Shown here piece after piece: positions 1 to 64,000 of a DNA stretch of 64,000 bases. Under the pieces are notes generated by a model. That model worked only from the letters and a program-made list of their open reading frames with translations. It was not told the origin of the DNA and did no database searches. Position numbers and translations under genes: made by a program. The stretch's first letter is position 1; each line of letters begins with the position of its first letter. Origin of the DNA: Tsuneonella dongtanensis (lineage in GTDB: Bacteria > Pseudomonadota > Alphaproteobacteria > Sphingomonadales > Sphingomonadaceae); assembly GCF_001698205.1 (NCBI RefSeq), contig NZ_CP016591.1:1736001-1800000 (forward strand), written 5' to 3'.

Positions 1-1
1 C

Positions 2-295
2 GGGGCCCTGCTGCACCTCATCGAAACCCTTTGGCGCATGCGCGAGGACATCGTGCCGGTGAAGCGCGCTTACGAAGCCGTTTGCGACGACGATCCCAAG
101 GCGCGGGCAAACGAGCACCGCGAAATTCTCGATGCGCTGCGCGCGCGCGATTGCGACCGGGCGCGATCTGCGATGCGCGCGCATTTTCATCGCCTCATTG
201 CAGCGATGCTCGACGCCACCGAGCGCGAGGCACTCCGCGAGTTGCAGGAGCGCGTATCACAGAGCCGCGAACGTTTCCTCGCTGGCTCGGTGTGA
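2..295 (+). CDS. FadR-type GntR regulator, C-terminal fragment
   Basis: Only the 3' part of the gene lies in the window; the frame is open from base 2 and ends with TGA. The visible 97 residues are helical and look like the end of an FCD ligand-binding domain, with the pattern EHREILDAL, an arginine-rich turn and MRAHFHRLI. FCD domains of FadR-subfamily regulators bind organic acids, often through a metal held by His and Asp. The gene ends about 115 bp before a co-directed alginate-degradation operon, so it is probably that operon's regulator, sensing a uronate-type metabolite (inference). The DNA-binding domain is outside the window. Confidence 0.75.
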   Translation, partial: GALLHLIETLWRMREDIVPVKRAYEAVCDDDPKARANEHREILDALRARDCDRARSAMRAHFHRLIAAMLDATEREALRELQERVSQSRERFLAGSV

Positions 296-309
296 TTGGT
301 ATGACCGAT
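295..309. promoter_or_regulatory. Candidate FadR-family operator upstream of alginate operon
   Basis: ATTGGT-ATG-ACCGAT is an imperfect inverted repeat with a 3-nt spacer and resembles the TGGTnnnACCA operators bound by FadR-type GntR regulators. It starts at the stop codon of the FadR-type gene and precedes the PL6 gene. A weak sigma70-like pair (TTGGAC at 309-314, TAAGGT at 331-336) lies directly downstream, so a bound repressor would block RNA polymerase. The motif is seen; the binding is inferred. Confidence 0.4.
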
Positions 310-410
310 TGGACTGGCAATAATTCTGCTTAAGGTATTCGAGATTGGTTGACTCGATGCGTTTGCCTAGCTAATCGATATTTCGGTTCGGGATCGAGGG
401 AGCGGCAACA

Positions 411-2660
411 GTGCGAGTGGAGACGTCTCTCATTGCAGGCTTGCTGGTCGCCTCCGCTCCCTTAAGCGCCGAAGACTTCCTCGTTCATTCGCAGGCAGAG
501 TATGCCGCCGCTGCAAGCAAGGTTCGCGCAGGCGATGCGATCGTGTTGGCGAATGGCGAATGGCGCGACTTCGAGATCGTTCTGTCCGGTCGCGGCACCG
601 TGGAACGCCCGATCGCCCTTCGCGCCCAATCGGCCGGGAAAGTCGTCCTGACGGGCCGGTCCAACCTGCGGATCGGCGGGCAGTTCATCGTCGTCTCCGA
701 TCTCGTTTTCCGCGACGGTTACAGTCCGACGGGCGAGGTGTTGTCGTACCGCACCAGCAAGGACGATCCGGCGCACGACAGCCGGATGACCGGGATCGTT
801 ATCGACGGCTTCAGCAAGCCCGGTCGATACGACGATGACTACTGGATCAGCATGTATGGCCGGAACAACCGGTTCGACCACGGCTATGTTGCCGGCAAGA
901 CCAACAAGGGCGTGACGCTCGCGGTTCGCCTCGACAGCGAAGGCAGTCGGCAGAACGGTCATCGCATCGACCACAACTACTTCGGCAAGCGGCCGGTGCT
1001 GGGATCGAACGGCGGCGAAACGATCCGGGTGGGGACCAGCCAGTTCTCGATGCACGATTCCGGCACGGTGATCGAAAACAACTACTTCGAGGAATGCGAC
1101 GGAGAGGTCGAGATCGTCTCGATCAAGGCGGGCCGCAACGTGGTGCGGGAGAACGTCTTCGATGCGAGCCAGGGGGCGGTGACGCTGCGCCATGGCGACG
1201 GCAACCTGGTCGAGCGCAACGTGTTCCTCGGCCGCGGGAAGCCGCACACCGGGGGCATTCGCGTCATCAACCGCGATCAGACGGTGCGCGGCAACTACAT
1301 GGAAGGGCTTCGGGGCACCGGGTTCGCCAGTGCGCTGGCGGTCATGAACGGCGTGCCCGATTCCCCCGTCCACCGATACGTCCAGGTCACCAACGCCGTC
1401 ATCGAGTACAACTCGATCTTCGATTCCACACGGATCGCGCTCGCGGCCGGGGCAGATGCCGAACGGTCGGCACCGCCGACGGCGTCGCTGGTCGAGAACA
1501 ATTTGCTCTCAGGGGAGGGCGACGGCCTGTTCGTGACCGTGGATGACGACGTTTCCGGCATCGCGTTTGCAGGCAACGTCGTTCTTGCCGGATCAGCTGC
1601 CGCCGCGGTGCCCCAACTGGACCGGCGCAAAGTTGCGCTCGAACGGGCGGAGAACGGTTTGCTGTATCCCGTCGGCAAGGAGACACCGAACCTTGGTGCG
1701 CCGCGCGACCTGAAGCCGGTGACGCGTGCCGAAGTGGGGCCGGGTTGGTATCCGAAGCCCGTCCCCGCCGTGGAGGAGACGTCTCGCACGGTACGCGTAT
1801 CGGCGGGCCCGGCAGCGCTGGAGCGCGCGATATCGAACGCGCAACCGGGCGATGTCATCGAACTCGCTCCCGGGCGCTATTTCGTCGAGAAGACCCTGGT
1901 TGTGGACCGGGACGTGTCCGTCGTCGGCGCGGCTGGCCCGAACGATGCAGTCATCGCCTTCGCGCGCCCGAGCCTGTTCGAGATCGCGGATGGCGTGGCG
2001 CTTCGCCTCGCGAACCTCGCCATCACGGGTGACGAGGCGCCCGACAACGTCGGCAATGCCGTCATCCGCACCAGCGCCACCCCAATGCGCGGCAATTTCA
2101 CGCTGGAACTGGACCGGGTCGCCGTGCGCGACCTCAATGTGAACCGCGCGTTCGATGTCGTGGTCGTCGGAAAGAGCGCCTTTGCGGATTCGATCGTGGT
2201 CCGGAACAGCAGCTTCTCGAACATCACGGGTGCGGTGATCCGGGCTGATGCGGAAAGCGACGATTTCGGTCAGTACGGCGTAGAATTCGTCACCGTTGCG
2301 AAGTCGAATTTCAGCAACGTGGGCGGAGGTGTCGCCGTCCTTTATCGGGGCGGCCGCGACGAAAGCACGTTCGGTCCCCATTTCGCGATGACCGGGTCGC
2401 AAATCTCAGGCAGCGGGAAGGCAGGAGCAGACCAGCCGTCCGTGCACCTTCACGGCGTCCAGGAATCGCGAATATCGGGCAACACGTTCTCGGCATCCGG
2501 GCCGGTCCGCGTCGTCCATACGGTCGGGGTGCCAGACACCGTCATAACGGGCAACACGTTCGACACGGCCGCCCCGATCGAAGTGATCGAACTCGAGCAT
2601 CGCGGCGCACCGCGGGCCGACACGTCGGGCAACCTCTTGCCCACGGATGGCCGCAAGTGA
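411..2660 (+). CDS. Polysaccharide lyase family 6 (alginate lyase)
   Basis: Secreted or periplasmic alginate lyase of 749 residues, starting at GTG with a GAGGGAG ribosome site upstream. Residues 1-20 form a signal peptide. The first half is a parallel beta-helix of the chondroitinase B/PL6 type: an NGGETIR motif at 200-206, then Lys239 (SIKAG) and Arg260 (LRHG), which match the catalytic Lys/Arg pair of this family. The second half (from about 460) is another beta-helix-like region rich in N-x-F turns, as in long two-domain PL6 enzymes. It should cut alginate by beta-elimination; whether it is endo- or exo-acting is not visible. The stop overlaps the GTG start of the PL17 gene by 4 nt, so the two are translationally coupled. 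Confidence 0.9.
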   Translation: MRVETSLIAGLLVASAPLSAEDFLVHSQAEYAAAASKVRAGDAIVLANGEWRDFEIVLSGRGTVERPIALRAQSAGKVVLTGRSNLRIGGQFIVVSDLVFRDGYSPTGEVLSYRTSKDDPAHDSRMTGIVIDGFSKPGRYDDDYWISMYGRNNRFDHGYVAGKTNKGVTLAVRLDSEGSRQNGHRIDHNYFGKRPVLGSNGGETIRVGTSQFSMHDSGTVIENNYFEECDGEVEIVSIKAGRNVVRENVFDASQGAVTLRHGDGNLVERNVFLGRGKPHTGGIRVINRDQTVRGNYMEGLRGTGFASALAVMNGVPDSPVHRYVQVTNAVIEYNSIFDSTRIALAAGADAERSAPPTASLVENNLLSGEGDGLFVTVDDDVSGIAFAGNVVLAGSAAAAVPQLDRRKVALERAENGLLYPVGKETPNLGAPRDLKPVTRAEVGPGWYPKPVPAVEETSRTVRVSAGPAALERAISNAQPGDVIELAPGRYFVEKTLVVDRDVSVVGAAGPNDAVIAFARPSLFEIADGVALRLANLAITGDEAPDNVGNAVIRTSATPMRGNFTLELDRVAVRDLNVNRAFDVVVVGKSAFADSIVVRNSSFSNITGAVIRADAESDDFGQYGVEFVTVAKSNFSNVGGGVAVLYRGGRDESTFGPHFAMTGSQISGSGKAGADQPSVHLHGVQESRISGNTFSASGPVRVVHTVGVPDTVITGNTFDTAAPIEVIELEHRGAPRADTSGNLLPTDGRK

Positions 2661-4834
2661 TCTTGCGCAGCGCACCGCTGGCGCTCGGCCTGGCCCTTTC
2701 TGCGATCCCGGCTGCGGCAGTTGCCCAGCCAGTGACCGACGCGGCGAGCGGCACGGCAGAGCAGACTTCGCTGTTCGCCGCAGAGCTTCGCGACGCCCGC
2801 GCATTCGTCGACGGGATGATCGGAGAAGGCGTCGTGGTGCCGGTGCCGAAGGATCCCGGCGGTGGCTACACGCACGAACAGCACAAGCGCAATTACCGTG
2901 CCCTGCAACTGGGCGGCAGGCTCTATTCGCTGACGGGAGAGCGCAAGTACGCCGACTATGTGCGCGACGTCCTGCTGGCCTATGCAAAGCTGTATCCGAA
3001 GCTGGACGACCATCCGGCGAAAGCCAACCAGCACCCGGGGCGCCTGTTCTGGCAAGTGCTGAACGATGCCGTCTGGCTGGTCCATGCAGCGCAGGGATAC
3101 GAGGCGATCCGCGACATTCTTCCGCAGGGCGAGCGGCGCATCATCGACGAAAACGTCTTCCGCGCCGCGGCACGATTCCTTGCCGTGGACTCTCGTGCGA
3201 CCTTCGACCGCATCCACAACCATGCGACCTGGGCCGCGGCGGGTGTCGGGATGACGGGTTACGTGCTGGGCGACCAAGCGCTTGTCGACCTTGCCTTGCG
3301 CGGGTCGGACGGCACCGGACGCACCGGTTTCCTGCGGCAGGTCGACGAGCTTTTCTCGCCCGACGGATATTACGCTGAAGGTCCGTATTATCAGCGTTAC
3401 GCGCTCTTGCCGTTCTTGGTTTTCGCTGACGCAATCGAGCGCCGCGAGCCGGGCCGTCGCATTTTCGAACGGCGCGAAGGAGTGCTGCTGAAGGCACTCG
3501 ATACGACGATCCAGCTGACTTATGGCGGCTGTTTCTTCCCGCTCAACGATGCCCTGAAGGACAAGTGCCTGCGCACCGACGAGCTCTACGAAGGGGTGGC
3601 AATCGGCTATGCGCGGACGAAGGCCCCGGGTCTTCTGTCCATTGCCCAATGGCAAGGCCGCACCGTCCTGACGGCGGCAGGGCAAGCCCTTTCCATGGAC
3701 CTTGCCGATGGCAAGGCACGGCCCTTTCCGTTTCGCACGACACTGCTTCGGGATGGACCGGGCGGCGAGAAGGGCGCGCTGGCCGTGCTGCGTGAGGGGG
3801 CGGGCTTCGACGGGTCCGCGCTCATCGCCAAGAACACCTCGCAGGGAATGGGCCACGGCCATTTCGACAAGCTTGGCTGGCAGTTCTACGATAACGGCAA
3901 CGAGGTCGTGACCGACTACGGCGCCGCTCGCTTCCTGAACATTCCGGCGAAAGAGGGCGGTCGATATCTCCCCGAGAACGAGACCTGGGCGAAGCAGACC
4001 ATCGCGCACAACACGCTCGTCGTGGACGGTAAAAGTCACTTCGGCGGCGACCCGGAACTGGCCGAACGGCATGCTCCGCGACAGCTGGCTTTCGTCGAAA
4101 GCGACCGCCTCAAGCTGAGCGCGGCCGAGATCGACAGCGCCTATCCCGGCGTGAGGATGCAGCGGGTGCTGGCGCTCGTGCGGCTGTCCGACATTGCGGA
4201 ACCGTTGGTTGTCGACGTGCTGAGGTCAGAGTCGGAAACTGCTCATGTCTATCAGCTGCCGCTGCACTTCAACGGGCACATCATGCGGAGCGGTTTTGTC
4301 AGGACGTCGTTCACGCAGGCTCGCCCCGTGCTGGGTGACGCGAATGGCCTGCAGCACATCTGGATCGACGCTCGAGGTCAACCGAAGTCCGCCACGGATG
4401 GCTTCCTGACATGGCTGACCGGCGACCGGTTCTACACGGCTCGATGGATTCCCCAATCCGGCGCCACGGTGCTGATCGGCGAAAGCGGCGCGAACGATCC
4501 CGACTTCAACCTTCGACGCGAACCGATGGTGATCCAGCAGGTCTCGGCCGTCCGCTCGCCGGTGTTCGTCACCGTCCTCGAACCGCACGGTCGGTACGAT
4601 GGGGCCGCTGAACGCACCGATGAAAGCGAAAGCCGGGTTGCGTCGCTTTCGCACCAGCGGTCGGGCCAATACGATCTCGTCACCGTCGAGCGCCGAGATG
4701 GACGCAAGCACACGCTCGCGATTTCGTGGGTCGACGACCCCGATCGCGATCACACCGCTATCATCGAAGGTCGCGACGTCGTCTGGCGGGGATTCGCGGC
4801 GCTGGTTGATAACCCCAGGGAAAACGCGCCATGA
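2657..4834 (+). CDS. PL17 oligoalginate lyase, heparinase II/III family
   Basis: 725 residues with a signal peptide (cleavage near AVA-Q24). An alpha-barrel domain at about 40-350 is followed by a heparinase II/III-like beta-sheet domain. Asn188-His189 (NHATW) and Tyr245 (GPYYQRYA) have the spacing of the catalytic residues of PL17 exo-oligoalginate lyases, and HGHFD at 400-404 fits the metal site region of the C-terminal domain. The enzyme should release unsaturated monouronate, which opens to 4-deoxy-L-erythro-5-hexoseulose uronate (DEH). The GTG start overlaps the PL6 stop and its own TGA overlaps the transporter ATG, which places it in the middle of a coupled three-gene run. Confidence 0.92.
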   Translation: MILRSAPLALGLALSAIPAAAVAQPVTDAASGTAEQTSLFAAELRDARAFVDGMIGEGVVVPVPKDPGGGYTHEQHKRNYRALQLGGRLYSLTGERKYADYVRDVLLAYAKLYPKLDDHPAKANQHPGRLFWQVLNDAVWLVHAAQGYEAIRDILPQGERRIIDENVFRAAARFLAVDSRATFDRIHNHATWAAAGVGMTGYVLGDQALVDLALRGSDGTGRTGFLRQVDELFSPDGYYAEGPYYQRYALLPFLVFADAIERREPGRRIFERREGVLLKALDTTIQLTYGGCFFPLNDALKDKCLRTDELYEGVAIGYARTKAPGLLSIAQWQGRTVLTAAGQALSMDLADGKARPFPFRTTLLRDGPGGEKGALAVLREGAGFDGSALIAKNTSQGMGHGHFDKLGWQFYDNGNEVVTDYGAARFLNIPAKEGGRYLPENETWAKQTIAHNTLVVDGKSHFGGDPELAERHAPRQLAFVESDRLKLSAAEIDSAYPGVRMQRVLALVRLSDIAEPLVVDVLRSESETAHVYQLPLHFNGHIMRSGFVRTSFTQARPVLGDANGLQHIWIDARGQPKSATDGFLTWLTGDRFYTARWIPQSGATVLIGESGANDPDFNLRREPMVIQQVSAVRSPVFVTVLEPHGRYDGAAERTDESESRVASLSHQRSGQYDLVTVERRDGRKHTLAISWVDDPDRDHTAIIEGRDVVWRGFAALVDNPRENAP

Positions 4835-6108
4835 AACCGAACGGAAAGCTGCGCTGGATCGTCGTTTCCCTTGTCGCACTGGCAACGGTGATCAACTACG
4901 TCGACCGCGGCGCGCTGGGATTTCTCTGGCCCGAAATCTCCGAAGACCTTGGGCTGTCGAAGCTCGACTACGCGATCATCCTGAACTTCTTCACGTTCGC
5001 ATATGCATTCGGGCAAACCCTGTTCGGCAAGATTTTCGACTGGATCGGTACGCGCCTCGGCTTCGTGCTGTCGATTGCGGTCTGGTCGGCGGCAACGATG
5101 CTCCATGCCGTTGCGACCGGGCTGGCAGGCTTCGCCTTTTTCCGCACGCTGCTGGGTCTCTCGGAAGCGGGGAACTGGCCCGGTGCAACCAAGGCCAATG
5201 CAGAGTGGTTCCCGATCGACGAGCGCGCTCTGGCGCAGGGCATATTCAACTCCGGCGCGGCGATCGGCGGGATCGTTTCGGCTCCGGTGGTGGCCTACCT
5301 GTTCGTCTTTCTCGGGTCGTGGCAGGCGACCTTTGTCGCGATCGGTCTGCTGGGCTTCCTCTGGTTGGTGCCGTGGCTGATCGTCTACAAGTCCGGGCCT
5401 GAGGCGCACCCCTGGATCTCCGCTGAAGAACGCCACTACATACTGACCGGGCAACGCCACCATGCCGCGACGGACGATGCGCCGGCCTATGCGCCCGGCG
5501 CGCGGGAAATCCTGTCGCGCAAGGAGAGCTGGGGTGTGATCCTCGCCTCGTTCTTCCTGGACCCGATCTGGTGGCTCTTCGTCGGCTGGCTGCCGCTATA
5601 CCTCTCGGAAACATACGGCTTCGGGGTGACCGAAATCGGACTCTACGCCTGGGTGCCCTATGTGGGCGCGATGCTTGGGGCGTGGGCGGGCGGCCTGCTG
5701 GCGCGCAACCGGATCGGAGCGGGCTGGTCTGTAGACCGCACACGCAAGATGGTGATCGCGCTCGGCGGGGTGATCATGCTTGTGTCGCTCCTGCTGACGA
5801 TCAAGGCGGCGACGCCGACGGCGGCGGTGCTGCTGATGGCGGCAATCCTCTTCGGGTTCCAGGTTTCGGTCGGCAACATCCAGACCTTGCCCAGCGACTT
5901 CTACGGCGGGGCGTCGGTGGCGACCCTGGCGGGTTTTGCGGGGACCGCAGCCAAGCTGGCGGTCGTCGGGCTCAACTTCCTGATTCCGGTCATCACAGTC
6001 CAGAGCTATGCGCCCGCATTCGCGGTGGGGGCGGGGCTCGCCATCGCGTCGGTCGCTTCAATCTACCTTCTGTGCCCCTCAATCCGACCTCTTCATCCGC
6101 GCGCGTGA
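4831..6108 (+). CDS. MFS transporter, anion:cation symporter type (hexuronate/DEH uptake)
   Basis: 425-residue major facilitator protein with about 12 membrane segments. The N-terminal part (INYVDRGALGFLWPEI, then LGLSEAGNWPGATKANAEWFP) is characteristic of the anion:cation symporter family that includes the hexuronate transporter ExuT. Its ATG overlaps the stop of the PL17 lyase (ATGA). The position in the operon suggests inner-membrane uptake of DEH or unsaturated monouronate released by the two lyases. The substrate is inferred from context; family membership is clear. Confidence 0.88.
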   Translation: MKPNGKLRWIVVSLVALATVINYVDRGALGFLWPEISEDLGLSKLDYAIILNFFTFAYAFGQTLFGKIFDWIGTRLGFVLSIAVWSAATMLHAVATGLAGFAFFRTLLGLSEAGNWPGATKANAEWFPIDERALAQGIFNSGAAIGGIVSAPVVAYLFVFLGSWQATFVAIGLLGFLWLVPWLIVYKSGPEAHPWISAEERHYILTGQRHHAATDDAPAYAPGAREILSRKESWGVILASFFLDPIWWLFVGWLPLYLSETYGFGVTEIGLYAWVPYVGAMLGAWAGGLLARNRIGAGWSVDRTRKMVIALGGVIMLVSLLLTIKAATPTAAVLLMAAILFGFQVSVGNIQTLPSDFYGGASVATLAGFAGTAAKLAVVGLNFLIPVITVQSYAPAFAVGAGLAIASVASIYLLCPSIRPLHPRA

Positions 6109-6143
6109 GCACCGGCTGACAATCATCGAACGAAAGTGAAATC

Positions 6144-6899
6144 ATGGGAAGACTGACGAACAAGGTGGCGATCGTGACGGGGGGCAGCCGCGACATCGGG
6201 CGGGCTGTTTCCGTGGCCCTGGCTCGCGAAGGTGCAGCGGTCGTCGTGAACTATCTCCATGACGAGGATGCCGCCAGCGACACCGTGGCGGATATCGTAG
6301 GCGCCGGGGGAACTGCGAAGGCGGTGCGGGGCGACATGACCTTGCCCACGGACGTCGATAGCCTGGTTGCAGAAGCCCGGTCTGAATATGGCGAGACGAT
6401 TCATATCCTCGTCAACGTGACCGGCGGGATGGTCGAGCGGCGAACTCTCGAGCGGATGGATCTCGATTTTCTCGAGCACGTCATGCGGCTCAACCTGACG
6501 TCGACGTTCCTCGCAACGAAGGCGGTCGTGCCGCACATGCCCGCTGGCGGGGCGATCGTAAATTTCGCTTCGCAGGCCGGCCGCGATGGAGGTGGTCCGG
6601 GAGCTTCGGCTTATGCCACCAGCAAGGCGGCCGTGATGACCTTTACCCGGGCCATGGCCAAGGAGCTCGGGCCGCAAGGCATCCGCGTGAACGCACTGTG
6701 CCCGGGCATGATCGCCACCACCTTCCACGACACCTTCACCAAGGACGAAGTTCGCGCGAACGTGGCGGCCGCTACTCCACTCCGTCGGCAGGGAGATGCG
6801 CGTGAGCCGGCGGATGCAGTCGTTTTCCTCGCCAGCGACGAGTCGTCGTTCATCACCGGGGCGAACGTCGACATCAACGGCGGAATGTTCTTTTCGTAG
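6144..6899 (+). CDS. SDR oxidoreductase, probable DEH reductase
   Basis: Classical short-chain dehydrogenase of 251 residues: cofactor motif TGGSRDIG at 12-19, catalytic Ser143, Tyr157 and Lys161 (YATSK). The usual NNAG motif reads NVTGG at 91-95, and the third glycine of the cofactor loop is replaced by Asp. Last gene of the alginate operon, 35 nt after the transporter. By analogy with the SDR-type DEH reductases of alginate-degrading sphingomonads it should reduce DEH to 2-keto-3-deoxygluconate with NAD(P)H. KDG kinase and KDPG aldolase are not in the window. The following gene is convergent. Confidence 0.8.
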   Translation: MGRLTNKVAIVTGGSRDIGRAVSVALAREGAAVVVNYLHDEDAASDTVADIVGAGGTAKAVRGDMTLPTDVDSLVAEARSEYGETIHILVNVTGGMVERRTLERMDLDFLEHVMRLNLTSTFLATKAVVPHMPAGGAIVNFASQAGRDGGGPGASAYATSKAAVMTFTRAMAKELGPQGIRVNALCPGMIATTFHDTFTKDEVRANVAAATPLRRQGDAREPADAVVFLASDESSFITGANVDINGGMFFS

Positions 6900-6958
6900 G
6901 ATTGTCGCGCGAGATGGCGCTCGAGCAGGGTCGCTTCCCGGCTCTGGCGCTGTCCGGC

Positions 6959-8116
6959 CTAGATCCTCTCGACGACGATCGCCGCGCCGACGCCCATGGC
7001 GCCGGTTGCGACGACCAGGCCCAGCCTTCCATCGCAAGCATCGAGAACGTCCAGCAGGGTTGACGTCAGGATTGCGCCGGTCGCGCCCATCGGATGCCCC
7101 TTGGCGAGGTGCCCGCCGCTCACGTTGACGCGCTCGGGTTCGACCGGGAAATCCCTCAGGAACCTTGCGATCGTGACGGCGAAGGCTTCCATGAACTCGA
7201 TGCGGTCGATTTCCGCAAGCGAGAGGCCAGCTTGAACAAGCGCCTTGTCCATCGCCGCCAGCCCGGCGGTCAGCGATGCGGCCGGGTCGCCGCCGCTTTC
7301 CGCATAGGCGAGGACGCGGGCACGGGGTGCGGGACCGAGGTTTGCGGCTCCAACAAGCGCAAGTCCGGCGCCGTCGCAGACAGGCGGTGCGTGGGCGAGG
7401 GTATGCAGCGGATCGAACCGATTGCCCCCCAGCGCCTCGGCATACTCGGTTTGCAGCGCGGCGAACGCGGACGGCATGGCGGCGAGCGCTTTGGCGGTCG
7501 TGCCCGGACGGGTGCATTCCTCCCCCGTCAGCGATCCAGCAGGGATGCGCGACGCCTGCAGCACCGGGTCTGCGTCGCTCGCGGCGGCGCGCTGTTGTGA
7601 GACGAGCGCAGCGGCGTCGAGCTCGGCCCGGCCGATCCCCAGCGTATGTGCGAGGCGGTCGGCGGCCAGCACCGGTGGAACGAAGCGCCGAGAAGGCGGC
7701 TGATCGACAGACGTATAGAATTCGGCTCGGTCGCTCAGGAACGGAGCGTGGCTCATCATCTCGACGCCCCCGGCGACGACCGAACGCTCCTGTCCCGATG
7801 CCACCTTGGCGATCGCGTGGCCGATCGCGCTCAGCCCGGACGCGCAGTAGTTGTTGATCGTATGCGCCGCGCAAGTGTCGGGTAGGTTCGCCGCGAGCTT
7901 GGATGCCAGCGCAATGTGCCCTCCTTGCGCGCCCGCCTGGGTCACGCAGCCGAGCAGCAACGCGCCGGGTTCGGCCATCGCTTTGTTCGTACGCTCGCGA
8001 AGCGAATCGACGAGGACGCCGACAAGAGTTTCAGGCTTCAGTTCCGCCAGCCCGCCATCAGGGCGTGCCTTGCCGCGCGGGCTCCGGACAGCGTCGTAAA
8101 GAAAGGCAACAGTCAC
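6959..8116 (-). CDS. Thiolase family protein lacking the C-terminal Cys
   Basis: 385 residues with the thiolase fold. It opens with AFLYDAVRSPRGK as in FadA-type acyl-CoA acetyltransferases; the acyl-accepting Cys is Cys91 (NNYCASGL) and the GHP histidine is His341. The second catalytic Cys, normally in a CxGGG motif near the end, is absent: the segment reads VVATGAMGVG. The NEAF motif also reads MEAF. The N-terminal nucleophile is therefore intact but the acid/base Cys is not. It is the last gene of a minus-strand run (CoA ligase, SCP2-type thiolase, this gene), 4 nt after its neighbour, suggesting a role in chain shortening of a CoA-activated substrate, possibly with altered chemistry. Confidence 0.82.
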   Translation of the reverse strand: MTVAFLYDAVRSPRGKARPDGGLAELKPETLVGVLVDSLRERTNKAMAEPGALLLGCVTQAGAQGGHIALASKLAANLPDTCAAHTINNYCASGLSAIGHAIAKVASGQERSVVAGGVEMMSHAPFLSDRAEFYTSVDQPPSRRFVPPVLAADRLAHTLGIGRAELDAAALVSQQRAAASDADPVLQASRIPAGSLTGEECTRPGTTAKALAAMPSAFAALQTEYAEALGGNRFDPLHTLAHAPPVCDGAGLALVGAANLGPAPRARVLAYAESGGDPAASLTAGLAAMDKALVQAGLSLAEIDRIEFMEAFAVTIARFLRDFPVEPERVNVSGGHLAKGHPMGATGAILTSTLLDVLDACDGRLGLVVATGAMGVGAAIVVERI

Positions 8117-8120
8117 GCGG

Positions 8121-9350
8121 TCAGACGCCGACGACGAAGCTCACCGAAGTCGTGGCGCTGCCGCCGACATTGAAGGTGGCGAAGTTCCTCGCTCCTTCGA
8201 CCTGGTAGTCGCCGGCGTTCCCGGTCACTTGGCGCCATGCATCGAGCGTCATGCGTACGCCCGTCGCGCCTACCGGATGGCCGAGCCCGATGAGGCCGCC
8301 CGACGGGTTGACCGGTAACCGGCCGCCAAGCGCGATGGTGCCGTCCTCGACCGCGCGCCAGCTCTCGCCGGGGGGAGTAATGCCGAAATGATCGATGGCC
8401 ATGTACTCGGTAATCGAGAAGCAGTCGTGCACCTCGACGCCGTCGCAAGCGTAAATGTCGGCCATTCCGGCCCGGCCGAGTGCATCCATCATCGCCTTGC
8501 GCACGGTGGGGAACACATAGGGTTGGCCCCGGCTTCCGCTTACCTTGGTCGAGTAGAGCAGCGGCGCGGTGGAATGGCCCCATCCCTTGATCCGTGGAAT
8601 GCTGTCGAGCGCGATGCCGCGCCGCTTCGCATAGGCTTCGGCCACTTCCTTAGAGGCGAGGAAGATGGCCGCCGCACCATCGGTCACCTGGCCGCAGTCG
8701 GCCTTGCGCAGGCTCCCCTCGATGGGCGGGTTGAGCGTGTCGTCGTCGCCGAGGTGGTCGGGCGTGATTGCCCACTTGCGCGTCTGCGAGTTGGGATTGC
8801 GCTTTGCGTTGGCGAAGGCGATCTCCGAAATCCCGCGCAAGTGGGCACGGTCGAGCCCGAAGCGCTCCTCGTATTCCGCGGCGACGTTGGAGAACATGTG
8901 CGGCCAGAGGTACCGGGCCTCCTGCGCCTCGCGGCCGGCCCAGGCAGCGGCACCCAGGTACTCGGCCGCGCGTTGCCCCGGCACGTTGCGCATCAGCTCG
9001 ATGCCGAGGACGAGCGCCAGGTCATACCGGCCCGCTTCAATCTCGGCGCTGGCGGCAAGGATGGCGATGCTGCCCGAAGCGCAGGCGGCTTCGTGACGGG
9101 AAGTCGGGATGCCCGCCAGGTCGGGGTGGACATGGCCGAAGAAGCCGCCGAGCTGGCCCTGTCCGGCGAACAGTTCGCCGACGAAGTTGCCGACGTGCGC
9201 GGTCTCGACCTCGTGCGGCTCGATCCCGGTCGCTGCGAACGCGGCTTCCGCGACGTCGCGAAACAGTTCGAACATGCCGCCGCCCTCGCGCTCGAGATTA
9301 CGGGCGAAATCGGTCTGGGCGCCGCCCAGGATGAACACCTCTCGGGCCAT
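8121..9350 (-). CDS. SCP2-type thiolase (acetyl-CoA acetyltransferase-like)
   Basis: 409 residues from the ATG at 9350, chosen because MAREVFILGGAQTDFAR is the family N-terminus and the start lies 1 nt after the ligase stop. The nucleophile is Cys90 (HEAACASGS), followed by the HDCF motif typical of SCP2 thiolases (EVHDCFSITEYMA) and GLGHPVGATG. SCP2-type thiolases cleave 3-ketoacyl-CoAs with bulky or branched side chains, for example in sterol and isoprenoid breakdown. It lies between the acyl-CoA ligase and the atypical thiolase and probably works with both. Confidence 0.87.
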   Translation of the reverse strand: MAREVFILGGAQTDFARNLEREGGGMFELFRDVAEAAFAATGIEPHEVETAHVGNFVGELFAGQGQLGGFFGHVHPDLAGIPTSRHEAACASGSIAILAASAEIEAGRYDLALVLGIELMRNVPGQRAAEYLGAAAWAGREAQEARYLWPHMFSNVAAEYEERFGLDRAHLRGISEIAFANAKRNPNSQTRKWAITPDHLGDDDTLNPPIEGSLRKADCGQVTDGAAAIFLASKEVAEAYAKRRGIALDSIPRIKGWGHSTAPLLYSTKVSGSRGQPYVFPTVRKAMMDALGRAGMADIYACDGVEVHDCFSITEYMAIDHFGITPPGESWRAVEDGTIALGGRLPVNPSGGLIGLGHPVGATGVRMTLDAWRQVTGNAGDYQVEGARNFATFNVGGSATTSVSFVVGV

Positions 9351-9351
9351 G

Positions 9352-11043
9352 TCAGGCCTCCTCCTCGATCGTGGCAAGCGCCATTGCACGCACTTCGCTG
9401 CGCATCACCTTGTTGGTCACGTTGCGGGGCAGGCTGCCCATCACGAAGAGCCGCTCGGGCAACTTGAAAACCGCCAGGTCGTGCGACCGCAGATAGTCGG
9501 TCACCTCGTCGAGGGTGACGTCGGTGCCGGGGCGGGGGACGGCGGCGACGCCGATGCGCTCGCCCATGACCGGGTCGGGCAGCGCGAAAACACACGCTTC
9601 CGCCAGAGAAGGGTGCCCGCCGAGCAGTTGGTCGATCTCCTCCGGCGAGATGTTGACGCCGCCGCGGATGATCAGGTCCTTGCACCGGCCAACAAAGCGC
9701 AGGAAGCGGCCGGCTTGTTCGATCTGGAACAGGTCGCCGGTCCGGAAATAGCCGTCCTCGGTGAGAGCTGCGGCGGTCTGTTCGGGCGCGCGCCAGTAGC
9801 CGTCGAATACGGCGGGTCCGCGGATTTGCAGCTCGCCCGGAATACCCTCTGCCGTGATCGGGTCCCCGCCCTCGGGTGGTACGAGGCGCGACTCCATGAT
9901 CACCTGCGGTTCGTCGCGATAGTACGGCGGCAGGTTCAGCAACCGAGGGAAGAAGCTCGCCCGTTCGACGGGGTCGGGCACGTCGTCGGGTCCGGTAATC
10001 AGCGACATGCCCTCGTTCGATCCGAAGATGTTGATGACCGGAATGCCCAGCCGCTCCTGAAAGCCGGCGACCATCGCCGGGGCGAGCGGTGCCGAGCCCG
10101 ATCCGATCGTGCGCAGGCTCGACAGGTCGACCTGGGCCAGCAGAGCCTCGTTCTGCAGAAGCATCGTCAAGACTGCAGGCGGCGCGATGGTGAAGGATGG
10201 CCGCTCGGTCGCTATCTGGGCGAGGTAAACTTGCGGATCGAACGGGTGGTGGAGGACCATCGTGCCTGCAATCCGGAGCCAGCTCATCGTTACCCCGCCG
10301 ATCGACGCCATGTTGATCAGGGGGAAGGGGTTGAGCAGCACGTCGCCATCCTCGAGCCGCGCGGTGACGTACGTGCCGGGAGCGATGCCGACCCAGTGAT
10401 TGTGGCTGCGCGGAACGCCCTTGGGGACGCCGGTCGTGCCCGAGGTCCAGCAAATCGTGAAGACGTCGTCCGCGTCGACCAGGTTCGCAGCGCGGTGGGC
10501 CTCCAGCCGACCGGGAACGGCCTGTGCCGCGGACAAGTCGATCGCATCCGGCGGCGCGTCGGGGCCGACCGTCATCAGCATGGCATCACCGAGCAGAGGC
10601 CGCGCGACGCCGACGTGGTCCATGCCCTTCGCCTGGGTCCCGCAGACGAAGGCCCTCGGCTCGACGATACCGAACATCGTCGACAGCTCGTGGCTGCGGT
10701 ACTGGATGGCAACGGGGCTGACGATCGCGCCGATGGTGGCGCATGCGAAGTAGAGTGCGACGAATTCGCTGATATTGGGCAGCTGGATGACCACCACGTC
10801 GTCCTTGCCGATGCCGGCTTCGAGCAGCGCCCCGGCCAGTCGCTCCACCTCCGCCGCGAGTTCGGCATAAGTCATCCGCCGCGCGTCCCCGAAGGCGAAG
10901 TCGCCTCGGTTGGGCGCGTCCACAAGTGCCACCCGCTCTGGATGCGCCGCCGCGTTGGCGAAGAACAGGTCGGCGAGGGTCTTGTCCCCCCACCATCCGG
11001 CTTCGCGGTATGCCCGGCGCCTGGCTTCCGGCGACACGATCAT
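9352..11043 (-). CDS. AMP-dependent acyl/aryl-CoA ligase
   Basis: 563-residue ANL-superfamily adenylating enzyme. The phosphate-binding loop is at 200-209 (TSGTTGVPKG) and the hinge segment is GDLFQIEQAGRFLRFVGRCKDLIIRGGVNISPEEID, ahead of the small C-terminal domain. The overall look resembles the EntE/cyclohexanecarboxylate-CoA ligase branch, so a cyclic or branched carboxylic acid is likely; the exact substrate cannot be read. It follows the carotenoid-oxygenase gene with no gap and precedes two thiolases, suggesting that it activates an acid formed by oxidative cleavage. Confidence 0.85.
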   Translation of the reverse strand: MIVSPEARRRAYREAGWWGDKTLADLFFANAAAHPERVALVDAPNRGDFAFGDARRMTYAELAAEVERLAGALLEAGIGKDDVVVIQLPNISEFVALYFACATIGAIVSPVAIQYRSHELSTMFGIVEPRAFVCGTQAKGMDHVGVARPLLGDAMLMTVGPDAPPDAIDLSAAQAVPGRLEAHRAANLVDADDVFTICWTSGTTGVPKGVPRSHNHWVGIAPGTYVTARLEDGDVLLNPFPLINMASIGGVTMSWLRIAGTMVLHHPFDPQVYLAQIATERPSFTIAPPAVLTMLLQNEALLAQVDLSSLRTIGSGSAPLAPAMVAGFQERLGIPVINIFGSNEGMSLITGPDDVPDPVERASFFPRLLNLPPYYRDEPQVIMESRLVPPEGGDPITAEGIPGELQIRGPAVFDGYWRAPEQTAAALTEDGYFRTGDLFQIEQAGRFLRFVGRCKDLIIRGGVNISPEEIDQLLGGHPSLAEACVFALPDPVMGERIGVAAVPRPGTDVTLDEVTDYLRSHDLAVFKLPERLFVMGSLPRNVTNKVMRSEVRAMALATIEEEA

Positions 11044-12540
11044 CTAGGCGCCGAGGACCGTGTTGGGGCCCATGCCGATGTCGTTGCCGTTCGCCCAGAC
11101 CGAATGCGTGCCCGAGCAGAACCGTTCGGGGAGGACGATCCGGCAGACCGGGCCCTCGCTGAAGCGCTTGGCGTCGATCAGCACGCATTCGGAGCGGTCG
11201 TTCTCGACGTCGGCGATGAAGGATACCAGGTAACCGTCGTCCTCGTCCGTGGCGCCAATGCGGGGGGCGAAAGGTGCTTCGCTGCCATAGCGGCCGGGGC
11301 CGAATGCAATCTCCTCGCTCGTGCCGTTTTCGAGGTCGTGCTTCACCAATCCAGTGAACAGGAACCAGTAAGGCTCCGGCACGGCGGAGTACGCGTAGCG
11401 GTATTTCTGCCCGGCATATTTCTGGTTCATCATCCCGAATTCGAGAATGCGGTCGTCCAGCCGTTCCTCGGTGGTCTCTCCGGTCTTGAGGTTGAAGCGC
11501 CAGCGATGGAGCTTCGGCTTCATGAGGCCCTGGCTCAGGTAGGCCATCATGCGCTCCAGCCCGTCGGGGGCATCGGGATGCGACTTGGGCTGCGGCTCTT
11601 CCTGGAAGTATCCGTCGAGAATGACTTCGTCGCCTTCCTCCCAAGCGTTGAGCCAATGGAGGGTGTAGGTCGGCTCGGCCTCGAACCAGCGGATATCCTC
11701 GGGCTGCCCCAACCGCGGGATGATCCCGAATCGGGTCTTCTGGTCCGGATGGAACTGGACGACGTGCAGGTTGCGCTTAAGCAGTTCCGGGTCCCAGTAG
11801 AGCGGCATGTCGTTCACGATCGCGTAGTTCTTCGTGAACGCCATGTCGTGTGGCAGCCGTGGCCCGGCGAGCGGAACCGGAATGTAGTGCTTCAGCTTGT
11901 TGTCCGGTCCGACGACCCCGTAGTGCATGTACGGCGCATGCTTCGAATAGTTGAAGAACATAAGCTCGCCGGTCGCGGGATCGAACTTGGGATGGGCCGA
12001 AATGCCATCTTGCGGCACCCACGAGTCGGTGCCGAACTGCTCGAGCGTGAAAGGGTCGAGCCGGTAGCCTTCGCCGCATTGGTAGAAGGTCGAGAGTATC
12101 TGGCCCGCATGGACGACGACGTCGGTCGAGGATGAATCCTTGAGCCATTCCTGTGCGCCCCAGCCGGGGCGCGTGGACTTGTGCGGGGGTTCCATCAAGC
12201 CGGCCCACAGCGCTCTGCCGGCTTCCTGCTCGGCTTCGAATCCCTTGGTCCGCACGAAGCGGCTGCGATAGCTCGCCCGGCCGCCCTTGAAGCTTATCGC
12301 GTGGATGAAGCCATCGCCGTCGAACGGGTGGTAGCGGCCGATCGGCTCGTGCACGGGCACCTCGCCGGTGCGGACGTAGACGCCGTCGATGTCGTCGGGG
12401 ATCGTGCCGATGACCTCGACGTCGCCGTTGGCGAAGATCGCGTTCCATTCGTTGAACGTCGGACGCCAGGCGCCCTGCATGTAGGGATGGTCGGTGCTCT
12501 TGAGCGTCGAGCGCACCTTTCCCACGAGTTCGACCGTCAT
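11044..12540 (-). CDS. Carotenoid oxygenase family (carotenoid/stilbenoid cleavage dioxygenase)
   Basis: 498 residues from the ATG at 12540; an upstream GTG/ATG extension is possible but would run into the neighbouring gene. The four His ligands expected for non-heme iron are visible: His183 (SAHPKFD), His231 (LPHDMAF), His295 (TLHWLNAWEEGDEVILDG) and His479 (GTHSVW). Members split C=C bonds of carotenoids, apocarotenoids or lignostilbenes into aldehydes or ketones with O2. In sphingomonads both carotenoid and lignostilbene cleavage enzymes occur, so the substrate is open. It sits between a nitronate-monooxygenase-like gene and the acyl-CoA ligase in one minus-strand transcription unit. Confidence 0.9.
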   Translation of the reverse strand: MTVELVGKVRSTLKSTDHPYMQGAWRPTFNEWNAIFANGDVEVIGTIPDDIDGVYVRTGEVPVHEPIGRYHPFDGDGFIHAISFKGGRASYRSRFVRTKGFEAEQEAGRALWAGLMEPPHKSTRPGWGAQEWLKDSSSTDVVVHAGQILSTFYQCGEGYRLDPFTLEQFGTDSWVPQDGISAHPKFDPATGELMFFNYSKHAPYMHYGVVGPDNKLKHYIPVPLAGPRLPHDMAFTKNYAIVNDMPLYWDPELLKRNLHVVQFHPDQKTRFGIIPRLGQPEDIRWFEAEPTYTLHWLNAWEEGDEVILDGYFQEEPQPKSHPDAPDGLERMMAYLSQGLMKPKLHRWRFNLKTGETTEERLDDRILEFGMMNQKYAGQKYRYAYSAVPEPYWFLFTGLVKHDLENGTSEEIAFGPGRYGSEAPFAPRIGATDEDDGYLVSFIADVENDRSECVLIDAKRFSEGPVCRIVLPERFCSGTHSVWANGNDIGMGPNTVLGA

Positions 12541-12544
12541 CGCT

Positions 12545-13492
12545 TCACTCCTTCGCATCGAAGCGCGGCAATTGGCATGCCGCATCGTATTCCCGTTTGA
12601 GCCGCGCGACCACCTCGGCCACCGGCTTGATCGCCGTCACCGCACCGACGCCCTGGCCCGCCGACCACACGTTCTTCCACGCCTTGGCGTCGTCCTGCGC
12701 ATTCTCGAAGTTAGGCGTCTTGTCCTGCGGCATGTTGTCGGGATCGTAGCCCGCCGCCAACAGGCTGTCCCGCAACCAGTTCGCGGTGACACCGGTGATG
12801 CCCTTGCTGGGCACGATGTCTTCGGCACCCGCGGCGACGACCATCGACTTGTACGGTTGCGCCGCGAGACTTTCCTGCGTGGCGATGAGGGCGGTGCCGA
12901 CATAGGCTAGGTCGGCGCCAAGGACCTCCGCGGCGCGGATGGCATGGCCGGTCGAGATCGCGCCACCGAGGACGATCGGACCGTCCCAGAACCTCCGGAC
13001 CTCCTCGACGAAGGCGAAGCCGGCGGTCATTCCGGTGTGACCGCCTGCTCCTGCCGCGACGAGCACCAGCCCGTCGACCCCGGCCGCCGCCGCCTTGCGC
13101 GCGAAAGCCACCGAGTTGACATCGGCAAAGACCAATCCGCCGTATGAATGGACCGCCTCGATGACGCGGGCCGGACTCCCGAGAGCCGTGATGACGAGCG
13201 GTGCCTTGTAGCGGGCCACAGCCTCAAGGTCGGCCGCCAGCCGCTCGTTGGACGGATGGACCACTAGGTTCGCAGCCCACGGAGCGGCAGTCGGGTCAGT
13301 TGACAGGGCGGACGAAATCTCGCCGAGCCAATCCGCGAGATCGGCGCTCGTCCGTGCATTGGGAGTGGGGAAGGCGCCAATCATCCCTGCGCGGCAAGCG
13401 GCGATGACCATCTCCGGACCGGTCACGAGAAACATCGGAGCCGCGATCGCGGGCAGCGCGAGGTTCCGTTTCAAGGCTTCCGGGACTGCCAT
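12545..13492 (-). CDS. Nitronate monooxygenase/2-nitropropane dioxygenase-like flavoprotein (1)
   Basis: 315 residues from the ATG at 13492, which has a strong GGAGG site 6 nt upstream; a longer frame upstream overlaps the divergent promoter. The TIM-barrel FMN signature is present: AAPMFLVTGPE near the start, AAGAGGHTGMTAGF in the middle, and GGAISTGHAIRAAEVLGADLAYVGTA for phosphate binding. Such proteins oxidise nitronates but many act as other FMN oxidoreductases, so the real reaction is uncertain. It is the first gene of the minus-strand catabolic run and is divergent from the TonB receptor. A second, different member lies at 20107-21087. Confidence 0.88.
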   Translation of the reverse strand: MAVPEALKRNLALPAIAAPMFLVTGPEMVIAACRAGMIGAFPTPNARTSADLADWLGEISSALSTDPTAAPWAANLVVHPSNERLAADLEAVARYKAPLVITALGSPARVIEAVHSYGGLVFADVNSVAFARKAAAAGVDGLVLVAAGAGGHTGMTAGFAFVEEVRRFWDGPIVLGGAISTGHAIRAAEVLGADLAYVGTALIATQESLAAQPYKSMVVAAGAEDIVPSKGITGVTANWLRDSLLAAGYDPDNMPQDKTPNFENAQDDAKAWKNVWSAGQGVGAVTAIKPVAEVVARLKREYDAACQLPRFDAKE

Positions 13493-13541
13493 GATCCTCC
13501 CTGTGGTAGCGCCAATGGCTACTTGCGCAAACAGACTTACT

Positions 13542-13551
13542 TGTTTAAACA
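13542..13551. promoter_or_regulatory. Palindrome TGTTTAAACA in divergent promoter region
   Basis: A perfect 10-bp palindrome in the 130-bp gap between the divergent flavoprotein and TonB-receptor genes. It lies in the only AT-rich stretch of the gap, where both promoters must be, so it may bind one of the two regulators encoded in this island. Binding is inferred from position only. Confidence 0.35.
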
Positions 13552-13622
13552 TACTTCGCACGCCGACACAAGCAGCGGAAGCGATCTGCGCTGGCGGTGG
13601 GCGCTTTGGGGAGGAGTTCATC

Positions 13623-15911
13623 ATGAGGAATTCGATCAAGCTGCTCGCATGCACCGCGCTTTTCGCGCCGCAGGTCGTCTTCGCGCAGGATTCCGCGGTG
13701 GAGGAGGAAGGCGGGCTCAAGGAAATCGTCGTGACCGCCCAGAAGCGCGAAGAGGGGCTTTCCGACGTCCCGATCTCGATCTCCGCGGTGACGGGCGAGC
13801 AGATCGAGGCCTATGGCCAGACCAACCTTGAATCGGTTTCCTCGTCCATCCCCAACCTCAAGATCACCCAGACCGCAATCGCCAACCGCATCGCCATCCG
13901 CGGCATCGCCTCGGGCGACAACAAAGGGTTCGAGCAGTCGGTCGCGATGTTCGTCGATGGCGTCTACTACGGGCGCGACCAGCTCAGCCGCATGCCGCTG
14001 GTGGACCTCGAGCGGATCGAGGTGCTGCGCGGGCCCCAACCGACCCTCTTCGGCAAGAACGCGATCGCGGGCGCGGTCAACGTCGTCAGCAGACGGCCGG
14101 GCAACGAGCTCGAAGGCTCGGTTAACGCGCTCTACGAATTCAATCACGACGAAGCCAAGATCACCGGAGTGATCTCATCACCATTGACCGATAGCGGGCT
14201 TGGGGCGCGGGTCGTCGGCTACTACCGGACGATGGAAGGCTACTTCTTCAACACGCGCCAGGATCGCCGCGAGCCGAACGTGCGCGAAATCTTCACCCGC
14301 GGAATTCTCGCCTACGACGGGGATTCGCCGCTCTCGGCCGATCTCAAGCTCGAATACGCGGACTTCAAGACGAAGGGGCAGCCGCGCGAGATTTTCGGTG
14401 CGGTCGGCAGCTACAACGCGATCTTCGCGGGCCCGCTCTTCGTCGACACGCGGGAGGATTACGTCCGCGCCGACGGCGGCTACCAGAGCCGGAACAAGGT
14501 ATTCAACGCGGTGCTGACCGCCAACCTCGAACTCGGCGCGCACACGCTCACATCGGTCAGCGGGTATCTCGATTACAACGTGAACGAGATGATCGACGTC
14601 GATTTCGTCAACCCGGTGTTCCTCGACGGTACTCTCCAGACCGAAGACTATCGCCAGCTGTCGCAGGAGTTGCGCATCGCCTCTCCGGGCGATCAGCCGT
14701 TCAACTACATCGCGGGGGTCTACTACCAGAACACCAAGCTGGGCGTGACCGACCAGGTCCGGTTCAATCCGACCTTCCTGGGCTTCGGCCCTCCATTCAA
14801 CGCGCTGGGCGATACCACCAACGACCGCGTCTACAGCCAGAGCTCGGACCTTATCTCCGTGTTCGCGCAAGGCGAGCTTTCTTTGTCCGATGCGATTCGT
14901 CTGACGGTCGGCGCGCGGTTCAATCACGAGACCAAGGACGGCAGCCGCGTGCTGACGGTCAACCGCGGCCCGCTCAATACCTTCAACCCTGCCGTGGTGG
15001 TCGCGACTTTCCGGGCCCTCAACATCGAGGCGCATTCGATCGCGGGCAGCCTGAGCGAAGACTCGTTCAACCCGATGGCGAACATCCAGTTCGACCTGAC
15101 GGACGAGCTGATGCTGTACGGCTCCTTCGCCCGCGGCACGAAGGCCGGCGGTTTCGACGTGCGGTCGAATTCCTTGCCGAATTCGACCACCGTGGCGCGG
15201 CCCGGCTCGTTCCAGTTCGATGCGGAGCGTGCCGACAACTTCGAGGCCGGCCTGAAATACAAGTCGCGCGACCTGGCGATGAACGTCTCGTTCTATCGCA
15301 CCGAGTACAAGGACCTGCAGACGAACGTCTTCGACGGCACGTTGAACTTCAACGTCCGCAACGCGTCGGGGGCGACCACGCAGGGAGTGGAGGGTGACTT
15401 CCGCTGGGCGGTGGATCGCCACCTGACCCTGAGCGGCGCGCTGGCCTATCTCGATTTCAAGTTCACCAACTTTCCCAACGGCCAGTGCTTCTTCCAGCAG
15501 GTGCCTGACGTGGCCGGCGGGTTCTGCGACTACACCGGCAAGCGCAACACCCTGTCGCCGAAGTGGTCGGGCAACCTCAACGGAGACTTCAGCCACGAAG
15601 TCGGCCGGTCGCTCAAGTTCGGAGCGAACCTCAACTTCGACTTCTCGTCGAGCTATATCGCCGCAGCCAACCTCGATCCGCGAACCCGGCAGGACGGCTT
15701 CGTGAAAGTCGGGGCGAGGGTGTCGATCGGCGATATCGATGACCGGTGGGCGATCTCCTTCATCGGCCGCAACCTGACCAGCGAGCGGATCAAGCAGACC
15801 GCCGGCGCGGTGCCGCTGGCGACCACGATCACGCGCAACACCGGTATCGCCTACAACGCCATCTACGATCGTCCCGCGAGCGTCGCGGTCGCGGTCGACT
15901 TCAAGTTCTAG
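13623..15911 (+). CDS. TonB-dependent outer-membrane receptor
   Basis: 762 residues from the ATG at 13623 (GGGGAGGAG site upstream). Signal peptide ends at VFAQ; a TonB-box-like EIVVTAQKREEG follows; the plug domain shows IAIRGIASGDNK and VDLERIEVLRGPQPTLFGKNAIAGAVNVV; the barrel ends in FKF with the terminal aromatic typical of outer-membrane proteins. It imports a ligand too large or too scarce for porins. Divergence from the catabolic run and closeness to the serine hydrolase (3 nt) suggest it imports the island's substrate rather than iron. No N-terminal signalling extension is present. Confidence 0.93.
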   Translation: MRNSIKLLACTALFAPQVVFAQDSAVEEEGGLKEIVVTAQKREEGLSDVPISISAVTGEQIEAYGQTNLESVSSSIPNLKITQTAIANRIAIRGIASGDNKGFEQSVAMFVDGVYYGRDQLSRMPLVDLERIEVLRGPQPTLFGKNAIAGAVNVVSRRPGNELEGSVNALYEFNHDEAKITGVISSPLTDSGLGARVVGYYRTMEGYFFNTRQDRREPNVREIFTRGILAYDGDSPLSADLKLEYADFKTKGQPREIFGAVGSYNAIFAGPLFVDTREDYVRADGGYQSRNKVFNAVLTANLELGAHTLTSVSGYLDYNVNEMIDVDFVNPVFLDGTLQTEDYRQLSQELRIASPGDQPFNYIAGVYYQNTKLGVTDQVRFNPTFLGFGPPFNALGDTTNDRVYSQSSDLISVFAQGELSLSDAIRLTVGARFNHETKDGSRVLTVNRGPLNTFNPAVVVATFRALNIEAHSIAGSLSEDSFNPMANIQFDLTDELMLYGSFARGTKAGGFDVRSNSLPNSTTVARPGSFQFDAERADNFEAGLKYKSRDLAMNVSFYRTEYKDLQTNVFDGTLNFNVRNASGATTQGVEGDFRWAVDRHLTLSGALAYLDFKFTNFPNGQCFFQQVPDVAGGFCDYTGKRNTLSPKWSGNLNGDFSHEVGRSLKFGANLNFDFSSSYIAAANLDPRTRQDGFVKVGARVSIGDIDDRWAISFIGRNLTSERIKQTAGAVPLATTITRNTGIAYNAIYDRPASVAVAVDFKF

Positions 15912-15914
15912 CCG

Positions 15915-17225
15915 ATGCGCACGGTCTTGACCGCCATCACCTCCGGGTTGCTATTGCTCGCTAGCCCTTCGGCACATGCGCAGCAGGCTCCGGCTAGTCC
16001 GGCGGAAAGCGATCCTGCCACGCTCGGCTGGATGGAAGGCAGTCCGCCGCCACCGGAAAAGCGCGTTCTTTTCCGCGACGGCGGCCATCTGCAATTTCCC
16101 AAGACCCGCTGGGCCTTCGCGCACTTGCGCGAACTGATGCCGACGGCCGTGATCGCCAGGGGAGGGGAGCGTGTGTCGGCGCTCCCGAAAGCGCTGCGCA
16201 CGGACCTCGATTCCGTGACGTTCACGCCGCTCGGGCGATCGGGCACGATGACGTGGTCGCAGGCATTCGAAGACGTTTACGGCGATGCCGTGCTCGTGTT
16301 GCACAAGGGTCGCATCGTCTACGAACGCTATTCGGGCGTGATGAAGCCCGATCAGCCGCACATCGCGTTCTCGGTGACCAAGTCGTACTTCGGCACACTG
16401 GCCGAAATCCTCATCGCGGAAGGGAAGATCGACGAGCAGGCGCCGGTCTCGCGCTATGTGCCCGAACTGGCGAGCAGCGGCTTCGGCGACGCGACCGTGC
16501 GCCAGGTGCTCGACATGACCACCGGCATTGCCTTCAGCGAGGATTACACCGACCCCAATGCCGACATCGCGCGCTTCTCGCTCGCCGTCGGCGCGGTACC
16601 GGCTCCCCGCGGTTATACGGGGCCGCTTTCGGCCTACGACTATTTGCTCACCATCGCGAAGAAGGGCTCGCACGGTGAGGGCTTCACCTATCGCTCGGCC
16701 AATACCGAGGTGATCGGCTGGATCATCGCGCGGGTAACCGGGAAGCGCGCGCACGAAGTGATGAGCGAACGCATCTGGTCGCAGATCGGCGCCGAGCACG
16801 ATGGCGCGATCCTGGTGGACAGCGCGGGCGCTCCATTCACCGCCGGGGGCCTCAATCTGACGCTGCGCGACATGGCGCGGTTCGGCGAAACCATGCGGCT
16901 CGGCGGCAGGTTCAACGGTCGCCAGGTCGTTCCCGCATCCGTGATCGCCAAGATCCGCGAAGGAGCCGGAAAGGCCGACTTCGCCAAGGCGGGATACCGG
17001 ACATTGCCCGGCTGGAGCTACAAGAGCCAGTGGTGGGTCTCGCACAATGCGCATGGTGCCTACATGGCGCGAGGGATTCATGGGCAGGCCATCTACATCG
17101 ATCCCGCGGCCGAGATGGTGATCGCGCGGTTCGCCTCGAACCCGCAGGCATCGAACGTCCGTTTCGACGATATCTCGCTTCCCGCCTATCACGCGGTGGC
17201 CGAAAGGCTCATGGCGAAGCGGTGA
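15915..17225 (+). CDS. Serine hydrolase, beta-lactamase/6-aminohexanoate-dimer hydrolase type
   Basis: 436 residues with a signal peptide (SAHAQ), so periplasmic. Ser153-x-x-Lys156 (SVTKS) is the nucleophile motif and Tyr259-Arg-Ser-Ala-Asn263 matches the class C Tyr/Asn motif; HGQAIYID near the end takes the place of the KTG strand. This resembles NylB-like esterases/amidases of the beta-lactamase fold more than true beta-lactamases. It starts 3 nt after the TonB receptor and its TGA overlaps the GTG of the HxlR regulator, giving a three-gene unit. Probably hydrolyses an ester or amide of the imported substrate (inference). Confidence 0.85.
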   Translation: MRTVLTAITSGLLLLASPSAHAQQAPASPAESDPATLGWMEGSPPPPEKRVLFRDGGHLQFPKTRWAFAHLRELMPTAVIARGGERVSALPKALRTDLDSVTFTPLGRSGTMTWSQAFEDVYGDAVLVLHKGRIVYERYSGVMKPDQPHIAFSVTKSYFGTLAEILIAEGKIDEQAPVSRYVPELASSGFGDATVRQVLDMTTGIAFSEDYTDPNADIARFSLAVGAVPAPRGYTGPLSAYDYLLTIAKKGSHGEGFTYRSANTEVIGWIIARVTGKRAHEVMSERIWSQIGAEHDGAILVDSAGAPFTAGGLNLTLRDMARFGETMRLGGRFNGRQVVPASVIAKIREGAGKADFAKAGYRTLPGWSYKSQWWVSHNAHGAYMARGIHGQAIYIDPAAEMVIARFASNPQASNVRFDDISLPAYHAVAERLMAKR

Positions 17226-18130
17226 AGCACCAGTCCATCCGGGCCTGCTCGATCTGGCGCGCGCTCGACGTGGTCGGCGACGTGCCGGTTCTGCTCATCC
17301 TGGAGCAGGCCTTTCGCGGGCAGCACAGGTTCGACGAAATGGTCACCGGAACCGGGCTTGCGCGGTCCGTGGTCAGCAACCGGCTTGCGAAGCTGGTGGA
17401 GGCCGGCGTGCTCGTAAAGGCGCGCGAACGGCAGAAAGGCTATGCGCTGACCGACATGGGCCGCCAGCTCTATCCGGTGGCGCTGATGATCCTGCGCTGG
17501 CAAGCGAAATGGGAACCCGCCAGCCGGAGCATCAATGTGCGGCTCGTCCACCGCGCGTGTGGCAAGGTCACAACGCCGGTACCGGTTTGCCAGGCGTGCC
17601 ATGGCCTGATCGATCCTCGCGAGGTCGATTGGGCGCCCGGGCCTGGGCTGACGCAGGTCACTCCTGTCTATGCCCGCCGCCGCCAACAGACCGCGGCCGC
17701 CAGCGCAAAGCGCGGCAACGTGACCATGGTCGATTCCGTGATCGAGCTGTTCGGTGATCGCTGGGCAACCCTTGTCGTGCGCGCGTGCTTTACCGGCATC
17801 CACCGCTTCGACGAGATCCAGCGGGATACCCTGATGGCCACGAATATACTGTCCGGCAGGATCGAGCGTCTCCTGGCGCAGGGCATCATCAAGGCGGTTC
17901 CGTATTCGGCGCACCAGGACCGGTTCGAATACCGGCTCACGGCGAAAGGTCGCGATCTCTATCCGGTCCTGCTCGCCCTGCTCCAGTGGGGCGATGCGTG
18001 GTTCGCCGACGATAAGGGACCGCCTCTGCTGCTGACCCACCGCCTGTGCAGCAGCGGCTTGCGTCTCGAAGCCGTGTGCAGCGAGTGCGGTGATGAGGTG
18101 CGTCTGGACAACACGACCTTCGAGGCCTGA
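17222..18130 (+). CDS. Tandem HxlR-family transcriptional regulator
   Basis: 302 residues starting at a GTG that overlaps the upstream TGA (GTGA). Two winged-helix HxlR domains are fused: one at about 5-105 (CSIWRALDVVGDVPVLLILEQAFRGQHRFDEM) and one at about 165-260 (DSVIELFGDRWATLVVRACFTGIHRFDEIQ). Each is followed by a short Cys-containing tail (CQACHG; CSECGDEVRLDN) that looks like a small metal or redox knuckle. Most HxlR proteins are single-domain dimers of about 110 residues; this one is a covalent pseudo-dimer. Likely regulates the flanking catabolic island. Confidence 0.87.
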   Translation: MKHQSIRACSIWRALDVVGDVPVLLILEQAFRGQHRFDEMVTGTGLARSVVSNRLAKLVEAGVLVKARERQKGYALTDMGRQLYPVALMILRWQAKWEPASRSINVRLVHRACGKVTTPVPVCQACHGLIDPREVDWAPGPGLTQVTPVYARRRQQTAAASAKRGNVTMVDSVIELFGDRWATLVVRACFTGIHRFDEIQRDTLMATNILSGRIERLLAQGIIKAVPYSAHQDRFEYRLTAKGRDLYPVLLALLQWGDAWFADDKGPPLLLTHRLCSSGLRLEAVCSECGDEVRLDNTTFEA

Positions 18131-18343
18131 TCGAACCAAGCGCGTGGTCGTTCGTTCGGCGTGAAGCCGTGTTCCGGCATGTCAGCGAACGGCCCAGCGT
18201 CGACTTCTTCGGTCGCCCGATATCCCCGGATGCGCCCCCTACCGTGGGAGCGGCATTGCCCGATTGACGCGGGAACCGCGCCCCAAAAACTCCCGGCCAT
18301 CCATATACTTGCGCCACGCCGAATTCTGAAGCACGAGTCTTGC

Positions 18344-20023
18344 ATGGGGGTCGGCGAATTTCAGATAACGGCCATTGTCGGCGGGCCGCGGGCGGTCGAT
18401 CTGGGTGCTGCGGGTGTCGCGCCGGAGCTTTCCGCTTCCGACTGTGACGACCTGATGGCGCTTTTGGGCCATGGCCAGCGCTATCGTTTGCTGCCCCGCT
18501 CATGGGGCAATGGCTGGCCGGGCCGGGGCAACCTGTTCCTCGTCGCCGGCTCTTCGCTCAGCGACAGGTGGGCCGAGGTGTGCGGTGTCGACTTGGACCA
18601 TCAGCGCCCACAGGCCCTCGTGCTGCGGTTCTCGGATGCAGCCTGGGACAAGGCTATCCGGCGTGTTGCCGAAGGATATGGCCTTTCTCCCATCGAGGCG
18701 TCGCTGGCGAGTGCGCTGGCGGAATTCGGCGATTTCGAGCAGGCGGCCGTCGCCGCGGGCCTCGCTACGGTGCCCGCGCGCAATGCCGTCATGCGGCTGC
18801 GCGCCAAATTCGGCACGCGCAACCTGGCCGAGACGGTTGAACACGTTCTGATGATCATGTTCGGGCCGAGGGCCGACGACCTGAAGCCGGTCGACGAGCA
18901 GGTGGCCGATATGCTCGAGATCAGCCTTCGCCACCTCGAAGTCGCGCGGGCGATGGCCGGCGGAACGCCGCGCAAGACTATCGCCCGCAACGCGAAGACG
19001 TCGCTTGCGACGGTGAAGGTACTGCTGGCCGAAGTCTACGAGCGCATCGGCGTCGCATCCGCCGCCGAGGTCAGCTGCGTCCTTGCCCAGGCGGTCAACG
19101 TTGTAGAGGCATTCCTCGAACGGCCTGACGGCGCTCTCGCACCGGCGCCCCGTCCGCGCCACGCCGAGATCGTGGCCGAAGACGGGCGCCGGATCGCCTA
19201 TTCGGTCTTTGGCGAGCGTGGACGCCCGGCGGTCGTGCTGCTCCACAGCTCGATTTGCTGCCGCCATCCGCCAACCCGGTTCGTCCGGCGGCTCAACCGG
19301 CTGGGGTGGCAGGTGATAGCTGCGGATCGACCGGGGTTCGGCGGAACCTGCGTAGCGCGTTCATCCGGAGCCGACGCGCATTTCGCACAATCCGCAGACG
19401 ATCTCGGCCAGATCCTCGACGCGGAAGACCTGGAAGACTGCGTCCTGGTCAGCCGCAGCGCGGGGCAGGGCTCCTTCACTTTCACCGACCGCCTCGGCGA
19501 TCGGATCAGCCGCACCATTCTGTTCAATCCGACGCCGCCCATCTCGCATACGCCCGTCGACAAGGGACCGCTCGGTGCGCTCAAGCGCCGCTATGCCCGC
19601 AGCCCTGGTTCCATCCGACTGCTCATCGGCCTCTTACTGCGCTATGCGTCGCCTGAACGGATAGTGATGGGGATGCGGCGATCGTTCGCGCAGAGCGAAG
19701 CCGATTTGCGCGCACTCGACGACCCGAAGGTGGCGGAGGACTATCTGCTCGCCGCCATGCCGCTTCGCGATAATCTCGCCGGCTACATCACCGAGAATGT
19801 CGAATGGGCCGAAGGGTGGGAGCCGCGCCCCCAAGGGAGGACCGACCGGTACACTCTCGTCTTCGGAAGGCACTTCGTCCTTCACGACCCGCAGGTTTCC
19901 CGGCGGTATTTCCAGCAAGTGTTACCCGGTGCGGAATGCCACATCCTTCCGACTGCCGGCCAGATGCTCCTCTATTCCCATCCCGAAGAGGCGGCCGGCT
20001 TCGTTGGCGCGCCAGCCGCCTGA
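18344..20023 (+). CDS. LuxR-type double-HTH protein fused to degenerate alpha/beta hydrolase
   Basis: 559 residues from the ATG at 18344; the frame is open further upstream but without family sequence. Two LuxR-like helix-turn-helix segments lie at about 105-170 (GLSPIEASLASALAEFGD) and 190-250 (RHLEVARAMAGGTPRKTIARNAKTS region). Residues 275-559 form an alpha/beta hydrolase domain: oxyanion region VVLLHSS, elbow S-R-Ser372-A-G. The usual catalytic His position reads AGQML (Gln540), and the acid position after the late G508-R-H reads Phe511, so the triad looks broken. Best read as a transcription factor with a hydrolase-derived ligand sensor. Upstream 213 bp hold no gene. Confidence 0.8.
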   Translation: MGVGEFQITAIVGGPRAVDLGAAGVAPELSASDCDDLMALLGHGQRYRLLPRSWGNGWPGRGNLFLVAGSSLSDRWAEVCGVDLDHQRPQALVLRFSDAAWDKAIRRVAEGYGLSPIEASLASALAEFGDFEQAAVAAGLATVPARNAVMRLRAKFGTRNLAETVEHVLMIMFGPRADDLKPVDEQVADMLEISLRHLEVARAMAGGTPRKTIARNAKTSLATVKVLLAEVYERIGVASAAEVSCVLAQAVNVVEAFLERPDGALAPAPRPRHAEIVAEDGRRIAYSVFGERGRPAVVLLHSSICCRHPPTRFVRRLNRLGWQVIAADRPGFGGTCVARSSGADAHFAQSADDLGQILDAEDLEDCVLVSRSAGQGSFTFTDRLGDRISRTILFNPTPPISHTPVDKGPLGALKRRYARSPGSIRLLIGLLLRYASPERIVMGMRRSFAQSEADLRALDDPKVAEDYLLAAMPLRDNLAGYITENVEWAEGWEPRPQGRTDRYTLVFGRHFVLHDPQVSRRYFQQVLPGAECHILPTAGQMLLYSHPEEAAGFVGAPAA

Positions 20024-20106
20024 TCCATTCCTTCGCATTTCGCTTGCCAGCCGGTCGTGCCCGCGCCACGTTGACGCAAACGTAAAGCGAGCGGGAGTGG
20101 CGTGCG

Positions 20107-21087
20107 ATGGCTTTCAAGACGCGGATCACCGAGATGTTCGGGGTCGAGACCCCGATCCTGATGGGGGGAATGACCGGGGTCGGATACGGCGAACTCGTAG
20201 CGGCCGTGGCCGAAGCTGGCGCGTTGGGTTTCATCACCGCGCACATGTTTCCCAGCGGCGCCGCGCTCAAGGAAGAGATCGACAAGGTCCGCAGCCTCAC
20301 CAGCAAGCCATTCGGCGTGAACCTCACGCTGCTGCCGTCGATCAACCCGATCCCCTACGACGAGTACCGCGAGGCGATCATCGAAAGCGGGCTCAAGATC
20401 GTCGAGACTGCCGGCCGCGCGCCGACCGATCACCTGCCCGCGTTCAAGGAAGCCGGGGTGAAGGTGATCCACAAGTGCACCAGCGTGCGCCACTCGGAGA
20501 GCGCGGTCCGCAAGGGCGTGGACGTGATCTCGATCGACGGTTTCGAATGCGCCGGCCACCCGGGCGAGGACGATGTCGGACTGGTCGTGCTACTTCCCGC
20601 CACGGTCGATGCGCTGCCCGACACGCCGATCGTCGCGAGCGGCGGCATGGCCGATGGTCGCAGCCTGGTCGCCGCGCTCGCGCTCGGGGCCGACGCTGTC
20701 AACATGGGCACCCGCTTCTGCGCAACGCAGGAGGCCGCCATTCACCCCAACGTGAAGAAGCAGATCGTCGAGAATACCGAACTCGACACGGTCCTGGTCG
20801 GTCGTCCGTTCCGCAACACCGCGCGCGTGGCGCGCAACGCGGTGTCCGAGGAAGTCGCCACGATCCAGCGCAACCCGAACACGACCTTCGAGGAGGTCAA
20901 GCACCTGATGGCGGGGGCGCGGGGGCGCGAGCTGGTCTACGCACAGGGCGACATGGACGGCGGCATCTGGTCGAGCGGGCAGAGCCAGGCGCTGGTGCAC
21001 GACATCCCGACCTGCAAGGAGCTCGTCGCCAACATCATGGCGCAGGCCGAAGCGGTGAGGACGCGGTTACAGTCGATAGCGGGATAA
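20107..21087 (+). CDS. Nitronate monooxygenase-like flavoprotein (2)
   Basis: 326-residue FMN TIM-barrel protein: ITEMFGVETPILMGGMTGVGYGELVAAVAEAGALGFI at the start, a GFECAGHPGEDDVG loop in place of the usual GGHxG, and ASGGMADGRSLVAALALGADAVNMGTRF for phosphate binding. It is only distantly similar to the first copy at 12545-13492, so this is not a recent duplication. It follows the LuxR-hydrolase gene after 83 nt and closes the catabolic island. Function beyond FMN-dependent oxidation is uncertain. Confidence 0.88.
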   Translation: MAFKTRITEMFGVETPILMGGMTGVGYGELVAAVAEAGALGFITAHMFPSGAALKEEIDKVRSLTSKPFGVNLTLLPSINPIPYDEYREAIIESGLKIVETAGRAPTDHLPAFKEAGVKVIHKCTSVRHSESAVRKGVDVISIDGFECAGHPGEDDVGLVVLLPATVDALPDTPIVASGGMADGRSLVAALALGADAVNMGTRFCATQEAAIHPNVKKQIVENTELDTVLVGRPFRNTARVARNAVSEEVATIQRNPNTTFEEVKHLMAGARGRELVYAQGDMDGGIWSSGQSQALVHDIPTCKELVANIMAQAEAVRTRLQSIAG

Positions 21088-21090
21088 GGC

Positions 21091-21165
21091 TGGCTGGGGC
21101 GGCAGGATTCGAACCTGCGAATGCCGGTACCAAAAACCGGTGCCTTACCACTTGGCGACGCCCCA
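21091..21165 (-). tRNA. tRNA-Gln (anticodon TTG)
   Basis: Read on the minus strand, a 7-bp acceptor stem (TGGGGCG paired with CGCCCCA), D-arm, anticodon arm CCGGT-TTTTGGT-ACCGG with anticodon TTG, T-arm with TTCGAAT, discriminator G and an encoded CCA at 21091-21093. A TATAGG -10-like box lies 13 nt upstream on the minus strand. Confidence 0.97.
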
Positions 21166-21336
21166 GCAGCGAGGCGCCCCTATAGCGGGCTTGCGGGCTA
21201 AGAAAAGACCGGTTCGGACTCGGAGGTGTGCAACACCGAAGAGGACGCCGAAGGCGGTAATCCTGCCGCCCCAGCCAATCCTTCAAAATTGATCGAGATC
21301 AAGGCCGTGTCGAGCCAGTTCGCGCATGGTGCTTCC

Positions 21337-21708
21337 ATGATGCGATCCACCATTCTCAGTCTCGCCGCGCTCGCTCTCGCGAGCGGCTGTGCCGAGATCC
21401 CCAGGCCCGCCGCGTCCGCCAGCACTGCTGAAGCCATCCGGTTCGACCGGAAGTCGCCTGAATGGCGCGGGGAACGCCTGGCAAAATATCGCTGCGCGGA
21501 CTGCCATTCCGTCGATCACGGCGAGACGTCACCCGTGCCCGATGCGCCGAGTTTCGGCGCGATCGCGAACACGCCGGGCCTGAGTTCAGCCATGCTCGCG
21601 CAGTGGCTCCGCGATCACGGGAATTACCCGGACGAGATGTATTTCGAGATTCCCGCCGAGCATGTCGACGACCTGGCCGCCTACATGGTCACCTTGCGCC
21701 GGAATTAG
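21337..21708 (+). CDS. c-type cytochrome lipoprotein
   Basis: About 123 residues from the ATG pair at 21337/21340. A short hydrophobic leader ends in the lipobox LASGC (Cys18), so it should be a membrane-anchored periplasmic lipoprotein. One heme-binding motif CADCH is at 53-57; the Met in YPDEMYF is a possible distal ligand. It looks like a small class I cytochrome c. The gene runs tail-to-tail into the GST gene with a 4-nt overlap (TTAG). Partner oxidase or dehydrogenase is unknown. Confidence 0.85.
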   Translation: MMRSTILSLAALALASGCAEIPRPAASASTAEAIRFDRKSPEWRGERLAKYRCADCHSVDHGETSPVPDAPSFGAIANTPGLSSAMLAQWLRDHGNYPDEMYFEIPAEHVDDLAAYMVTLRRN

Positions 21709-22589
21709 CCTGCCGCAACGGGGGCCGTTTTCCACGGCACCTGGTCGAGCAGCGAGGGGTTCTCGATGGCGTCGAAGTCGGCCGCCGAATGGCGTTCGCG
21801 CATGTTGGCGGTGTTGACGATCCGTCCGCGCCGCACCGCCGGTCGATCCTCGAGCAGGCGGACCCAACGGTTCACGTTCGCGTACTCGTGCATCGAAAGG
21901 AACGTGACCGCGTCGTTGTACGCATCCCCGCGGGCCAGTGCGCCGAACCAGCCGTATGCGGCCATGTCGGCGATGGAGTAATCGTCACCCCCGAGATACT
22001 CGGTCTCGGCCAGGCGCAGATCGGCGACCGACAGGATCCGCTTGGTCTCCATCGTGTAGCGATCGATCGGGTATTCGAACTTTTCCGGGGCGTAGGCATA
22101 GAAGTGCCCGAAGCCGCCACCGATGAACGGCGCCGTGCCCATCTGCCACATCAGCCAGCTCAGGACCTCTGCCCGCGCCGGATTGTCTCGCGGCAGGAAC
22201 GCGCCGAACTTCTCGGCGAGGTGCACCAGGATCGCGCCGCTTTCGAACACGCGGAAGGGAGCGTCGCCGCTGCGATCCTCAAGCGCCGGGATCTTCCCGT
22301 TGGGATTGAGCGCGGTGAAGCCGCTGCCGAACTGGTCGCCTTCGCGAATGTTGATCAGCCACGCATCGTATTCGGCGGAGTGACCCGCCGCGAGCAGCTC
22401 CTCGAACATGATCGTCACCTTCTGCCCGTTCGGCGTGCCGAGCGAGTAGAGCTGGAATGGATGCGCGCCGACCGGCAGCACCTTGTCATGCCGCGACCCG
22501 GCGGTCGGACGGTTGATGCCTGCGAACTGGCCGCCGTTCTCCTTGTCGTGGGTCCAGACGGGGGGCGGGGTGTAGGCGGCGTCGGGCAT
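21705..22589 (-). CDS. yghU: YghU-type (nu-class) glutathione S-transferase
   Basis: 294 residues from the ATG at 22589. The sequence follows Escherichia coli YghU closely: VWTHDKENGGQFAGINRP near the start, LPVGAHPFQLYSLGTPNGQKVTIMFEELL for the thioredoxin-like domain, NPNGKIPAL and ESGAIL for glutathione binding, then a helical domain with GGGFGHFYAYAPEK and RPAVRRGRIVN. YghU-type enzymes act as glutathione-dependent disulfide-bond reductases and peroxidases. Cytosolic. An in-frame ATG 33 nt upstream is less likely because family members start near MPDAAY. Confidence 0.92.
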   Translation of the reverse strand: MPDAAYTPPPVWTHDKENGGQFAGINRPTAGSRHDKVLPVGAHPFQLYSLGTPNGQKVTIMFEELLAAGHSAEYDAWLINIREGDQFGSGFTALNPNGKIPALEDRSGDAPFRVFESGAILVHLAEKFGAFLPRDNPARAEVLSWLMWQMGTAPFIGGGFGHFYAYAPEKFEYPIDRYTMETKRILSVADLRLAETEYLGGDDYSIADMAAYGWFGALARGDAYNDAVTFLSMHEYANVNRWVRLLEDRPAVRRGRIVNTANMRERHSAADFDAIENPSLLDQVPWKTAPVAAG

Positions 22590-22673
22590 TGCGGTGGTCT
22601 CCCTCGATCGGATGTGGCGCACATGGGCACAGGCGCGTGGAACCGCAAGGCAAGTCCCGCCGTTGCGCGATTC

Positions 22674-23687
22674 ATGGTCGCTCCCTCACAGCTCATCTAT
22701 GTCGACGACGACATGCCCGGCATCACGCGCAAGCGCAGCGGCAAGGGATGGGCTTATTACGATGCGAAGGGCGATCGGGTTACAGACCCGGACGAGCGGG
22801 ACCGGCTGAATCGCGTGGCCCTGCCGCCGGCGTATACCGACGCGTGGTTCTGCCCGGCCCCCAACGGCCACATCCTCGCCACCGGCATCGATGCGAAAGG
22901 CCGCAAGCAATATCGCTATCATCCCGATTTCCGCACCGCGCGCGAAAGCGAGAAGTTTGATGGATGCCCTGCTTTCGGCCGGTTGCTGCCGCTCGTCCGC
23001 AAGCGCGTCGAGGAAGACCTGAAAGCGAACAAGCTGACCCGCGAGCGCGCGATCGCGAGCGTGGTGCGCCTGCTCGATCTCGGCGCGATTAGGGTGGGTA
23101 ACGACGTCTACGCGAAACAGAACAAGAGCTTCGGGGCCACGACGCTCCGGCAGAAGCACGCGCAGGTGAACGGCCAGACGCTGCGCCTTCGCTTCAAGGG
23201 CAAGCACGGCATCGAGCGCGAAGTGGTGCTGAGCGATCGCAGCCTCAGCCGGGTCGTGCGCGCGATGCAGGACCTGCCGGGGCAGCGCCTGTTCCAGTAC
23301 ATCGACGAAGACGGCGAACAACGCTCGGTAGGCTCGGGCGACGTCAACGAATACCTGTGCGAAACGATGGGCGAACGCTTCACCGCCAAGAGCTTTCGCA
23401 CCTGGCATGCGAGCGTGCTGGCCTTGAGGGTCCTCGCATCCGCGGACGGTCAGCTGACGCTCAAGGCGCTGTTGCAGGAGGTGGCGGACCATCTCGGCAA
23501 CACCCCGGCGGTGACGCGCCGCAGCTATGTCCACCCGGCGATCATCGCACTCGTCGATCGCCAGCAAAAATGGCGCGGGAGTTTGAAGATGCCGCGCTCC
23601 ACGCGCTGGCTGAGCCGCGAGGAGCGCACGCTCATCGACCTTCTCGAAGGCGCCCCCAGGGCCGCGAAACTGCTCGCCGCGGCATGA
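22674..23687 (+). CDS. DNA topoisomerase IB (poxvirus type)
   Basis: 337 residues from the ATG at 22674; an in-frame ATG at 22623 is an alternative. The catalytic set of type IB enzymes is visible: Arg140 (IRVGND), Lys in RFKGKHG (175/177), Arg242 (SFRTWHAS) and nucleophile Tyr285 (TRRSYVHP). The fourth residue, His in vaccinia enzyme, is Asn276 (LGNTPAV), as is common in bacterial members. The protein relaxes supercoils by a 3'-phosphotyrosyl intermediate. It stands alone between the divergent GST gene and the HTH-NadE gene. Confidence 0.93.
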   Translation: MVAPSQLIYVDDDMPGITRKRSGKGWAYYDAKGDRVTDPDERDRLNRVALPPAYTDAWFCPAPNGHILATGIDAKGRKQYRYHPDFRTARESEKFDGCPAFGRLLPLVRKRVEEDLKANKLTRERAIASVVRLLDLGAIRVGNDVYAKQNKSFGATTLRQKHAQVNGQTLRLRFKGKHGIEREVVLSDRSLSRVVRAMQDLPGQRLFQYIDEDGEQRSVGSGDVNEYLCETMGERFTAKSFRTWHASVLALRVLASADGQLTLKALLQEVADHLGNTPAVTRRSYVHPAIIALVDRQQKWRGSLKMPRSTRWLSREERTLIDLLEGAPRAAKLLAAA

Positions 23688-23697
23688 CTTGCACGTG

Positions 23698-23714
23698 GTA
23701 TCCTTTTGGGATAC
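23698..23714. promoter_or_regulatory. Perfect palindrome GTATCC-TTTTG-GGATAC before HTH-NadE
   Basis: Six-base arms around a 5-base spacer, ending 9 nt before the ATG at 23724. The position, directly over where a promoter or initiation region should be, and the Cro/CI-like HTH encoded just downstream suggest an autoregulatory operator. No good ribosome site separates it from the ATG, so the transcript may be leaderless (inference). Confidence 0.5.
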
Positions 23715-23723
23715 TCGCCACCC

Positions 23724-26027
23724 ATGCACCTCGCCGGCCTCAAATTACGCGAATGGCGTGAGCGGCGGGGCCTTTCCGCGGTCGTCTTCGGGGAAACTTA
23801 CGGCGTCCCGCAGCCCTGGCCGAGCCGAACGATCTACGGCTGGGAAGCAAAGGGCAAGATCCCGCGGCCGCCCGTGCAACGGCGGCTTGCCGACCTCGGG
23901 ATCTGCACCCCGGAAGACTGGCTGATCCCGGCAACCAACTCCTCCAACACCAAGGACGGGCCGCTTATGAGCGCCGCTACGCACCCCTTCTATTCGATCC
24001 ACGCTCACGGGCTGGTCCGCGTCGCGGCGAGCACGCCGCAAGTGCGGACCGCCGATGTCATCTTCAACCGGGACGCGATCATCGCCGAAGCGCGCCGCGC
24101 CCACGATGCGCACGTCGACCTGCTCGTCTATCCCGAGCTGTGCCTGTCGTCCTACGCGATCGACGATCTGCACCTGCAACTGGCGATGCAGGACGCGGTC
24201 GAAGCTGCGGTTGCGGACGTCGTCGCCGCCAGCTGCGACCTCGGTCCGCTGCTGCTGATCGGGGCGCCGCTGCGGCACAACGGCCGCATCTACAACTGCG
24301 CGCTTGCCATCCACCGTGGCCGACTGCTGGGCGCGGTCCCGAAAAGCTATCTGCCGAACTACCGCGAATTCTACGAGAAGCGCTGGTTCGCCAACGGGCG
24401 GCAGATCCAGGGTTTGGAGATCGCCGTGGGCGACGAGACGGTGCCGTTCGGTACCGACCTCATCTTCGCCGCCAGCGACCTGCCCGGCTTCCGTGTGGCA
24501 ATCGAAATCTGCGAGGATTACTGGTCGCCGATCCCGCCCTCGACCTACGCCGCGCTTGCTGGTGCGACGATCCTGGCGAACCTTTCGGCGAGCAACATCA
24601 CCATCGGCAAGTCGGACGAGCGTCACCTGCTCAGCCGTGCGCAGTCGAGCCGCGCGGTCGCCGCCTACGTCTATTCCGCGTCAGGGCACGGCGAGAGCAC
24701 GACCGACATGGCGTGGGACGGGCAGGGGATGATTTACGAGTTGGGCGACCTCCTGTGCGAGAGCGAGCGCTTCGCCCTTCACCCCGAACTGTGCCTCGCC
24801 GACGTCGATTGCGACCGCATTCTGTCGGAGCGGATGCGGATGCAGACCTTCAACGATGCCGCGGAGGAGGCCGGTCGGCCCGAGGATCACTTCCGCGTCG
24901 TCTCGTTCGACCATCGCCCGAGCTTCGCCGACGTCGGCCTGGCAAGGCCGGTCCGGCGCTTCCCGTTTGTCCCCAACCGCCCCGACAAGCTCGACGAGGA
25001 TTGTTACGAGGCGTTCAACATCCAGGTCGACGGACTGATGCGCCGGATCGAGTCCACAAAGGCGCGATCGCTGGTCATCGGCGTTTCGGGCGGGCTCGAC
25101 AGCACCCATGCGCTGATCGTCGCGGCCAAGGCCTGCGACCGGCTGACGCTGCCGCGCACGACGATCCGCGGCTACACGATGCCCGGCTTCGCCACCTCGG
25201 AAGGTACGAAGTCCAACGCATGGCGGCTGATGAAGGCGCTCGGCATCACAGCCGAGGAAATCGACATCAAGCCCGCGGCCATGCGCATGCTCGAGGACAT
25301 CGGCCATGCCTTCGCCGATGGCGAGCCGGTCCACGATACGGTGTTCGAGAACGTGCAGGCAGGCCTGCGCACGGACTACCTCTTCCGCCTCGCGGGCCAG
25401 CACGGCGGCTTCGTGATCGGCACCGGAGACCTGTCGGAACTCGCGCTCGGGTGGTGCACATACGGCGTCGGCGACCAGATGAGCCACTATGGCGTGAACG
25501 CGGGCGTCCCCAAGACGCTGATCCAGTATCTCATTCGCTGGACCACGCGGACAGACCAATTCGACCGCGAGACCGACGCCGTCCTGGAGGATATCGTGGG
25601 GACCGAGATCAGCCCCGAGCTCGTACCCCCGGGCGCCGACGGAGCGATCCAGAGCACCGAGAGCATCATCGGGCCGTATGAGCTGAACGATTTCTTCCTG
25701 CACCACACCATCCGCTGGGGCCAGAAACCGTCGAAAGTCGCCTTCCTGGCCTATCACGCATGGCGCGATACGGCGCGGGGCAAGTGGCCGCTGGCCTTTC
25801 CGGAGGACGCCAAGCACGCATACGACCTTGCGACGATCAGGCATTGGCTGGAGAACTTCCTCCGCCGCTTCTTTGGCTTCAGCCAGTTCAAGCGCAGCGC
25901 GTTGCCGAATGGTCCCAAGGTGTCGGCCGGGGGTGCGCTGAGCCCTCGCGGCGACTGGCGCGCGCCGTCGGACGCGGTAGCCGACGTTTGGCTCGACGAG
26001 TTGCGCGCCAAGGTGCCGGAAAGCTAG
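23724..26027 (+). CDS. nadE: Glutamine-dependent NAD+ synthetase with N-terminal HTH extension
   Basis: One open frame encodes two parts. Residues 1-70 (LAGLKLREWRERRGLSAVVFGE, then IYGWEAKGKIPRP) look like a Cro/CI-type HTH. From the internal Met at 23967 comes a complete 686-residue NadE: nitrilase-like amidase with Glu57 (YPELC), Lys126 (PKSYLP) and Cys182 (IEICEDYW), then a synthetase domain with SGGLDS. It converts deamido-NAD, ATP and glutamine to NAD. An AAGGA lies 10 nt before 23967, so an independent NadE start is possible, making the HTH either a fused domain or an upstream peptide. No stop codon separates them. Confidence 0.88.
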   Translation: MHLAGLKLREWRERRGLSAVVFGETYGVPQPWPSRTIYGWEAKGKIPRPPVQRRLADLGICTPEDWLIPATNSSNTKDGPLMSAATHPFYSIHAHGLVRVAASTPQVRTADVIFNRDAIIAEARRAHDAHVDLLVYPELCLSSYAIDDLHLQLAMQDAVEAAVADVVAASCDLGPLLLIGAPLRHNGRIYNCALAIHRGRLLGAVPKSYLPNYREFYEKRWFANGRQIQGLEIAVGDETVPFGTDLIFAASDLPGFRVAIEICEDYWSPIPPSTYAALAGATILANLSASNITIGKSDERHLLSRAQSSRAVAAYVYSASGHGESTTDMAWDGQGMIYELGDLLCESERFALHPELCLADVDCDRILSERMRMQTFNDAAEEAGRPEDHFRVVSFDHRPSFADVGLARPVRRFPFVPNRPDKLDEDCYEAFNIQVDGLMRRIESTKARSLVIGVSGGLDSTHALIVAAKACDRLTLPRTTIRGYTMPGFATSEGTKSNAWRLMKALGITAEEIDIKPAAMRMLEDIGHAFADGEPVHDTVFENVQAGLRTDYLFRLAGQHGGFVIGTGDLSELALGWCTYGVGDQMSHYGVNAGVPKTLIQYLIRWTTRTDQFDRETDAVLEDIVGTEISPELVPPGADGAIQSTESIIGPYELNDFFLHHTIRWGQKPSKVAFLAYHAWRDTARGKWPLAFPEDAKHAYDLATIRHWLENFLRRFFGFSQFKRSALPNGPKVSAGGALSPRGDWRAPSDAVADVWLDELRAKVPES

Positions 26028-26092
26028 GAATCGCGCGAGCCTTCCCCACATTGTACGTTTCATCGAACAACCATAATCGGACGCCGCCCCCT

Positions 26093-27139
26093 ATGCCCCG
26101 CATCGCTGCGATCGCCACCGCGGTCCCGGACCTCGATTTCGAGCCCGACTACCGGCGCTGGGCGCTTTCGCGGCTGGGCGAAACCCGCGAGGCGAAGCTC
26201 TTCGAACGGATGGCCAACCGTTCGGGCATCGAACACCGCTGGTCGGTCCTCGAAGAGGAGGACGCGCGGCTGGACGAAGGCGTCGGCTTCTACGGCGGCG
26301 AATCGCCGAGCACCGCGGCGCGCATGGCGATCTATGCGAAAGAGGCGCCGGAACTGGCATTGAAGGCGATCGGCGGGCTGCCCGAACTGGGCGCCATCAC
26401 CCATATCGTCGTCGCCAGCTGCACCGGCTTCATTGCGCCGGGCATCGATCAGATCATCGCCCGCCGTCTCGGCCTCGGTAACGACGTCGAGCGCGTGCTC
26501 GTCGGCTTCATGGGCTGTTATGCGGCGGTGACGGCGTTGCGGACCGCGCGGCACATCGTGCGATCCGAGCCTGCGGCGCGTGTCTTGGTGGTGACGGTCG
26601 AGCTGTCGAGCCTGCATCACCAGGAGGAGATGGACCTCGAGCCGCTGCTGATGGGCGCGCAGTTCGGCGACGGCGCTGCGGCCGCCATCGTTACCGGCGG
26701 CGAAGCCGGTCTCGAACTCGGCGAGGGTATCTCCGCTGCTCTCGAAGACAGCGAGGACCTGATCACCTGGCGGATCGGCGACACGGGTTTCCACATGCGC
26801 CTGTCCGGGGAAGTGCCCGGTCGCATCGCCAGCGCTCTCGCGGACCCGGCGATCCAGACGCGCATAACCGGCGGCAGGACGCCGCAGGAGATCGCCGCGT
26901 GGGCCGTGCATGCTGGGGGTCGCTCGATTCTCGATGCGGTGGAAAAAGGTTTGCACCTCGCGCCCACCGCGCTCGACGAGTCTCGCGAAGTCCTGCGGAT
27001 GTGCGGCAACATGAGCTCCTCGACGCTGATGTTCGCGCTCAAGCGAATCATGCGCGTCCGTCCCGAAAGCGGGGTGGCGCTGGCGTTCGGGCCGGGCCTT
27101 GCGATGGAGGGCTTCCGGTTCGGCTGGGCGGATGCTTGA
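26093..27139 (+). CDS. Type III polyketide synthase
   Basis: 348 residues from the ATG at 26093. Catalytic triad of the chalcone-synthase superfamily: Cys142 (GFMGCYAAV), His273 (WAVHAGG) and Asn306 (CGNMSSS), plus GFHMRLSGEVPG. Bacterial relatives make alkylresorcinols or alkylpyrones from long acyl-CoA starters and malonyl-CoA. Overlaps the methyltransferase gene by 8 nt and heads a three-gene operon with a flavoprotein, the same set as phenolic-lipid loci such as srsABC of Streptomyces griseus. Product is inferred. Confidence 0.92.
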   Translation: MPRIAAIATAVPDLDFEPDYRRWALSRLGETREAKLFERMANRSGIEHRWSVLEEEDARLDEGVGFYGGESPSTAARMAIYAKEAPELALKAIGGLPELGAITHIVVASCTGFIAPGIDQIIARRLGLGNDVERVLVGFMGCYAAVTALRTARHIVRSEPAARVLVVTVELSSLHHQEEMDLEPLLMGAQFGDGAAAAIVTGGEAGLELGEGISAALEDSEDLITWRIGDTGFHMRLSGEVPGRIASALADPAIQTRITGGRTPQEIAAWAVHAGGRSILDAVEKGLHLAPTALDESREVLRMCGNMSSSTLMFALKRIMRVRPESGVALAFGPGLAMEGFRFGWADA

Positions 27140-27821
27140 ACAGCGCGCCATTGCCGAAGAATTGATGGACGACCCTGCGCTCGACGCGGGGACATACACC
27201 GCGGTCCTCCACGACCTTGCGCGAGTGAACACACTGACGCTGGCCCGGCGGCCGACGCTGGCGTTTCTCGAGCGGGCGATCGGCACGCACAAAAGGTTCA
27301 ACCTGCTCGATGTCGGGTTCGGTGATGGCGATATGTTGCGCGCCATAGCCCGCTGGGCCGAGCGCCATGGAATCGAAGCGCGACTGGTCGGAATCGACCT
27401 GAACCCGCGCAGCGCAGTGGCAGCGAAGGACACTTCGACATCATCGCGTATCCCTATCGAATACCGAACGGGGGATTATGCCGATTGTGCGGGCGAAGGC
27501 TGGGACTGCGTCATTTCCAGCCTCGTGGCGCATCACATGACCCGCGAGCAGCTCCTGACGTTCCTGCGCTTCATGGACCGCGAGGCGAGAGCAGGCTGGC
27601 TGGTCAACGACCTGCATCGCCACGGCTTCGCCTATGCCGGGTGGCCGCTTCTGGCGGGACTGATGCGCTGGCACCCGATCGTGCGGCATGACGGGCACCT
27701 GTCCATCGCGCGGTCGTATCGGCCGGGTGAATGGCCGCCATTGCTGGCCGACGCCGGGATCGACGGAGCCCGCGTGTTCCGCCAGTTCCCCTTCCGGCTC
27801 TGCGTCGAGAAGATCCGCTGA
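27132..27821 (+). CDS. SAM-dependent methyltransferase of type III PKS operon
   Basis: 229 residues, class I methyltransferase fold: motif I LLDVGFGDGDML, acidic strand end VGIDLNP, and a post-I segment CVISSLVAHHM. It starts inside the PKS gene and ends in a CTGA overlap with the flavoprotein gene. Probably O- or C-methylates the polyketide product, or works on a lipid carrying it. Substrate not visible. Confidence 0.85.
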   Translation: MLEQRAIAEELMDDPALDAGTYTAVLHDLARVNTLTLARRPTLAFLERAIGTHKRFNLLDVGFGDGDMLRAIARWAERHGIEARLVGIDLNPRSAVAAKDTSTSSRIPIEYRTGDYADCAGEGWDCVISSLVAHHMTREQLLTFLRFMDREARAGWLVNDLHRHGFAYAGWPLLAGLMRWHPIVRHDGHLSIARSYRPGEWPPLLADAGIDGARVFRQFPFRLCVEKIR

Positions 27822-28881
27822 ACGCCCCACTCATCCTTGGCGCGGGGCCGGCGGGCTGCATGGCGGCGATCCACCTCTGTCGTGGCGAAGTACGGCCGGT
27901 GCTGCTCGATCGCGACGAAACCGTTGGCGATGCCCTGTGCGGCGGCTTCCTGTCGTGGCGCACTGCCGAGCGGCTGCGCGCGGTGGGGATCGGCCCGATG
28001 CAACTCGGGGCGCATCCCGTGGAAACGCTGGCGCTGATCGCGGGCAAGTCTGAGGCGATTGCGTCGCTGCCTTCGCCCGGTTTCGGCCTGTCGCGCCACG
28101 CGCTCGACACCGCGCTCAGGCGAAGGGCGGTGGGCGAGGGTGCGCGGTTGGTGATCGACAAGGCCCGCTCGGTCGCACCGGGCGTGATCGAAGGCGAAGA
28201 GGCGGAGCATCGGTCCGAGGCGATCTTTCTCGCCAGCGGCAAGCACGACGTGCGCGGCGCAGTGCGCCCCCGGCAGGACAAGGACCCCGCGCTGGGCATT
28301 CGCATACGTCTGCCCGCTGCCGAAGGCCTTCGGACACGTCTGAAGGGCCGGATTGAACTGCACCTGTTCCGCGGGGGTTACGCTGGCATCGTGTTGCAGG
28401 AAGACGGCAGCGCCAACGTTTGCCTTGCCTTGCGCAAGTCGCTGCTGGCCGAGGCTGGCGGCAACCCGCGCGCACTGCTCGACCGGCTGGCATCGCGGCA
28501 TCCGCGCTTTGCCGATCGCATGGCCTTCGCGCCTGCCGACCTGCCTGTCGATAGTATCGGTGCCGTGCCCTATGGCTTCGTCGCGCAGACCACCGAACCG
28601 GGCATCTGGCGTCTCGGCGATCAGGCGGCGGTGATTCCGTCGCTCGCGGGCGAAGGCATGGCGATCGCGATGGAGAGCGGCGCGGCCGCCGCCCAGGCGT
28701 GGCTTGCCGGGCATGATGCCGCGCGCTTCCAGCGCGAGTTCGCATTGCGCGCCGCGCGTCCGATCCGCGTTGCGAGACTGATCTGGCATATCGCCGAGAT
28801 CGAGCCCGGGGCGCGATTGCTCGCCGGTGTCAGCGGTGCAATGCCCTCGCTCGCCCGGGCGGCGATGGCGCTGACCCGGAT

Positions 28882-28885
<4 letters not shown>
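27818..28885 (+). CDS. FAD-dependent oxidoreductase (UbiH/geranylgeranyl-reductase-like)
   Basis: About 355 residues. APLILGAGPAGCMAAIHL binds FAD; VGDALCGGFLSWRTAERL is the conserved segment seen in flavoproteins of type III PKS operons; GDQAAVIPSLAGEGMAIAMESG is the second FAD motif. No ATG, GTG or TTG fits between the methyltransferase stop and the FAD motif, so the start is taken as CTG at 27818 in a CTGA overlap; the only other in-frame option is ATG at 27731, deep in the upstream gene. Likely hydroxylates or reduces the PKS product. Converges on ilvE with a shared CTAG. Confidence 0.82.
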
Positions 28886-29958
<1,073 letters not shown>

Positions 29959-30024
29959 GAGGCGCGGTTAAGGTGCGTCGCGCCCTCGCGCAAGTAAGCC
30001 GAGCTTGCCGCGTCCCAAGCCGGC

Positions 30025-30163
30025 AAATGAGAAGGGCGGCATCTCATCGGAGATACCGGCCCCAATCGTTTGCCGAAATGAGAAGGGCGGCATCGCATCC
30101 GAGATACCGCCCCCAATCGTTTGCCGAAATGAGAAGGGCGGCATCTCATCCGAGATACCGCCC
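30025..30163. repeat. Three tandem 51-bp repeats with hairpins
   Basis: Copies begin at 30025, 30076 and 30127 (AAATGAGAAGGGCGGCAT each); the third stops matching after about 37 nt. Each copy holds an inverted repeat (arms GGGCGGCATCTC and GAGATACCGCCC, 4-nt loop). As minus-strand RNA one pair is a U-G wobble, so the hairpin is almost perfect and is followed by TTCTCATTT, a weak terminator-like tail; as plus-strand RNA there is a C-A mismatch. The array sits between a minus-strand small ORF and ilvE. The 51-nt period lets frames run through it, but I see no real protein. Confidence 0.85.
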
Positions 30164-30175
30164 TTCGCATGGTCA

Positions 30176-30192
30176 GCGGCCGGTTCGGCCGC
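30176..30192. other. GC-rich hairpin GCGGCCG-GTT-CGGCCGC
   Basis: A perfect 7-bp stem with a 3-nt loop between the small ORF stop and the tandem repeats. Together with a GGTCG-GTGA-CGACC hairpin (30241-30254, minus strand, GNRA-type loop) inside the small ORF and a CCCCCG/CGAGGGG hairpin at 30310-30328 in its 5' leader, it makes the whole minus-strand leader highly structured. Confidence 0.6.
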
Positions 30193-30219
30193 CCACGAAG
30201 CCTCTATCGGCGTCAGAGA

Positions 30220-30276
30220 TTACCGATAATGCCTCGCGAGGGTCGTCACCGACCTCCCTGCTGAACCATGAGACAT
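30220..30276 (-). CDS. 18-codon small ORF with perfect Shine-Dalgarno
   Basis: ATG at 30276 to TAA at 30220 encodes MSHGSAGRSVTTLARHYR. Upstream, GAAAGGAGGTGATCC (30292-30278) is complementary over 15 nt to the canonical 3' tail of bacterial 16S rRNA, with a 7-nt gap from GGAGG to the ATG. The peptide is basic and has only one Val and one Leu, so it is not a classical branched-chain attenuator peptide despite lying upstream of ilvE. I do not recognise the peptide. It could be a translated regulatory leader, or a ribosome-binding RNA in which translation is incidental. Confidence 0.6.
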   Translation of the reverse strand: MSHGSAGRSVTTLARHYR

Positions 30277-30362
30277 CGGATCACCTCCTTTCGCGCTTCT
30301 AGAGCCAGACCCCTCGTTTCACCGGGGGCCGAGAGCCGCGTGGGTCGCTGGCCTCGTCAGGG

Positions 30363-30391
30363 AATGTGAGTCTTTCAGCGCCGCAAGACAA
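30363..30391 (-). promoter_or_regulatory. Probable strong promoter of the ilvE-upstream leader
   Basis: On the minus strand TTGTCT (30391-30386), a 17-nt spacer and CACATT (30368-30363) give a sigma70-like promoter; an A/T-rich tract GAAAAACTAAAATTCAA just upstream resembles an UP element. Transcription would begin near 30356, giving an 80-nt structured 5' leader before the small ORF. Confidence 0.5.
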
Positions 30392-30431
30392 GCCTTGAAT
30401 TTTAGTTTTTCACTGTCAGTATCGACACTTC

Positions 30432-30459
30432 GGGCCCGCACGATCTGCGGGCCCTTTTT
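30432..30459 (+). terminator. Rho-independent terminator, plus strand, no annotated gene upstream
   Basis: GGGCCCGCA-CGATC-TGCGGGCCC is a perfect 9-bp stem followed by TTTTT on the plus strand. No plus-strand gene lies within 1.5 kb upstream, since ilvE and the leader are on the minus strand. It either ends an unannotated plus-strand RNA or stops read-through from the type III PKS operon. It cannot end the minus-strand lipoprotein gene, because no U-run follows on that strand. Confidence 0.75.
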
Positions 30460-30463
30460 CATG

Positions 30464-31000
30464 TCAGCGGCAGTCCTCGATCACGCGCGTGATTTCCGGC
30501 CAGCTCGGGAGATAAAGCGCCGCCTGCCCCGGTACTTCGACCGCGAACCTGCCCTTCGAAAAGGCGATGGCGTCGAGCAGCGGATCGCTCGAGCCGAGCG
30601 TGGCGATAAGGGACGGCAGCTCGCCGGTGGCCGGCGTGGCCGTAATCGCCCGGTCGGTGGTCTCGGTGCGGATTCGCATGGGCATGGGCTCGGCTGCAGC
30701 CCCTGCGCGCGCAAGGGTGACGCGCCGCTGGCCGAGGACGCAAGTGATCGCAAAGCGCGCGTCGGTGCCCGATTCGCCGAACAGTGCCGCGGTGGTCGTG
30801 CCGCCCTTGCGATAGAACCAGTCCCCGGCGGTCTGCGGCGCATCCATCCAGTTGGCGTATGCAGTGGTCGGAGTCGGCGTCGGCGTCGGGGCGGGCGTCG
30901 GCCGCGCGATCGGCGGTGCGGGCGTGGGTTCGGGAGCCGGCGCCGAGCAGCAGGCGGTGGCGAGGCAGGCAATGGCGGCAATGGATGCACGAAAGCGCAT
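30464..31000 (-). CDS. Hypothetical lipoprotein with Pro/Thr-rich linker
   Basis: 178 residues. The N-terminus (RASIAAIACLATACCS) is a lipoprotein signal with lipobox LATAC. Residues 20-46 are a Pro/Thr/Ala-rich spacer (TPAPTPTPTPTT), then a folded domain of about 130 residues with FYRKGGTTTAALFG and a Cys pair (one in ITCVLG, one in the terminal EDCR) that may form a disulfide. I do not recognise the family. Probably an envelope protein. Divergent from tlyA. Confidence 0.75.
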   Translation of the reverse strand: MRFRASIAAIACLATACCSAPAPEPTPAPPIARPTPAPTPTPTPTTAYANWMDAPQTAGDWFYRKGGTTTAALFGESGTDARFAITCVLGQRRVTLARAGAAAEPMPMRIRTETTDRAITATPATGELPSLIATLGSSDPLLDAIAFSKGRFAVEVPGQAALYLPSWPEITRVIEDCR

Positions 31001-31053
31001 GAATTCTCCCGGGTTTGACAGCCGTTCAACGCACGCTAGGCGATGAAGGGTCC

Positions 31054-31854
31054 ATGGGAAAGAAGCGCCTCGACCAATTGATCGTCGATCGCGGGCTCGC
31101 CGAAAGTCGCAGCCGTGCGCAGGCGCTGGTCATGGCGGGTCTGGTCTTCTCGGCTGGGCGCAAGCTCGACAAGCCGGGCCACCAGCTTGCCGAAGATGCC
31201 GAGATCGACGTGCGCGGGCGCGACCATCCGTGGGTTTCGCGCGGGGGCATCAAGCTGGCGCACGCTATCGAAGCCTTCGGACTCGATCCCGCAGGCGCGA
31301 CTGCGATGGACATCGGCAGTTCGACCGGCGGGTTCACCGACGTTCTTCTGCAAGGCGGGGCGCGCCGCGTTTTCGCGGTCGATTCGGGCACGAACCAGCT
31401 CGCATGGAAGCTCCGGCAGGATCCGCGGGTCACGGTGCTCGAACAGACGAGCGCGCGGGTGCTGACGCCGGCGATGATCGACGCGCCGTGCGACTGGGTC
31501 GTCTGCGATGCCTCCTTCATCGGATTGTCGAAGGTCCTTCAGCGACCGCTCGAGCTTGCCGCGTCCGATTGCCGTCTGGTCGCCTTGATCAAGCCCCAGT
31601 TCGAGGTTGGCCGCGACGAGGTGGGCAAGGGCGGGGTGGTCCGCGATCCGCAGCTTCACGCGCGCGTCTGCGACGAGGTGCGCGAATGGCTCGAATCGGG
31701 CGGCTGGGCCGTCGACGGAATCGTCCCCAGTCCCATCACGGGACCCGAGGGCAATGTGGAGTTCCTCATCGCCGCGCGACGTGGCACCGTTGCGCCCGCA
31801 TCGGTGGTCGGCCACACAACCATCGACGATTCGGTTTCGACGGAGAATCCATGA
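31054..31854 (+). CDS. tlyA: TlyA-type rRNA 2'-O-methyltransferase
   Basis: 266 residues from ATG 31054 (GKKRLDQLIVDRGLAESRSRAQALVMAGLV is the S4 RNA-binding domain at about 2-60). An FtsJ-like methyltransferase domain follows, with MDIGSSTGGFTDVLLQGGARRVFAVD as motif I and PQFEVGRDEVGKGGVVRD. Members methylate ribose of specific rRNA cytidines; some are called hemolysin A. Overlaps tspO by ATGA, so the two are coupled. Confidence 0.9.
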   Translation: MGKKRLDQLIVDRGLAESRSRAQALVMAGLVFSAGRKLDKPGHQLAEDAEIDVRGRDHPWVSRGGIKLAHAIEAFGLDPAGATAMDIGSSTGGFTDVLLQGGARRVFAVDSGTNQLAWKLRQDPRVTVLEQTSARVLTPAMIDAPCDWVVCDASFIGLSKVLQRPLELAASDCRLVALIKPQFEVGRDEVGKGGVVRDPQLHARVCDEVREWLESGGWAVDGIVPSPITGPEGNVEFLIAARRGTVAPASVVGHTTIDDSVSTENP

Positions 31855-32408
31855 CCGCTCTCGCCTCGCGCGGACAGTTGCGCGCCAGCTTCATTCGCTG
31901 GGCCCTGTTCACCGTACCGCTCGTCGTTCTGCTGGGTTTCCTCTCGGGACAGCTGTCGGGCAGCGGGGCAGGAAGCTTCTGGTTCCAGTCGCTCGAAAAG
32001 CCGGCGATCTTTCCCCCCCCGATGTGGTTCGGGATCGTCTGGACGATCCTGTACGTCCTCATGGGCCTGGCCCTGGCGCTGGTCTGCGCCGCGTGGGGCG
32101 CCCGCGGACGCGGGCTGGCGATCGCGTTCTTCGCGTTGCAGTTCGTGGTCAACCTCGCCTGGTCGCCGGTCTTCTTCGCGATGCACGATATGCGTGCAGC
32201 ATTGATCGTGATCGGCGTTCTCGATGTGCTGGTGCTGATCACCATCGTGCTCTTCTGGCGCGTGCGAAAGCTCGCCGCGGTCCTGTTGCTGCCCTACCTG
32301 GCGTGGATCGTGTTCGCGACCGTACTCAACTGGCAGTTCCTCGAACTCAATCCCGGCGGCGGGATCGAAGGCCCGGCGAACGGTGCGGTCGAACGCTTCG
32401 AATTGTGA
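31851..32408 (+). CDS. tspO: TspO/MBR family tryptophan-rich sensory protein
   Basis: 185 residues with five predicted membrane helices and the family landmarks PPPMWFGIVWTILYVLMGLAL, QFVVNLAWSPVFFAMH and LNWQFLELNP. TspO proteins bind and may degrade tetrapyrroles and, in alphaproteobacteria, modulate oxygen-dependent expression of photosynthesis and stress genes. An N-terminal extension of about 20 residues precedes the first helix. Inner or outer membrane location is not decided by the sequence. Confidence 0.93.
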   Translation: MTALASRGQLRASFIRWALFTVPLVVLLGFLSGQLSGSGAGSFWFQSLEKPAIFPPPMWFGIVWTILYVLMGLALALVCAAWGARGRGLAIAFFALQFVVNLAWSPVFFAMHDMRAALIVIGVLDVLVLITIVLFWRVRKLAAVLLLPYLAWIVFATVLNWQFLELNPGGGIEGPANGAVERFEL

Positions 32409-32445
32409 CTTGCGGGCGGCGCGGTGCGCCGCCACATAACGCGCC

Positions 32446-32700
32446 ATGCAAAGCGAAAACCCCCTCGTCGCCGATCTCGTCAAGCTGGCCAATGCCGCGG
32501 CAGGCACCTTTGCGGGTATGACGCGCGAAGCCCGGGACGGCGCACGCGAGCGTCTTCGCGAGGCGATGGGCGGCATGGATTTCGTAAGCCGCGAGGAATT
32601 CGACGCGGTCAAGGCGATGGCTGCCAGGGCGCGCGAGGACAGCGAGGCGCTGGCCGCCCGTGTCGCGGCGCTCGAAGCGAAGCTCGCCGACAGAGCCTGA
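32446..32700 (+). CDS. ubiK: Ubiquinone biosynthesis accessory factor UbiK-like (BMFP domain)
   Basis: 84 residues: an amphipathic N-terminal helix (ENPLVADLVKLANAAAGTFAGM), a middle segment with FVSREEFDAVKAMAARAR, and a C-terminal coiled coil (LAARVAALEAKLAD). This is the BMFP/YqiC layout; UbiK binds lipid and assists the late steps of ubiquinone synthesis. Small free-standing gene between tspO and a conserved hypothetical. Confidence 0.88.
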   Translation: MQSENPLVADLVKLANAAAGTFAGMTREARDGARERLREAMGGMDFVSREEFDAVKAMAARAREDSEALAARVAALEAKLADRA

Positions 32701-32763
32701 CATTACGCAAGATTGGAACGCTCCCACGCGCGCTCGGTTTGAGTGGGCGAAAGGGACCTTTTC

Positions 32764-33060
32764 ATGTTTACCCAGCTCAACCCGCCGATCCCGCTGCACG
32801 TACTCGACAAGGGGGACGGGCTCGCGATCGGAATGATCGACTACGGTCCCGAACATAACCTGCTGTGGATCACGGCCATCGACGCTACCGGGGAAATCTG
32901 GTGCGCGCCCAATCCGCAGGTGCGCATGCAGGCCAACTGGAGCATGGGCCGCGGCAAGAGCGCGGCCGTTTCGGCGTCGCGCGAGCGCATGGCAGCCAAG
33001 AACGCGGGGTTGGGCGAAGTCTGCGCCGACTGCGCGGATGCGCTGGCCGAGCGCGTCTAG
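32764..33060 (+). CDS. Conserved hypothetical protein, 98 aa
   Basis: Starts at ATG 32764. The protein (LNPPIPLHVLDKGDGLAIGMIDYGPEHNLLWITAID) looks like a small beta-rich domain with a C-terminal Cys pair (VCADCADAL). I recognise no named domain. Its TAG shares a CTAG with the stop of the convergent recF gene. Real gene by codon pattern and position; function unknown. Confidence 0.75.
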   Translation: MFTQLNPPIPLHVLDKGDGLAIGMIDYGPEHNLLWITAIDATGEIWCAPNPQVRMQANWSMGRGKSAAVSASRERMAAKNAGLGEVCADCADALAERV

Positions 33061-34127
33061 CCTTCGCGCGCCACCGTACCGCCGGACACCCGCCAGACCG
33101 TCGCTTCTCCCCCGATCGCGGCAAACGGCGCCAGTTCGGTTCCGGTGAACCACACCTGCGTCTTCCCCGCGGCGAGCCGTTCGTAGAGCGCTTCCCGGCG
33201 CCGGGGATCGAGGTGCGCGGCAACCTCGTCGAGCAGCAGCACGCTCGCCCGGCCTCGCGCAGCAAGCGCTGCGTGGGCAAGGGTGATGGCGATCAACATC
33301 GCCTTCTGCTCGCCGGTGGAGCACTGGGCGGCTGCGTGGCCCTTGCCTGCCATCGTGACGGTAAGATCGTCGCGGTGCGGCCCTGCAAGGGTGCGACCGG
33401 CGCTTCGGTCGAGCGCGCGGCTAGCCCGTAATGCCTCGGGCGTGCCGTCGCCGCCCGAAACGAGCGCGAGTTCCGGGCGGGCGAAGGGCTCGTCGGGCAG
33501 GGCGGCCAGTTCCTCGCCCAATGCAGCGACCAGACGCGACCGTCCGGCGGACAGTGCGGCTCCGGCCTCGGCCATCTGCGCTTCGATGCCGTCGAGCCAG
33601 ACGGGATCGGGCGCGGCCTCTCCCGCAAGGAGGCGGTTGCGCTCGCGCAGGGCCGCTTCGTACCGCGCGGCAGCCCGGGCATGGGTGGCATCGAGGGCGA
33701 CCGCCATACGGTCAAGCCAGCGCCGCCGCGCGCCGGCGCTGTCCATGAACAGCCCGTCCATCGCCGGGGTGAGCCAGGCAAGCGCCAGCCATTCGCCGAG
33801 GGCAAGGGCAGACGCTTCGGCGCCGTTGATGCGAACCGCGCGCCGGGTCGGCCGGGCGGGATCGGTGGATGTGCCGAGGCGCACCGGTTCCCCGTCGTTG
33901 GCGAGCGATGCGCCCACCGCGAAGCCGCCGGGTCCGTCGGCCGACGCCATCTCGGCGATCGCGGCACGGCGCAGGCCCCTCCCGGGGGCGAGGAGCGAAA
34001 GAGCCTCGAGAATGTTGGTCTTGCCGGCCCCGTTCTCTCCGATCAGCAGGTTGAACTGGGCCGCGCCCTCCAGCGAGGTCGCGGCGTGGTTGCGAAAGCC
34101 GTTCAGGGAGATGCGATCTATCGACAT
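33057..34127 (-). CDS. recF: DNA replication/repair protein RecF
   Basis: 356-residue SMC-like ATPase. Walker A GENGAGKT at 30-37, ABC-type signature region CSTGEQKA, Walker B VLLLDEVAAHLD. It loads RecA at gaps through RecFOR. Not next to dnaA/dnaN/gyrB, as is common in alphaproteobacteria. Divergent from a sigma-54-driven small-peptide operon, with 228 bp between. Confidence 0.95.
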   Translation of the reverse strand: MSIDRISLNGFRNHAATSLEGAAQFNLLIGENGAGKTNILEALSLLAPGRGLRRAAIAEMASADGPGGFAVGASLANDGEPVRLGTSTDPARPTRRAVRINGAEASALALGEWLALAWLTPAMDGLFMDSAGARRRWLDRMAVALDATHARAAARYEAALRERNRLLAGEAAPDPVWLDGIEAQMAEAGAALSAGRSRLVAALGEELAALPDEPFARPELALVSGGDGTPEALRASRALDRSAGRTLAGPHRDDLTVTMAGKGHAAAQCSTGEQKAMLIAITLAHAALAARGRASVLLLDEVAAHLDPRRREALYERLAAGKTQVWFTGTELAPFAAIGGEATVWRVSGGTVAREG

Positions 34128-34257
34128 TCGATAGGAGAGCGATAGCCGTGTGGCAGGGACGCTGCCAGCAGGGAAAGTGCAAATCCCAACTCGTGGTAAA
34201 ATTTCCCAATGTTGAGCAAAGCATTCATGTGAGGTTTATCAACTCGAAACGGAAAAT

Positions 34258-34271
34258 GGCGGATTTCCGCC
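34258..34271. promoter_or_regulatory. Palindrome GGCGGA-TT-TCCGCC upstream of sigma-54 promoter
   Basis: Perfect 6-bp arms 12 nt before the -24/-12 element, flanked by AAAA and TTTT. The same arms recur at 34315-34330 on the other side of the promoter with a 4-nt spacer. Two copies suggest binding sites for one dimeric regulator; alternatively this copy is a terminator-like hairpin. Confidence 0.4.
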
Positions 34272-34283
34272 GTTTTCTGCAAT

Positions 34284-34298
34284 TGGCACGGCCCTTGC
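34284..34298 (+). promoter_or_regulatory. Sigma-54 promoter
   Basis: TGGCACGGCCCTTGC matches the -24/-12 consensus (TGGCACG-N4-TTGC) with exactly 10 nt between GG and GC. Transcription should start near 34310, giving a leader of about 45 nt to the 41-aa ORF. Sigma-54 promoters need an enhancer-binding protein; in phage-shock systems this is PspF. Confidence 0.8.
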
Positions 34299-34314
34299 GA
34301 AGTATCCGGCATCA

Positions 34315-34330
34315 GGCGGAATGATCCGCC
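34315..34330. promoter_or_regulatory. Palindrome GGCGGA-ATGA-TCCGCC in 5' leader
   Basis: Repeats the arms of the 34258 palindrome just downstream of the expected start of transcription. It could be a second operator or an RNA hairpin ahead of the ribosome site (AAAGGGAT). Confidence 0.4.
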
Positions 34331-34355
34331 GGAGTTTCGAAAAAGGGATACGACA

Positions 34356-34481
34356 ATGCAAATTCTCAACAACAAGGCTGCCGCCGCGGTTTTCTCGCTT
34401 GCCTTCAGCCTCGTGATGTTCGCGACGGCGATCGCTCCCGCCAATGGCGGCGCGCTCCTGCCGGGTGGTATGCTGGCGTGA
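34356..34481 (+). CDS. 41-aa membrane peptide of sigma-54/PspC operon
   Basis: MQILNNKAAAAV opens a short polar head, followed by a hydrophobic segment (FSLAFSLVMFATAIAP) and a Gly-rich tail (NGGALLPGGMLA). Support: a ribosome site (AAAGGGAT), the sigma-54 promoter 46-72 nt upstream, and a GTGA overlap with the PspC gene, which implies translational coupling. The helix is a single membrane span or uncleaved signal. I do not know a named family; it takes the place that PspB or other small phage-shock peptides hold in other operons. Confidence 0.65.
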   Translation: MQILNNKAAAAVFSLAFSLVMFATAIAPANGGALLPGGMLA

Positions 34482-34696
34482 ACGGCCTCGACAACCCCCG
34501 GCCCGCAGTGACCCCGGTCAAGAGCGGGTTCCACCTCGACCGCAGCAACGCCAAGGTCTTCGGTGTCTGTTCGGGCATTGCCCGTCACTTCGACATCGAC
34601 CCCATGATCGTCCGCGTGGCCTTTGCCGCCGGCACGATCCTCGGCTTCGGCTCGCTGCTGCTGGTCTACCTGGCGATCGCGCTGATCGCCGACTGA
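34478..34696 (+). CDS. PspC domain protein, 72 aa
   Basis: GTG start overlapping the peptide stop. GFHLDRSNAKVFGVCSGIARHFDIDPMIVRVAF-type sequence (residues 17-50) and a hydrophobic segment (AAGTILGFGSLLLVYLAIALIAD) make a minimal PspC domain with one or two membrane passes. PspC takes part in sensing inner-membrane stress with PspA/PspB; the sigma-54 promoter fits that link. No PspA or PspF gene is in the window. Confidence 0.88.
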   Translation: MNGLDNPRPAVTPVKSGFHLDRSNAKVFGVCSGIARHFDIDPMIVRVAFAAGTILGFGSLLLVYLAIALIAD

Positions 34697-34727
34697 GGGA
34701 GCCCTCTCGGGGGCTCCCTCCTTTCCC
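34695..34727. terminator. Hairpin terminator between pspC and SDR gene
   Basis: A 10-bp perfect stem (GAGGGAGCCC/GGGCTCCCTC, 6-nt loop) followed by CTTTCC on the plus strand, placed between convergent genes. The short T-run makes it a moderate terminator. Confidence 0.65.
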
Positions 34728-35513
34728 TCACATCGCGCTGATGCCGCCGTCGAGCTTGAGCTCGGCCCCGGTCATGAAGCTGCTCTCGTCACTGGCGAGG
34801 AACAGCACGCCATCGGCGATCTCGCGCGGCTCGCCGACCCGCTTCAACGGTATCTGGCGCGCCAGCTTGTCCATGATCACGCTCTTCTCGCGTCCGGTCG
34901 ATCGCACCATCCCGTCGAGGATCGGCGTATCGACAAAAGTCGGATGGACCGAGTTGCAGCGGATGTTCCATCCCATCTTGCCGCAGTAGAGCGCGACGCT
35001 TTTCGACAGCATCCACACCGCGGCCTTGCTGGCATTGTAGCCGGGCATCGTGTCGCTCGCGATCAGGCCGGCGATCGAGCTGATGTTAATGATCGAGCCG
35101 GGCTGGTTGTCCTTCATCAGCGGCAGGGCCTTCTGGCAGCCGAGGAACACCGAATCCACGTTGATCGCGAAGCCCTTGCGCCATTCCTCCAGCGTGCATG
35201 TCTCGATATTGCCGCGCACTCCGACACCGGCGTTGTTGACGAGGACCGACAGCCCGCCGAGCTTCTCGCGCGCCATTTCGATCGCTTCGTCCCAGTGGTC
35301 GGGGTTGGTCACGTCATGGACCATCGAAAACGCGGTGTCGGCGCCGAATTCATCGTTGATTCGGGCGACGGTTTCCATCGCTCCGTCGCCGTTTATGTCG
35401 GTACACAGCACCCGCGCACCCTCGCGGGCGAGCGCTTCGCAATGCGCCGCACCCAGTCCCTGCGCTCCGCCGGTCACCAGCGCCAGCTTGCCCGCTACCC
35501 GTCCACCACGCAT
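34728..35513 (-). CDS. SDR family oxidoreductase
   Basis: 261 residues: TGGAQGLG cofactor loop, NNAGVG, Ser in NISSIAG, and YNASK catalytic pair; the end DESSFMTGAELKLDGGISAM is the usual SDR C-terminus. The Asp in VLCTDIN after strand 2 favours NAD(H). Resembles the hydroxysteroid/cyclopentanol dehydrogenase-like branch; substrate unknown. Its start overlaps the end of the Nudix gene by 19 nt. Confidence 0.87.
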   Translation of the reverse strand: MRGGRVAGKLALVTGGAQGLGAAHCEALAREGARVLCTDINGDGAMETVARINDEFGADTAFSMVHDVTNPDHWDEAIEMAREKLGGLSVLVNNAGVGVRGNIETCTLEEWRKGFAINVDSVFLGCQKALPLMKDNQPGSIINISSIAGLIASDTMPGYNASKAAVWMLSKSVALYCGKMGWNIRCNSVHPTFVDTPILDGMVRSTGREKSVIMDKLARQIPLKRVGEPREIADGVLFLASDESSFMTGAELKLDGGISAM

Positions 35514-36037
35514 CCGAATTCTCCCGCTAGCAGCAGACCCATTATTCGAACGTCGATCCCGACGCCCGCGCTCCGGCGCTTTTCGACGAAACCGGAAAGT
35601 TCGGCAAGGGGCACGCGGTAGACGGTGATGTCCTCGCCATCGGTACCGCCGCCAGGACCGGTGCGAGTCAGTCCAGACGCGCGCACGAGCGTGAAGTGCT
35701 CGCTGACCATGCCCGGCGAACTGAAAAATTCGCCCGCGATTTCAAGCCGATCTGCGCGCCACCCGGTTTCCTCCTCAAGCTCGCGCCCCGCAGCATCGAG
35801 GACCTCCTCGTCGGGGTCATCCTGGTCGCCGACCAGGCCGGCGGGCAGCTCCAGACACGGCATGCCGAGCGGAACGCGGTACTGTTCGACAAGCAGGATA
35901 TGGCCATCCTCGACCGCCAGGATCACCGCGGCGCGGATACCGCGCACCCGAGAGACATATTCCCACCGTCCGCGCTTCTTTGCGGCGATGTACTTGCCTT
36001 GCCAGACGGTCTCTTCGGGCTCGTCCGCAGTGCTCAA
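35495..36037 (-). CDS. Nudix hydrolase, ADP-ribose pyrophosphatase type
   Basis: 180 residues taken from a TTG at 36037 because AGGAGG lies 5 nt upstream; upstream ATG-containing extension lacks family sequence. Nudix box: GLVGDQDD...EEVLDAAGRELEEETGW with the REXXEEXGW core, and ELPAG just before it. Members hydrolyse ADP-ribose and related nucleoside diphosphates. Next gene on the same strand is the SDR. Confidence 0.88.
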   Translation of the reverse strand: MSTADEPEETVWQGKYIAAKKRGRWEYVSRVRGIRAAVILAVEDGHILLVEQYRVPLGMPCLELPAGLVGDQDDPDEEVLDAAGRELEEETGWRADRLEIAGEFFSSPGMVSEHFTLVRASGLTRTGPGGGTDGEDITVYRVPLAELSGFVEKRRSAGVGIDVRIMGLLLAGEFGCVVDG

Positions 36038-36226
36038 TCGGTCCTCCTGAAACAGCGAAAGGCGACACGAAAGCGACACCTGGATCACCCGCCGCCGCCT
36101 TCCAAGCCCGGGATTAATCGTCAGTGCTTTGCCGGCACAGTCACTTCAACGCCCGGGGAGGGGAGCTTGGCACAGGTTCTGGTGTGTAGGAAAGCGTTGT
36201 CGCGGCGACAAAGCGGCGCGCGCCGA

Positions 36227-36901
36227 TCAGACTTCGATAAGGCGGTCGGGCAGCTCGTTCACGTCGTTCTCGTGGCGAGGGAAGTGCTCGGCCAGCACCG
36301 CGCCGACGTCGGTGATCCCGGCGACGAGCCCGTCGGCCACACGCCCCTCGCGGATGTGGACGAGCATGTCGGCCATCGCTCCGCCCCAGACCTCGGCAGT
36401 CACCTTTTCGGCGATTGATGCGTCGGCGACGATCTCGGCCCGATGTTCGGACATCGACAGGTAGATGAGGACGCCGGTCCGGCCGTGCGTGCGGCGCTCG
36501 GCGCCGACCTTGAAGTGCCTGATCGCCGCCTCGCGAACGCGGGCCTTCTTGATGGGCGGCGGTATCAGGAAATACCTGAGCGGCTGCCAGAACTGGATCG
36601 CCCAGACCCCCACGAATTTCAGCACGACCACTGCCACCGCGAGCGAGAGGACCGCCTGCGGGTGCCAATCGTGATTCCATCCGCCGAGGACCCGATCGAC
36701 AAGCGGAAGGTAGAAATCGGGAAACAGGGCGAGGAACGTCAGCGCAGCCGTCGATGCGAGCACCGCCCAGCCGAGCTGGATGTCGCTGTATCCGTCGGAC
36801 CGATCGGCCAGCACGGTGACGATCTCGCCGGCAGTGTGCGCTTCGGCGGCCGCCACTGCTGCGGAGACCTTCGCATGTTCGTCGTGGTCGAGATAGCGCA
36901 T
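36227..36901 (-). CDS. TPM-domain membrane protein
   Basis: 224 residues from ATG 36901. A short TPM-like start (RYLDHDEHAKVSAAVAAAEAHTAGEIVTVLADRSDGY), two membrane helices (LGWAVLASTAALTFLALFP and AVLSLAVAVVVLKFVGVWAIQFW), then a cytoplasmic or periplasmic region with RTHGRTGVLIYLSMSEHRAEIVAD. It pairs with the second TPM gene upstream and LemA, a gene trio seen in many bacteria and tied to membrane-protein quality control (inference). Confidence 0.8.
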   Translation of the reverse strand: MRYLDHDEHAKVSAAVAAAEAHTAGEIVTVLADRSDGYSDIQLGWAVLASTAALTFLALFPDFYLPLVDRVLGGWNHDWHPQAVLSLAVAVVVLKFVGVWAIQFWQPLRYFLIPPPIKKARVREAAIRHFKVGAERRTHGRTGVLIYLSMSEHRAEIVADASIAEKVTAEVWGGAMADMLVHIREGRVADGLVAGITDVGAVLAEHFPRHENDVNELPDRLIEV

Positions 36902-36914
36902 GCCTGTCCTCGCC

Positions 36915-37715
36915 TTACCAGCCACCGGAGGCGCCGCCGCCCCCGAAGCTGCCGCCGCCACCGGAAAAGCCGCCTCCGCCGCCTCCGCTCCAGCCTCCGC
37001 CACCCCCGCGCGAGCCGCCGCTGAGAACCGACCTGCCGACCTCCCACAGGATGATGTCGCCGACGCTGCTACCGGTCAGCGTCCCATTATGGCGTCCACC
37101 GCGCTTGCGCCTGCGCATCAGGGGCAGAATGAAGAAGAAGAAAATGAAGGCGAGCCAGATGAAGAAGCCAATCGGAAACTCGCCATCGCCTTCCGGTGCC
37201 ATCTCGGCCTCCTGAGCAACGCGCGCCGCCTCTTCGGCAGGCAATTCGAGCTGCTTGATGATCGCGTCAGCGCCAGCCACGATTCCGCCGGGCATGTCTC
37301 CGGCCTTGAATGCAGGAAGGATCGTGTTCTGGACGATCAGGGTCGAATAGCCATCGGTCAGGTAAGGTTCGAGGCCATAGCCCACTTCGATCCGTACCTT
37401 GCGATCGTTGGGTGCGACCAGCAGCATCACCCCGTCATTGCGCTCCTTGTCGCCGATCCCCCATGCTCGGCCGAGCCGGTAGCCGTAATCGGCGATGTCG
37501 TAGCCTTCCAGGCTGGGGATGGTCGCCACGACGAACTGCCGCTGGGTGCGCGCTTCGAACTCCGTAAGCTTGGCGTCGAGCTGCGCCTCGACATCCGCGG
37601 GGATCACGTTTGCAGCATCGGTGACCCGCCCGGTGAGTTCGGGAAATGCCTGCGCCAACGCTGGCGACGCGAGCAGCGTCGCCAGCGCGGCGAAAAAAAG
37701 CGCGAATGCGCGCAT
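36915..37715 (-). CDS. TPM-domain protein with Gly-rich tail (YgcG-like)
   Basis: 266 residues: signal peptide (ASPALAQ), TPM domain at about 25-150 (LTGRVTDAANVIPADVEAQLDAKL; GVMLLVAPNDRKVRIEVGYGLE), one membrane helix (FPIGFFIWLAFIFFFFILPL), a basic RRRKRGGR stop, and a very Gly/Ser-rich C-terminus that ends GGASGGW. Typical partner of LemA. The Gly-rich end is low complexity, not an error. Confidence 0.88.
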   Translation of the reverse strand: MRAFALFFAALATLLASPALAQAFPELTGRVTDAANVIPADVEAQLDAKLTEFEARTQRQFVVATIPSLEGYDIADYGYRLGRAWGIGDKERNDGVMLLVAPNDRKVRIEVGYGLEPYLTDGYSTLIVQNTILPAFKAGDMPGGIVAGADAIIKQLELPAEEAARVAQEAEMAPEGDGEFPIGFFIWLAFIFFFFILPLMRRRKRGGRHNGTLTGSSVGDIILWEVGRSVLSGGSRGGGGGWSGGGGGGFSGGGGSFGGGGASGGW

Positions 37716-37725
37716 CCGAACTATA

Positions 37726-38349
37726 TCAGTTCGACTTGGTGGCCGAGCCCGACGGCGTCATGTCGAGCGTCGGCGCCACTTCCGCACCTGCGGTGACAGC
37801 CTTGTACGGCACCATCGGTTCCGACCCGTAGATCACGTTGGCACCGATCGCGCTCGGGAAGGTGCGGATCTCGGTGTTGTAGTCACGCACGGCCTCGTTG
37901 TAGTCGCGGATGGCGATGCGGACCTTGTTCTCGCTGCCCTCGAGTTGCCCCTGCAGCATCTGGTAATTGGTGATCGACTTGAGGTCGGGATACGCCTCGA
38001 AGTTGGCGAGCAGGCGCCCGAGCCCCGACGACAGCTGGTTCTGCGCCGCCTGATATTCGGCCATCTTCGTCTCGTCGGTCAGGTCGTCTGCGGTGATGTT
38101 GACGCTGGTCGCCTTGGCGCGCGCCTCGATCACGTCGGTCAGGATGCCACGCTCCTGCTCGGCAGCGCCACGAGCGACTTCGGCAAGGTTCGGGATGAGG
38201 TTGGCGCGCTCCTGGAACGCGGCCTCGACATCGGCCCAGCGGGCCTTCGCGGTTTCTTCCTTTGTCGGGATCGAGTTGATCCCGCACGATGCGAGTCCCA
38301 GGGCTGCGAACGCGACGATCGCGGCGCGGCGGACGGCGGTGAAGTTCAT
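37726..38349 (-). CDS. lemA: LemA family lipoprotein
   Basis: 207 residues from ATG 38349. Lipobox LASCG follows a short leader; then the helical LemA core (EERANLIPNLAEVARGAAEQERGILTDVIEARA-type sequence, LPxxLGRLLANFEAYPDLKS region, and YNEAVRDYNTEIRTFPS). First gene of the lemA-TPM-TPM run, divergent from mscL. Role in envelope homeostasis is inferred from family. Confidence 0.9.
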   Translation of the reverse strand: MNFTAVRRAAIVAFAALGLASCGINSIPTKEETAKARWADVEAAFQERANLIPNLAEVARGAAEQERGILTDVIEARAKATSVNITADDLTDETKMAEYQAAQNQLSSGLGRLLANFEAYPDLKSITNYQMLQGQLEGSENKVRIAIRDYNEAVRDYNTEIRTFPSAIGANVIYGSEPMVPYKAVTAGAEVAPTLDMTPSGSATKSN

Positions 38350-38500
38350 CAAGGCAAACCCCTTGTTACCAATCGGCAGGAAAGCTCCCGCCTGTATTGC
38401 GAATCTAGCACACCGCTGACCCCTTTCAAGAAATACCGGACGTTGACGCACCGATTTTCGCGCGCGAAACATGTCCGGGGCGCAGAGTGGAGGGACTCGC

Positions 38501-38926
38501 ATGCTTTCGGAATTCAAGGCTTTCATCAACCGCGGCAACGTTCTCGACCTGGCGGTCGCCGTGATCATCGGCGCGGCCTTCGGCAAGATCGTGACGTCAT
38601 TGACCGACAGTGTGATCATGCCGGTCATCGGCTGGCTTTTCGGCAACGTCGACTTCTCGAATTACTTCATCCAGCTTGGGCCGGTTCCGGAAGGTTATTC
38701 CGGTTCGCTGACCAACTACGCCGCGCTCAAGGAGGCCGGCGTGCCGATGATCGGCTACGGCGACCTGATCACGCAACTGGTCAACTTCCTGATCATCGCG
38801 TGGGTCATCTTCCTGATCGTGAAAGCGGCCAACAAGGCGGTTCACCACAAGGACGATGCACCCGCCGGACCGAGCGAAGTCGATCTGCTCACCGAGATCA
38901 GGGACGAACTGAAGCGCCGGCCCTAG
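38501..38926 (+). CDS. mscL: Large-conductance mechanosensitive channel
   Basis: 141 residues from ATG 38501 with GGAGGG upstream. MLSEFKAFINRGNVLDLAVAVIIGAAFGKIVTSLTDSVIMPVIG is the amphipathic S1 helix and pore-lining TM1; TM2 is ITQLVNFLIIAWVIFLIVKAANK; the C-terminal helix ends SEVDLLTEIRDELKRR. Pentameric emergency valve for osmotic downshock. Followed by ssrA. Confidence 0.96.
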   Translation: MLSEFKAFINRGNVLDLAVAVIIGAAFGKIVTSLTDSVIMPVIGWLFGNVDFSNYFIQLGPVPEGYSGSLTNYAALKEAGVPMIGYGDLITQLVNFLIIAWVIFLIVKAANKAVHHKDDAPAGPSEVDLLTEIRDELKRRP

Positions 38927-38970
38927 AATTCGGACACTTCCCATTAAGCCGGCATCGCCTATATCGGGCG

Positions 38971-39321
38971 GTGCCGGTTTCGACCGGCTATGGCGATAAA
39001 CTGCGGCGTGCAATAGGCGCAGCGGACCCGGGGGCAGTACCCGGCGGCTCCACCACCTCTTCCGGTCGTTGCGGAGGAAATGACGGGGCCGAACCAGGAT
39101 CGACGTGTGCTGAAAAGCGCTGTTTTCGCCCGGGCTGAGTAACCCGCAAATAGGCTCACAACACACAAGTGCCAACGACAACGAAGCACTTGCTCTCGCT
39201 GCGTAATTCTAGGGCCTAACGGCCTGAAGTTACAAAGACTTGAGCACGGTTCGGACCGAACCGGGTAACAGAATCGGAAACCGGGCGTCCGGGGGTACGT
39301 AGCAACAGAAACCCCCACCTT
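38971..39321 (+). ncRNA. ssrA: tmRNA, two-piece permuted form
   Basis: The acceptor piece comes first and ends with CGGCTCCACCA at 39055; the coding piece starts about 39085 with GGGGCCG, which pairs with CGGCTCC to make the acceptor stem (one G-U). After an intervening stretch to be removed, the coding piece carries the tag reading frame at 39171-39206 (GCC resume codon): ANDNEALALAA then TAA. The permuted order is typical of alphaproteobacteria. The 3' end includes a GGGGGT/ACCCCC hairpin. Outer ends are approximate. Confidence 0.92.
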
Positions 39322-39336
39322 TCGTTTCAGGTCAGA

Positions 39337-39588
39337 TCAGGGCGTGCCGGCCGACGCCGCTTCGGCCTCGCTCCGCTCGCGCTCAAAGCGCAGGCAATCG
39401 AAGATCTTGGCGCCTGCGAGGAACACCGAACCGGTTGCGGCGACGAAAAGCGCCTTGCCGCCCCAGCCGGGGAATTGCTCCATGTAGTGCAGCCCGCGGT
39501 CGCAAGCGCCGAGCGCCAGCGCGTAGATGATCAGTCCCGCCTCGAACCGGGTCTTGATGACGAAGAGGCGACCGATCTTCTTCAGCAT
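39337..39588 (-). CDS. Small membrane protein, 83 aa
   Basis: From ATG 39588: MLKKIGRLFVIKTRFEAGLIIYALALGACDRG, then YMEQFPGWGGKALFVAATGSVFLAGAKIFDCL. Two hydrophobic segments with a short periplasmic loop and a charged tail. Conserved-looking short gene of unknown function. Located downstream of ssrA in the opposite direction. Confidence 0.7.
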   Translation of the reverse strand: MLKKIGRLFVIKTRFEAGLIIYALALGACDRGLHYMEQFPGWGGKALFVAATGSVFLAGAKIFDCLRFERERSEAEAASAGTP

Positions 39589-39722
39589 AAAACAGCTCTC
39601 GCAACCCAGTTTCAATCGTTAACGCAGCTGAGCAACGAGCGTGCCAAACCGAGGGCAGGCTGTCCCATTCGATGGTTAACAGGAAGCGAAGTGTAAACGA
39701 GCCCGACGAAGGGTCCAGCGCG

Positions 39723-40985
39723 TTAACCGAGAATTTCCAGGTCCAGCGCTTCCAGCAGCTTTGCGCGCGCCGAGACGACGTCGGCCACCAGCGCCGAACG
39801 ACCCAGGTCGGCGGGGTCGATCTGTTCGGGCCAGTGGGCCGCGATGACCCGTTCGATCGAATCGGACTTGGCTTCGTCGAGCAGAAACCGTGGATCGACG
39901 GTCGCGGGATCGGCCACCACGCGCAGCCGAAGGCAGGCGGGCCCGCCTCCGTTGGCCATCGATTGCCGGACGTCCACGGGGAGGACGCGTCGGATGGGAC
40001 CGTTGCCTGAGACAAGCGTGTCGAGAAAGGCCGCGACCGCAGCGACTTCGCGGCACTCGGTGGGCACGATGAGCGCGGTCTCGCCGTCGGGCAACGTGAC
40101 CAGCTGGGCGTTGAACAGGTAGCTGCGGATCGCATCGTCGAGGGTAACCGCGGACGAGGGCACTTCGACGACCTTGAGGGCTGGAAACGCGCGGCGAATG
40201 GCGTCGAATGTCGCCGACTGGTCGGCGAAAGCCTCGGCGTGCGTGAACAGTATCCGGCCGTTCGCTACCGCGACGACATCGTTGTGAAACGCCCCGGCAG
40301 CGATCGCCGCTGGGTTCTGCTCGACGAACAGTACGCGTGAGGGATCGAGACCGTGCAAGCGCGCGACCGCGCGGCTGGCCTGTTCGTGCTGGCGAGCCGG
40401 GAATGCGCCGCCCGTCCGGCCATACACGAACACCTCCACCCCGGCAGCACCATGGCTTTCGCAGAAGCGCATGTGGTTGGCCGCGCCCTCGTCGCCGAAG
40501 CTCGGAGGAACCGGCTGGTGCAGCTTGAAATGCGCCTCGTCGGCGAATGCGACGGCGAGCTGGCGCGCGGTGTCGGGCCACTCCTGTGCGCGATGCGGCA
40601 TCGTCACGAGGTTCGCGGGGGTGAGGTGACAGAGGCCATCCGCCGTGTCGGGCGAGGGGCTCACGGTCGCGGCATTTGCGGTCCACATCGACGAAGCAGA
40701 CCAGGCAGCACCCGTCAGCGCGGGATCGGTTTTTTCGTCGGCGCCCAGCCGGTGCAGGTAGTCGGGATTGGGGCGGGGCAGGGGCACGAAAAACCCCTGC
40801 GCGAGGCCCAGGGCCATGTTGTGCCGCATCTTTGCGAGGCCCTGCAGCGCAGCAGCGCGCGGGTAGCTGACGTCACCGGCATGGGCGGTCGCGGCGAGGT
40901 TGCCGAGGCTGAGCCCTGCATAGTTGTGGCTCGGGCCGACGATCCCGTCGAAATTGATCTCGACGAGGTCCCGCGCAGGCCTCAT
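39723..40985 (-). CDS. astB: N-succinylarginine dihydrolase
   Basis: 420 residues from ATG 40985, which overlaps the astA stop (ATGA). EINFDGIVGPSHNYAGLSLGNLAA at the start, QNPAAIAAGAFHNDVVAVANG in the middle and ANGGGPACLRLRV near the end are hallmarks; the Cys in the last motif is the nucleophile of this amidinotransferase-fold family. Second step of the arginine succinyltransferase pathway: succinylarginine to succinylornithine, CO2 and ammonia. Confidence 0.95.
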   Translation of the reverse strand: MRPARDLVEINFDGIVGPSHNYAGLSLGNLAATAHAGDVSYPRAAALQGLAKMRHNMALGLAQGFFVPLPRPNPDYLHRLGADEKTDPALTGAAWSASSMWTANAATVSPSPDTADGLCHLTPANLVTMPHRAQEWPDTARQLAVAFADEAHFKLHQPVPPSFGDEGAANHMRFCESHGAAGVEVFVYGRTGGAFPARQHEQASRAVARLHGLDPSRVLFVEQNPAAIAAGAFHNDVVAVANGRILFTHAEAFADQSATFDAIRRAFPALKVVEVPSSAVTLDDAIRSYLFNAQLVTLPDGETALIVPTECREVAAVAAFLDTLVSGNGPIRRVLPVDVRQSMANGGGPACLRLRVVADPATVDPRFLLDEAKSDSIERVIAAHWPEQIDPADLGRSALVADVVSARAKLLEALDLEILG

Positions 40986-41995
40986 CGCGGCACGCTCCAC
41001 ACGGTGTCGCCTTCGCCCAAGCCGAGAAGGCCAGCACTCTTGGCATCGATTGCCACCGAGCCGTCATCGATCGCGCGCATGCCATAGCAGGCGCGAAAGT
41101 CGCCGAGACGGCCGCAGGCGAGGATCGCGCGCTCACCGCCGTCGAGGTCCGCGCGGGCTATTTTCCCGGCGTGCGCCTCGCGGATGGACTTCACGTCATC
41201 GGTACGAGCGGTCATCGTCGGGCCGCCGTCGAAGATGTCGACATAGCCGTCGTGGCGGAACCCTTCGTGCTCGAGCATGCGCATGGCCGCGCGCCCCGTG
41301 GGGTGGGGCATCCCGATCACGTCGCGCGCGTCGTCGTCGAGCATGGCGATGTAGACCGGATGCTTCGGCATGAGATCGGCGATGAACTGGTTGCCGTTGA
41401 TCGCGTTGAAATAGTCCGCATCCTGGAAGCTCATCCCGAAGAAACGGCCCGCGACCCCGTCCCAGAAGGGCGAGCCGCCGCGCTCGTCGATGATTCCGCG
41501 AAGTTCTGCGAGGATCCGGTCTGCGAAGCGGGCCCGGTGCATCGCGATGAACAGGTAGCGGCTGCGCGCGAGCAGCAGGCCGAGCCCGCCCGCGCGCTCG
41601 TTCGGGTGCAGGAAAAGGCCGCCGACCTCGCTCGACCCTTCGAGATCGGTGACGAGGCTGAGCAGGTCGGCGCGCACCGTGCGCTCAAGTTCCTGCGAAT
41701 GCTGGGTCAGCGTATTCTTGCGATAGGAATAAAACGGCCAGCGCTGTCCGACCTGCGTCATCAACTGGCAGGTGCCGCGCACTTCTCCCGTTTCGGCATT
41801 TTCGAGCACCAGCACGAATTGTTCGTCGGCCAGCGTATCTTCGGTGCGCGCGAAGGCGCTTTCCGCCCGCTCCAGCTTGGCCGCGAGCGAGGCGCGGTCG
41901 GCGGGCAGGTTGGTGAATCCGCCGCCGGTGAGCTTGGCCATCTCGTAGAGCGGTTCGAGATCCCTCGGGTGTGCGGCGCGCAGGCGGAAGCTCAA
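40982..41995 (-). CDS. astA: Arginine N-succinyltransferase
   Basis: 337 residues. The start is a TTG at 41995 overlapping the upstream TGA (TTGA); a longer frame exists but upstream residues lack family sequence. FRLRAAHPRDLEPLYEMAKLTGGGFTNLPADR, VGGLFLHPNERAGGLGLLLARSRYLFIA and FDGGPTMTARTDDVKSI are family segments. First step of arginine catabolism by the AST route, using succinyl-CoA. Part of a three-gene minus-strand run with an M20 hydrolase and astB. Confidence 0.93.
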   Translation of the reverse strand: MSFRLRAAHPRDLEPLYEMAKLTGGGFTNLPADRASLAAKLERAESAFARTEDTLADEQFVLVLENAETGEVRGTCQLMTQVGQRWPFYSYRKNTLTQHSQELERTVRADLLSLVTDLEGSSEVGGLFLHPNERAGGLGLLLARSRYLFIAMHRARFADRILAELRGIIDERGGSPFWDGVAGRFFGMSFQDADYFNAINGNQFIADLMPKHPVYIAMLDDDARDVIGMPHPTGRAAMRMLEHEGFRHDGYVDIFDGGPTMTARTDDVKSIREAHAGKIARADLDGGERAILACGRLGDFRACYGMRAIDDGSVAIDAKSAGLLGLGEGDTVWSVPR

Positions 41996-43194
41996 ATGTG
42001 TTCTCCGGAGGCGATGCGGGCGAGGACGAGCGCGGAAAGCGCCGCTCGCTCCGCAAGACTGGGCACGATCATGAACTCGTCGGGCGAATGGATCGCGCCG
42101 CCGCGCACTCCCATCGTGTCGACGACAGGCACGCCGCAGGCTGCGATGTTGTTCCCGTCGCAAACGCCTCCGGACGGTTGCCACGCGATCGACTGGCCGA
42201 GTTCGGCACCGCACTCGCGTACGAGATCGAACAGTCGCTGCGCGCGGGCGTCAACCGGCTTCGGCGGGCGGGTAATGCCCCCGTGGAGCCGCAGCGACAC
42301 TTCATGTGCCTTCTCGATTTCCATCAACAAGGTTTTGAGATTGGACGTGAATTCATCGGCCGCCTCGGTTGATTTCGGCCGGATGTTGAACCGGAGCACG
42401 GCGTGGTCGGGCACGACGTTGTTTGCCGAACCGCCGTCGATCTTCGCCGGATTGATCGAGAGATCGGAGTGGCCCATCGCCTTGAGCCTGACAGCAAGGT
42501 CGGCGGCGGCGACGATGGCATTGCGTCCTTCGTGCGGGTTGCGCCCGGCATGGGCCGAGCGGCCGGTCACCACGATCGAGTAGTTGCCCGATCCCCCCCG
42601 CGCATGTGCCAGGGTGCCGTCGGGCAGCGCGCTGGGTTCATAGGTCAGCGCCGCAAACTTGCCCCGCGCCAGTTCCGCGATGAGGCCGGCGGAAGAGAGC
42701 GATCCGGTTTCCTCATCGGAATTGATCATCACGTCATAGCCAAGCGCCTGCCCTGCGCGCGTGCCTTCCAGCGACAGCAGCGCATGGAGGATCACCGCGA
42801 TGCCGCCCTTCATGTCGGCGGTACCAGGCCCGTTCAGCGTCTCGTCGTCGATCCAGCGCAGGTCCTGGAACGGGTGGTCGACAGGAAACACCGTATCCAT
42901 GTGGCCGGTGAGGAGCACGCGCCGCTGCGCATCTGGCCGCACCCGCAGCACGAGGTGCTTGCCATGCGCTTTCTCGACCTCGCTCCCGTCGGGGGACACG
43001 ACGGTGACCGGGGTGGGCTCGGCCAGCTCGATCGAACCGGGAAGGGCGGAAAAAGCGTCGGCGAGGAGAGCCGCCTGCCTGGCGAGACCTTCCAGATTGG
43101 CGGTGCCGGTGTTGATCGCGCTCCACGCGAGCACGTGCTCCAGCATCGCATGGCCGTCGATCGCGGCGGTGAACTGGTCAGCGGCAAGTTTCAT
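41992..43194 (-). CDS. M20-family metallohydrolase in ast locus
   Basis: 400 residues, M20/carboxypeptidase G2-like. Zinc ligands: His98 (GHMDTVF), Asp127 (GTADMKGG), Glu161-Glu162 (SDEETGS) and a C-terminal His (HSPDEF); a dimerisation domain lies at about 190-310. Coupled to astA by TTGA. Succinylglutamate desuccinylase (AstE), the last AST step, is normally an M14-type enzyme; no AstE is seen here, so this hydrolase may do that job (inference). Other amide substrates are possible. Confidence 0.88.
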   Translation of the reverse strand: MKLAADQFTAAIDGHAMLEHVLAWSAINTGTANLEGLARQAALLADAFSALPGSIELAEPTPVTVVSPDGSEVEKAHGKHLVLRVRPDAQRRVLLTGHMDTVFPVDHPFQDLRWIDDETLNGPGTADMKGGIAVILHALLSLEGTRAGQALGYDVMINSDEETGSLSSAGLIAELARGKFAALTYEPSALPDGTLAHARGGSGNYSIVVTGRSAHAGRNPHEGRNAIVAAADLAVRLKAMGHSDLSINPAKIDGGSANNVVPDHAVLRFNIRPKSTEAADEFTSNLKTLLMEIEKAHEVSLRLHGGITRPPKPVDARAQRLFDLVRECGAELGQSIAWQPSGGVCDGNNIAACGVPVVDTMGVRGGAIHSPDEFMIVPSLAERAALSALVLARIASGEHI

Positions 43195-43360
43195 CGGTAA
43201 CCGCTCCTAGCGGGCCGCGCGACACAGTCCAACCCCGCGCAACCGGCAGTTGCAATCGCTCCCCGGCTTGTGCATTTGCGCGGCTCGCTTCCTCCCCGGA
43301 CGACAGTTACTCAACCCGTACCGAATCTCTTCGGTGCGCTGGCAACATGCGAGGGACGTA

Positions 43361-45439
43361 GTGAGCAATACCGTGACCAAGGCCGGACTGCAGGTGGACG
43401 GCGCACTTGCGCGCTTCATCGAGGGCGAGGTGCTGGCGCCTCTCGGGAAGGATGGCGACGCGTTCTGGAAGGGCTTCGCATCGATCCTTGCCGACTTCGC
43501 TCCGCGTAATCGCGCCTTGCTGGAAAAGCGCGAAGACCTGCAGGCGAAGATCGACGATTGGCATGTCGCCCGCCGGGGCCAGCCCCATGAGGCAGGGTCC
43601 TATCGTGCCTTCCTGCAGGAGATCGGTTACCTCGTCCCCGAACCGGGTGATTTCATCATCGGGACGCAGAACGTCGATCCGGAGATCGCAACGATGGCGG
43701 GGCCGCAACTCGTGGTCCCGATCCTCAACGCACGCTTCCTGCTCAACGCCGCCAACGCGCGCTGGGGAAGCTTCTACGACGCCTATTACGGTACCGACGC
43801 GCTTGACGCGCCGCCTGCGCGGCCGGGCGGATACGACAAGGCCCGCGGCGACGCAGTCATCGCGAAGGCGCGCTCGTTCCTGGATGGAGCGGTTCCGCTC
43901 GCGTCGGGAAGCTGGAGCGACTTGACCGGGCCAGACGCGATCGCGCTCGCCGATCCGGCGCAGTTCGTCGGCGACACCAACCGCGGAAAGATGTTCGTCA
44001 ACAACGGGCTCCATATCGAGGTCGTCTTCGATGCGAACAGCGAGGTCGGGCGGGACGACAAGGCCGGAATTGCCGACGTCGTGCTCGAGTCTGCCCTCAC
44101 CACGATTGCCGATCTCGAGGACTCGGTTGCGGCGGTCGATGCGGAAGACAAGCTGGCTGCCTATCGCAACTGGCTCGGCGTGATCCGCGGCGATCTTGAG
44201 GATACCTTCGACAAGGGCGGACGGACCCTGACCCGGCGCCTGGCCGACGATGTGCAGATCGGCGATCGGGCGCTCCCCGGTCGTAGCCTGCTGTTCGTGC
44301 GTAACGTCGGTCACCTCATGACCAACCCCGCGATCCTCCTGCCGGACGGATCCGAGGTGCCCGAGGGGATCATGGACGCGGTGATCACCAGCGCGATCGG
44401 TGCGCACGACGTGCGGGGCCTTGGCCGGTACAGAAACAGCCGCACGGGTTCGATCTACATCGTCAAGCCGAAGCAGCATGGTCCCGAGGAGTGCGCTTTC
44501 ACCAACGACCTGTTCGATGCGGTGGAGGACCTGCTCGGGCTTGACCGCCACACGATCAAGGTCGGCGTGATGGACGAGGAACGCCGCACCAGCGCCAACC
44601 TCGCCGCGTGCATCCACGCGGTCCGCAACCGGATCGTGTTCATCAACACCGGCTTCCTCGACCGCACGGGCGACGAGATTCATACCTCGATGCAAGCCGG
44701 CCCGATGATCCGCAAGGCGGAGATGAAGACGAGCTCCTGGTTGACCGCGTACGAGGCGCGCAACGTCGCCATCGGCCTCAGGCACGGCCTGTCGGGCAAG
44801 GCGCAGATCGGCAAGGGCATGTGGGCCGCGCCCGACATGATGCGCGACATGATGGAGCAGAAGATCGGCCACCTCAAAGCTGGGGCCAACACCGCTTGGG
44901 TGCCGTCACCGACGGCCGCCACGCTCCATGCGACGCATTACCACACGATGGATGTGTTCGAACGGCAGAAGGAACTCGGAGAGGCGCCGGGCCTCGATGG
45001 CCTGCTGGCGATACCCGTGGCGCATGGCACCAATTGGTCGGAGGACGAGGTTCGCGAGGAACTCGACAATAACGCACAGGGGCTGCTCGGCTATGTCGTG
45101 CGGTGGGTCGACCAGGGGGTGGGGTGCTCAAAAGTGCCCGACATTCACGATGTCGGCCTGATGGAAGACCGCGCGACTCTGCGCATCAGCAGCCAGCACA
45201 TGGCTAACTGGCTCCATCACGGCGTCTGCACCGCCGAGCAGGTGATGGACAGCCTGCGACGGATGGCGGCTAAGGTCGATGCGCAGAACGCAGGCGATCC
45301 GTCCTATACACCGCTCGTCGGCAACGAGGACGGTCCCGGCTTCAGGGCGGCCGTGGATCTCGTGTTCAAGGGGGTGGAGCAACCCTCGGGCTACACCGAG
45401 CCGTTGCTGCATGCCTGGCGGCAGGTTGCGAAAGCCTGA
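43361..45439 (+). CDS. glcB: Malate synthase G
   Basis: 692 residues from GTG 43361 (GAGGGA upstream). Family segments: [29 protein letters not shown], [22 protein letters not shown] region, [34 protein letters not shown] and [62 protein letters not shown]-type C-terminus. Condenses glyoxylate and acetyl-CoA to malate in the cytosol; allows growth on acetate or fatty acids. Isocitrate lyase is not in the window. Confidence 0.95.
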
Positions 45440-45492
45440 GGTCGGCAAATTCGTTGCGTCTGAGCAACATACGTTCAAAAGTGCGCCATTGT

Positions 45493-45517
45493 GGAACGCA
45501 AGGCGGCTTTTGACGTT
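45493..45517 (+). promoter_or_regulatory. EcfG-type (general stress sigma) promoter
   Basis: GGAAC at 45493-45497 and CGTT at 45514-45517 with a 16-nt spacer match the alphaproteobacterial EcfG consensus GGAAC-N16/17-CGTT. It lies 36 nt before the response-regulator ATG, a normal leader length. This places the receiver/kinase pair under general stress control. Confidence 0.7.
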
Positions 45518-45552
45518 TCGTCGCACAGGAGCAACCTGGACCGTATTTATCG

Positions 45553-45921
45553 ATGCGCGCGATTATCGTTGAAGATGAATTCCTTGCAGCCATTCACGCC
45601 GAGTCCGTGTTGGAACGGTGCGGCGTGCAGGTCATCGGCACGGCGGAGGACATGGAAGGTGCCCTCGCATTGAGCGACGAGCGGCCCAACCTTGCGCTTG
45701 TCGACCTCAATCTTCGCGACGGCTTCACGGGGCCGGCGATCGGTTCGTCGCTCGCGCGGACCGGCGTCGAGATCGTATTCGTGACCGCAAATCCGTCGCA
45801 GCTCGAAGGCTGCAACGAATTTGCATCGCCGGTAATCGAGAAGCCGATCGACGAGCAGCTGCTGGTCGACACCGTCGAGCGCATCAAGCGACAGGCCAAG
45901 CCAACCTCTCAGGCATATTGA
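45553..45921 (+). CDS. Receiver-only response regulator
   Basis: 122 residues, a single REC domain: acidic pair VEDE, phosphoacceptor Asp51 (LALVDLNLRDG), Thr in FVTAN and Lys97 (EKPID). No output domain, so it acts by protein contact or as a phosphate sink. Followed after 41 nt by an HWE/HisKA_2 kinase and preceded by an EcfG-type promoter, suggesting a role in the PhyR-NepR-EcfG network like other single-domain regulators of sphingomonads (inference). Confidence 0.87.
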   Translation: MRAIIVEDEFLAAIHAESVLERCGVQVIGTAEDMEGALALSDERPNLALVDLNLRDGFTGPAIGSSLARTGVEIVFVTANPSQLEGCNEFASPVIEKPIDEQLLVDTVERIKRQAKPTSQAY

Positions 45922-45962
45922 CCGGTCGTTCGTGAATTCTCGATATCACTGAGGCCCAGATT

Positions 45963-46982
45963 GTGAACGACGCCTCACACGCCGATGTGACCGCCTTCCT
46001 CGCCAGCGAAGCGGGGTTTCGTGTCTTGACCGATACGATGCCGCACATGGTCTGGTCGACGCTGCCCGACGGTTATCACGACTATTACAACGCGCAGTGG
46101 TACGCCTTCACCGGTGTCCCGCAAGGTTCGACCGATGGTGAGGAATGGAACGGGATGTTCCATCCGGACGACCAGGATCGCGCGTGGGAGCGCTGGCGCC
46201 ACTCGCTGGAAACCGGCGAGCCGTACGAGATCGAATACCGCCTCCGGCGCCACGACGGGGAATATCGCTGGACGCTCGGCCGGGCACTGCCGGTTCGGGA
46301 AAATGGAAAGATCGTGCGCTGGATCGGCACCTGTACCGATATCCACGACGCAAAATCCTCAGCCGATCAGCTCGAGGTTCTGAGCCGCGAGCTGAGCCAC
46401 CGTATCAAGAACATATTCTCGGTCATCATCGGCCTGATCGAGCTGACCAAACGAACCGGCCGGGATGGCTCCACTGCCCTCGGTGAATTGAGCGAAAGGA
46501 TCCTTTCGCTCAGTCGCGCGCACAACTTCGCCCGTCCGCACAGCGAGCAGTCGCAGCCCAAGCTGGACAACAACGAGCTGCACGGCCTGCTCGTCGAACT
46601 TCTCGCGCCCTATCGTACCGATGATGACCGGATCAGGATCGTATCGGACACGATCCCGCTCGACGATCGTGGGGCCACGCCGATCGCGCTGGTGGTCCAC
46701 GAGCTCGCCACGAACTCCGCCAAGTACGGCGCATTGTCCAGCGAAGATGGATCGGTCGAACTTCGCTCGACCCTCGACCATGGCCAGGTGTCGCTGCACT
46801 GGACGGAACTGGGTGGTCCGCCCATTTCGGGGCCGCCTGAGACAGACGGCTTCGGCAGTCGCCTGATCAAGATGAGCGTCGAACGACAGCTGGCGGGTTC
46901 ACTGTCGAAGGACTGGCTCCCCGAGGGTCTCCGTGTCGTGATAACGGTACCTCAGATGAACCTCTGCCGGTCGCTCGACTGA
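45963..46982 (+). CDS. PAS-domain HWE/HisKA_2 sensor histidine kinase
   Basis: 339 residues from GTG 45963. One PAS domain at about 16-130 (DTMPHMVWSTLPDGYHDYYNAQWYAFTG; PAC end WIGTCTDIHDAK), a dimerisation/His region with His146 (LSRELSHRIKNIFSVIIGLI), and an ATPase domain (ALVVHELATNSAKYGALS). No membrane helix, so a cytosolic sensor. This kinase class phosphorylates PhyR-type and single-domain regulators. Pairs with the upstream receiver. Confidence 0.9.
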   Translation: MNDASHADVTAFLASEAGFRVLTDTMPHMVWSTLPDGYHDYYNAQWYAFTGVPQGSTDGEEWNGMFHPDDQDRAWERWRHSLETGEPYEIEYRLRRHDGEYRWTLGRALPVRENGKIVRWIGTCTDIHDAKSSADQLEVLSRELSHRIKNIFSVIIGLIELTKRTGRDGSTALGELSERILSLSRAHNFARPHSEQSQPKLDNNELHGLLVELLAPYRTDDDRIRIVSDTIPLDDRGATPIALVVHELATNSAKYGALSSEDGSVELRSTLDHGQVSLHWTELGGPPISGPPETDGFGSRLIKMSVERQLAGSLSKDWLPEGLRVVITVPQMNLCRSLD

Positions 46983-47000
46983 GGTCGCAAGAGGAGCCTC

Positions 47001-47822
47001 TCAGGCGCTCAATATCCTGGCGATTGAGACGAATTCTGCCACTGACAGCGTCTCCGCACGCCGCTGCGTGTCGATGGAGAGCGTCTCGAGCGCTTCGAGC
47101 GCGCCAGGTACGCCCCGCAAGCTCTGGCGGAGCATCTTCCTGCGCTGGCCGAAAGCAGCTTCGGTAATCCGCTCGAGGATCCGCGCGGATACGCCTCCGG
47201 GCATCGCGACCGGTTCGACATGGACGATCGCGCTCATCACTTTGGGCGGAGGCGTGAACGCGCTGCGGTGAACCTTCATCGCCAGGCGAGCAGACGCGCG
47301 CCATTGGGCAAGAACCGCCAGGCGACCATAGGCGCTGGTGTCCGGTACGGCGACGACACGCTGGGCAACCTCCTGTTGGAACATAAGCGTGAGGCTGGTC
47401 CATCGCGGGGGCCACGATTCTCCAGAGAGCCAACGGGTGAAGAGCGCCGTGCCGACGTTGTAGGGCAGGTTGGCGACCACCGCGTAGTGTTGCTCCATCA
47501 ACTCGTCGTGATCGAGCTTCATGGCATCGCCCGCGATCACCCGAAGTCTTTCGGGGTAGGCCTCCGAGAGTTCGGCGAGTGCTGGGAGGCAGCGACGGTC
47601 CATCTCGATCGCGGTCACGCGAGCGCCAGCCCGCAGCAGGGCGCGCGTGAGGCCACCGGGTCCGGGCCCGATCTCCAGCACCGCCGCGTCGTCGAGATCG
47701 CCCGGAACCGCGGCGATCCGGTCGAGCAGCTGCTCGTCGAACAGGAAATTCTGGCCGAGTGCCTTGCTTGCAGACAGGCCGTGACGTGCGACGACCTCGC
47801 GCAGCGGAGGAAGGCTAGCCAT
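47001..47822 (-). CDS. rsmA: 16S rRNA dimethyladenosine transferase
   Basis: 273 residues from ATG 47822. Features: [20 protein letters not shown] motif [22 protein letters not shown], and the catalytic NLPYN motif ([11 protein letters not shown]). It dimethylates the two adjacent adenosines of helix 45 in 16S rRNA. The start overlaps the end of pdxA by 8 nt; same gene order as lptD-surA-pdxA-rsmA of many Gram-negatives. Confidence 0.94.
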
Positions 47823-48822
47823 TGGCCGCACGCCGCATCGCGCATTCGCCGGCCATGCGGATCGCGGCGATCATCGCGCCGGGGTTTGCGCGCCCGGTTC
47901 CGGCTATGTCGAAAGCCGTTCCGTGGTCCGGACTGGTGCGGACGATCGGCAGGCCCAGGGTCACGTTGACGCCCGCGTCGAAATCGAGCGCCTTCAGCGG
48001 GATCAGCGCCTGATCGTGGTACATGCACAGCGCCACGTCGAAACCATGGCGGGCGTGGGGAGCAAACAGCGCGTCAGCGGGGTGCGGGCCGGTGGCAGCG
48101 ATGCCTTCACGGCGCAGCGCCTTGATGGCCGGCGCGATGATCCGCGCCTCCTCGTCGCCGAACTTCCCGCCTTCACCCGCATGCGGGTTCAACGCGGCGA
48201 CCGCGACCCGAGGGGCCTCGATACCGAAATCGCGCTCAAGCGCGGCAGCCGCGACGCGCGCGCGGCGGACTATGAGATCGGTCGTTATGCGACCCGGTAC
48301 CTCGGCCAACGCGACGTGGACTGTCAGCGGCACCGTCCGCAATTGCGGTCCGGCGAGCATCATCACCGCGTCCTCAGCCGCCACGCCGCAAGCTGCCGCT
48401 ACGAACTCGGTCTGGCCGGGGTGGTCGAAACCGACCTCGGCGAGCAATGCCTTGGCTATGGGAGCCGTCACGACGCCGGATGCCTCGCCCGCGAACGTCA
48501 ACTCGGTGGCCCGCTTCAGGCTCGCGAGCGCCAGTGTGGCGCCCGCGGAGTCGGGAAAACCAGGCCTCCATGATCCGTCGAGTTCGCCCAGAACCGGGAG
48601 CGCCCGTCCGAACACTTCGGCAGCATCTTTCAGCGAGGCGATCGGCTCTACCGGCAGCTCGATACCGCGAGAGGCCCCGGCCTCGACAAGCAGGCTGGCC
48701 CCGCCGATCGCTGCGAACGGAGGTAAGGCGTGTTCGAGCCTCCGGGCCCATGCCTCGGCGATGAGTTCGGGGCCGACACCCGCCGGATCGCCCAGCGATA
48801 CGGCGAGCGGGGCGGACCTCAG
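47815..48822 (-). CDS. pdxA: 4-hydroxythreonine-4-phosphate dehydrogenase
   Basis: 335 residues if started at the CTG at 48822, in a CTGA overlap with the surA stop. The conserved N-terminus ([21 protein letters not shown]) begins right there, and no ATG, GTG or TTG occurs before it in frame; the first such codon (GTG 48615) would cut off the substrate-binding part. Other motifs: [28 protein letters not shown] and the metal His in [13 protein letters not shown]. Vitamin B6 synthesis step. The unusual start is the odd point. Confidence 0.9.
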
Positions 48823-50177
48823 TTGTATTCGATCACCGCGTCGTTGCGCAGGTCGCGCAGGTATCGCTGTGCCCGCTTGTTGATGCGCTCGTCTTCGAGC
48901 TGCGCCATGAGCTCGTCGAAACTCGGAGCGCCGGCATCCACGGGATCGTCACGGCCGCACAGCATCAGGACGCTCACGCCTTCCTCGATGCCGCCAAATG
49001 GCGCGGTAGTCTGACCGACCTGGAGATCGAGAAGCATCGCCTGGATAGCCTCGGGCAGAGACCGCAGCACGATACCGTCGCTGCTCGCGACCTTGGCGCC
49101 GATCGAGCCGGCAACTTCCTCGGCACTGCCGCACCCGCGCATCTGGCCGAGCCCGGACACGAATTTCTGCAACTCGGCTTGTGCCTCCGCTTCGGTGATG
49201 CCGTCCTGAAAATCGTACGAGACCTGCTTGAGGCTGAGCACCGCGTCGCGCGGGTCCGCCGTGAGGATCGCCTTCTTGTCGATCAGCGCGAGGAGCGAGA
49301 ATCCTCCCGAATTCTCGATCGGGCCAAGCAACTGGCCGACCTGCATCTGCCGTGCGGCGACAGCAAGTTCGCTGGGAAGCATCTCGAGCCGGACGAAACC
49401 GAGGTCGCCCCCGGCAGCGGCGGTCGAGGATTCGGAATATTGCCGCGCGTAACCCTGGAAGCTGCCGCCCTGACGCAGTTGTTCGATGATCTGGGTGATG
49501 TTGGCCAGAACCTGCTCGCGGTTCTCGGGAGTGGCGGCGATCCAGATTTCGCCGAGGCGATACTCCTCCGTGCCGCGGCTGGCCTCAAGCCGTTCGCGGA
49601 TTTCGGTCACTTCCTCCGACGATACGTTGATGAAAGGCGCCACGTTGCGACGAAGCAGCCGCTGCCATGACAGTTCACCGAGAATCTGGCGCTTGAGCGA
49701 CCCCGCCGACGAGCCGATCCGGGCGAGATATTCGTCCATCGCCTGGACGTTCTGACCGAAGTTCTGCGCCGCGACGCGCGCATACGTCTGGTCCACTTCC
49801 GCCTGCTGGACTTCGATTTCCTGCGCGCGCGCTTCCTGGATCTGCAGCGTCTCGTCGATCAGGTTGCGCAGAACCTGCGTTCGCAGCCGCTGCCGCTCCT
49901 GTTCCGATATCTCGCCGCGCGAAGCCGCGATGATCAGCGCAAGCCGCTGGTCGACGTCGGTACCGGTGATGATCTGGCCGTTGACCACCGCCGTGGGGCG
50001 GCGCGTGTTGGGATCGTTCTGGCCGATCACCGAGACATTGCTGGGCAGGTTCAATCCGCCGGTCGCCGCAGCCTCCTGCGCGGACGCGGCGATCGGTGAA
50101 ACGGCAAGGCCGAGCGCGGCGACGCCGTTGAGCAGCTTGAAAATGGTTCTTTCGATCACGCCTTGGTCCGTTTGCAT
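48819..50177 (-). CDS. surA: SurA-like periplasmic peptidyl-prolyl isomerase/chaperone
   Basis: 452 residues. Signal peptide (SPIAASAQ), an N-terminal SurA helical domain (VVNGQIITGTDVDQRLALIIAAS), then two parvulin-like PPIase regions (EEYRLGEIWIAATPEN; GGDLGFVRLEMLPSELAVAAR) and a C-terminal helix ([23 protein letters not shown]). Escorts outer-membrane proteins to the Bam complex and matters for LptD maturation, fitting its place next to lptD. Confidence 0.93.
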   Translation of the reverse strand: MQTDQGVIERTIFKLLNGVAALGLAVSPIAASAQEAAATGGLNLPSNVSVIGQNDPNTRRPTAVVNGQIITGTDVDQRLALIIAASRGEISEQERQRLRTQVLRNLIDETLQIQEARAQEIEVQQAEVDQTYARVAAQNFGQNVQAMDEYLARIGSSAGSLKRQILGELSWQRLLRRNVAPFINVSSEEVTEIRERLEASRGTEEYRLGEIWIAATPENREQVLANITQIIEQLRQGGSFQGYARQYSESSTAAAGGDLGFVRLEMLPSELAVAARQMQVGQLLGPIENSGGFSLLALIDKKAILTADPRDAVLSLKQVSYDFQDGITEAEAQAELQKFVSGLGQMRGCGSAEEVAGSIGAKVASSDGIVLRSLPEAIQAMLLDLQVGQTTAPFGGIEEGVSVLMLCGRDDPVDAGAPSFDELMAQLEDERINKRAQRYLRDLRNDAVIEYN

Positions 50178-50293
50178 CGACGCTTTTGAATAACGCCGGA
50201 TTGAGCCCGGGCGGGTGGGCCGAAGCGGCTTAACCCAAGCTGAGTGCGCGCGGCGGATAGCGCGTTAATCGGAGTCTGCCAACCGGCCTCGCA

Positions 50294-52642
50294 TCAACGG
50301 AAACCGAGGTTCCGCAAGGCGAAATAGAACTGGAAGGTATTGCCCCGCCGCGCGTCGCCCTGGTCGAGGTAGTCGCGGCGCCACGTCGCGCCGATTTCAA
50401 GGCAGTCATCCTGGTAGGCGACTCCGAGCCGGGTCCGGATCGGGTCGAACCCGTCGGCAGTGAAGGTCGGGTCTTCCGCCCTGTCGGTCAAGTTGAACAC
50501 CCCCGACCCGAACAAAGACCAGTAGCGCGCAAACGCGACCCGCCCGGCCAGCCGCAGTTCCTCGCGGTCGCGCAGGTCCTCGATCGTCGTCGAAATGTCG
50601 CGGTTGAGCCGCAAGTATCCCACCTCGAGGTAGGTCCTGCTCGAACCGACGGTAGCGTCGATCTCGTTGCGCCGCACCGCCAGGTTGTCCTTGTCGAGCC
50701 TGAAGCGGTGCGTAAACTTCACGAAATCCTTGAACCGGACATCCGTGCGTCCGACGAAGTCGGAAACCCGCTCGCTGAGGCCGGTGCCGTCGGGCAGGAT
50801 CGTCGCCCGGTTGTTGAGCCGCACGGACTGGCCGATCGTGGTGTTGATGCGCCAGTTGGGCCGGGTCAGTTCCCAGTCGAGACCATAGGTCACGCGCGGC
50901 CCGTCCTCGATCCGGTCATAGCCGGGGAAGCGATTGAGCGCGAAGAGGTTCGAATCTTCGAGGTCGATCGCTCGCGCGTCCTCGTTGGGTACGGCCAGGT
51001 TGCGGATAGGCGGAGTGGCGACGAGCTGGACCCGCGGGGTGAACACCTGTGTTCCGCCGAATGCGGGGCCGACGAAGGGCCACTCGACATCCGCGGCCAC
51101 GAGCGCAACTGCACGGGTTTCCCACCCGGGGTTACCGCGATAGATCGCGGTGGCGGTCAATCCGTTTTCGTCGGAATGATAGACATCGCCGCGCACGAGG
51201 CCGGTGACCGTGAGCAGCTGGCCCATTCCGGTCACTCGCTTGAGGTCCCACTTGGCACCCGCGAAAGCGCGCTGCGTGTCCTGACCGTCGGGCCGATACA
51301 GGGCCAGCGAGTTCGCCTGAAGTTCCAGCTTCCCGCCGCCGAGAAATTTCGTGTCGAGGCGGCGGCGATAGTCGATCATCGGCAATGCGATGGGTACTGT
51401 CCCCTGCGGCACGCCGAGCCGCAGCGTCTGCGTCGCATATCCGGCAATGGCCAGGTATGAATCGGCGTCGATCCGCTCCAATTCGATAAGCGAGCGCAAA
51501 CGGTCGTCGCGACTGATGTCGTAGCGCCGGAGGAAGGTCCGGTCGGTGACCCGGCGTCCTGAAAACGTCAGGCTCCAGTTGGGATCGAACTGGAACTTGC
51601 CATTGGCGAACAGATAGCCGCGCAGACGGTCGGCGCCGGTCGATGACCCGCCGAAGGGGTCGAGGCGGCGACTATATGTGAGATAACCGGTCGCCTGATA
51701 GGCGCCGAGCGAGGTCAGGTGCCGCCACTGGGCCGATGCCATCGGCGGCGCGCCGGTGAATGCATACGCGCTGAGCGTCAGATCCTGGTTCGGCGCAAGA
51801 TTGACGTAATAGCTGCCCGAGAGCTCGAGGCCGTTGTTGCGCGAGTACTGGATGTCCGGAATCAGGAATCCGGAAACCGGCCGTCCGTCGGTTCGCACGG
51901 CCAGTCCGGGTAGCGGTATGAGCCGTGCCCCGAACAGTTCCAGGTAAGCGCCCCGGAAGCGTACGATCTTGTCCTCGGGCGAGTATATCACCCGATCGGC
52001 CGTGATCCGCCAGCTCGGCTCCCGCGGGCAGCCTTCGGCATCCACGACCTCGCATCCGGTGTAGGCCGCTCGCGAAAGCTCGATGGTGCCGTCGGCCAGT
52101 CGCTCGCCGTTGGCCGCGGCAAGACGCCCGCCCTCGCGCAGGGACAGGAGCAGGTCTTCCATCGCGCCGGCTTCGAACTTGTCGGTCAGTTCGATGCGGC
52201 TGGTATAGAGCTGGTTGCCGTCCTCATCGACGAAGCGGACGTTGCCGGTGGCGACGATCGTACCGCTCGTCCGGCTCCAGGTTACCTGATCCGCGCGGAC
52301 CGAGCGGTCCTCGCTGCGCAGGACGACGTCGCCGCTGGCGGTCACCGAATCGCTGTTCTCGTCGTAAGCGACCGAGTTGGCCTCGAAATTGATCTGGCGC
52401 TCGCCGGTCGGTGCAGGGGGCATCGTCGCCGCGTCGATCGGCGGCATCGGCGTGGAAAGGTCCGGCGGGGTCCCTTCGGGGCTGCCGGTCGTGCCCATTC
52501 CGGGCGCGGGGCCGTCCTGGGCCCAGGCAGGCGCGGCCAGCAGTGCGACGGCTATCACGGCCACGCTGGCGAACGCCCCACGTCTGGAGGCTGGCAAGCG
52601 GCGGCCCGATGCTTGCTGCAATCCGATCGAGGGGGGGAGCAT
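50294..52642 (-). CDS. lptD: LPS-assembly protein LptD
   Basis: About 782 residues from ATG 52642; an ATG at 52684 in frame is an alternative. Signal peptide ends near AWAQ. A periplasmic OstA-like beta-jellyroll (INFEANSVAYDENSDSVTASGDVVLRSEDRSVRADQVTWSRTSG) is followed by the 26-strand barrel with VSGFLIPDIQYSRNNGLELSGSYYVN and FQFYFALRNLGFR at the end. Inserts LPS in the outer leaflet with LptE. First gene of the lptD-surA-pdxA-rsmA block. Confidence 0.93.
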   Translation of the reverse strand: MLPPSIGLQQASGRRLPASRRGAFASVAVIAVALLAAPAWAQDGPAPGMGTTGSPEGTPPDLSTPMPPIDAATMPPAPTGERQINFEANSVAYDENSDSVTASGDVVLRSEDRSVRADQVTWSRTSGTIVATGNVRFVDEDGNQLYTSRIELTDKFEAGAMEDLLLSLREGGRLAAANGERLADGTIELSRAAYTGCEVVDAEGCPREPSWRITADRVIYSPEDKIVRFRGAYLELFGARLIPLPGLAVRTDGRPVSGFLIPDIQYSRNNGLELSGSYYVNLAPNQDLTLSAYAFTGAPPMASAQWRHLTSLGAYQATGYLTYSRRLDPFGGSSTGADRLRGYLFANGKFQFDPNWSLTFSGRRVTDRTFLRRYDISRDDRLRSLIELERIDADSYLAIAGYATQTLRLGVPQGTVPIALPMIDYRRRLDTKFLGGGKLELQANSLALYRPDGQDTQRAFAGAKWDLKRVTGMGQLLTVTGLVRGDVYHSDENGLTATAIYRGNPGWETRAVALVAADVEWPFVGPAFGGTQVFTPRVQLVATPPIRNLAVPNEDARAIDLEDSNLFALNRFPGYDRIEDGPRVTYGLDWELTRPNWRINTTIGQSVRLNNRATILPDGTGLSERVSDFVGRTDVRFKDFVKFTHRFRLDKDNLAVRRNEIDATVGSSRTYLEVGYLRLNRDISTTIEDLRDREELRLAGRVAFARYWSLFGSGVFNLTDRAEDPTFTADGFDPIRTRLGVAYQDDCLEIGATWRRDYLDQGDARRGNTFQFYFALRNLGFR

Positions 52643-52746
52643 CGCTTGCCTATCGCAGCACTGCCGCCTAATCGCAATCGCCATCCTGAGCCCGGATGCG
52701 CCGAAGTGCGTCGATAGCGGGACGAGCCTTATCCTCTGGAGTAAGC

Positions 52747-54201
52747 ATGAAGATTGAATTCGCCGAGACCGTTCCCGCCGGCACCCCCGTTGTCGCCCGC
52801 GTAGTCGACAAGGATACGCTGCCCGCCGATCTCGAAGCCACGCTGACTGAAGGCGCGCGAGCCGCCCGCTTCAAGGGCCGCCCCGGGCAAGTTTTCGACA
52901 GCTTTGCCGAACGGGGTGGATCGGTGGTGCGAGTGGCGCTTGCCGGCGCGGGCGAGAAAGCCGACGAATCGCGTCTTGCCAATCTCGAAAAGGCCGGGGC
53001 CGCGCTGGCCGCGAAGTACGCCTGCTCGGGTGCGACCAGCATCGCGATAGAGTGTGAGGGATTGTCCGCGGAAGAAGCCGCGGCGGTCCTCATGGGCCTG
53101 CGCCTGCGCACCTGGCGCTATGACCGGTACCGGACCCGGATGAAGGACGAGCAGAAGACGACGCTTGCCAAGGCTGTTGCGGTCGGCGCGCCGGACGGAT
53201 CGAAGGATGCCTGGGCGGATGCTGCCGCCGTCGCCGACGGCGTGGAACTGACCCGCGAACTGGTGACCGAGCCTGCCAATGTGATTTACCCGGAATCGTT
53301 CGTCGAGCGAGTTCGCGCCGATTACGAAAAGGCGGGCCTCAAGGTGATCGTGCTCGGCGTCGATGACATGACCCGCCTTGGCATGGGGGCGCTGCTCGGG
53401 GTCGGGCAGGGTTCGGACAAGCCTTCGCGCCTGCTGGTTGTCGAGTGGAACGGCGGAGAGAAAGGCGCGAAGCCGACCGCGTTCGTCGGCAAGGGCGTCA
53501 CCTTCGACACGGGCGGGATTAGCCTCAAGCCGGGTCCCGGCATGGGTGACATGAAGTGGGACATGGGCGGTGCGGGTGCCGTGGCGGGCGCGATGCTCGC
53601 CCTCGCGCGCCGGAAAGCAAAGGCCAATGTCGTCGCGGTCATGGGCCTGGTCGAGAACATGCCCGACGGCAAGGCGCAGCGCCCGGGCGATGTCGTGACC
53701 AGCATGAGCGGGCAGACGATCGAGATTCTCAACACCGATGCCGAGGGGCGGCTGGTGCTGTGCGATGCGCTGACGTGGGTGCAGAAGGAATACGATCCGG
53801 TTGCGATCGTCGACTTCGCCACGCTGACGGGTGCGATGGTCATCAGCCTCGGTCATGAGCATGGCGGCGTGTTCGCCAACGATGATGCGCTCGCCGACGC
53901 TCTGCTCAAGGCGGGCCGCGAGACGGGCGACAAGCTGTGGCGAATGCCGCTCCATGCCGCCTACGACAAGCTGATCGATTCCCCGATCGCCGACATGCAG
54001 AACATCGGTCCTCGCGAGGGCGGGTCGATCACGGCGGCGCAGTTCCTCCAGCGTTTCATCGACAAGGGACGCGCCTGGGCCCACTGCGACATCGCGGGTA
54101 CGGTCTGGGCGGCCAAGCCGGGCGCGACCTGGGGCAAGGGGGCGACGGGTTACGGCGTTCGCCTGATCGACCGCTACGTGCGCGACGTGCTGGAGAACTG
54201 A
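52747..54201 (+). CDS. pepA: Leucyl aminopeptidase (M17)
   Basis: 484 residues from ATG 52747. The two-metal site is complete: Lys249 and Asp254 ([10 protein letters not shown]), Asp272 (KWDMGGA), Asp331 and Glu333 (NTDAEGR), with catalytic Lys261 and Arg335. Cytosolic hexameric enzyme that removes N-terminal residues. Divergent from lptD; followed by a DUF2256 gene and holC, a common neighbour of pepA. Confidence 0.95.
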
Positions 54202-54209
54202 AGGCCGTA

Positions 54210-54362
54210 ATGCCGAAAATGCGGCGCAAGGCGGACCTTCCGAGCAAGCCTTGCGCCACGTGCGGCCTTCCATTCACCTGGCGCAAGAAGTGGGAGCGGG
54301 ATTGGGACAGCGTGAAATACTGTTCCGACCGCTGCCGGTCGGGGAAGGGCAAAGCGCAATGA
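54210..54362 (+). CDS. DUF2256 small zinc-ribbon-like protein
   Basis: 50 residues from ATG 54210. [34 protein letters not shown] contains two Cys pairs (CATC and CSDRC) that should bind zinc, as in DUF2256 proteins. TGA overlaps the holC ATG, so the two are coupled. Function unknown. Confidence 0.85.
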
Positions 54363-54781
54363 GGCTCGATTTCTGGCAAGTATCCGAAGGCCCGGTCGAG
54401 CGGGTTGTCGCGCAGATCGCGCCGCGGGTTCTCGACGGTAACGAGCGCATGCTGGTCGTCGAAGCCGATGCGGAGCGCCGCGCGGCCATTTCCGGGGCGC
54501 TGTGGGCGGCAGACGGCTTTCTGGCCCATGGCGAGGATCACGCCGAGCGCCAGCCGATCCTCCTGGCCGAGACCTGCAGGCGCGACAACGGCGCAGCCGT
54601 GGCGGTGCTCGCGGACGGCAAGTGGCGCGACGAGGCCGCGGAGTTTGACCGCACGATCGTGCTGTTCGGAGAGCCGCAGGTGGCGGAGGCGCGCGCGCTC
54701 TGGCGACAGTTCGACGGCCGCGACGACGTGCAGCGCAGCTATTTCGCGCAAGAGGATGGACGCTGGGTCAAGAAGACCTGA
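54359..54781 (+). CDS. holC: DNA polymerase III subunit chi
   Basis: 140 residues. [53 protein letters not shown] and the late [22 protein letters not shown] match HolC. Chi links the clamp loader to SSB. Starts in an ATGA overlap; often next to pepA. Confidence 0.92.
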
Positions 54782-54855
54782 GCCTTGCGCAGACCTGCTC
54801 CCGTCGCTAGGGGCGCGCGCAAATCTCCATCCCATTTCTTCCTGAGGATTATCCC

Positions 54856-55278
54856 ATGGCGGTTACCCGCACCTTTTCGATCATCAAGCCCGATGCCACC
54901 CGCCGCAACCTGACCGGCGCGGTTACCAAGATGCTCGAGGATGCCGGCCTTCGCGTCGTCGCCTCGAAGCGCATCCACATGACCCGCGAACAGGCGGAAG
55001 GCTTCTACGCCGTGCACAAGGAGCGTCCCTTCTTCGGCGAACTGTGCGATTTCATGACCAGCGGACCGGTCGTCGTGCAGGTCCTCGAAGGTGAGGATGC
55101 GGTAAAGCGCAATCGCGACATTATGGGCGCCACCAACCCCAAGGATGCGTCCGAAGGCACCATTCGCAAGACTTACGCCGAGAGCATCGAGGCCAACTCG
55201 GTTCATGGCTCGGATTCGGACGAAAACGCCAAGATCGAGATCGAATATTTCTTCAAGCCGGAAGAAATCGTCGGCTGA
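54856..55278 (+). CDS. ndk: Nucleoside diphosphate kinase
   Basis: 140 residues, ordinary length. Lys11 (IIKPDA), Arg and His117 (NSVHGSDS) of the phospho-His site, and [18 protein letters not shown]. Balances NTP pools. A GC-rich hairpin follows the stop. Confidence 0.96.
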
Positions 55279-55282
55279 TCGG

Positions 55283-55313
55283 GAGCGGGGGCGGTTAATC
55301 CCGCCCCCGGCTC
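55283..55313. terminator. GC hairpin after ndk
   Basis: GGGGGCGG-TTAATC-CCGCCCCC with an extra GAGC/GCTC pair block outside (one bulged G). There is no U-run, so it may stop RNA only weakly or protect the 3' end. Confidence 0.45.
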
Positions 55314-55365
55314 GCCTTAACAAATGCGTTAGCGCTGATCTGCACTGCCGTGGTATCCCCGGCGG

Positions 55366-55806
55366 ATGCTCTGGGGTCGCGGTAGGAAGAGCAAGACGCT
55401 CGTTACGCGCTTTGTCGCGGCCACGAACGCGCATGACGTCGAGACCATGCGGACCATGGTCACAGACGACTACACCTACATCGATAGCTGGCACGAAGGC
55501 GTGAGCGGGCGCGAAGCGGTCATGGACGGCGCGCAAAGGCTGTTCGATGCCGATCCGGGTTTCCGCATCGATGTCGAGACGATCAGTTACAGCGAACCTT
55601 TCGTTCTCTTGCGAGGATGGGCCAACAGCTCGGTCGCCGAGTTCGGTCGTCGCCGCGCAGTGTGGCGTGCCCGATGCGAGAACGGCCTTATTGCCGAATG
55701 GCAATCCTGGGCGGAGGGAGGCCCTCCCGCGTTCAACCGCCGATATTCGGCGGGCCCCGTTATGGACATGTCGCAGCAGGCTTCGGGGGACTCGGCCGCC
55801 GCCTAG
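55366..55806 (+). CDS. NTF2-like (SnoaL-fold) protein
   Basis: 146 residues. KTLVTRFVAATNAHDVETMRTMVTDDYTYIDSWHEGVSGREAVMDGAQRLF has the helix-strand pattern of SnoaL/NTF2 cone-shaped proteins, with acidic and aromatic pocket residues. Reaction, if any, unknown. Free-standing gene. Confidence 0.78.
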   Translation: MLWGRGRKSKTLVTRFVAATNAHDVETMRTMVTDDYTYIDSWHEGVSGREAVMDGAQRLFDADPGFRIDVETISYSEPFVLLRGWANSSVAEFGRRRAVWRARCENGLIAEWQSWAEGGPPAFNRRYSAGPVMDMSQQASGDSAAA

Positions 55807-55895
55807 GCTTGCAGTTAGGCAATAGACGTCGTGCGTGGTAGGGTCGGCTTCACGAGGGTCGCCCCTGGGTCGCATCGCTTCCGGGGAGGGAAGAG

Positions 55896-56630
55896 ATGTC
55901 GAGACTGCTCGCACTGCCTGTCGCATTGTTCTGCTACACGGCCTTTTTCGTATCCTTCGTCTATCTTGTGGGCTTCGTGGCCGGGATCGACGCGCTGCCC
56001 ACCCACGTCGACAAGGGCTTGAGCGCATCGCCGATCGTCGCTGCTGCGATCGATCTGGGACTTATCGCCCTGTTCGGTGTCCAGCATTCCGTCATGGCGC
56101 GCCCCGCATTCAAGTCTGCGTGGACCCGCGTGATACCGGCCGCGATGGAGCGATCGGTCTATTGCCTGGCCACGGCACTGTGCCTCCTGCTCATCTTCGT
56201 TTTCTGGCATCCCATCGCGGGGACCGTTTGGTCAGTGCAGAACGAAGTCGCGCGAATGGCGCTGTGGGGGGTATTCCTGCTCGGTTGGGCGATCCTCTTC
56301 ATATCGACCTGGCTCATCAGCCACTTCGAACTCTTCGGGCTGTCGCAGGCCTGGCATCATTTCAGAGGCCAGCCTGTGCCCGAGCACACCTTCAAGACGC
56401 CCTTGTTCTACAAGTGGGTGCGCCATCCAATTTATACGGGCTTCCTGCTCGGATTCTGGGCGACGCCGGACATGTCGTTGGGCCACCTTCTGTTTGCCAT
56501 CGGAACGACCGTCTACATCTTCATCGGCATTGCACACGAAGAGCGTGATCTCGTCGCCCACTTCGGAGAGGAGTACGCGCGGTATCGGGCGCGGGTCGGT
56601 TCGGTCTTTCCGGGGGTGGGCCGACGCTAG
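55896..56630 (+). CDS. MddA-like methyltransferase (isoprenylcysteine-methyltransferase fold)
   Basis: 244 residues with about five membrane helices. LFGVQHSVMARPAFKSAWTRVIPAAMERSVYCLATALCLLL and YKWVRHPIYTGFLLGFW, then HEERDLVAHFGEEYARYRARVGSVFPG, fit the NnrU/ICMT superfamily and most resemble methanethiol S-methyltransferase MddA, which makes dimethylsulfide from methanethiol. Substrate assignment is by resemblance only. Converges on the sulfotransferase with a shared CTAG. Confidence 0.78.
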   Translation: MSRLLALPVALFCYTAFFVSFVYLVGFVAGIDALPTHVDKGLSASPIVAAAIDLGLIALFGVQHSVMARPAFKSAWTRVIPAAMERSVYCLATALCLLLIFVFWHPIAGTVWSVQNEVARMALWGVFLLGWAILFISTWLISHFELFGLSQAWHHFRGQPVPEHTFKTPLFYKWVRHPIYTGFLLGFWATPDMSLGHLLFAIGTTVYIFIGIAHEERDLVAHFGEEYARYRARVGSVFPGVGRR

Positions 56631-57826
56631 GGTCGGGCGGCCGCAAAACGATCGAGCGACCTTGCGTGCGCGCGGTGGGGCGATCGGGCCGCTGCCGATT
56701 GCTCTCGCTCCATTGCCGCCAGCGCTTCCGCCGTCAGTGGCAAATCGAGGGTTGCGTAGAGTTCGGCGATCGCCGTGCGCCAGTCGGCATCGAGCGCGTC
56801 GAATTCCACGGTGGCGACGCGGCCCTCGAACAGTGCCAGCCCTCGGTCGATCCGTTGCTGGCGCAGAGCCAGCTTGCGCCGCCATTCGACGCGGATGGAT
56901 TCAACAGATCGGATGTCCGACTGAAATGCGGACTGGCCGGAAACCATCGAAATGGTGCTCTCAAGTACGGGCTCGATCTCCCGGCTCGCAACGACGATGC
57001 GGCACCGGGGAAACGCTGCAACCAGGACGGCCAGGTCCTCGGCGAACTGCGGGCACTTGAGAACGCGCGGACGATCCGCGTCGCCCATCGTCGCAGCGTC
57101 GGTTCGAAGGATGCGCGCGAATTCCGCATAGACCGGGGCCGCATCGCGCGCCTCGCTCCATGAAACGAACGAGGGGATGCGCCACTGTGCTTCGAAAGCG
57201 CACGTGCTTAGCGCGGCAGACAGCCAGCCGATCTCCTCGTCCGCACGCGTGGCCCCGAAAGGGTGGAGCGTATCGAGCCAGGGATTGATTCGGCGCCCGA
57301 TCGCGAGCGCTGCCGCCGCTTTGGCTGGGCGCAGGTCCGGACGGGAAGGAACGGGATCGAAGCTGTTGCAGAAGCGCGTAGCGGCATGAGCCGGGTCAGC
57401 GGCTAGAAGGCGGTGGAGGCGCGTGGTCCCGCTGCGCATCTGTCCGACGACGACGATCGGCGGGGCGATAGCGGTCTTGGCGAGCGCAGGTTTCTCACGC
57501 CACAGCCGTCCGAGCGCGTGGCGCTTGCGGATCGCCGCCGTGAGCTGCCCGTATGCCATCGTGTGCCCAAGGGCATTGAGCTCCGCTTCTTCGCGCAATG
57601 CGCGGCAAAGCCGGTCGAGCCGCTCGCGAAAGTCGGCCACCTCGTCCCGCGAGCGTCCTCCAGTTTCGTCATCCGCGGTGTAACCCCGAGAGCCGACGGC
57701 CCACAGATATTCGGGGTCGAGCGGAGGTTTCGGGGTAATGCCGCTGCGCCAGATCTTGGCCAGAGCCCGATCGGCCATGCGCGCGAACGGTGCGACCGCG
57801 AGGGGATGCGGACGTGGCGGTGGCAT
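56627..57826 (-). CDS. Sulfotransferase family protein
   Basis: 399 residues from ATG 57826, overlapping the purN stop (TGATG). The PAPS 5'-phosphosulfate loop VVVGQMRSGTTRLHRLL sits at about 128-144, and a 3'-phosphate region CRIVVASREIEPVLESTISM follows. Acceptor unknown; sphingomonads carry many such proteins. Located after purN on the same strand, but not likely related in function. Confidence 0.83.
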   Translation of the reverse strand: MPPPRPHPLAVAPFARMADRALAKIWRSGITPKPPLDPEYLWAVGSRGYTADDETGGRSRDEVADFRERLDRLCRALREEAELNALGHTMAYGQLTAAIRKRHALGRLWREKPALAKTAIAPPIVVVGQMRSGTTRLHRLLAADPAHAATRFCNSFDPVPSRPDLRPAKAAAALAIGRRINPWLDTLHPFGATRADEEIGWLSAALSTCAFEAQWRIPSFVSWSEARDAAPVYAEFARILRTDAATMGDADRPRVLKCPQFAEDLAVLVAAFPRCRIVVASREIEPVLESTISMVSGQSAFQSDIRSVESIRVEWRRKLALRQQRIDRGLALFEGRVATVEFDALDADWRTAIAELYATLDLPLTAEALAAMEREQSAAARSPHRAHARSLDRFAAARP

Positions 57827-58791
57827 CAGAACTCGTCTGCGATGTCGAGCAGCCGGGTCACAGACCTCGGGGCCACGGCGCGCCAGCTTCGTTCGAGCCA
57901 GTCGGCGACATCGTCCCAATCGACGCCCGACCGGTTGAGGATCAGCCCGACCCAGCCGCTCGCGCCATAGTATGCCGGTTTGTGGTAGGCATGCGGCTGC
58001 GCCTCGACGAGATCCTCGAGCTCATCCATGCTGCCCGTCTTGACCAGAAGCGAGATGTGCGGCGTGCCGTGATGCTGGTCCGCGAAATGGGCGAAGAACT
58101 TGCCCGATTTTTCGCTTCCAGCGCGCCACCCGGGCGAGCCGTGACTTTCGCGCTCATGCGCCTCCGGCAGCGCGAGGGCGAGACTGCGGACCCGAGAGAG
58201 CAGCCACGCCGGGTCGTTCGACCGCGAGACGTAGTCGCCCAGCACGCGGGGGTAGAGCTGGTGCTCGGCAATCAGGACCCGGGCGGCGAGCGTCGCTTCC
58301 GAATCGCCGGGCAGGATCGCCACTTCGGCCTGGCCAAGGACCTCGCCCGCATCCAGTTCTTCCGACACAAGGTGAACGCTGCACCCCGCATGGCTGTCGC
58401 CCGCCTCCAGCGCAGCCCGGTGCGTGCCAAGTCCGCGGTATTTCGGCAGGAGCGAGGGATGGACGTTGAGCATCCTGCCTTCCCAGGATCGCACGAAGTC
58501 TCCACCGAGCACCCGCATGTAGCCTGCCAGGGCGACATACTCAGCGCCTGCGTTACGGATCGCCGCATCCATCGCCGCGTCGTGGAGGCCGCGGTCCATG
58601 CCCTTATGGCTCATAGCGAAGGTGGAAACGCCCTCGGCGGCGGCCAGCTGCAAACCGGCGGCGTCGGGATCGTTGCTGGCAACGAGGACTATCTCGAAGG
58701 CGGCATCAGGGAGGCGGCTGGCGTAGAGCAGCGCCGCCATGTTGGTTCCGCTCCCGGAGATCAGGACGGCGACCTTTGCCGGGTCAGGCAA
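57826..58791 (-). CDS. purN: PurN GAR transformylase fused to YjbR/MmcQ-like domain
   Basis: 321 residues from a TTG at 58791, which overlaps the purM stop by 8 nt. Residues 1-190 are glycinamide ribonucleotide transformylase: ISGSGTNM, catalytic Asn109 and His111 ([13 protein letters not shown]) and Asp147 (ELDAGE). Residues 195-321 ([64 protein letters not shown]) look like a YjbR/MmcQ DNA-binding-like domain. PurN alone is usually about 190-220 residues. The join is in frame with no stop. Confidence 0.9.
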
Positions 58792-59890
58792 GATGCCGTG
58801 CTTCCCATGCGTCGCGCGCCGACCAGGTCTCCGCCGAACCGCGAACCGTGCAGCCACGCGGCCCCTCGATCACCTCTCCGATCCGCCAGGCAATCTCGCC
58901 GTTCGCTTCGAGATCGGCGGCCACCTCGCGCGCCATGTCGGACGCGACCGCGAGCACCATCCCGATGCCGCAATTGAATGTGCGGGCCATCTCGCCTGGC
59001 TCGATATGTCCCTGCGCTTGCAGGAACGCCATCAGCCGCGGCTGTTCCCATGCGTCGGCGTCGATCACCGCATGGGCACCTTCGGGAAGTACGCGAGGAA
59101 CGTTCTCGAGCAATCCACCGCCGGTGATGTGCGCAAGCGCATCGACCTTGCCCGCGCGGACAAGCGGCAGCAGGCTTTTCACGTAAATCTTCGTCGGAGC
59201 GATCAGCGCGTCGATCAGACGCGTCTCGGGATCGAACAGGGCAGGGCGGTCCATCCGCCAGCCCATGTCCTCGGCCAGACGACGGACGAGCGAATAGCCG
59301 TTCGAGTGGACACCCGAGCTGGCGATGCCGAGCAGGACGTGCCCAGGCGCGACCTTGTCACCGGTCAGCTGTTCACCACGTTCCACGGCGCCGACGCAGA
59401 AGCCGGCGAGATCGTAGTCGCCCGTGGCATACATGCCGGGCATTTCGGCGGTCTCGCCACCGATGAGCGCGCATCCGGCCTGTCGGCACCCTTCGGCTAT
59501 GCCTGCGATGACTCGCTCGGCGACGCCGTTCTCGAGCTTGCCGGTGGCGAAGTAGTCGAGGAAGAAAAGCGGCTCGGCGCCTTGCACGATGAGGTCGTTC
59601 ACGCACATCGCGACGAGGTCGATGCCGACGGTATCGTGGCGGTCATGATCGATCGCCAGCTTAAGCTTGGTACCGACACCGTCGTTCGCGGCGACGAGGA
59701 GCGGATCGGTGTAACCTGCTGCCTTGGGGTCGAAGAATCCCCCGAAACCGCCGAGTTCGCTCGTCGCTCCGGGGCGAGCCGTCGATTTCGCCAGCGGTCC
59801 GATCGCGCGCACTAGGGCGTTGCCGGCGTCGATCGACACCCCGGCGGATTCGTAGGTGTAGGAGCGCGGGGGCGGACCGTTCGTAGCCAT
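58784..59890 (-). CDS. purM: Phosphoribosylformylglycinamidine cyclo-ligase (AIR synthetase)
   Basis: 368 residues from ATG 59890. [57 protein letters not shown] and [16 protein letters not shown] are family signatures. Fifth step of purine synthesis. Divergent from the DUF2066-like/hda operon, the same arrangement as in many alphaproteobacteria. Confidence 0.96.
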
Positions 59891-59960
59891 GAAAGCGCCC
59901 TGACGCATTCGCGCTTGGATTTCCATGCCCGTTTGGGCAAAAGGCCGCCAGTTTTCCCCT

Positions 59961-61235
59961 ATGGCACCCAACCCTTCATCACTGCGCGACCCGCGCCGCG
60001 CCGCCATCATCACCGTCGTCGTGCTTGCTTTCGCCGCACTTCTGGTGGTCGGCGGTCGCGCGCTGCTGGCGCAGATCGGGGGCGATCGCGGCATCGCGGC
60101 GGTAGCGGCTTCGGGCGACATAGAGGTCGGTGGAATAGCCGTCGACGTCACCGCCAAGTCTGCCGAAGAGGCGCGCGAGCAGGGCTGGCGGGAGGCTATG
60201 CGCCTTGCCTGGAAGAAGATCGGCGGGCCGGCGATTCCCGATGGGCAGCTCTATTCGCTGGTTTCGTCGGTCGTGATCGAGCGCGAACAGCTCGGACCCA
60301 ACCGCTACATCGCGCGGCTTGGCGTCGTATTCGACCGCGCTCGCGCGGGCGGTATGCTGGGGCGCGGCGGGGACGTGCAGCATTCGGCGCCGCTTCTGCT
60401 GGTGCCGGTGACGTTCAGCGCGGGCACCCAAACCGTCTATGAAATGCGCAATCCGTGGCAGCGCGCGTGGGCCGAATACCAGCCGGGAGCAAGCAGGATC
60501 GACTATGTCCGGCCCTCTGGGGCCGGCAGCGATTCTATCTTGCTGACATACGGTCAGACCGGTCGGCGCAGCCGGACTTGGTGGCGCAACGTGCTCGACC
60601 AGTTCGGTGCTTCGGACGTGCTGGTCGCGATTGCCGACCTCAAGCATCAATACCCGGGCGGACCGGTTCGCGGCGAATTCACCGCTCGCTTCGGACCCGA
60701 CAACGTCTTCCTCGACAAATTTACGATGACTGCGCCGAGCCAGGAAGCGCTGCCGGCGATGCTCGATCGCGCAGTGCTGCGGTTCAACACGATCTTCGAG
60801 GCAGCGCTGGAGGAGGGCAAGCTCAAGCCCGATTCGACCCTCAACCTCGGTGCGCCGCAGATCGACCCGGCGTTGCAGCGCCTGATCGAGTTCGGTCGGG
60901 CCGCCGAAGCGCGGGAGCGCGCCGCGCAGGCCGCGGCCAATGCCGCTCCCGATACGACGCCCGACCCAGCGGCCACTGCAACAGCAGCGCCGGCGGTCGT
61001 CTCGAGCTTCAGCGTCCAGTTTGCGACGCCCAACGCGGCGGCCTTCGACTCGGCCCTCTCTGCCGTCCGCGGCACTCCCGGCGTGCGGGGCGCGGCCGCA
61101 ACCAGCACCGCGATCGGCGGTACTTCGGTCATGACGGTGAGCTACGGAGGCGACGTCAACGCGCTCGCCGCCGCGCTGCGGGCGCGCGGCTTCACGGTCC
61201 GGCAGGCGGGAGCCGGGCTGGCGATCAGTCGCTGA
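59961..61235 (+). CDS. DUF2066-like exported or membrane-anchored protein
   Basis: 424 residues from ATG 59961. One N-terminal membrane helix ([23 protein letters not shown]), then a DUF2066-like region ([42 protein letters not shown]), an Ala/Pro-rich linker at about 320-350 and a C-terminal ferredoxin-like module ([29 protein letters not shown]) that resembles heavy-metal-associated folds but has no Cys. Coupled to hda by TGATG. Function unknown. Confidence 0.78.
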
Positions 61236-61846
61236 TGTCCCAGATTGCGCTGCCGCTGACCGTCCGCCGGGCGGACGATCCGGTGCGCATCGTCGTCGGT
61301 AACGCCAACCGGGCGGCGATCGATGCCCTCTCCGATCCGGCAAGCTGGCCCTACGGCACGGCCATTCTCGCCGGACCGCCCCGCTGCGGCAAGTCGCTCC
61401 TTGCGCGCTGGGGCGCAGCGCAGGGCGAAGTGGAGGCCATCGACGGGGCCGACGCCTTTGACGAGACGGAGCTGTTCCACCGTTGGAACCGGGCGCAGGA
61501 ACAGGGCCACGCATTGCTTCTGGTCACCGATCGCGACCCTTGGGAAATCACGCTGCCGGACTTGCGCAGCCGCATGGGCGCGGCGCTTCATCTCGAGATC
61601 GGCGTGCCTGACGACGATATGGTTGCCGCGATGATCGAGGCCCACGCGGAAGGGCGCGGCCTTGCGCTGGGCGAGGGCGCGCTTACCTATCTCGTGCCGC
61701 GGCTCGAGCGGAGTTTCTCCGGGATCGAGGCGGTAGTGGCGACGATCGACCGGCTCAGCCTCGAACGGAAGGTCCCGCCGACGCAAGGTGTCTGGCGCGA
61801 TGCGCTCGAAGCGGTGCAGGGTGCTGAACAGCCGCGCTTGCTTTGA
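61235..61846 (+). CDS. hda: DnaA-related regulator Hda
   Basis: 203 residues from ATG 61235. DnaA-like N-terminus (SQIALPLTVR clamp-binding-type motif), P-loop GPPRCGKS, a short sensor region LLLVTDRDPWEITLPDLRSRMG and lid ALTYLVPRLERSFSGIEAVVATIDRLSL. Promotes ATP hydrolysis by DnaA with the beta clamp. Compact version typical of alphaproteobacteria. Confidence 0.9.
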   Translation: MSQIALPLTVRRADDPVRIVVGNANRAAIDALSDPASWPYGTAILAGPPRCGKSLLARWGAAQGEVEAIDGADAFDETELFHRWNRAQEQGHALLLVTDRDPWEITLPDLRSRMGAALHLEIGVPDDDMVAAMIEAHAEGRGLALGEGALTYLVPRLERSFSGIEAVVATIDRLSLERKVPPTQGVWRDALEAVQGAEQPRLL

Positions 61847-61874
61847 CGGGCGATCGGTGGGAGATTCGCGAAGA

Positions 61875-62576
61875 ATGTTCGACAAGCTGACACGCTATCT
61901 CGACTCGGTGCGGGCGCGCGATCCGGCGCCGCATTCGCGATGGGAAATTCTCCTCTATCCGGGTGTCCTCGCCCTTGGTCTGCACCGCGTCGCGCATTGG
62001 CTTTACGAGGCGAAGCTCTATTTCCTCGCCCGTTTCGTAAACCATCTGAGCCGCTTCCTGACCGCCATCGACATCCATCCCGGTGCCGAGATCGGCGAGA
62101 ATTTCTTCATCGATCACGGCTTCACGGTCATCGGCGAGACCGCGAGGATCGGGAACAACGTGACGATCTACCAGTGCGTGACGCTGGGCGGAACGAACCC
62201 GACCAACGGCGTCGGTGGAAAACGGCATCCGACGATCGGCGACAACGTGATCATCGGCTCGGGTGCACAGGTGATCGGACCCATCACCGTCGGCGAACGT
62301 GCCCGCATCGGGGCCAACGCCGTCGTTACCGACGACGTGCCGGAGGGCGCGACGATGATCGGCCTCAAGGCCCGTTCGACGCTGGTGCCGGCGGAGGAAT
62401 GGGTCCGTGAGTTCATCCCCTACGGAACCCCTTGCGACGAGCCCTGCGCGCCCAGTCGCGACTGCGTCGAGAAGCTGGAGAGCGAGCTCGCGGCGCTGCG
62501 TGTTGAAATGGCCGAGCTCAAGGCCGCGATCCCGACCGCCGAAGTCGCCAGGCGCAGCGGAGCCAAGCGCGGATGA
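61875..62576 (+). CDS. cysE: Serine O-acetyltransferase
   Basis: 233 residues from ATG 61875. Hexapeptide-repeat left-handed helix: IHPGAEIGENFFIDHGFTVIGETARIGNNVTIYQCVTLGG, then KRHPTIGDNVIIGSGAQVIGPITVGERARIGANAVV; the His/Asp pair is present. C-terminus carries a Cys-containing loop (PCDEPCAPSRDC) and a coiled coil (VEKLESELAALRVEMAELKAAI), which is an extension compared with short EpsC-type enzymes. Makes O-acetylserine for cysteine. Confidence 0.94.
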   Translation: MFDKLTRYLDSVRARDPAPHSRWEILLYPGVLALGLHRVAHWLYEAKLYFLARFVNHLSRFLTAIDIHPGAEIGENFFIDHGFTVIGETARIGNNVTIYQCVTLGGTNPTNGVGGKRHPTIGDNVIIGSGAQVIGPITVGERARIGANAVVTDDVPEGATMIGLKARSTLVPAEEWVREFIPYGTPCDEPCAPSRDCVEKLESELAALRVEMAELKAAIPTAEVARRSGAKRG

Positions 62577-62929
62577 GCTTCGGCCCAGGGAGCGGCTCGA
62601 TCGTCCCGTTTCCCGGTCGTGCTCCCAGTCAGGTCGGTTTCGAGCGTGAGGAGCTGTCGCGCATCCTCGACCTCTACGGCCGGATGGTCGCCGCCGGCGA
62701 GTGGCGCGACTATGCGATGGACTTCACCCGCGATTTTGCTTCATTCGCGGCCTTCCGTCGCGCGGCGGAGCGTCCTCAGGCGCGGATAGAGAAACGCCCT
62801 TCATTGAGGGCGCGGCAAGGGATGTGGACCCTTTTCGGGGAGCACGGACAGATCCTGAAACGCGGTCATGAGCTCGCCGGGGTCCTCGCCCCGGTCGAGC
62901 GTCGTCTGGTCAAGGCAGTCGGCGACTAG
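62573..62929 (+). CDS. DUF2794 protein
   Basis: 118 residues, coupled to cysE by ATGA. FEREELSRILDLYGRMVAAGEWRDYAMDFTRDFASFAAFRRAAERPQARIEKRP is the DUF2794 signature, conserved in alphaproteobacteria. Function unknown. Shares a CTAG with the convergent SDR. Confidence 0.9.
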   Translation: MSFGPGSGSIVPFPGRAPSQVGFEREELSRILDLYGRMVAAGEWRDYAMDFTRDFASFAAFRRAAERPQARIEKRPSLRARQGMWTLFGEHGQILKRGHELAGVLAPVERRLVKAVGD

Positions 62930-63858
62930 CCGCGAGTGGAACTCGGCGCCGCGTCGCCCATCACCTTCTGCATGGCCTTGAGGATCGCACCCGATTGCTC
63001 GGCGCCCGAGTTGGGAGCGACGAGGTTGGTCTGAGAGGAGATTTCGGCCCAGTGGGCGGCGAAGCCCTCGACGGTGCGCTCGCCCTCGGGCAGCCACACG
63101 GCGTCGTTCATCATCACCCATGCCGAATGGTAGCCGCCGCCGCCCGCGCCGACGATGGCGTTGGTCGGTGCGTCCTCGCTGACGAGGTAGAGCGCGGCGG
63201 GGACGACGTTCTCGGGGGCGAACAGCTTAAAGGCCTGCTCCGGGAAGAGGTCCTCGGTCATCCGCGTGCCGGCGACCGGGCTCAGCGTGTTGACCTTGAT
63301 GTTGTACTTGCCGCCTTCGAGCTGCAGCGTCTTGGTCAGGCCCGCCAGACCCAGCTTTGCCGCGCCGTAGTTCGCCTGGCCGAAGTTGCCGAACAGGCCG
63401 GTCGACGACGCGGTCATCAGGATGCGTCCGTAGGCCTGCTCGCGCATCGTTTCCCAGCATGCCTTGGTGACGAAGGCCGAACCGGTCAGGTGCACCTTGA
63501 GGACAAACTCGAAGTCTTCGGGGCTCATCTTGGCGAAGGTCTTGTCGCGGAGGACGCCCGCGTTGTTGATGAGGACGTGCACGCCGCCCCACTTCTGCTT
63601 GGCGTCGGCGACCATCTTTTCCATCTGCTCGTAATCGGTGACCGAGCCGCCGTTCGACATGGCGGTGCCGCCGGCCGCCTCGATCTCCTCGACGACCTTC
63701 AGCGCCGCGTCCGAATGACCGGTACCGTCACGTGCGCCGCCGAGGTCGTTGACGACGACCTTCGCCCCGCGGCGGGCGAGTTCGAGCGCGTATTCGCGGC
63801 CCAGACCGCCGCCCGCACCGGTAACGATTGCGACCTTGTCCTTGAACGAGATGGTCAT
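62926..63858 (-). CDS. SDR oxidoreductase, multifunctional-protein-2-like
   Basis: 310 residues from ATG 63858. TGAGGGLGREYALELARRGAKVVVNDLGGARDG, NNAGVLRDKTFAKMSPEDFEFVLKVHLTGS and ANYGAAKLG match the dehydrogenase module of peroxisomal multifunctional enzyme type 2, which oxidises 3-hydroxyacyl-CoA. Likely a fatty-acid or sterol side-chain oxidation enzyme. Contains an insert at about 45-55 (GTGHSDAALKVV) typical of this branch. Confidence 0.88.
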   Translation of the reverse strand: MTISFKDKVAIVTGAGGGLGREYALELARRGAKVVVNDLGGARDGTGHSDAALKVVEEIEAAGGTAMSNGGSVTDYEQMEKMVADAKQKWGGVHVLINNAGVLRDKTFAKMSPEDFEFVLKVHLTGSAFVTKACWETMREQAYGRILMTASSTGLFGNFGQANYGAAKLGLAGLTKTLQLEGGKYNIKVNTLSPVAGTRMTEDLFPEQAFKLFAPENVVPAALYLVSEDAPTNAIVGAGGGGYHSAWVMMNDAVWLPEGERTVEGFAAHWAEISSQTNLVAPNSGAEQSGAILKAMQKVMGDAAPSSTRG

Positions 63859-63975
63859 GGCGAATGTGCTCCTGCTGCTGGGGCGCGGTTTACGCGCGCG
63901 TAAAGTCTGGGTCGGCGTTGGCACCATCCGCGCTGCGATGCAACAGGGGCGAGGGCGGGGCGCGATGCCGTAACG

Positions 63976-64000
63976 TCAGAGCGACTCGAGCGCCGGGATC
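63976..64000 (-). CDS. C-terminal end of a gene running off the window
   Basis: On the minus strand the last bases read ...IPALESL then TGA at 63976. Only seven codons are visible, so the product cannot be named; the distance of about 117 bp to the SDR start and the same strand suggest an upstream neighbour. Low confidence. Confidence 0.3.

Follow-up and report, generated by a model that had tools for sequence, protein, structure and literature searches.

A predicted minus-strand small RNA gene in Tsuneonella dongtanensis carries an extended Shine-Dalgarno (SD) sequence, GAAAGGAGGTGATCC (30278 to 30292), that is a perfect complement of the 16S rRNA 3′ tail and is followed, after a single G, by an 18-codon open reading frame (ORF), MSHGSAGRSVTTLARHYR plus TAA (30220 to 30276). 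Positions refer to the window, the whole 64,000-nucleotide stretch of DNA that was analyzed. Judged from sequence, the locus is homologous to the Rfam family RF01867 (CC2171), though it scores below the formal cut-off. RF01867 kin reach across much of the bacterial class, and their most invariant part is the perfect complement of the ribosome's mRNA-docking tail; the openness of the frame is kept, and the peptide is not. Our leading reading, held tentatively and with a little less than even confidence, is that this is a stand-alone, CC2171-related small RNA gene that engages ribosomes and would act in trans as RNA, neither via its peptide nor on ilvE. Neither the relation to RF01867 nor the long-range P1 helix reported below was part of the preliminary description of this DNA.

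Members and samples

The selection sample comprised 113 distinct members (117 in total) from BLAST, exact-pattern, and model searches. The filter for members required ATG, GTG, or TTG and then TC or TT; three exceptional loci (L085, L100, and L127) were admitted manually. Because the searches favor the SD core and the filter prescribes these letters, the apparent conservation of the start and of the second codon is in part a product of the selection. Loci left out were duplicates (L001, L002, L054, L082, L086, L088, and L090), L131, which is the 16S locus, L047 and L053, both presumed to match by chance, and four model matches without the SD core (L114, L118, L119, and L123). The model-search sample consisted of 30 loci and 40 further stretches that were read, out of 96 genomes matched among 385, and 80 named loci entered only the names, the peptides, and the ilvE count. 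For alignment A1, L027 and L057 were excluded and L022 was shortened, since the terminator assignment was doubtful in all three.

Pairing with 16S rRNA

The 16S 3′ end of the same genome (locus L131, the sole one located by exact pattern) reads ...GCGGCTGGATCACCTCCTTTCTAAGG, so the element can form 15 Watson-Crick pairs with it, plus a possible G·U at the next base, which is the one directly before the start codon. The perfect 15-nt anti-16S match, the 18-codon ORF (30276 to 30220), the 7-nt spacing from GGAGG to ATG, and the minus-strand assignment, all of them claims of the preliminary description, were thereby confirmed. The duplex of element and 16S tail was predicted at −29.5 kcal/mol (duplexfold), compared with −11.6 kcal/mol for an 8-nt SD. 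The pattern AAGGAGGTGATCC-N(0-10)-ATG has a single site in the whole genome (reported twice, since two ATGs lie downstream); AGGAGGT-N(3-10)-RTG is frequent genome-wide (62 sites versus 50 in the reversed control).

Such a 15-mer is expected by chance 0.0001 times per 64-kb window, which argues against a chance match. A stray fragment of a 16S gene would account for the plus strand reading as the last 15 nt of 16S rRNA, but flanking 16S sequence is absent beyond those 15 nt. Conservation of the frame, P1, and the terminator across the class refutes both origins, and we regard them as next to impossible.

Distribution across Alphaproteobacteria

BLASTN with a 241-base query found the element in 29 of 60 genomes (its own included), all 29 being among the 36 genomes of the same family, and in 0 of 24 genomes from other families of the order. 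A pattern search allowing up to 2 mismatches matched 32 of the 60 (reversed control, 1). Of these, 29 are among the 36 family genomes; the other three, from the 24 genomes outside, carry 2 mismatches each and are probably due to chance. With BLASTN and the pattern combined, 32 of the 36 family genomes were positive, G013 solely at 2 mismatches. Two family genomes (G071 and G021) hold a further copy or candidate that has diverged. Throughout 28 aligned family members, GAAAGGAGGTGA and then CCGATGTCTCATGGT were invariant, save for a one-base T deletion in three.

Within the class, AAGGAGGTGATCC-N(0-6)-ATG occurred in 34 of 385 Alphaproteobacteria (reversed control, 1), 31 of the 34 having exactly one base between AAGGAGGTGATCC and ATG; L047 and L053, where the spacing is different, look like chance matches. 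Searched across 299 Pseudomonadota, AAAGGAGGTGATCC-N-RTG was found in 45. All 45 belong to the Alphaproteobacteria, of which 86 were included, and each holds a single exact copy; the 213 other genomes gave none, and neither did the reversed control. Named genomes, when scanned, gave at least 119 stretches. The 80 loci listed included Sphingomonas, Novosphingobium, Erythrobacter, Bradyrhizobium, Bosea, Methylobacterium, Ancylobacter, Rhodobacteraceae, Brevundimonas, Acetobacteraceae, Azospirillum, and others, together with two titled just Proteobacteria and one titled SAR92 (a gammaproteobacterial name), the last possibly a binning error or a chance match.

Distant BLAST searches gave no match against phages and one 29-base match against plasmids (Azospirillum). 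The exact pattern was also present in six contigs of a viral collection (L292 to L297), some of them near contig ends; in five of these contigs the ORFs resemble those of bacterial members, and L296 has a 71-codon ORF instead. The viral-collection contigs are perhaps prophage junctions adjoining the RNA gene.

Relation to RF01867

A search with cmscan and E values matched positions 30136 to 30300 (minus strand) to the full length of RF01867 (CC2171, "caulobacter sRNA"; model positions 1 to 159 of 159) at 60.8 bits (E value, 3.8e-12), below the gathering score of 75. At the gathering threshold, the Rfam matches in the window were two tmRNA models and one tRNA, with none to RF01867. CC2171 is a Caulobacter sRNA that reportedly has its source in Landt et al. 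2008. RF01867 also matched 18 of 20 further loci, all below the cut-off (0 of 20 at the gathering threshold), the weakest two with E values of 0.021 and 0.025; L041 and L058 gave no RF01867 match. When 385 genomes of the class were searched with the model, 96 matched at an E value of 0.01, 13 of them above the 75-bit cut-off; 2 of 14 control genomes matched (Caulobacter vibrioides and Deinobacterium chartae), one, presumably Caulobacter, above the cut-off.

The SD, the start, and the pre-terminator segment are common to members scoring from about 29 to 91 bits against RF01867, and the 4 of 40 fetched model-match stretches that have no SD lie at the weak end of the scores. The closing helix of RF01867, formed by a UCUCAU segment and the pre-terminator segment, is present in the window, where it does not belong to the predicted minimum.

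Two paralogs occur in one family relative (G071; L080 and L057), one of MSHC type and near the RF01867 consensus (68.9 bits) and the other of MSHG type. The window also holds a permuted alphaproteobacterial tmRNA gene (38934 to 39297, plus strand).

Conservation of the start site and the open frame

Among the 88 members not selected by exact pattern, 83 had ungapped sites and 5 had a one-base deletion. Positions 2 to 10 and 13 of AAAGGAGGTGATCC were invariant in the 83 ungapped sites, membership being limited to at most 2 mismatches in 13 bases. Counted as cells rather than events, 25 of 29 substitutions (A1G, 3; A11G, 13; C14T, 9) retain pairing with the 16S tail via G·U, assuming a shared tail, which was read in the window's genome only; the other 4 break pairing. 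ATG, GTG, or TTG stood one place behind the site at 117 of 119 loci with an SD core, the remaining two being judged chance matches. The 113 distinct members start with ATG (71), GTG (34), or TTG (8); in 109 of them TCN follows as the second codon, a count partly built in by the filter.

The frame is at least 14 codons long in all 113 members and at most 36 codons long in 111. Codons 4 to 14 were open in 42 of 42 representatives, compared with 26.2 expected from base shuffles (P, ~7e-10, independence assumed); the shifted frames over the same codons were open in 22 and 28 of the 42. Values of pN/pS were 1.26, 1.47, 0.72, 1.14, and 0.99 for five groups, the first of which contains two of the others, and no excess of third-position differences was detected in any of the five. 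By pN/pS in these overlapping groups, purifying selection on the peptide thus appears undetectable. The best reading of these comparisons is that the short frame is retained for the act of translation, its product probably being unimportant. An open frame could also reflect avoidance of minigene toxicity, and translation would still be implied.

A small mRNA for a functional micropeptide, equipped with a maximal ribosome binding site, would likewise conserve the openness of the frame, and it would suit the 18-codon length in 28 of 30 MSHG-type members, the TWIxAS or EQP segments that recur within clades, and the 55- to 59-codon signal-peptide-like ORF of Azospirillum-type and similar members. 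We consider this quite improbable: in all but one of the five groups (0.72), pN/pS, which RNA structure may bias, is near or above 1, no third-position excess accompanies it, and the peptides look unrelated between families. A peptide gene as the sole function was rejected on the lack of detectable purifying selection (pN/pS, 0.72 to 1.47). The longer ORFs stand behind the shared SD and start in L034, L093, L190, and L251 (Azospirillum and some others).

The preliminary description looked to relatives for conservation of the SD, the peptide, and the hairpins: the SD, structure, and the open frame are kept, but the peptide sequence varies.

RNA structure and terminators

P1 is a long-range helix that joins codons 2 to 8 with the pre-terminator segment. 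In the window, its 5′ arm, CATGGTTCAGC (30260 to 30270, minus strand), covers ORF codons 3 to 6 and is nearly invariant within the family; its 3′ arm, GCTGACCATG, lies at 30168 to 30177 on the same strand and is likewise nearly invariant there. Both arms are supported by a permutation test in 42 representatives, in which 20 nt from +5 was paired with 34 nt at the terminator start, using own or swapped partners. Own partners gave −611.9 and swapped partners −419.6 (SD, 17.6 to 17.8; z, −10.9; 0 of 20,000 and 0 of 5,000 permutations). Control z values were −0.7 to −2.5 for shuffled or reversed arms, −2.0 for upstream sequence, and −3.6 (1 of 5,000), −0.8, and +0.8 for segments at +25, +35, and +45, respectively. 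The signal at +25 is read as an extension of the P1 helix, and the other shuffled, reversed, and upstream controls, mostly near a z of −2, reflect base composition. Member by member, own P1 arms pair better than 95% of foreign arms in only 49 of 111. An initial test using the whole downstream region was discarded, as terminator arms dominated the signal (median rank, 0.24; rank ≤0.05 in 19 of 113).

The window RNA folds more stably than its shuffles (z, −5.5), and P1 is absent from the predicted minimum. Forcing P1 carried a median cost of 5.4 kcal/mol across 110 of 111 members (one exceeded the length limit), and 41 of the 110 stayed within 3 kcal/mol. P1 is taken as real because of covariation. 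The L034 RNA has a strong P1 (−25.9 kcal/mol) across its longer ORF. In the family alignment, both-sided changes occurred in 16 of 47 predicted pairs; since the P1 arms are nearly invariant in this family, P2 and the terminator are the source of its covariation. P2 (30197 to 30235, minus strand) is a hairpin that contains the ORF end and the stop codon and shows such changes. P3 (GCGGCC/GGCCGC; 30176 to 30192, minus strand) is a hairpin predicted in the window fold whose 3′ strand shares bases with P1; the consensus fold uses the P3 letters to extend P1 instead, and the two are likely alternative pairings. As to the three leader hairpins proposed earlier, a CGGTGAAACG stretch recurs in close relatives; the structure that has support is found past the start codon.

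The terminator hairpin of the RNA spans 30133 to 30166 (minus strand). A finder placed a terminator in 111 of 113 members, 61 to 236 nt past the start codon, with a few placements doubtful, and gave none for L029 and L063. Two extra tandem copies of the terminator unit occupy the interval between the RNA and ilvE (30025 to 30126, minus strand), and from the sequence the unit appears to have been duplicated twice toward ilvE. Positions 30025 to 30177 consist of three 51-nt tandem repeats, each with a terminator-like hairpin.

An internal anti-SD switch was also tested and is not proposed as a general feature (mean z, −0.93 in 113 members; cognate-versus-permuted z, −1.0, not significant; weak in the window's family). 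In some clades an internal anti-SD partner stands out, with CCTGGATCGTCGCCTCC or GGAGCAACCTCC in a constant position and z values down to −4.2.

Genomic neighborhood and expression

The gene downstream in the window encodes a branched-chain aminotransferase (ilvE_II; TIGR01123), and a leader controlling ilvE had been among the first suggestions. A cis leader or attenuator of ilvE that responds to translation would fit the IlvE-coding sequence found downstream on the same strand near 37 of 59 MSHG-type loci; however, none of the 102 other loci, some of which are short, had such a sequence nearby, terminators intervene (in the window, three copies of the unit separate ilvE from the RNA), the ORF has no run of Ile, Leu, or Val codons, and the loci read outside the MSHG type have unrelated or opposite-strand genes downstream (gene names there being a reading of the sequences, not model matches). 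The attenuator was rejected on the absence of ilvE from the non-MSHG loci and on the intervening terminators, and any leader role for ilvE is very unlikely. Because neighbors differ between families, the RNA is taken to be a separate transcription unit.

Close to the RNA gene, the opposite strand carries a TlyA-family rRNA 2′-O-methyltransferase gene (31054 to 31854, plus strand), whose proximity is probably a coincidence.

A putative promoter, TTGTCT-17-CACATT (30363 to 30391, minus strand), would place the start site at about 30356. The promoter, strong-looking at first sight, fared unevenly: in a hand-picked alignment of the window and 17 relatives, CTTG was kept in 18 of 18 and exact CACATT in 11 of 18, but a scan for the sigma-70 consensus detected no promoter at 30391 to 30363. 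Within the portions of the literature available, the sole expression evidence found for RF01867 relatives is MH_s33, a 215-nt transcript annotated as RF01867 and detected by RNA-seq in Mesorhizobium huakuii (PMC5596092).

Proposed function

With the element conserved and the 16S match not due to chance, a ribosome-titrating or translation-sensing RNA, as suggested at the outset, is still the best class of explanation. Titration of ribosomes by a single-copy gene would need high expression. For a CC2171-related RNA that engages ribosomes, we propose that pairing with the 16S tail would capture the 30S subunit and that P1, which starts two codons past the start and lies inside the initiation footprint, would delay or gate its entry, until translation of the short frame opens P1. 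By capture, gating, and opening through translation, the RNA could read or buffer the supply of initiating 30S subunits, and its action in trans may consist of holding the 30S subunit or of exposing or hiding the P1 arms. An initiation complex may have no room for a 15- to 16-nt duplex that ends one base before the start, and full pairing and initiation could then be mutually exclusive. If 30S capture is true, the RNA would be a conserved regulator of ribosome supply in Alphaproteobacteria. A bolder version, which we think unlikely, would make the RNA the ribosome's equivalent of 6S RNA throughout the class: by docking on the entire 3′ tail of 16S rRNA in free 30S subunits, it would hold them back from initiation or meter them into it, and the short frame would serve only for release or sensing.

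A different reading, unlikely in our judgment, is that of a conventional sRNA acting by base pairing, or of a sponge that soaks up anti-SD sRNAs carrying CCUCC loops; the ribosome binding site would then be bait, or its translation secondary. Such anti-SD sRNAs exist, according to the passages available, as SisA-D in Caulobacter (PMC12559287) and as CCUCCUCCC-loop RNAs in Rhizobiales (PMC3927594), and a stand-alone gene with a terminator would suit this role. The conserved letters, however, suit the 16S tail (CCUCCUUUC and GGAUC) and not CCUCCUCCC, and neither GATCC nor an open frame would be necessary for a GGAGG bait. In Caulobacter, the passages available from one study of genome architecture give SD sequences in 24.6% of coding sequences only and report that two predicted noncoding RNAs, unnamed in those passages, are translated (PMC4117421).

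Comparison with known systems

In the literature searched, as far as its available parts go, CC2171/RF01867 appeared in tables only (a structure-improvement table of Rfam 15 and the M. huakuii study [PMC5596092]), and no described function for RF01867 was found; the titles and abstract starts among the literature matches listed do not describe the present architecture. The window RNA shares with RF01867 the 5′ part CAACAA-GAAAGGAGGUGAUCC-start-UCUCAU, the closing helix, and the terminator, in an alignment spanning model positions 1 to 159. It differs in having an ATG start, an MSHG frame, and a longer 5′ leader, whereas RF01867 has a GTG start and an MSHC frame. Rfam types RF01867 as an sRNA, and the model output shows neither an ORF nor 16S pairing.

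The dual-function sRNA rnTrpL/peTrpL is likewise a small transcript with a short ORF (PMC10117765), but it is described in the available text as a leaderless attenuator product with a functional peptide, and here the peptide is not conserved. SprF1 of Staphylococcus aureus, a ribosome-binding RNA antitoxin, would resemble the present RNA in action: the passages available describe a purine-rich segment at its 5′ end through which it binds ribosomes and reduces initiation (PMC8938821). The counterpart here is 16S complementarity in sequence only, and in the present RNA a start codon and an ORF follow the segment. Extended SD initiation in S. aureus also involves pairing past the canonical SD helix; there, the part of the report available describes two extra pairs, with A1543 and U1544 of the 16S 3′ region (PMC13009471), whereas the present RNA has a 15-nt complement that ends one base before the start codon and belongs to a single dedicated RNA.
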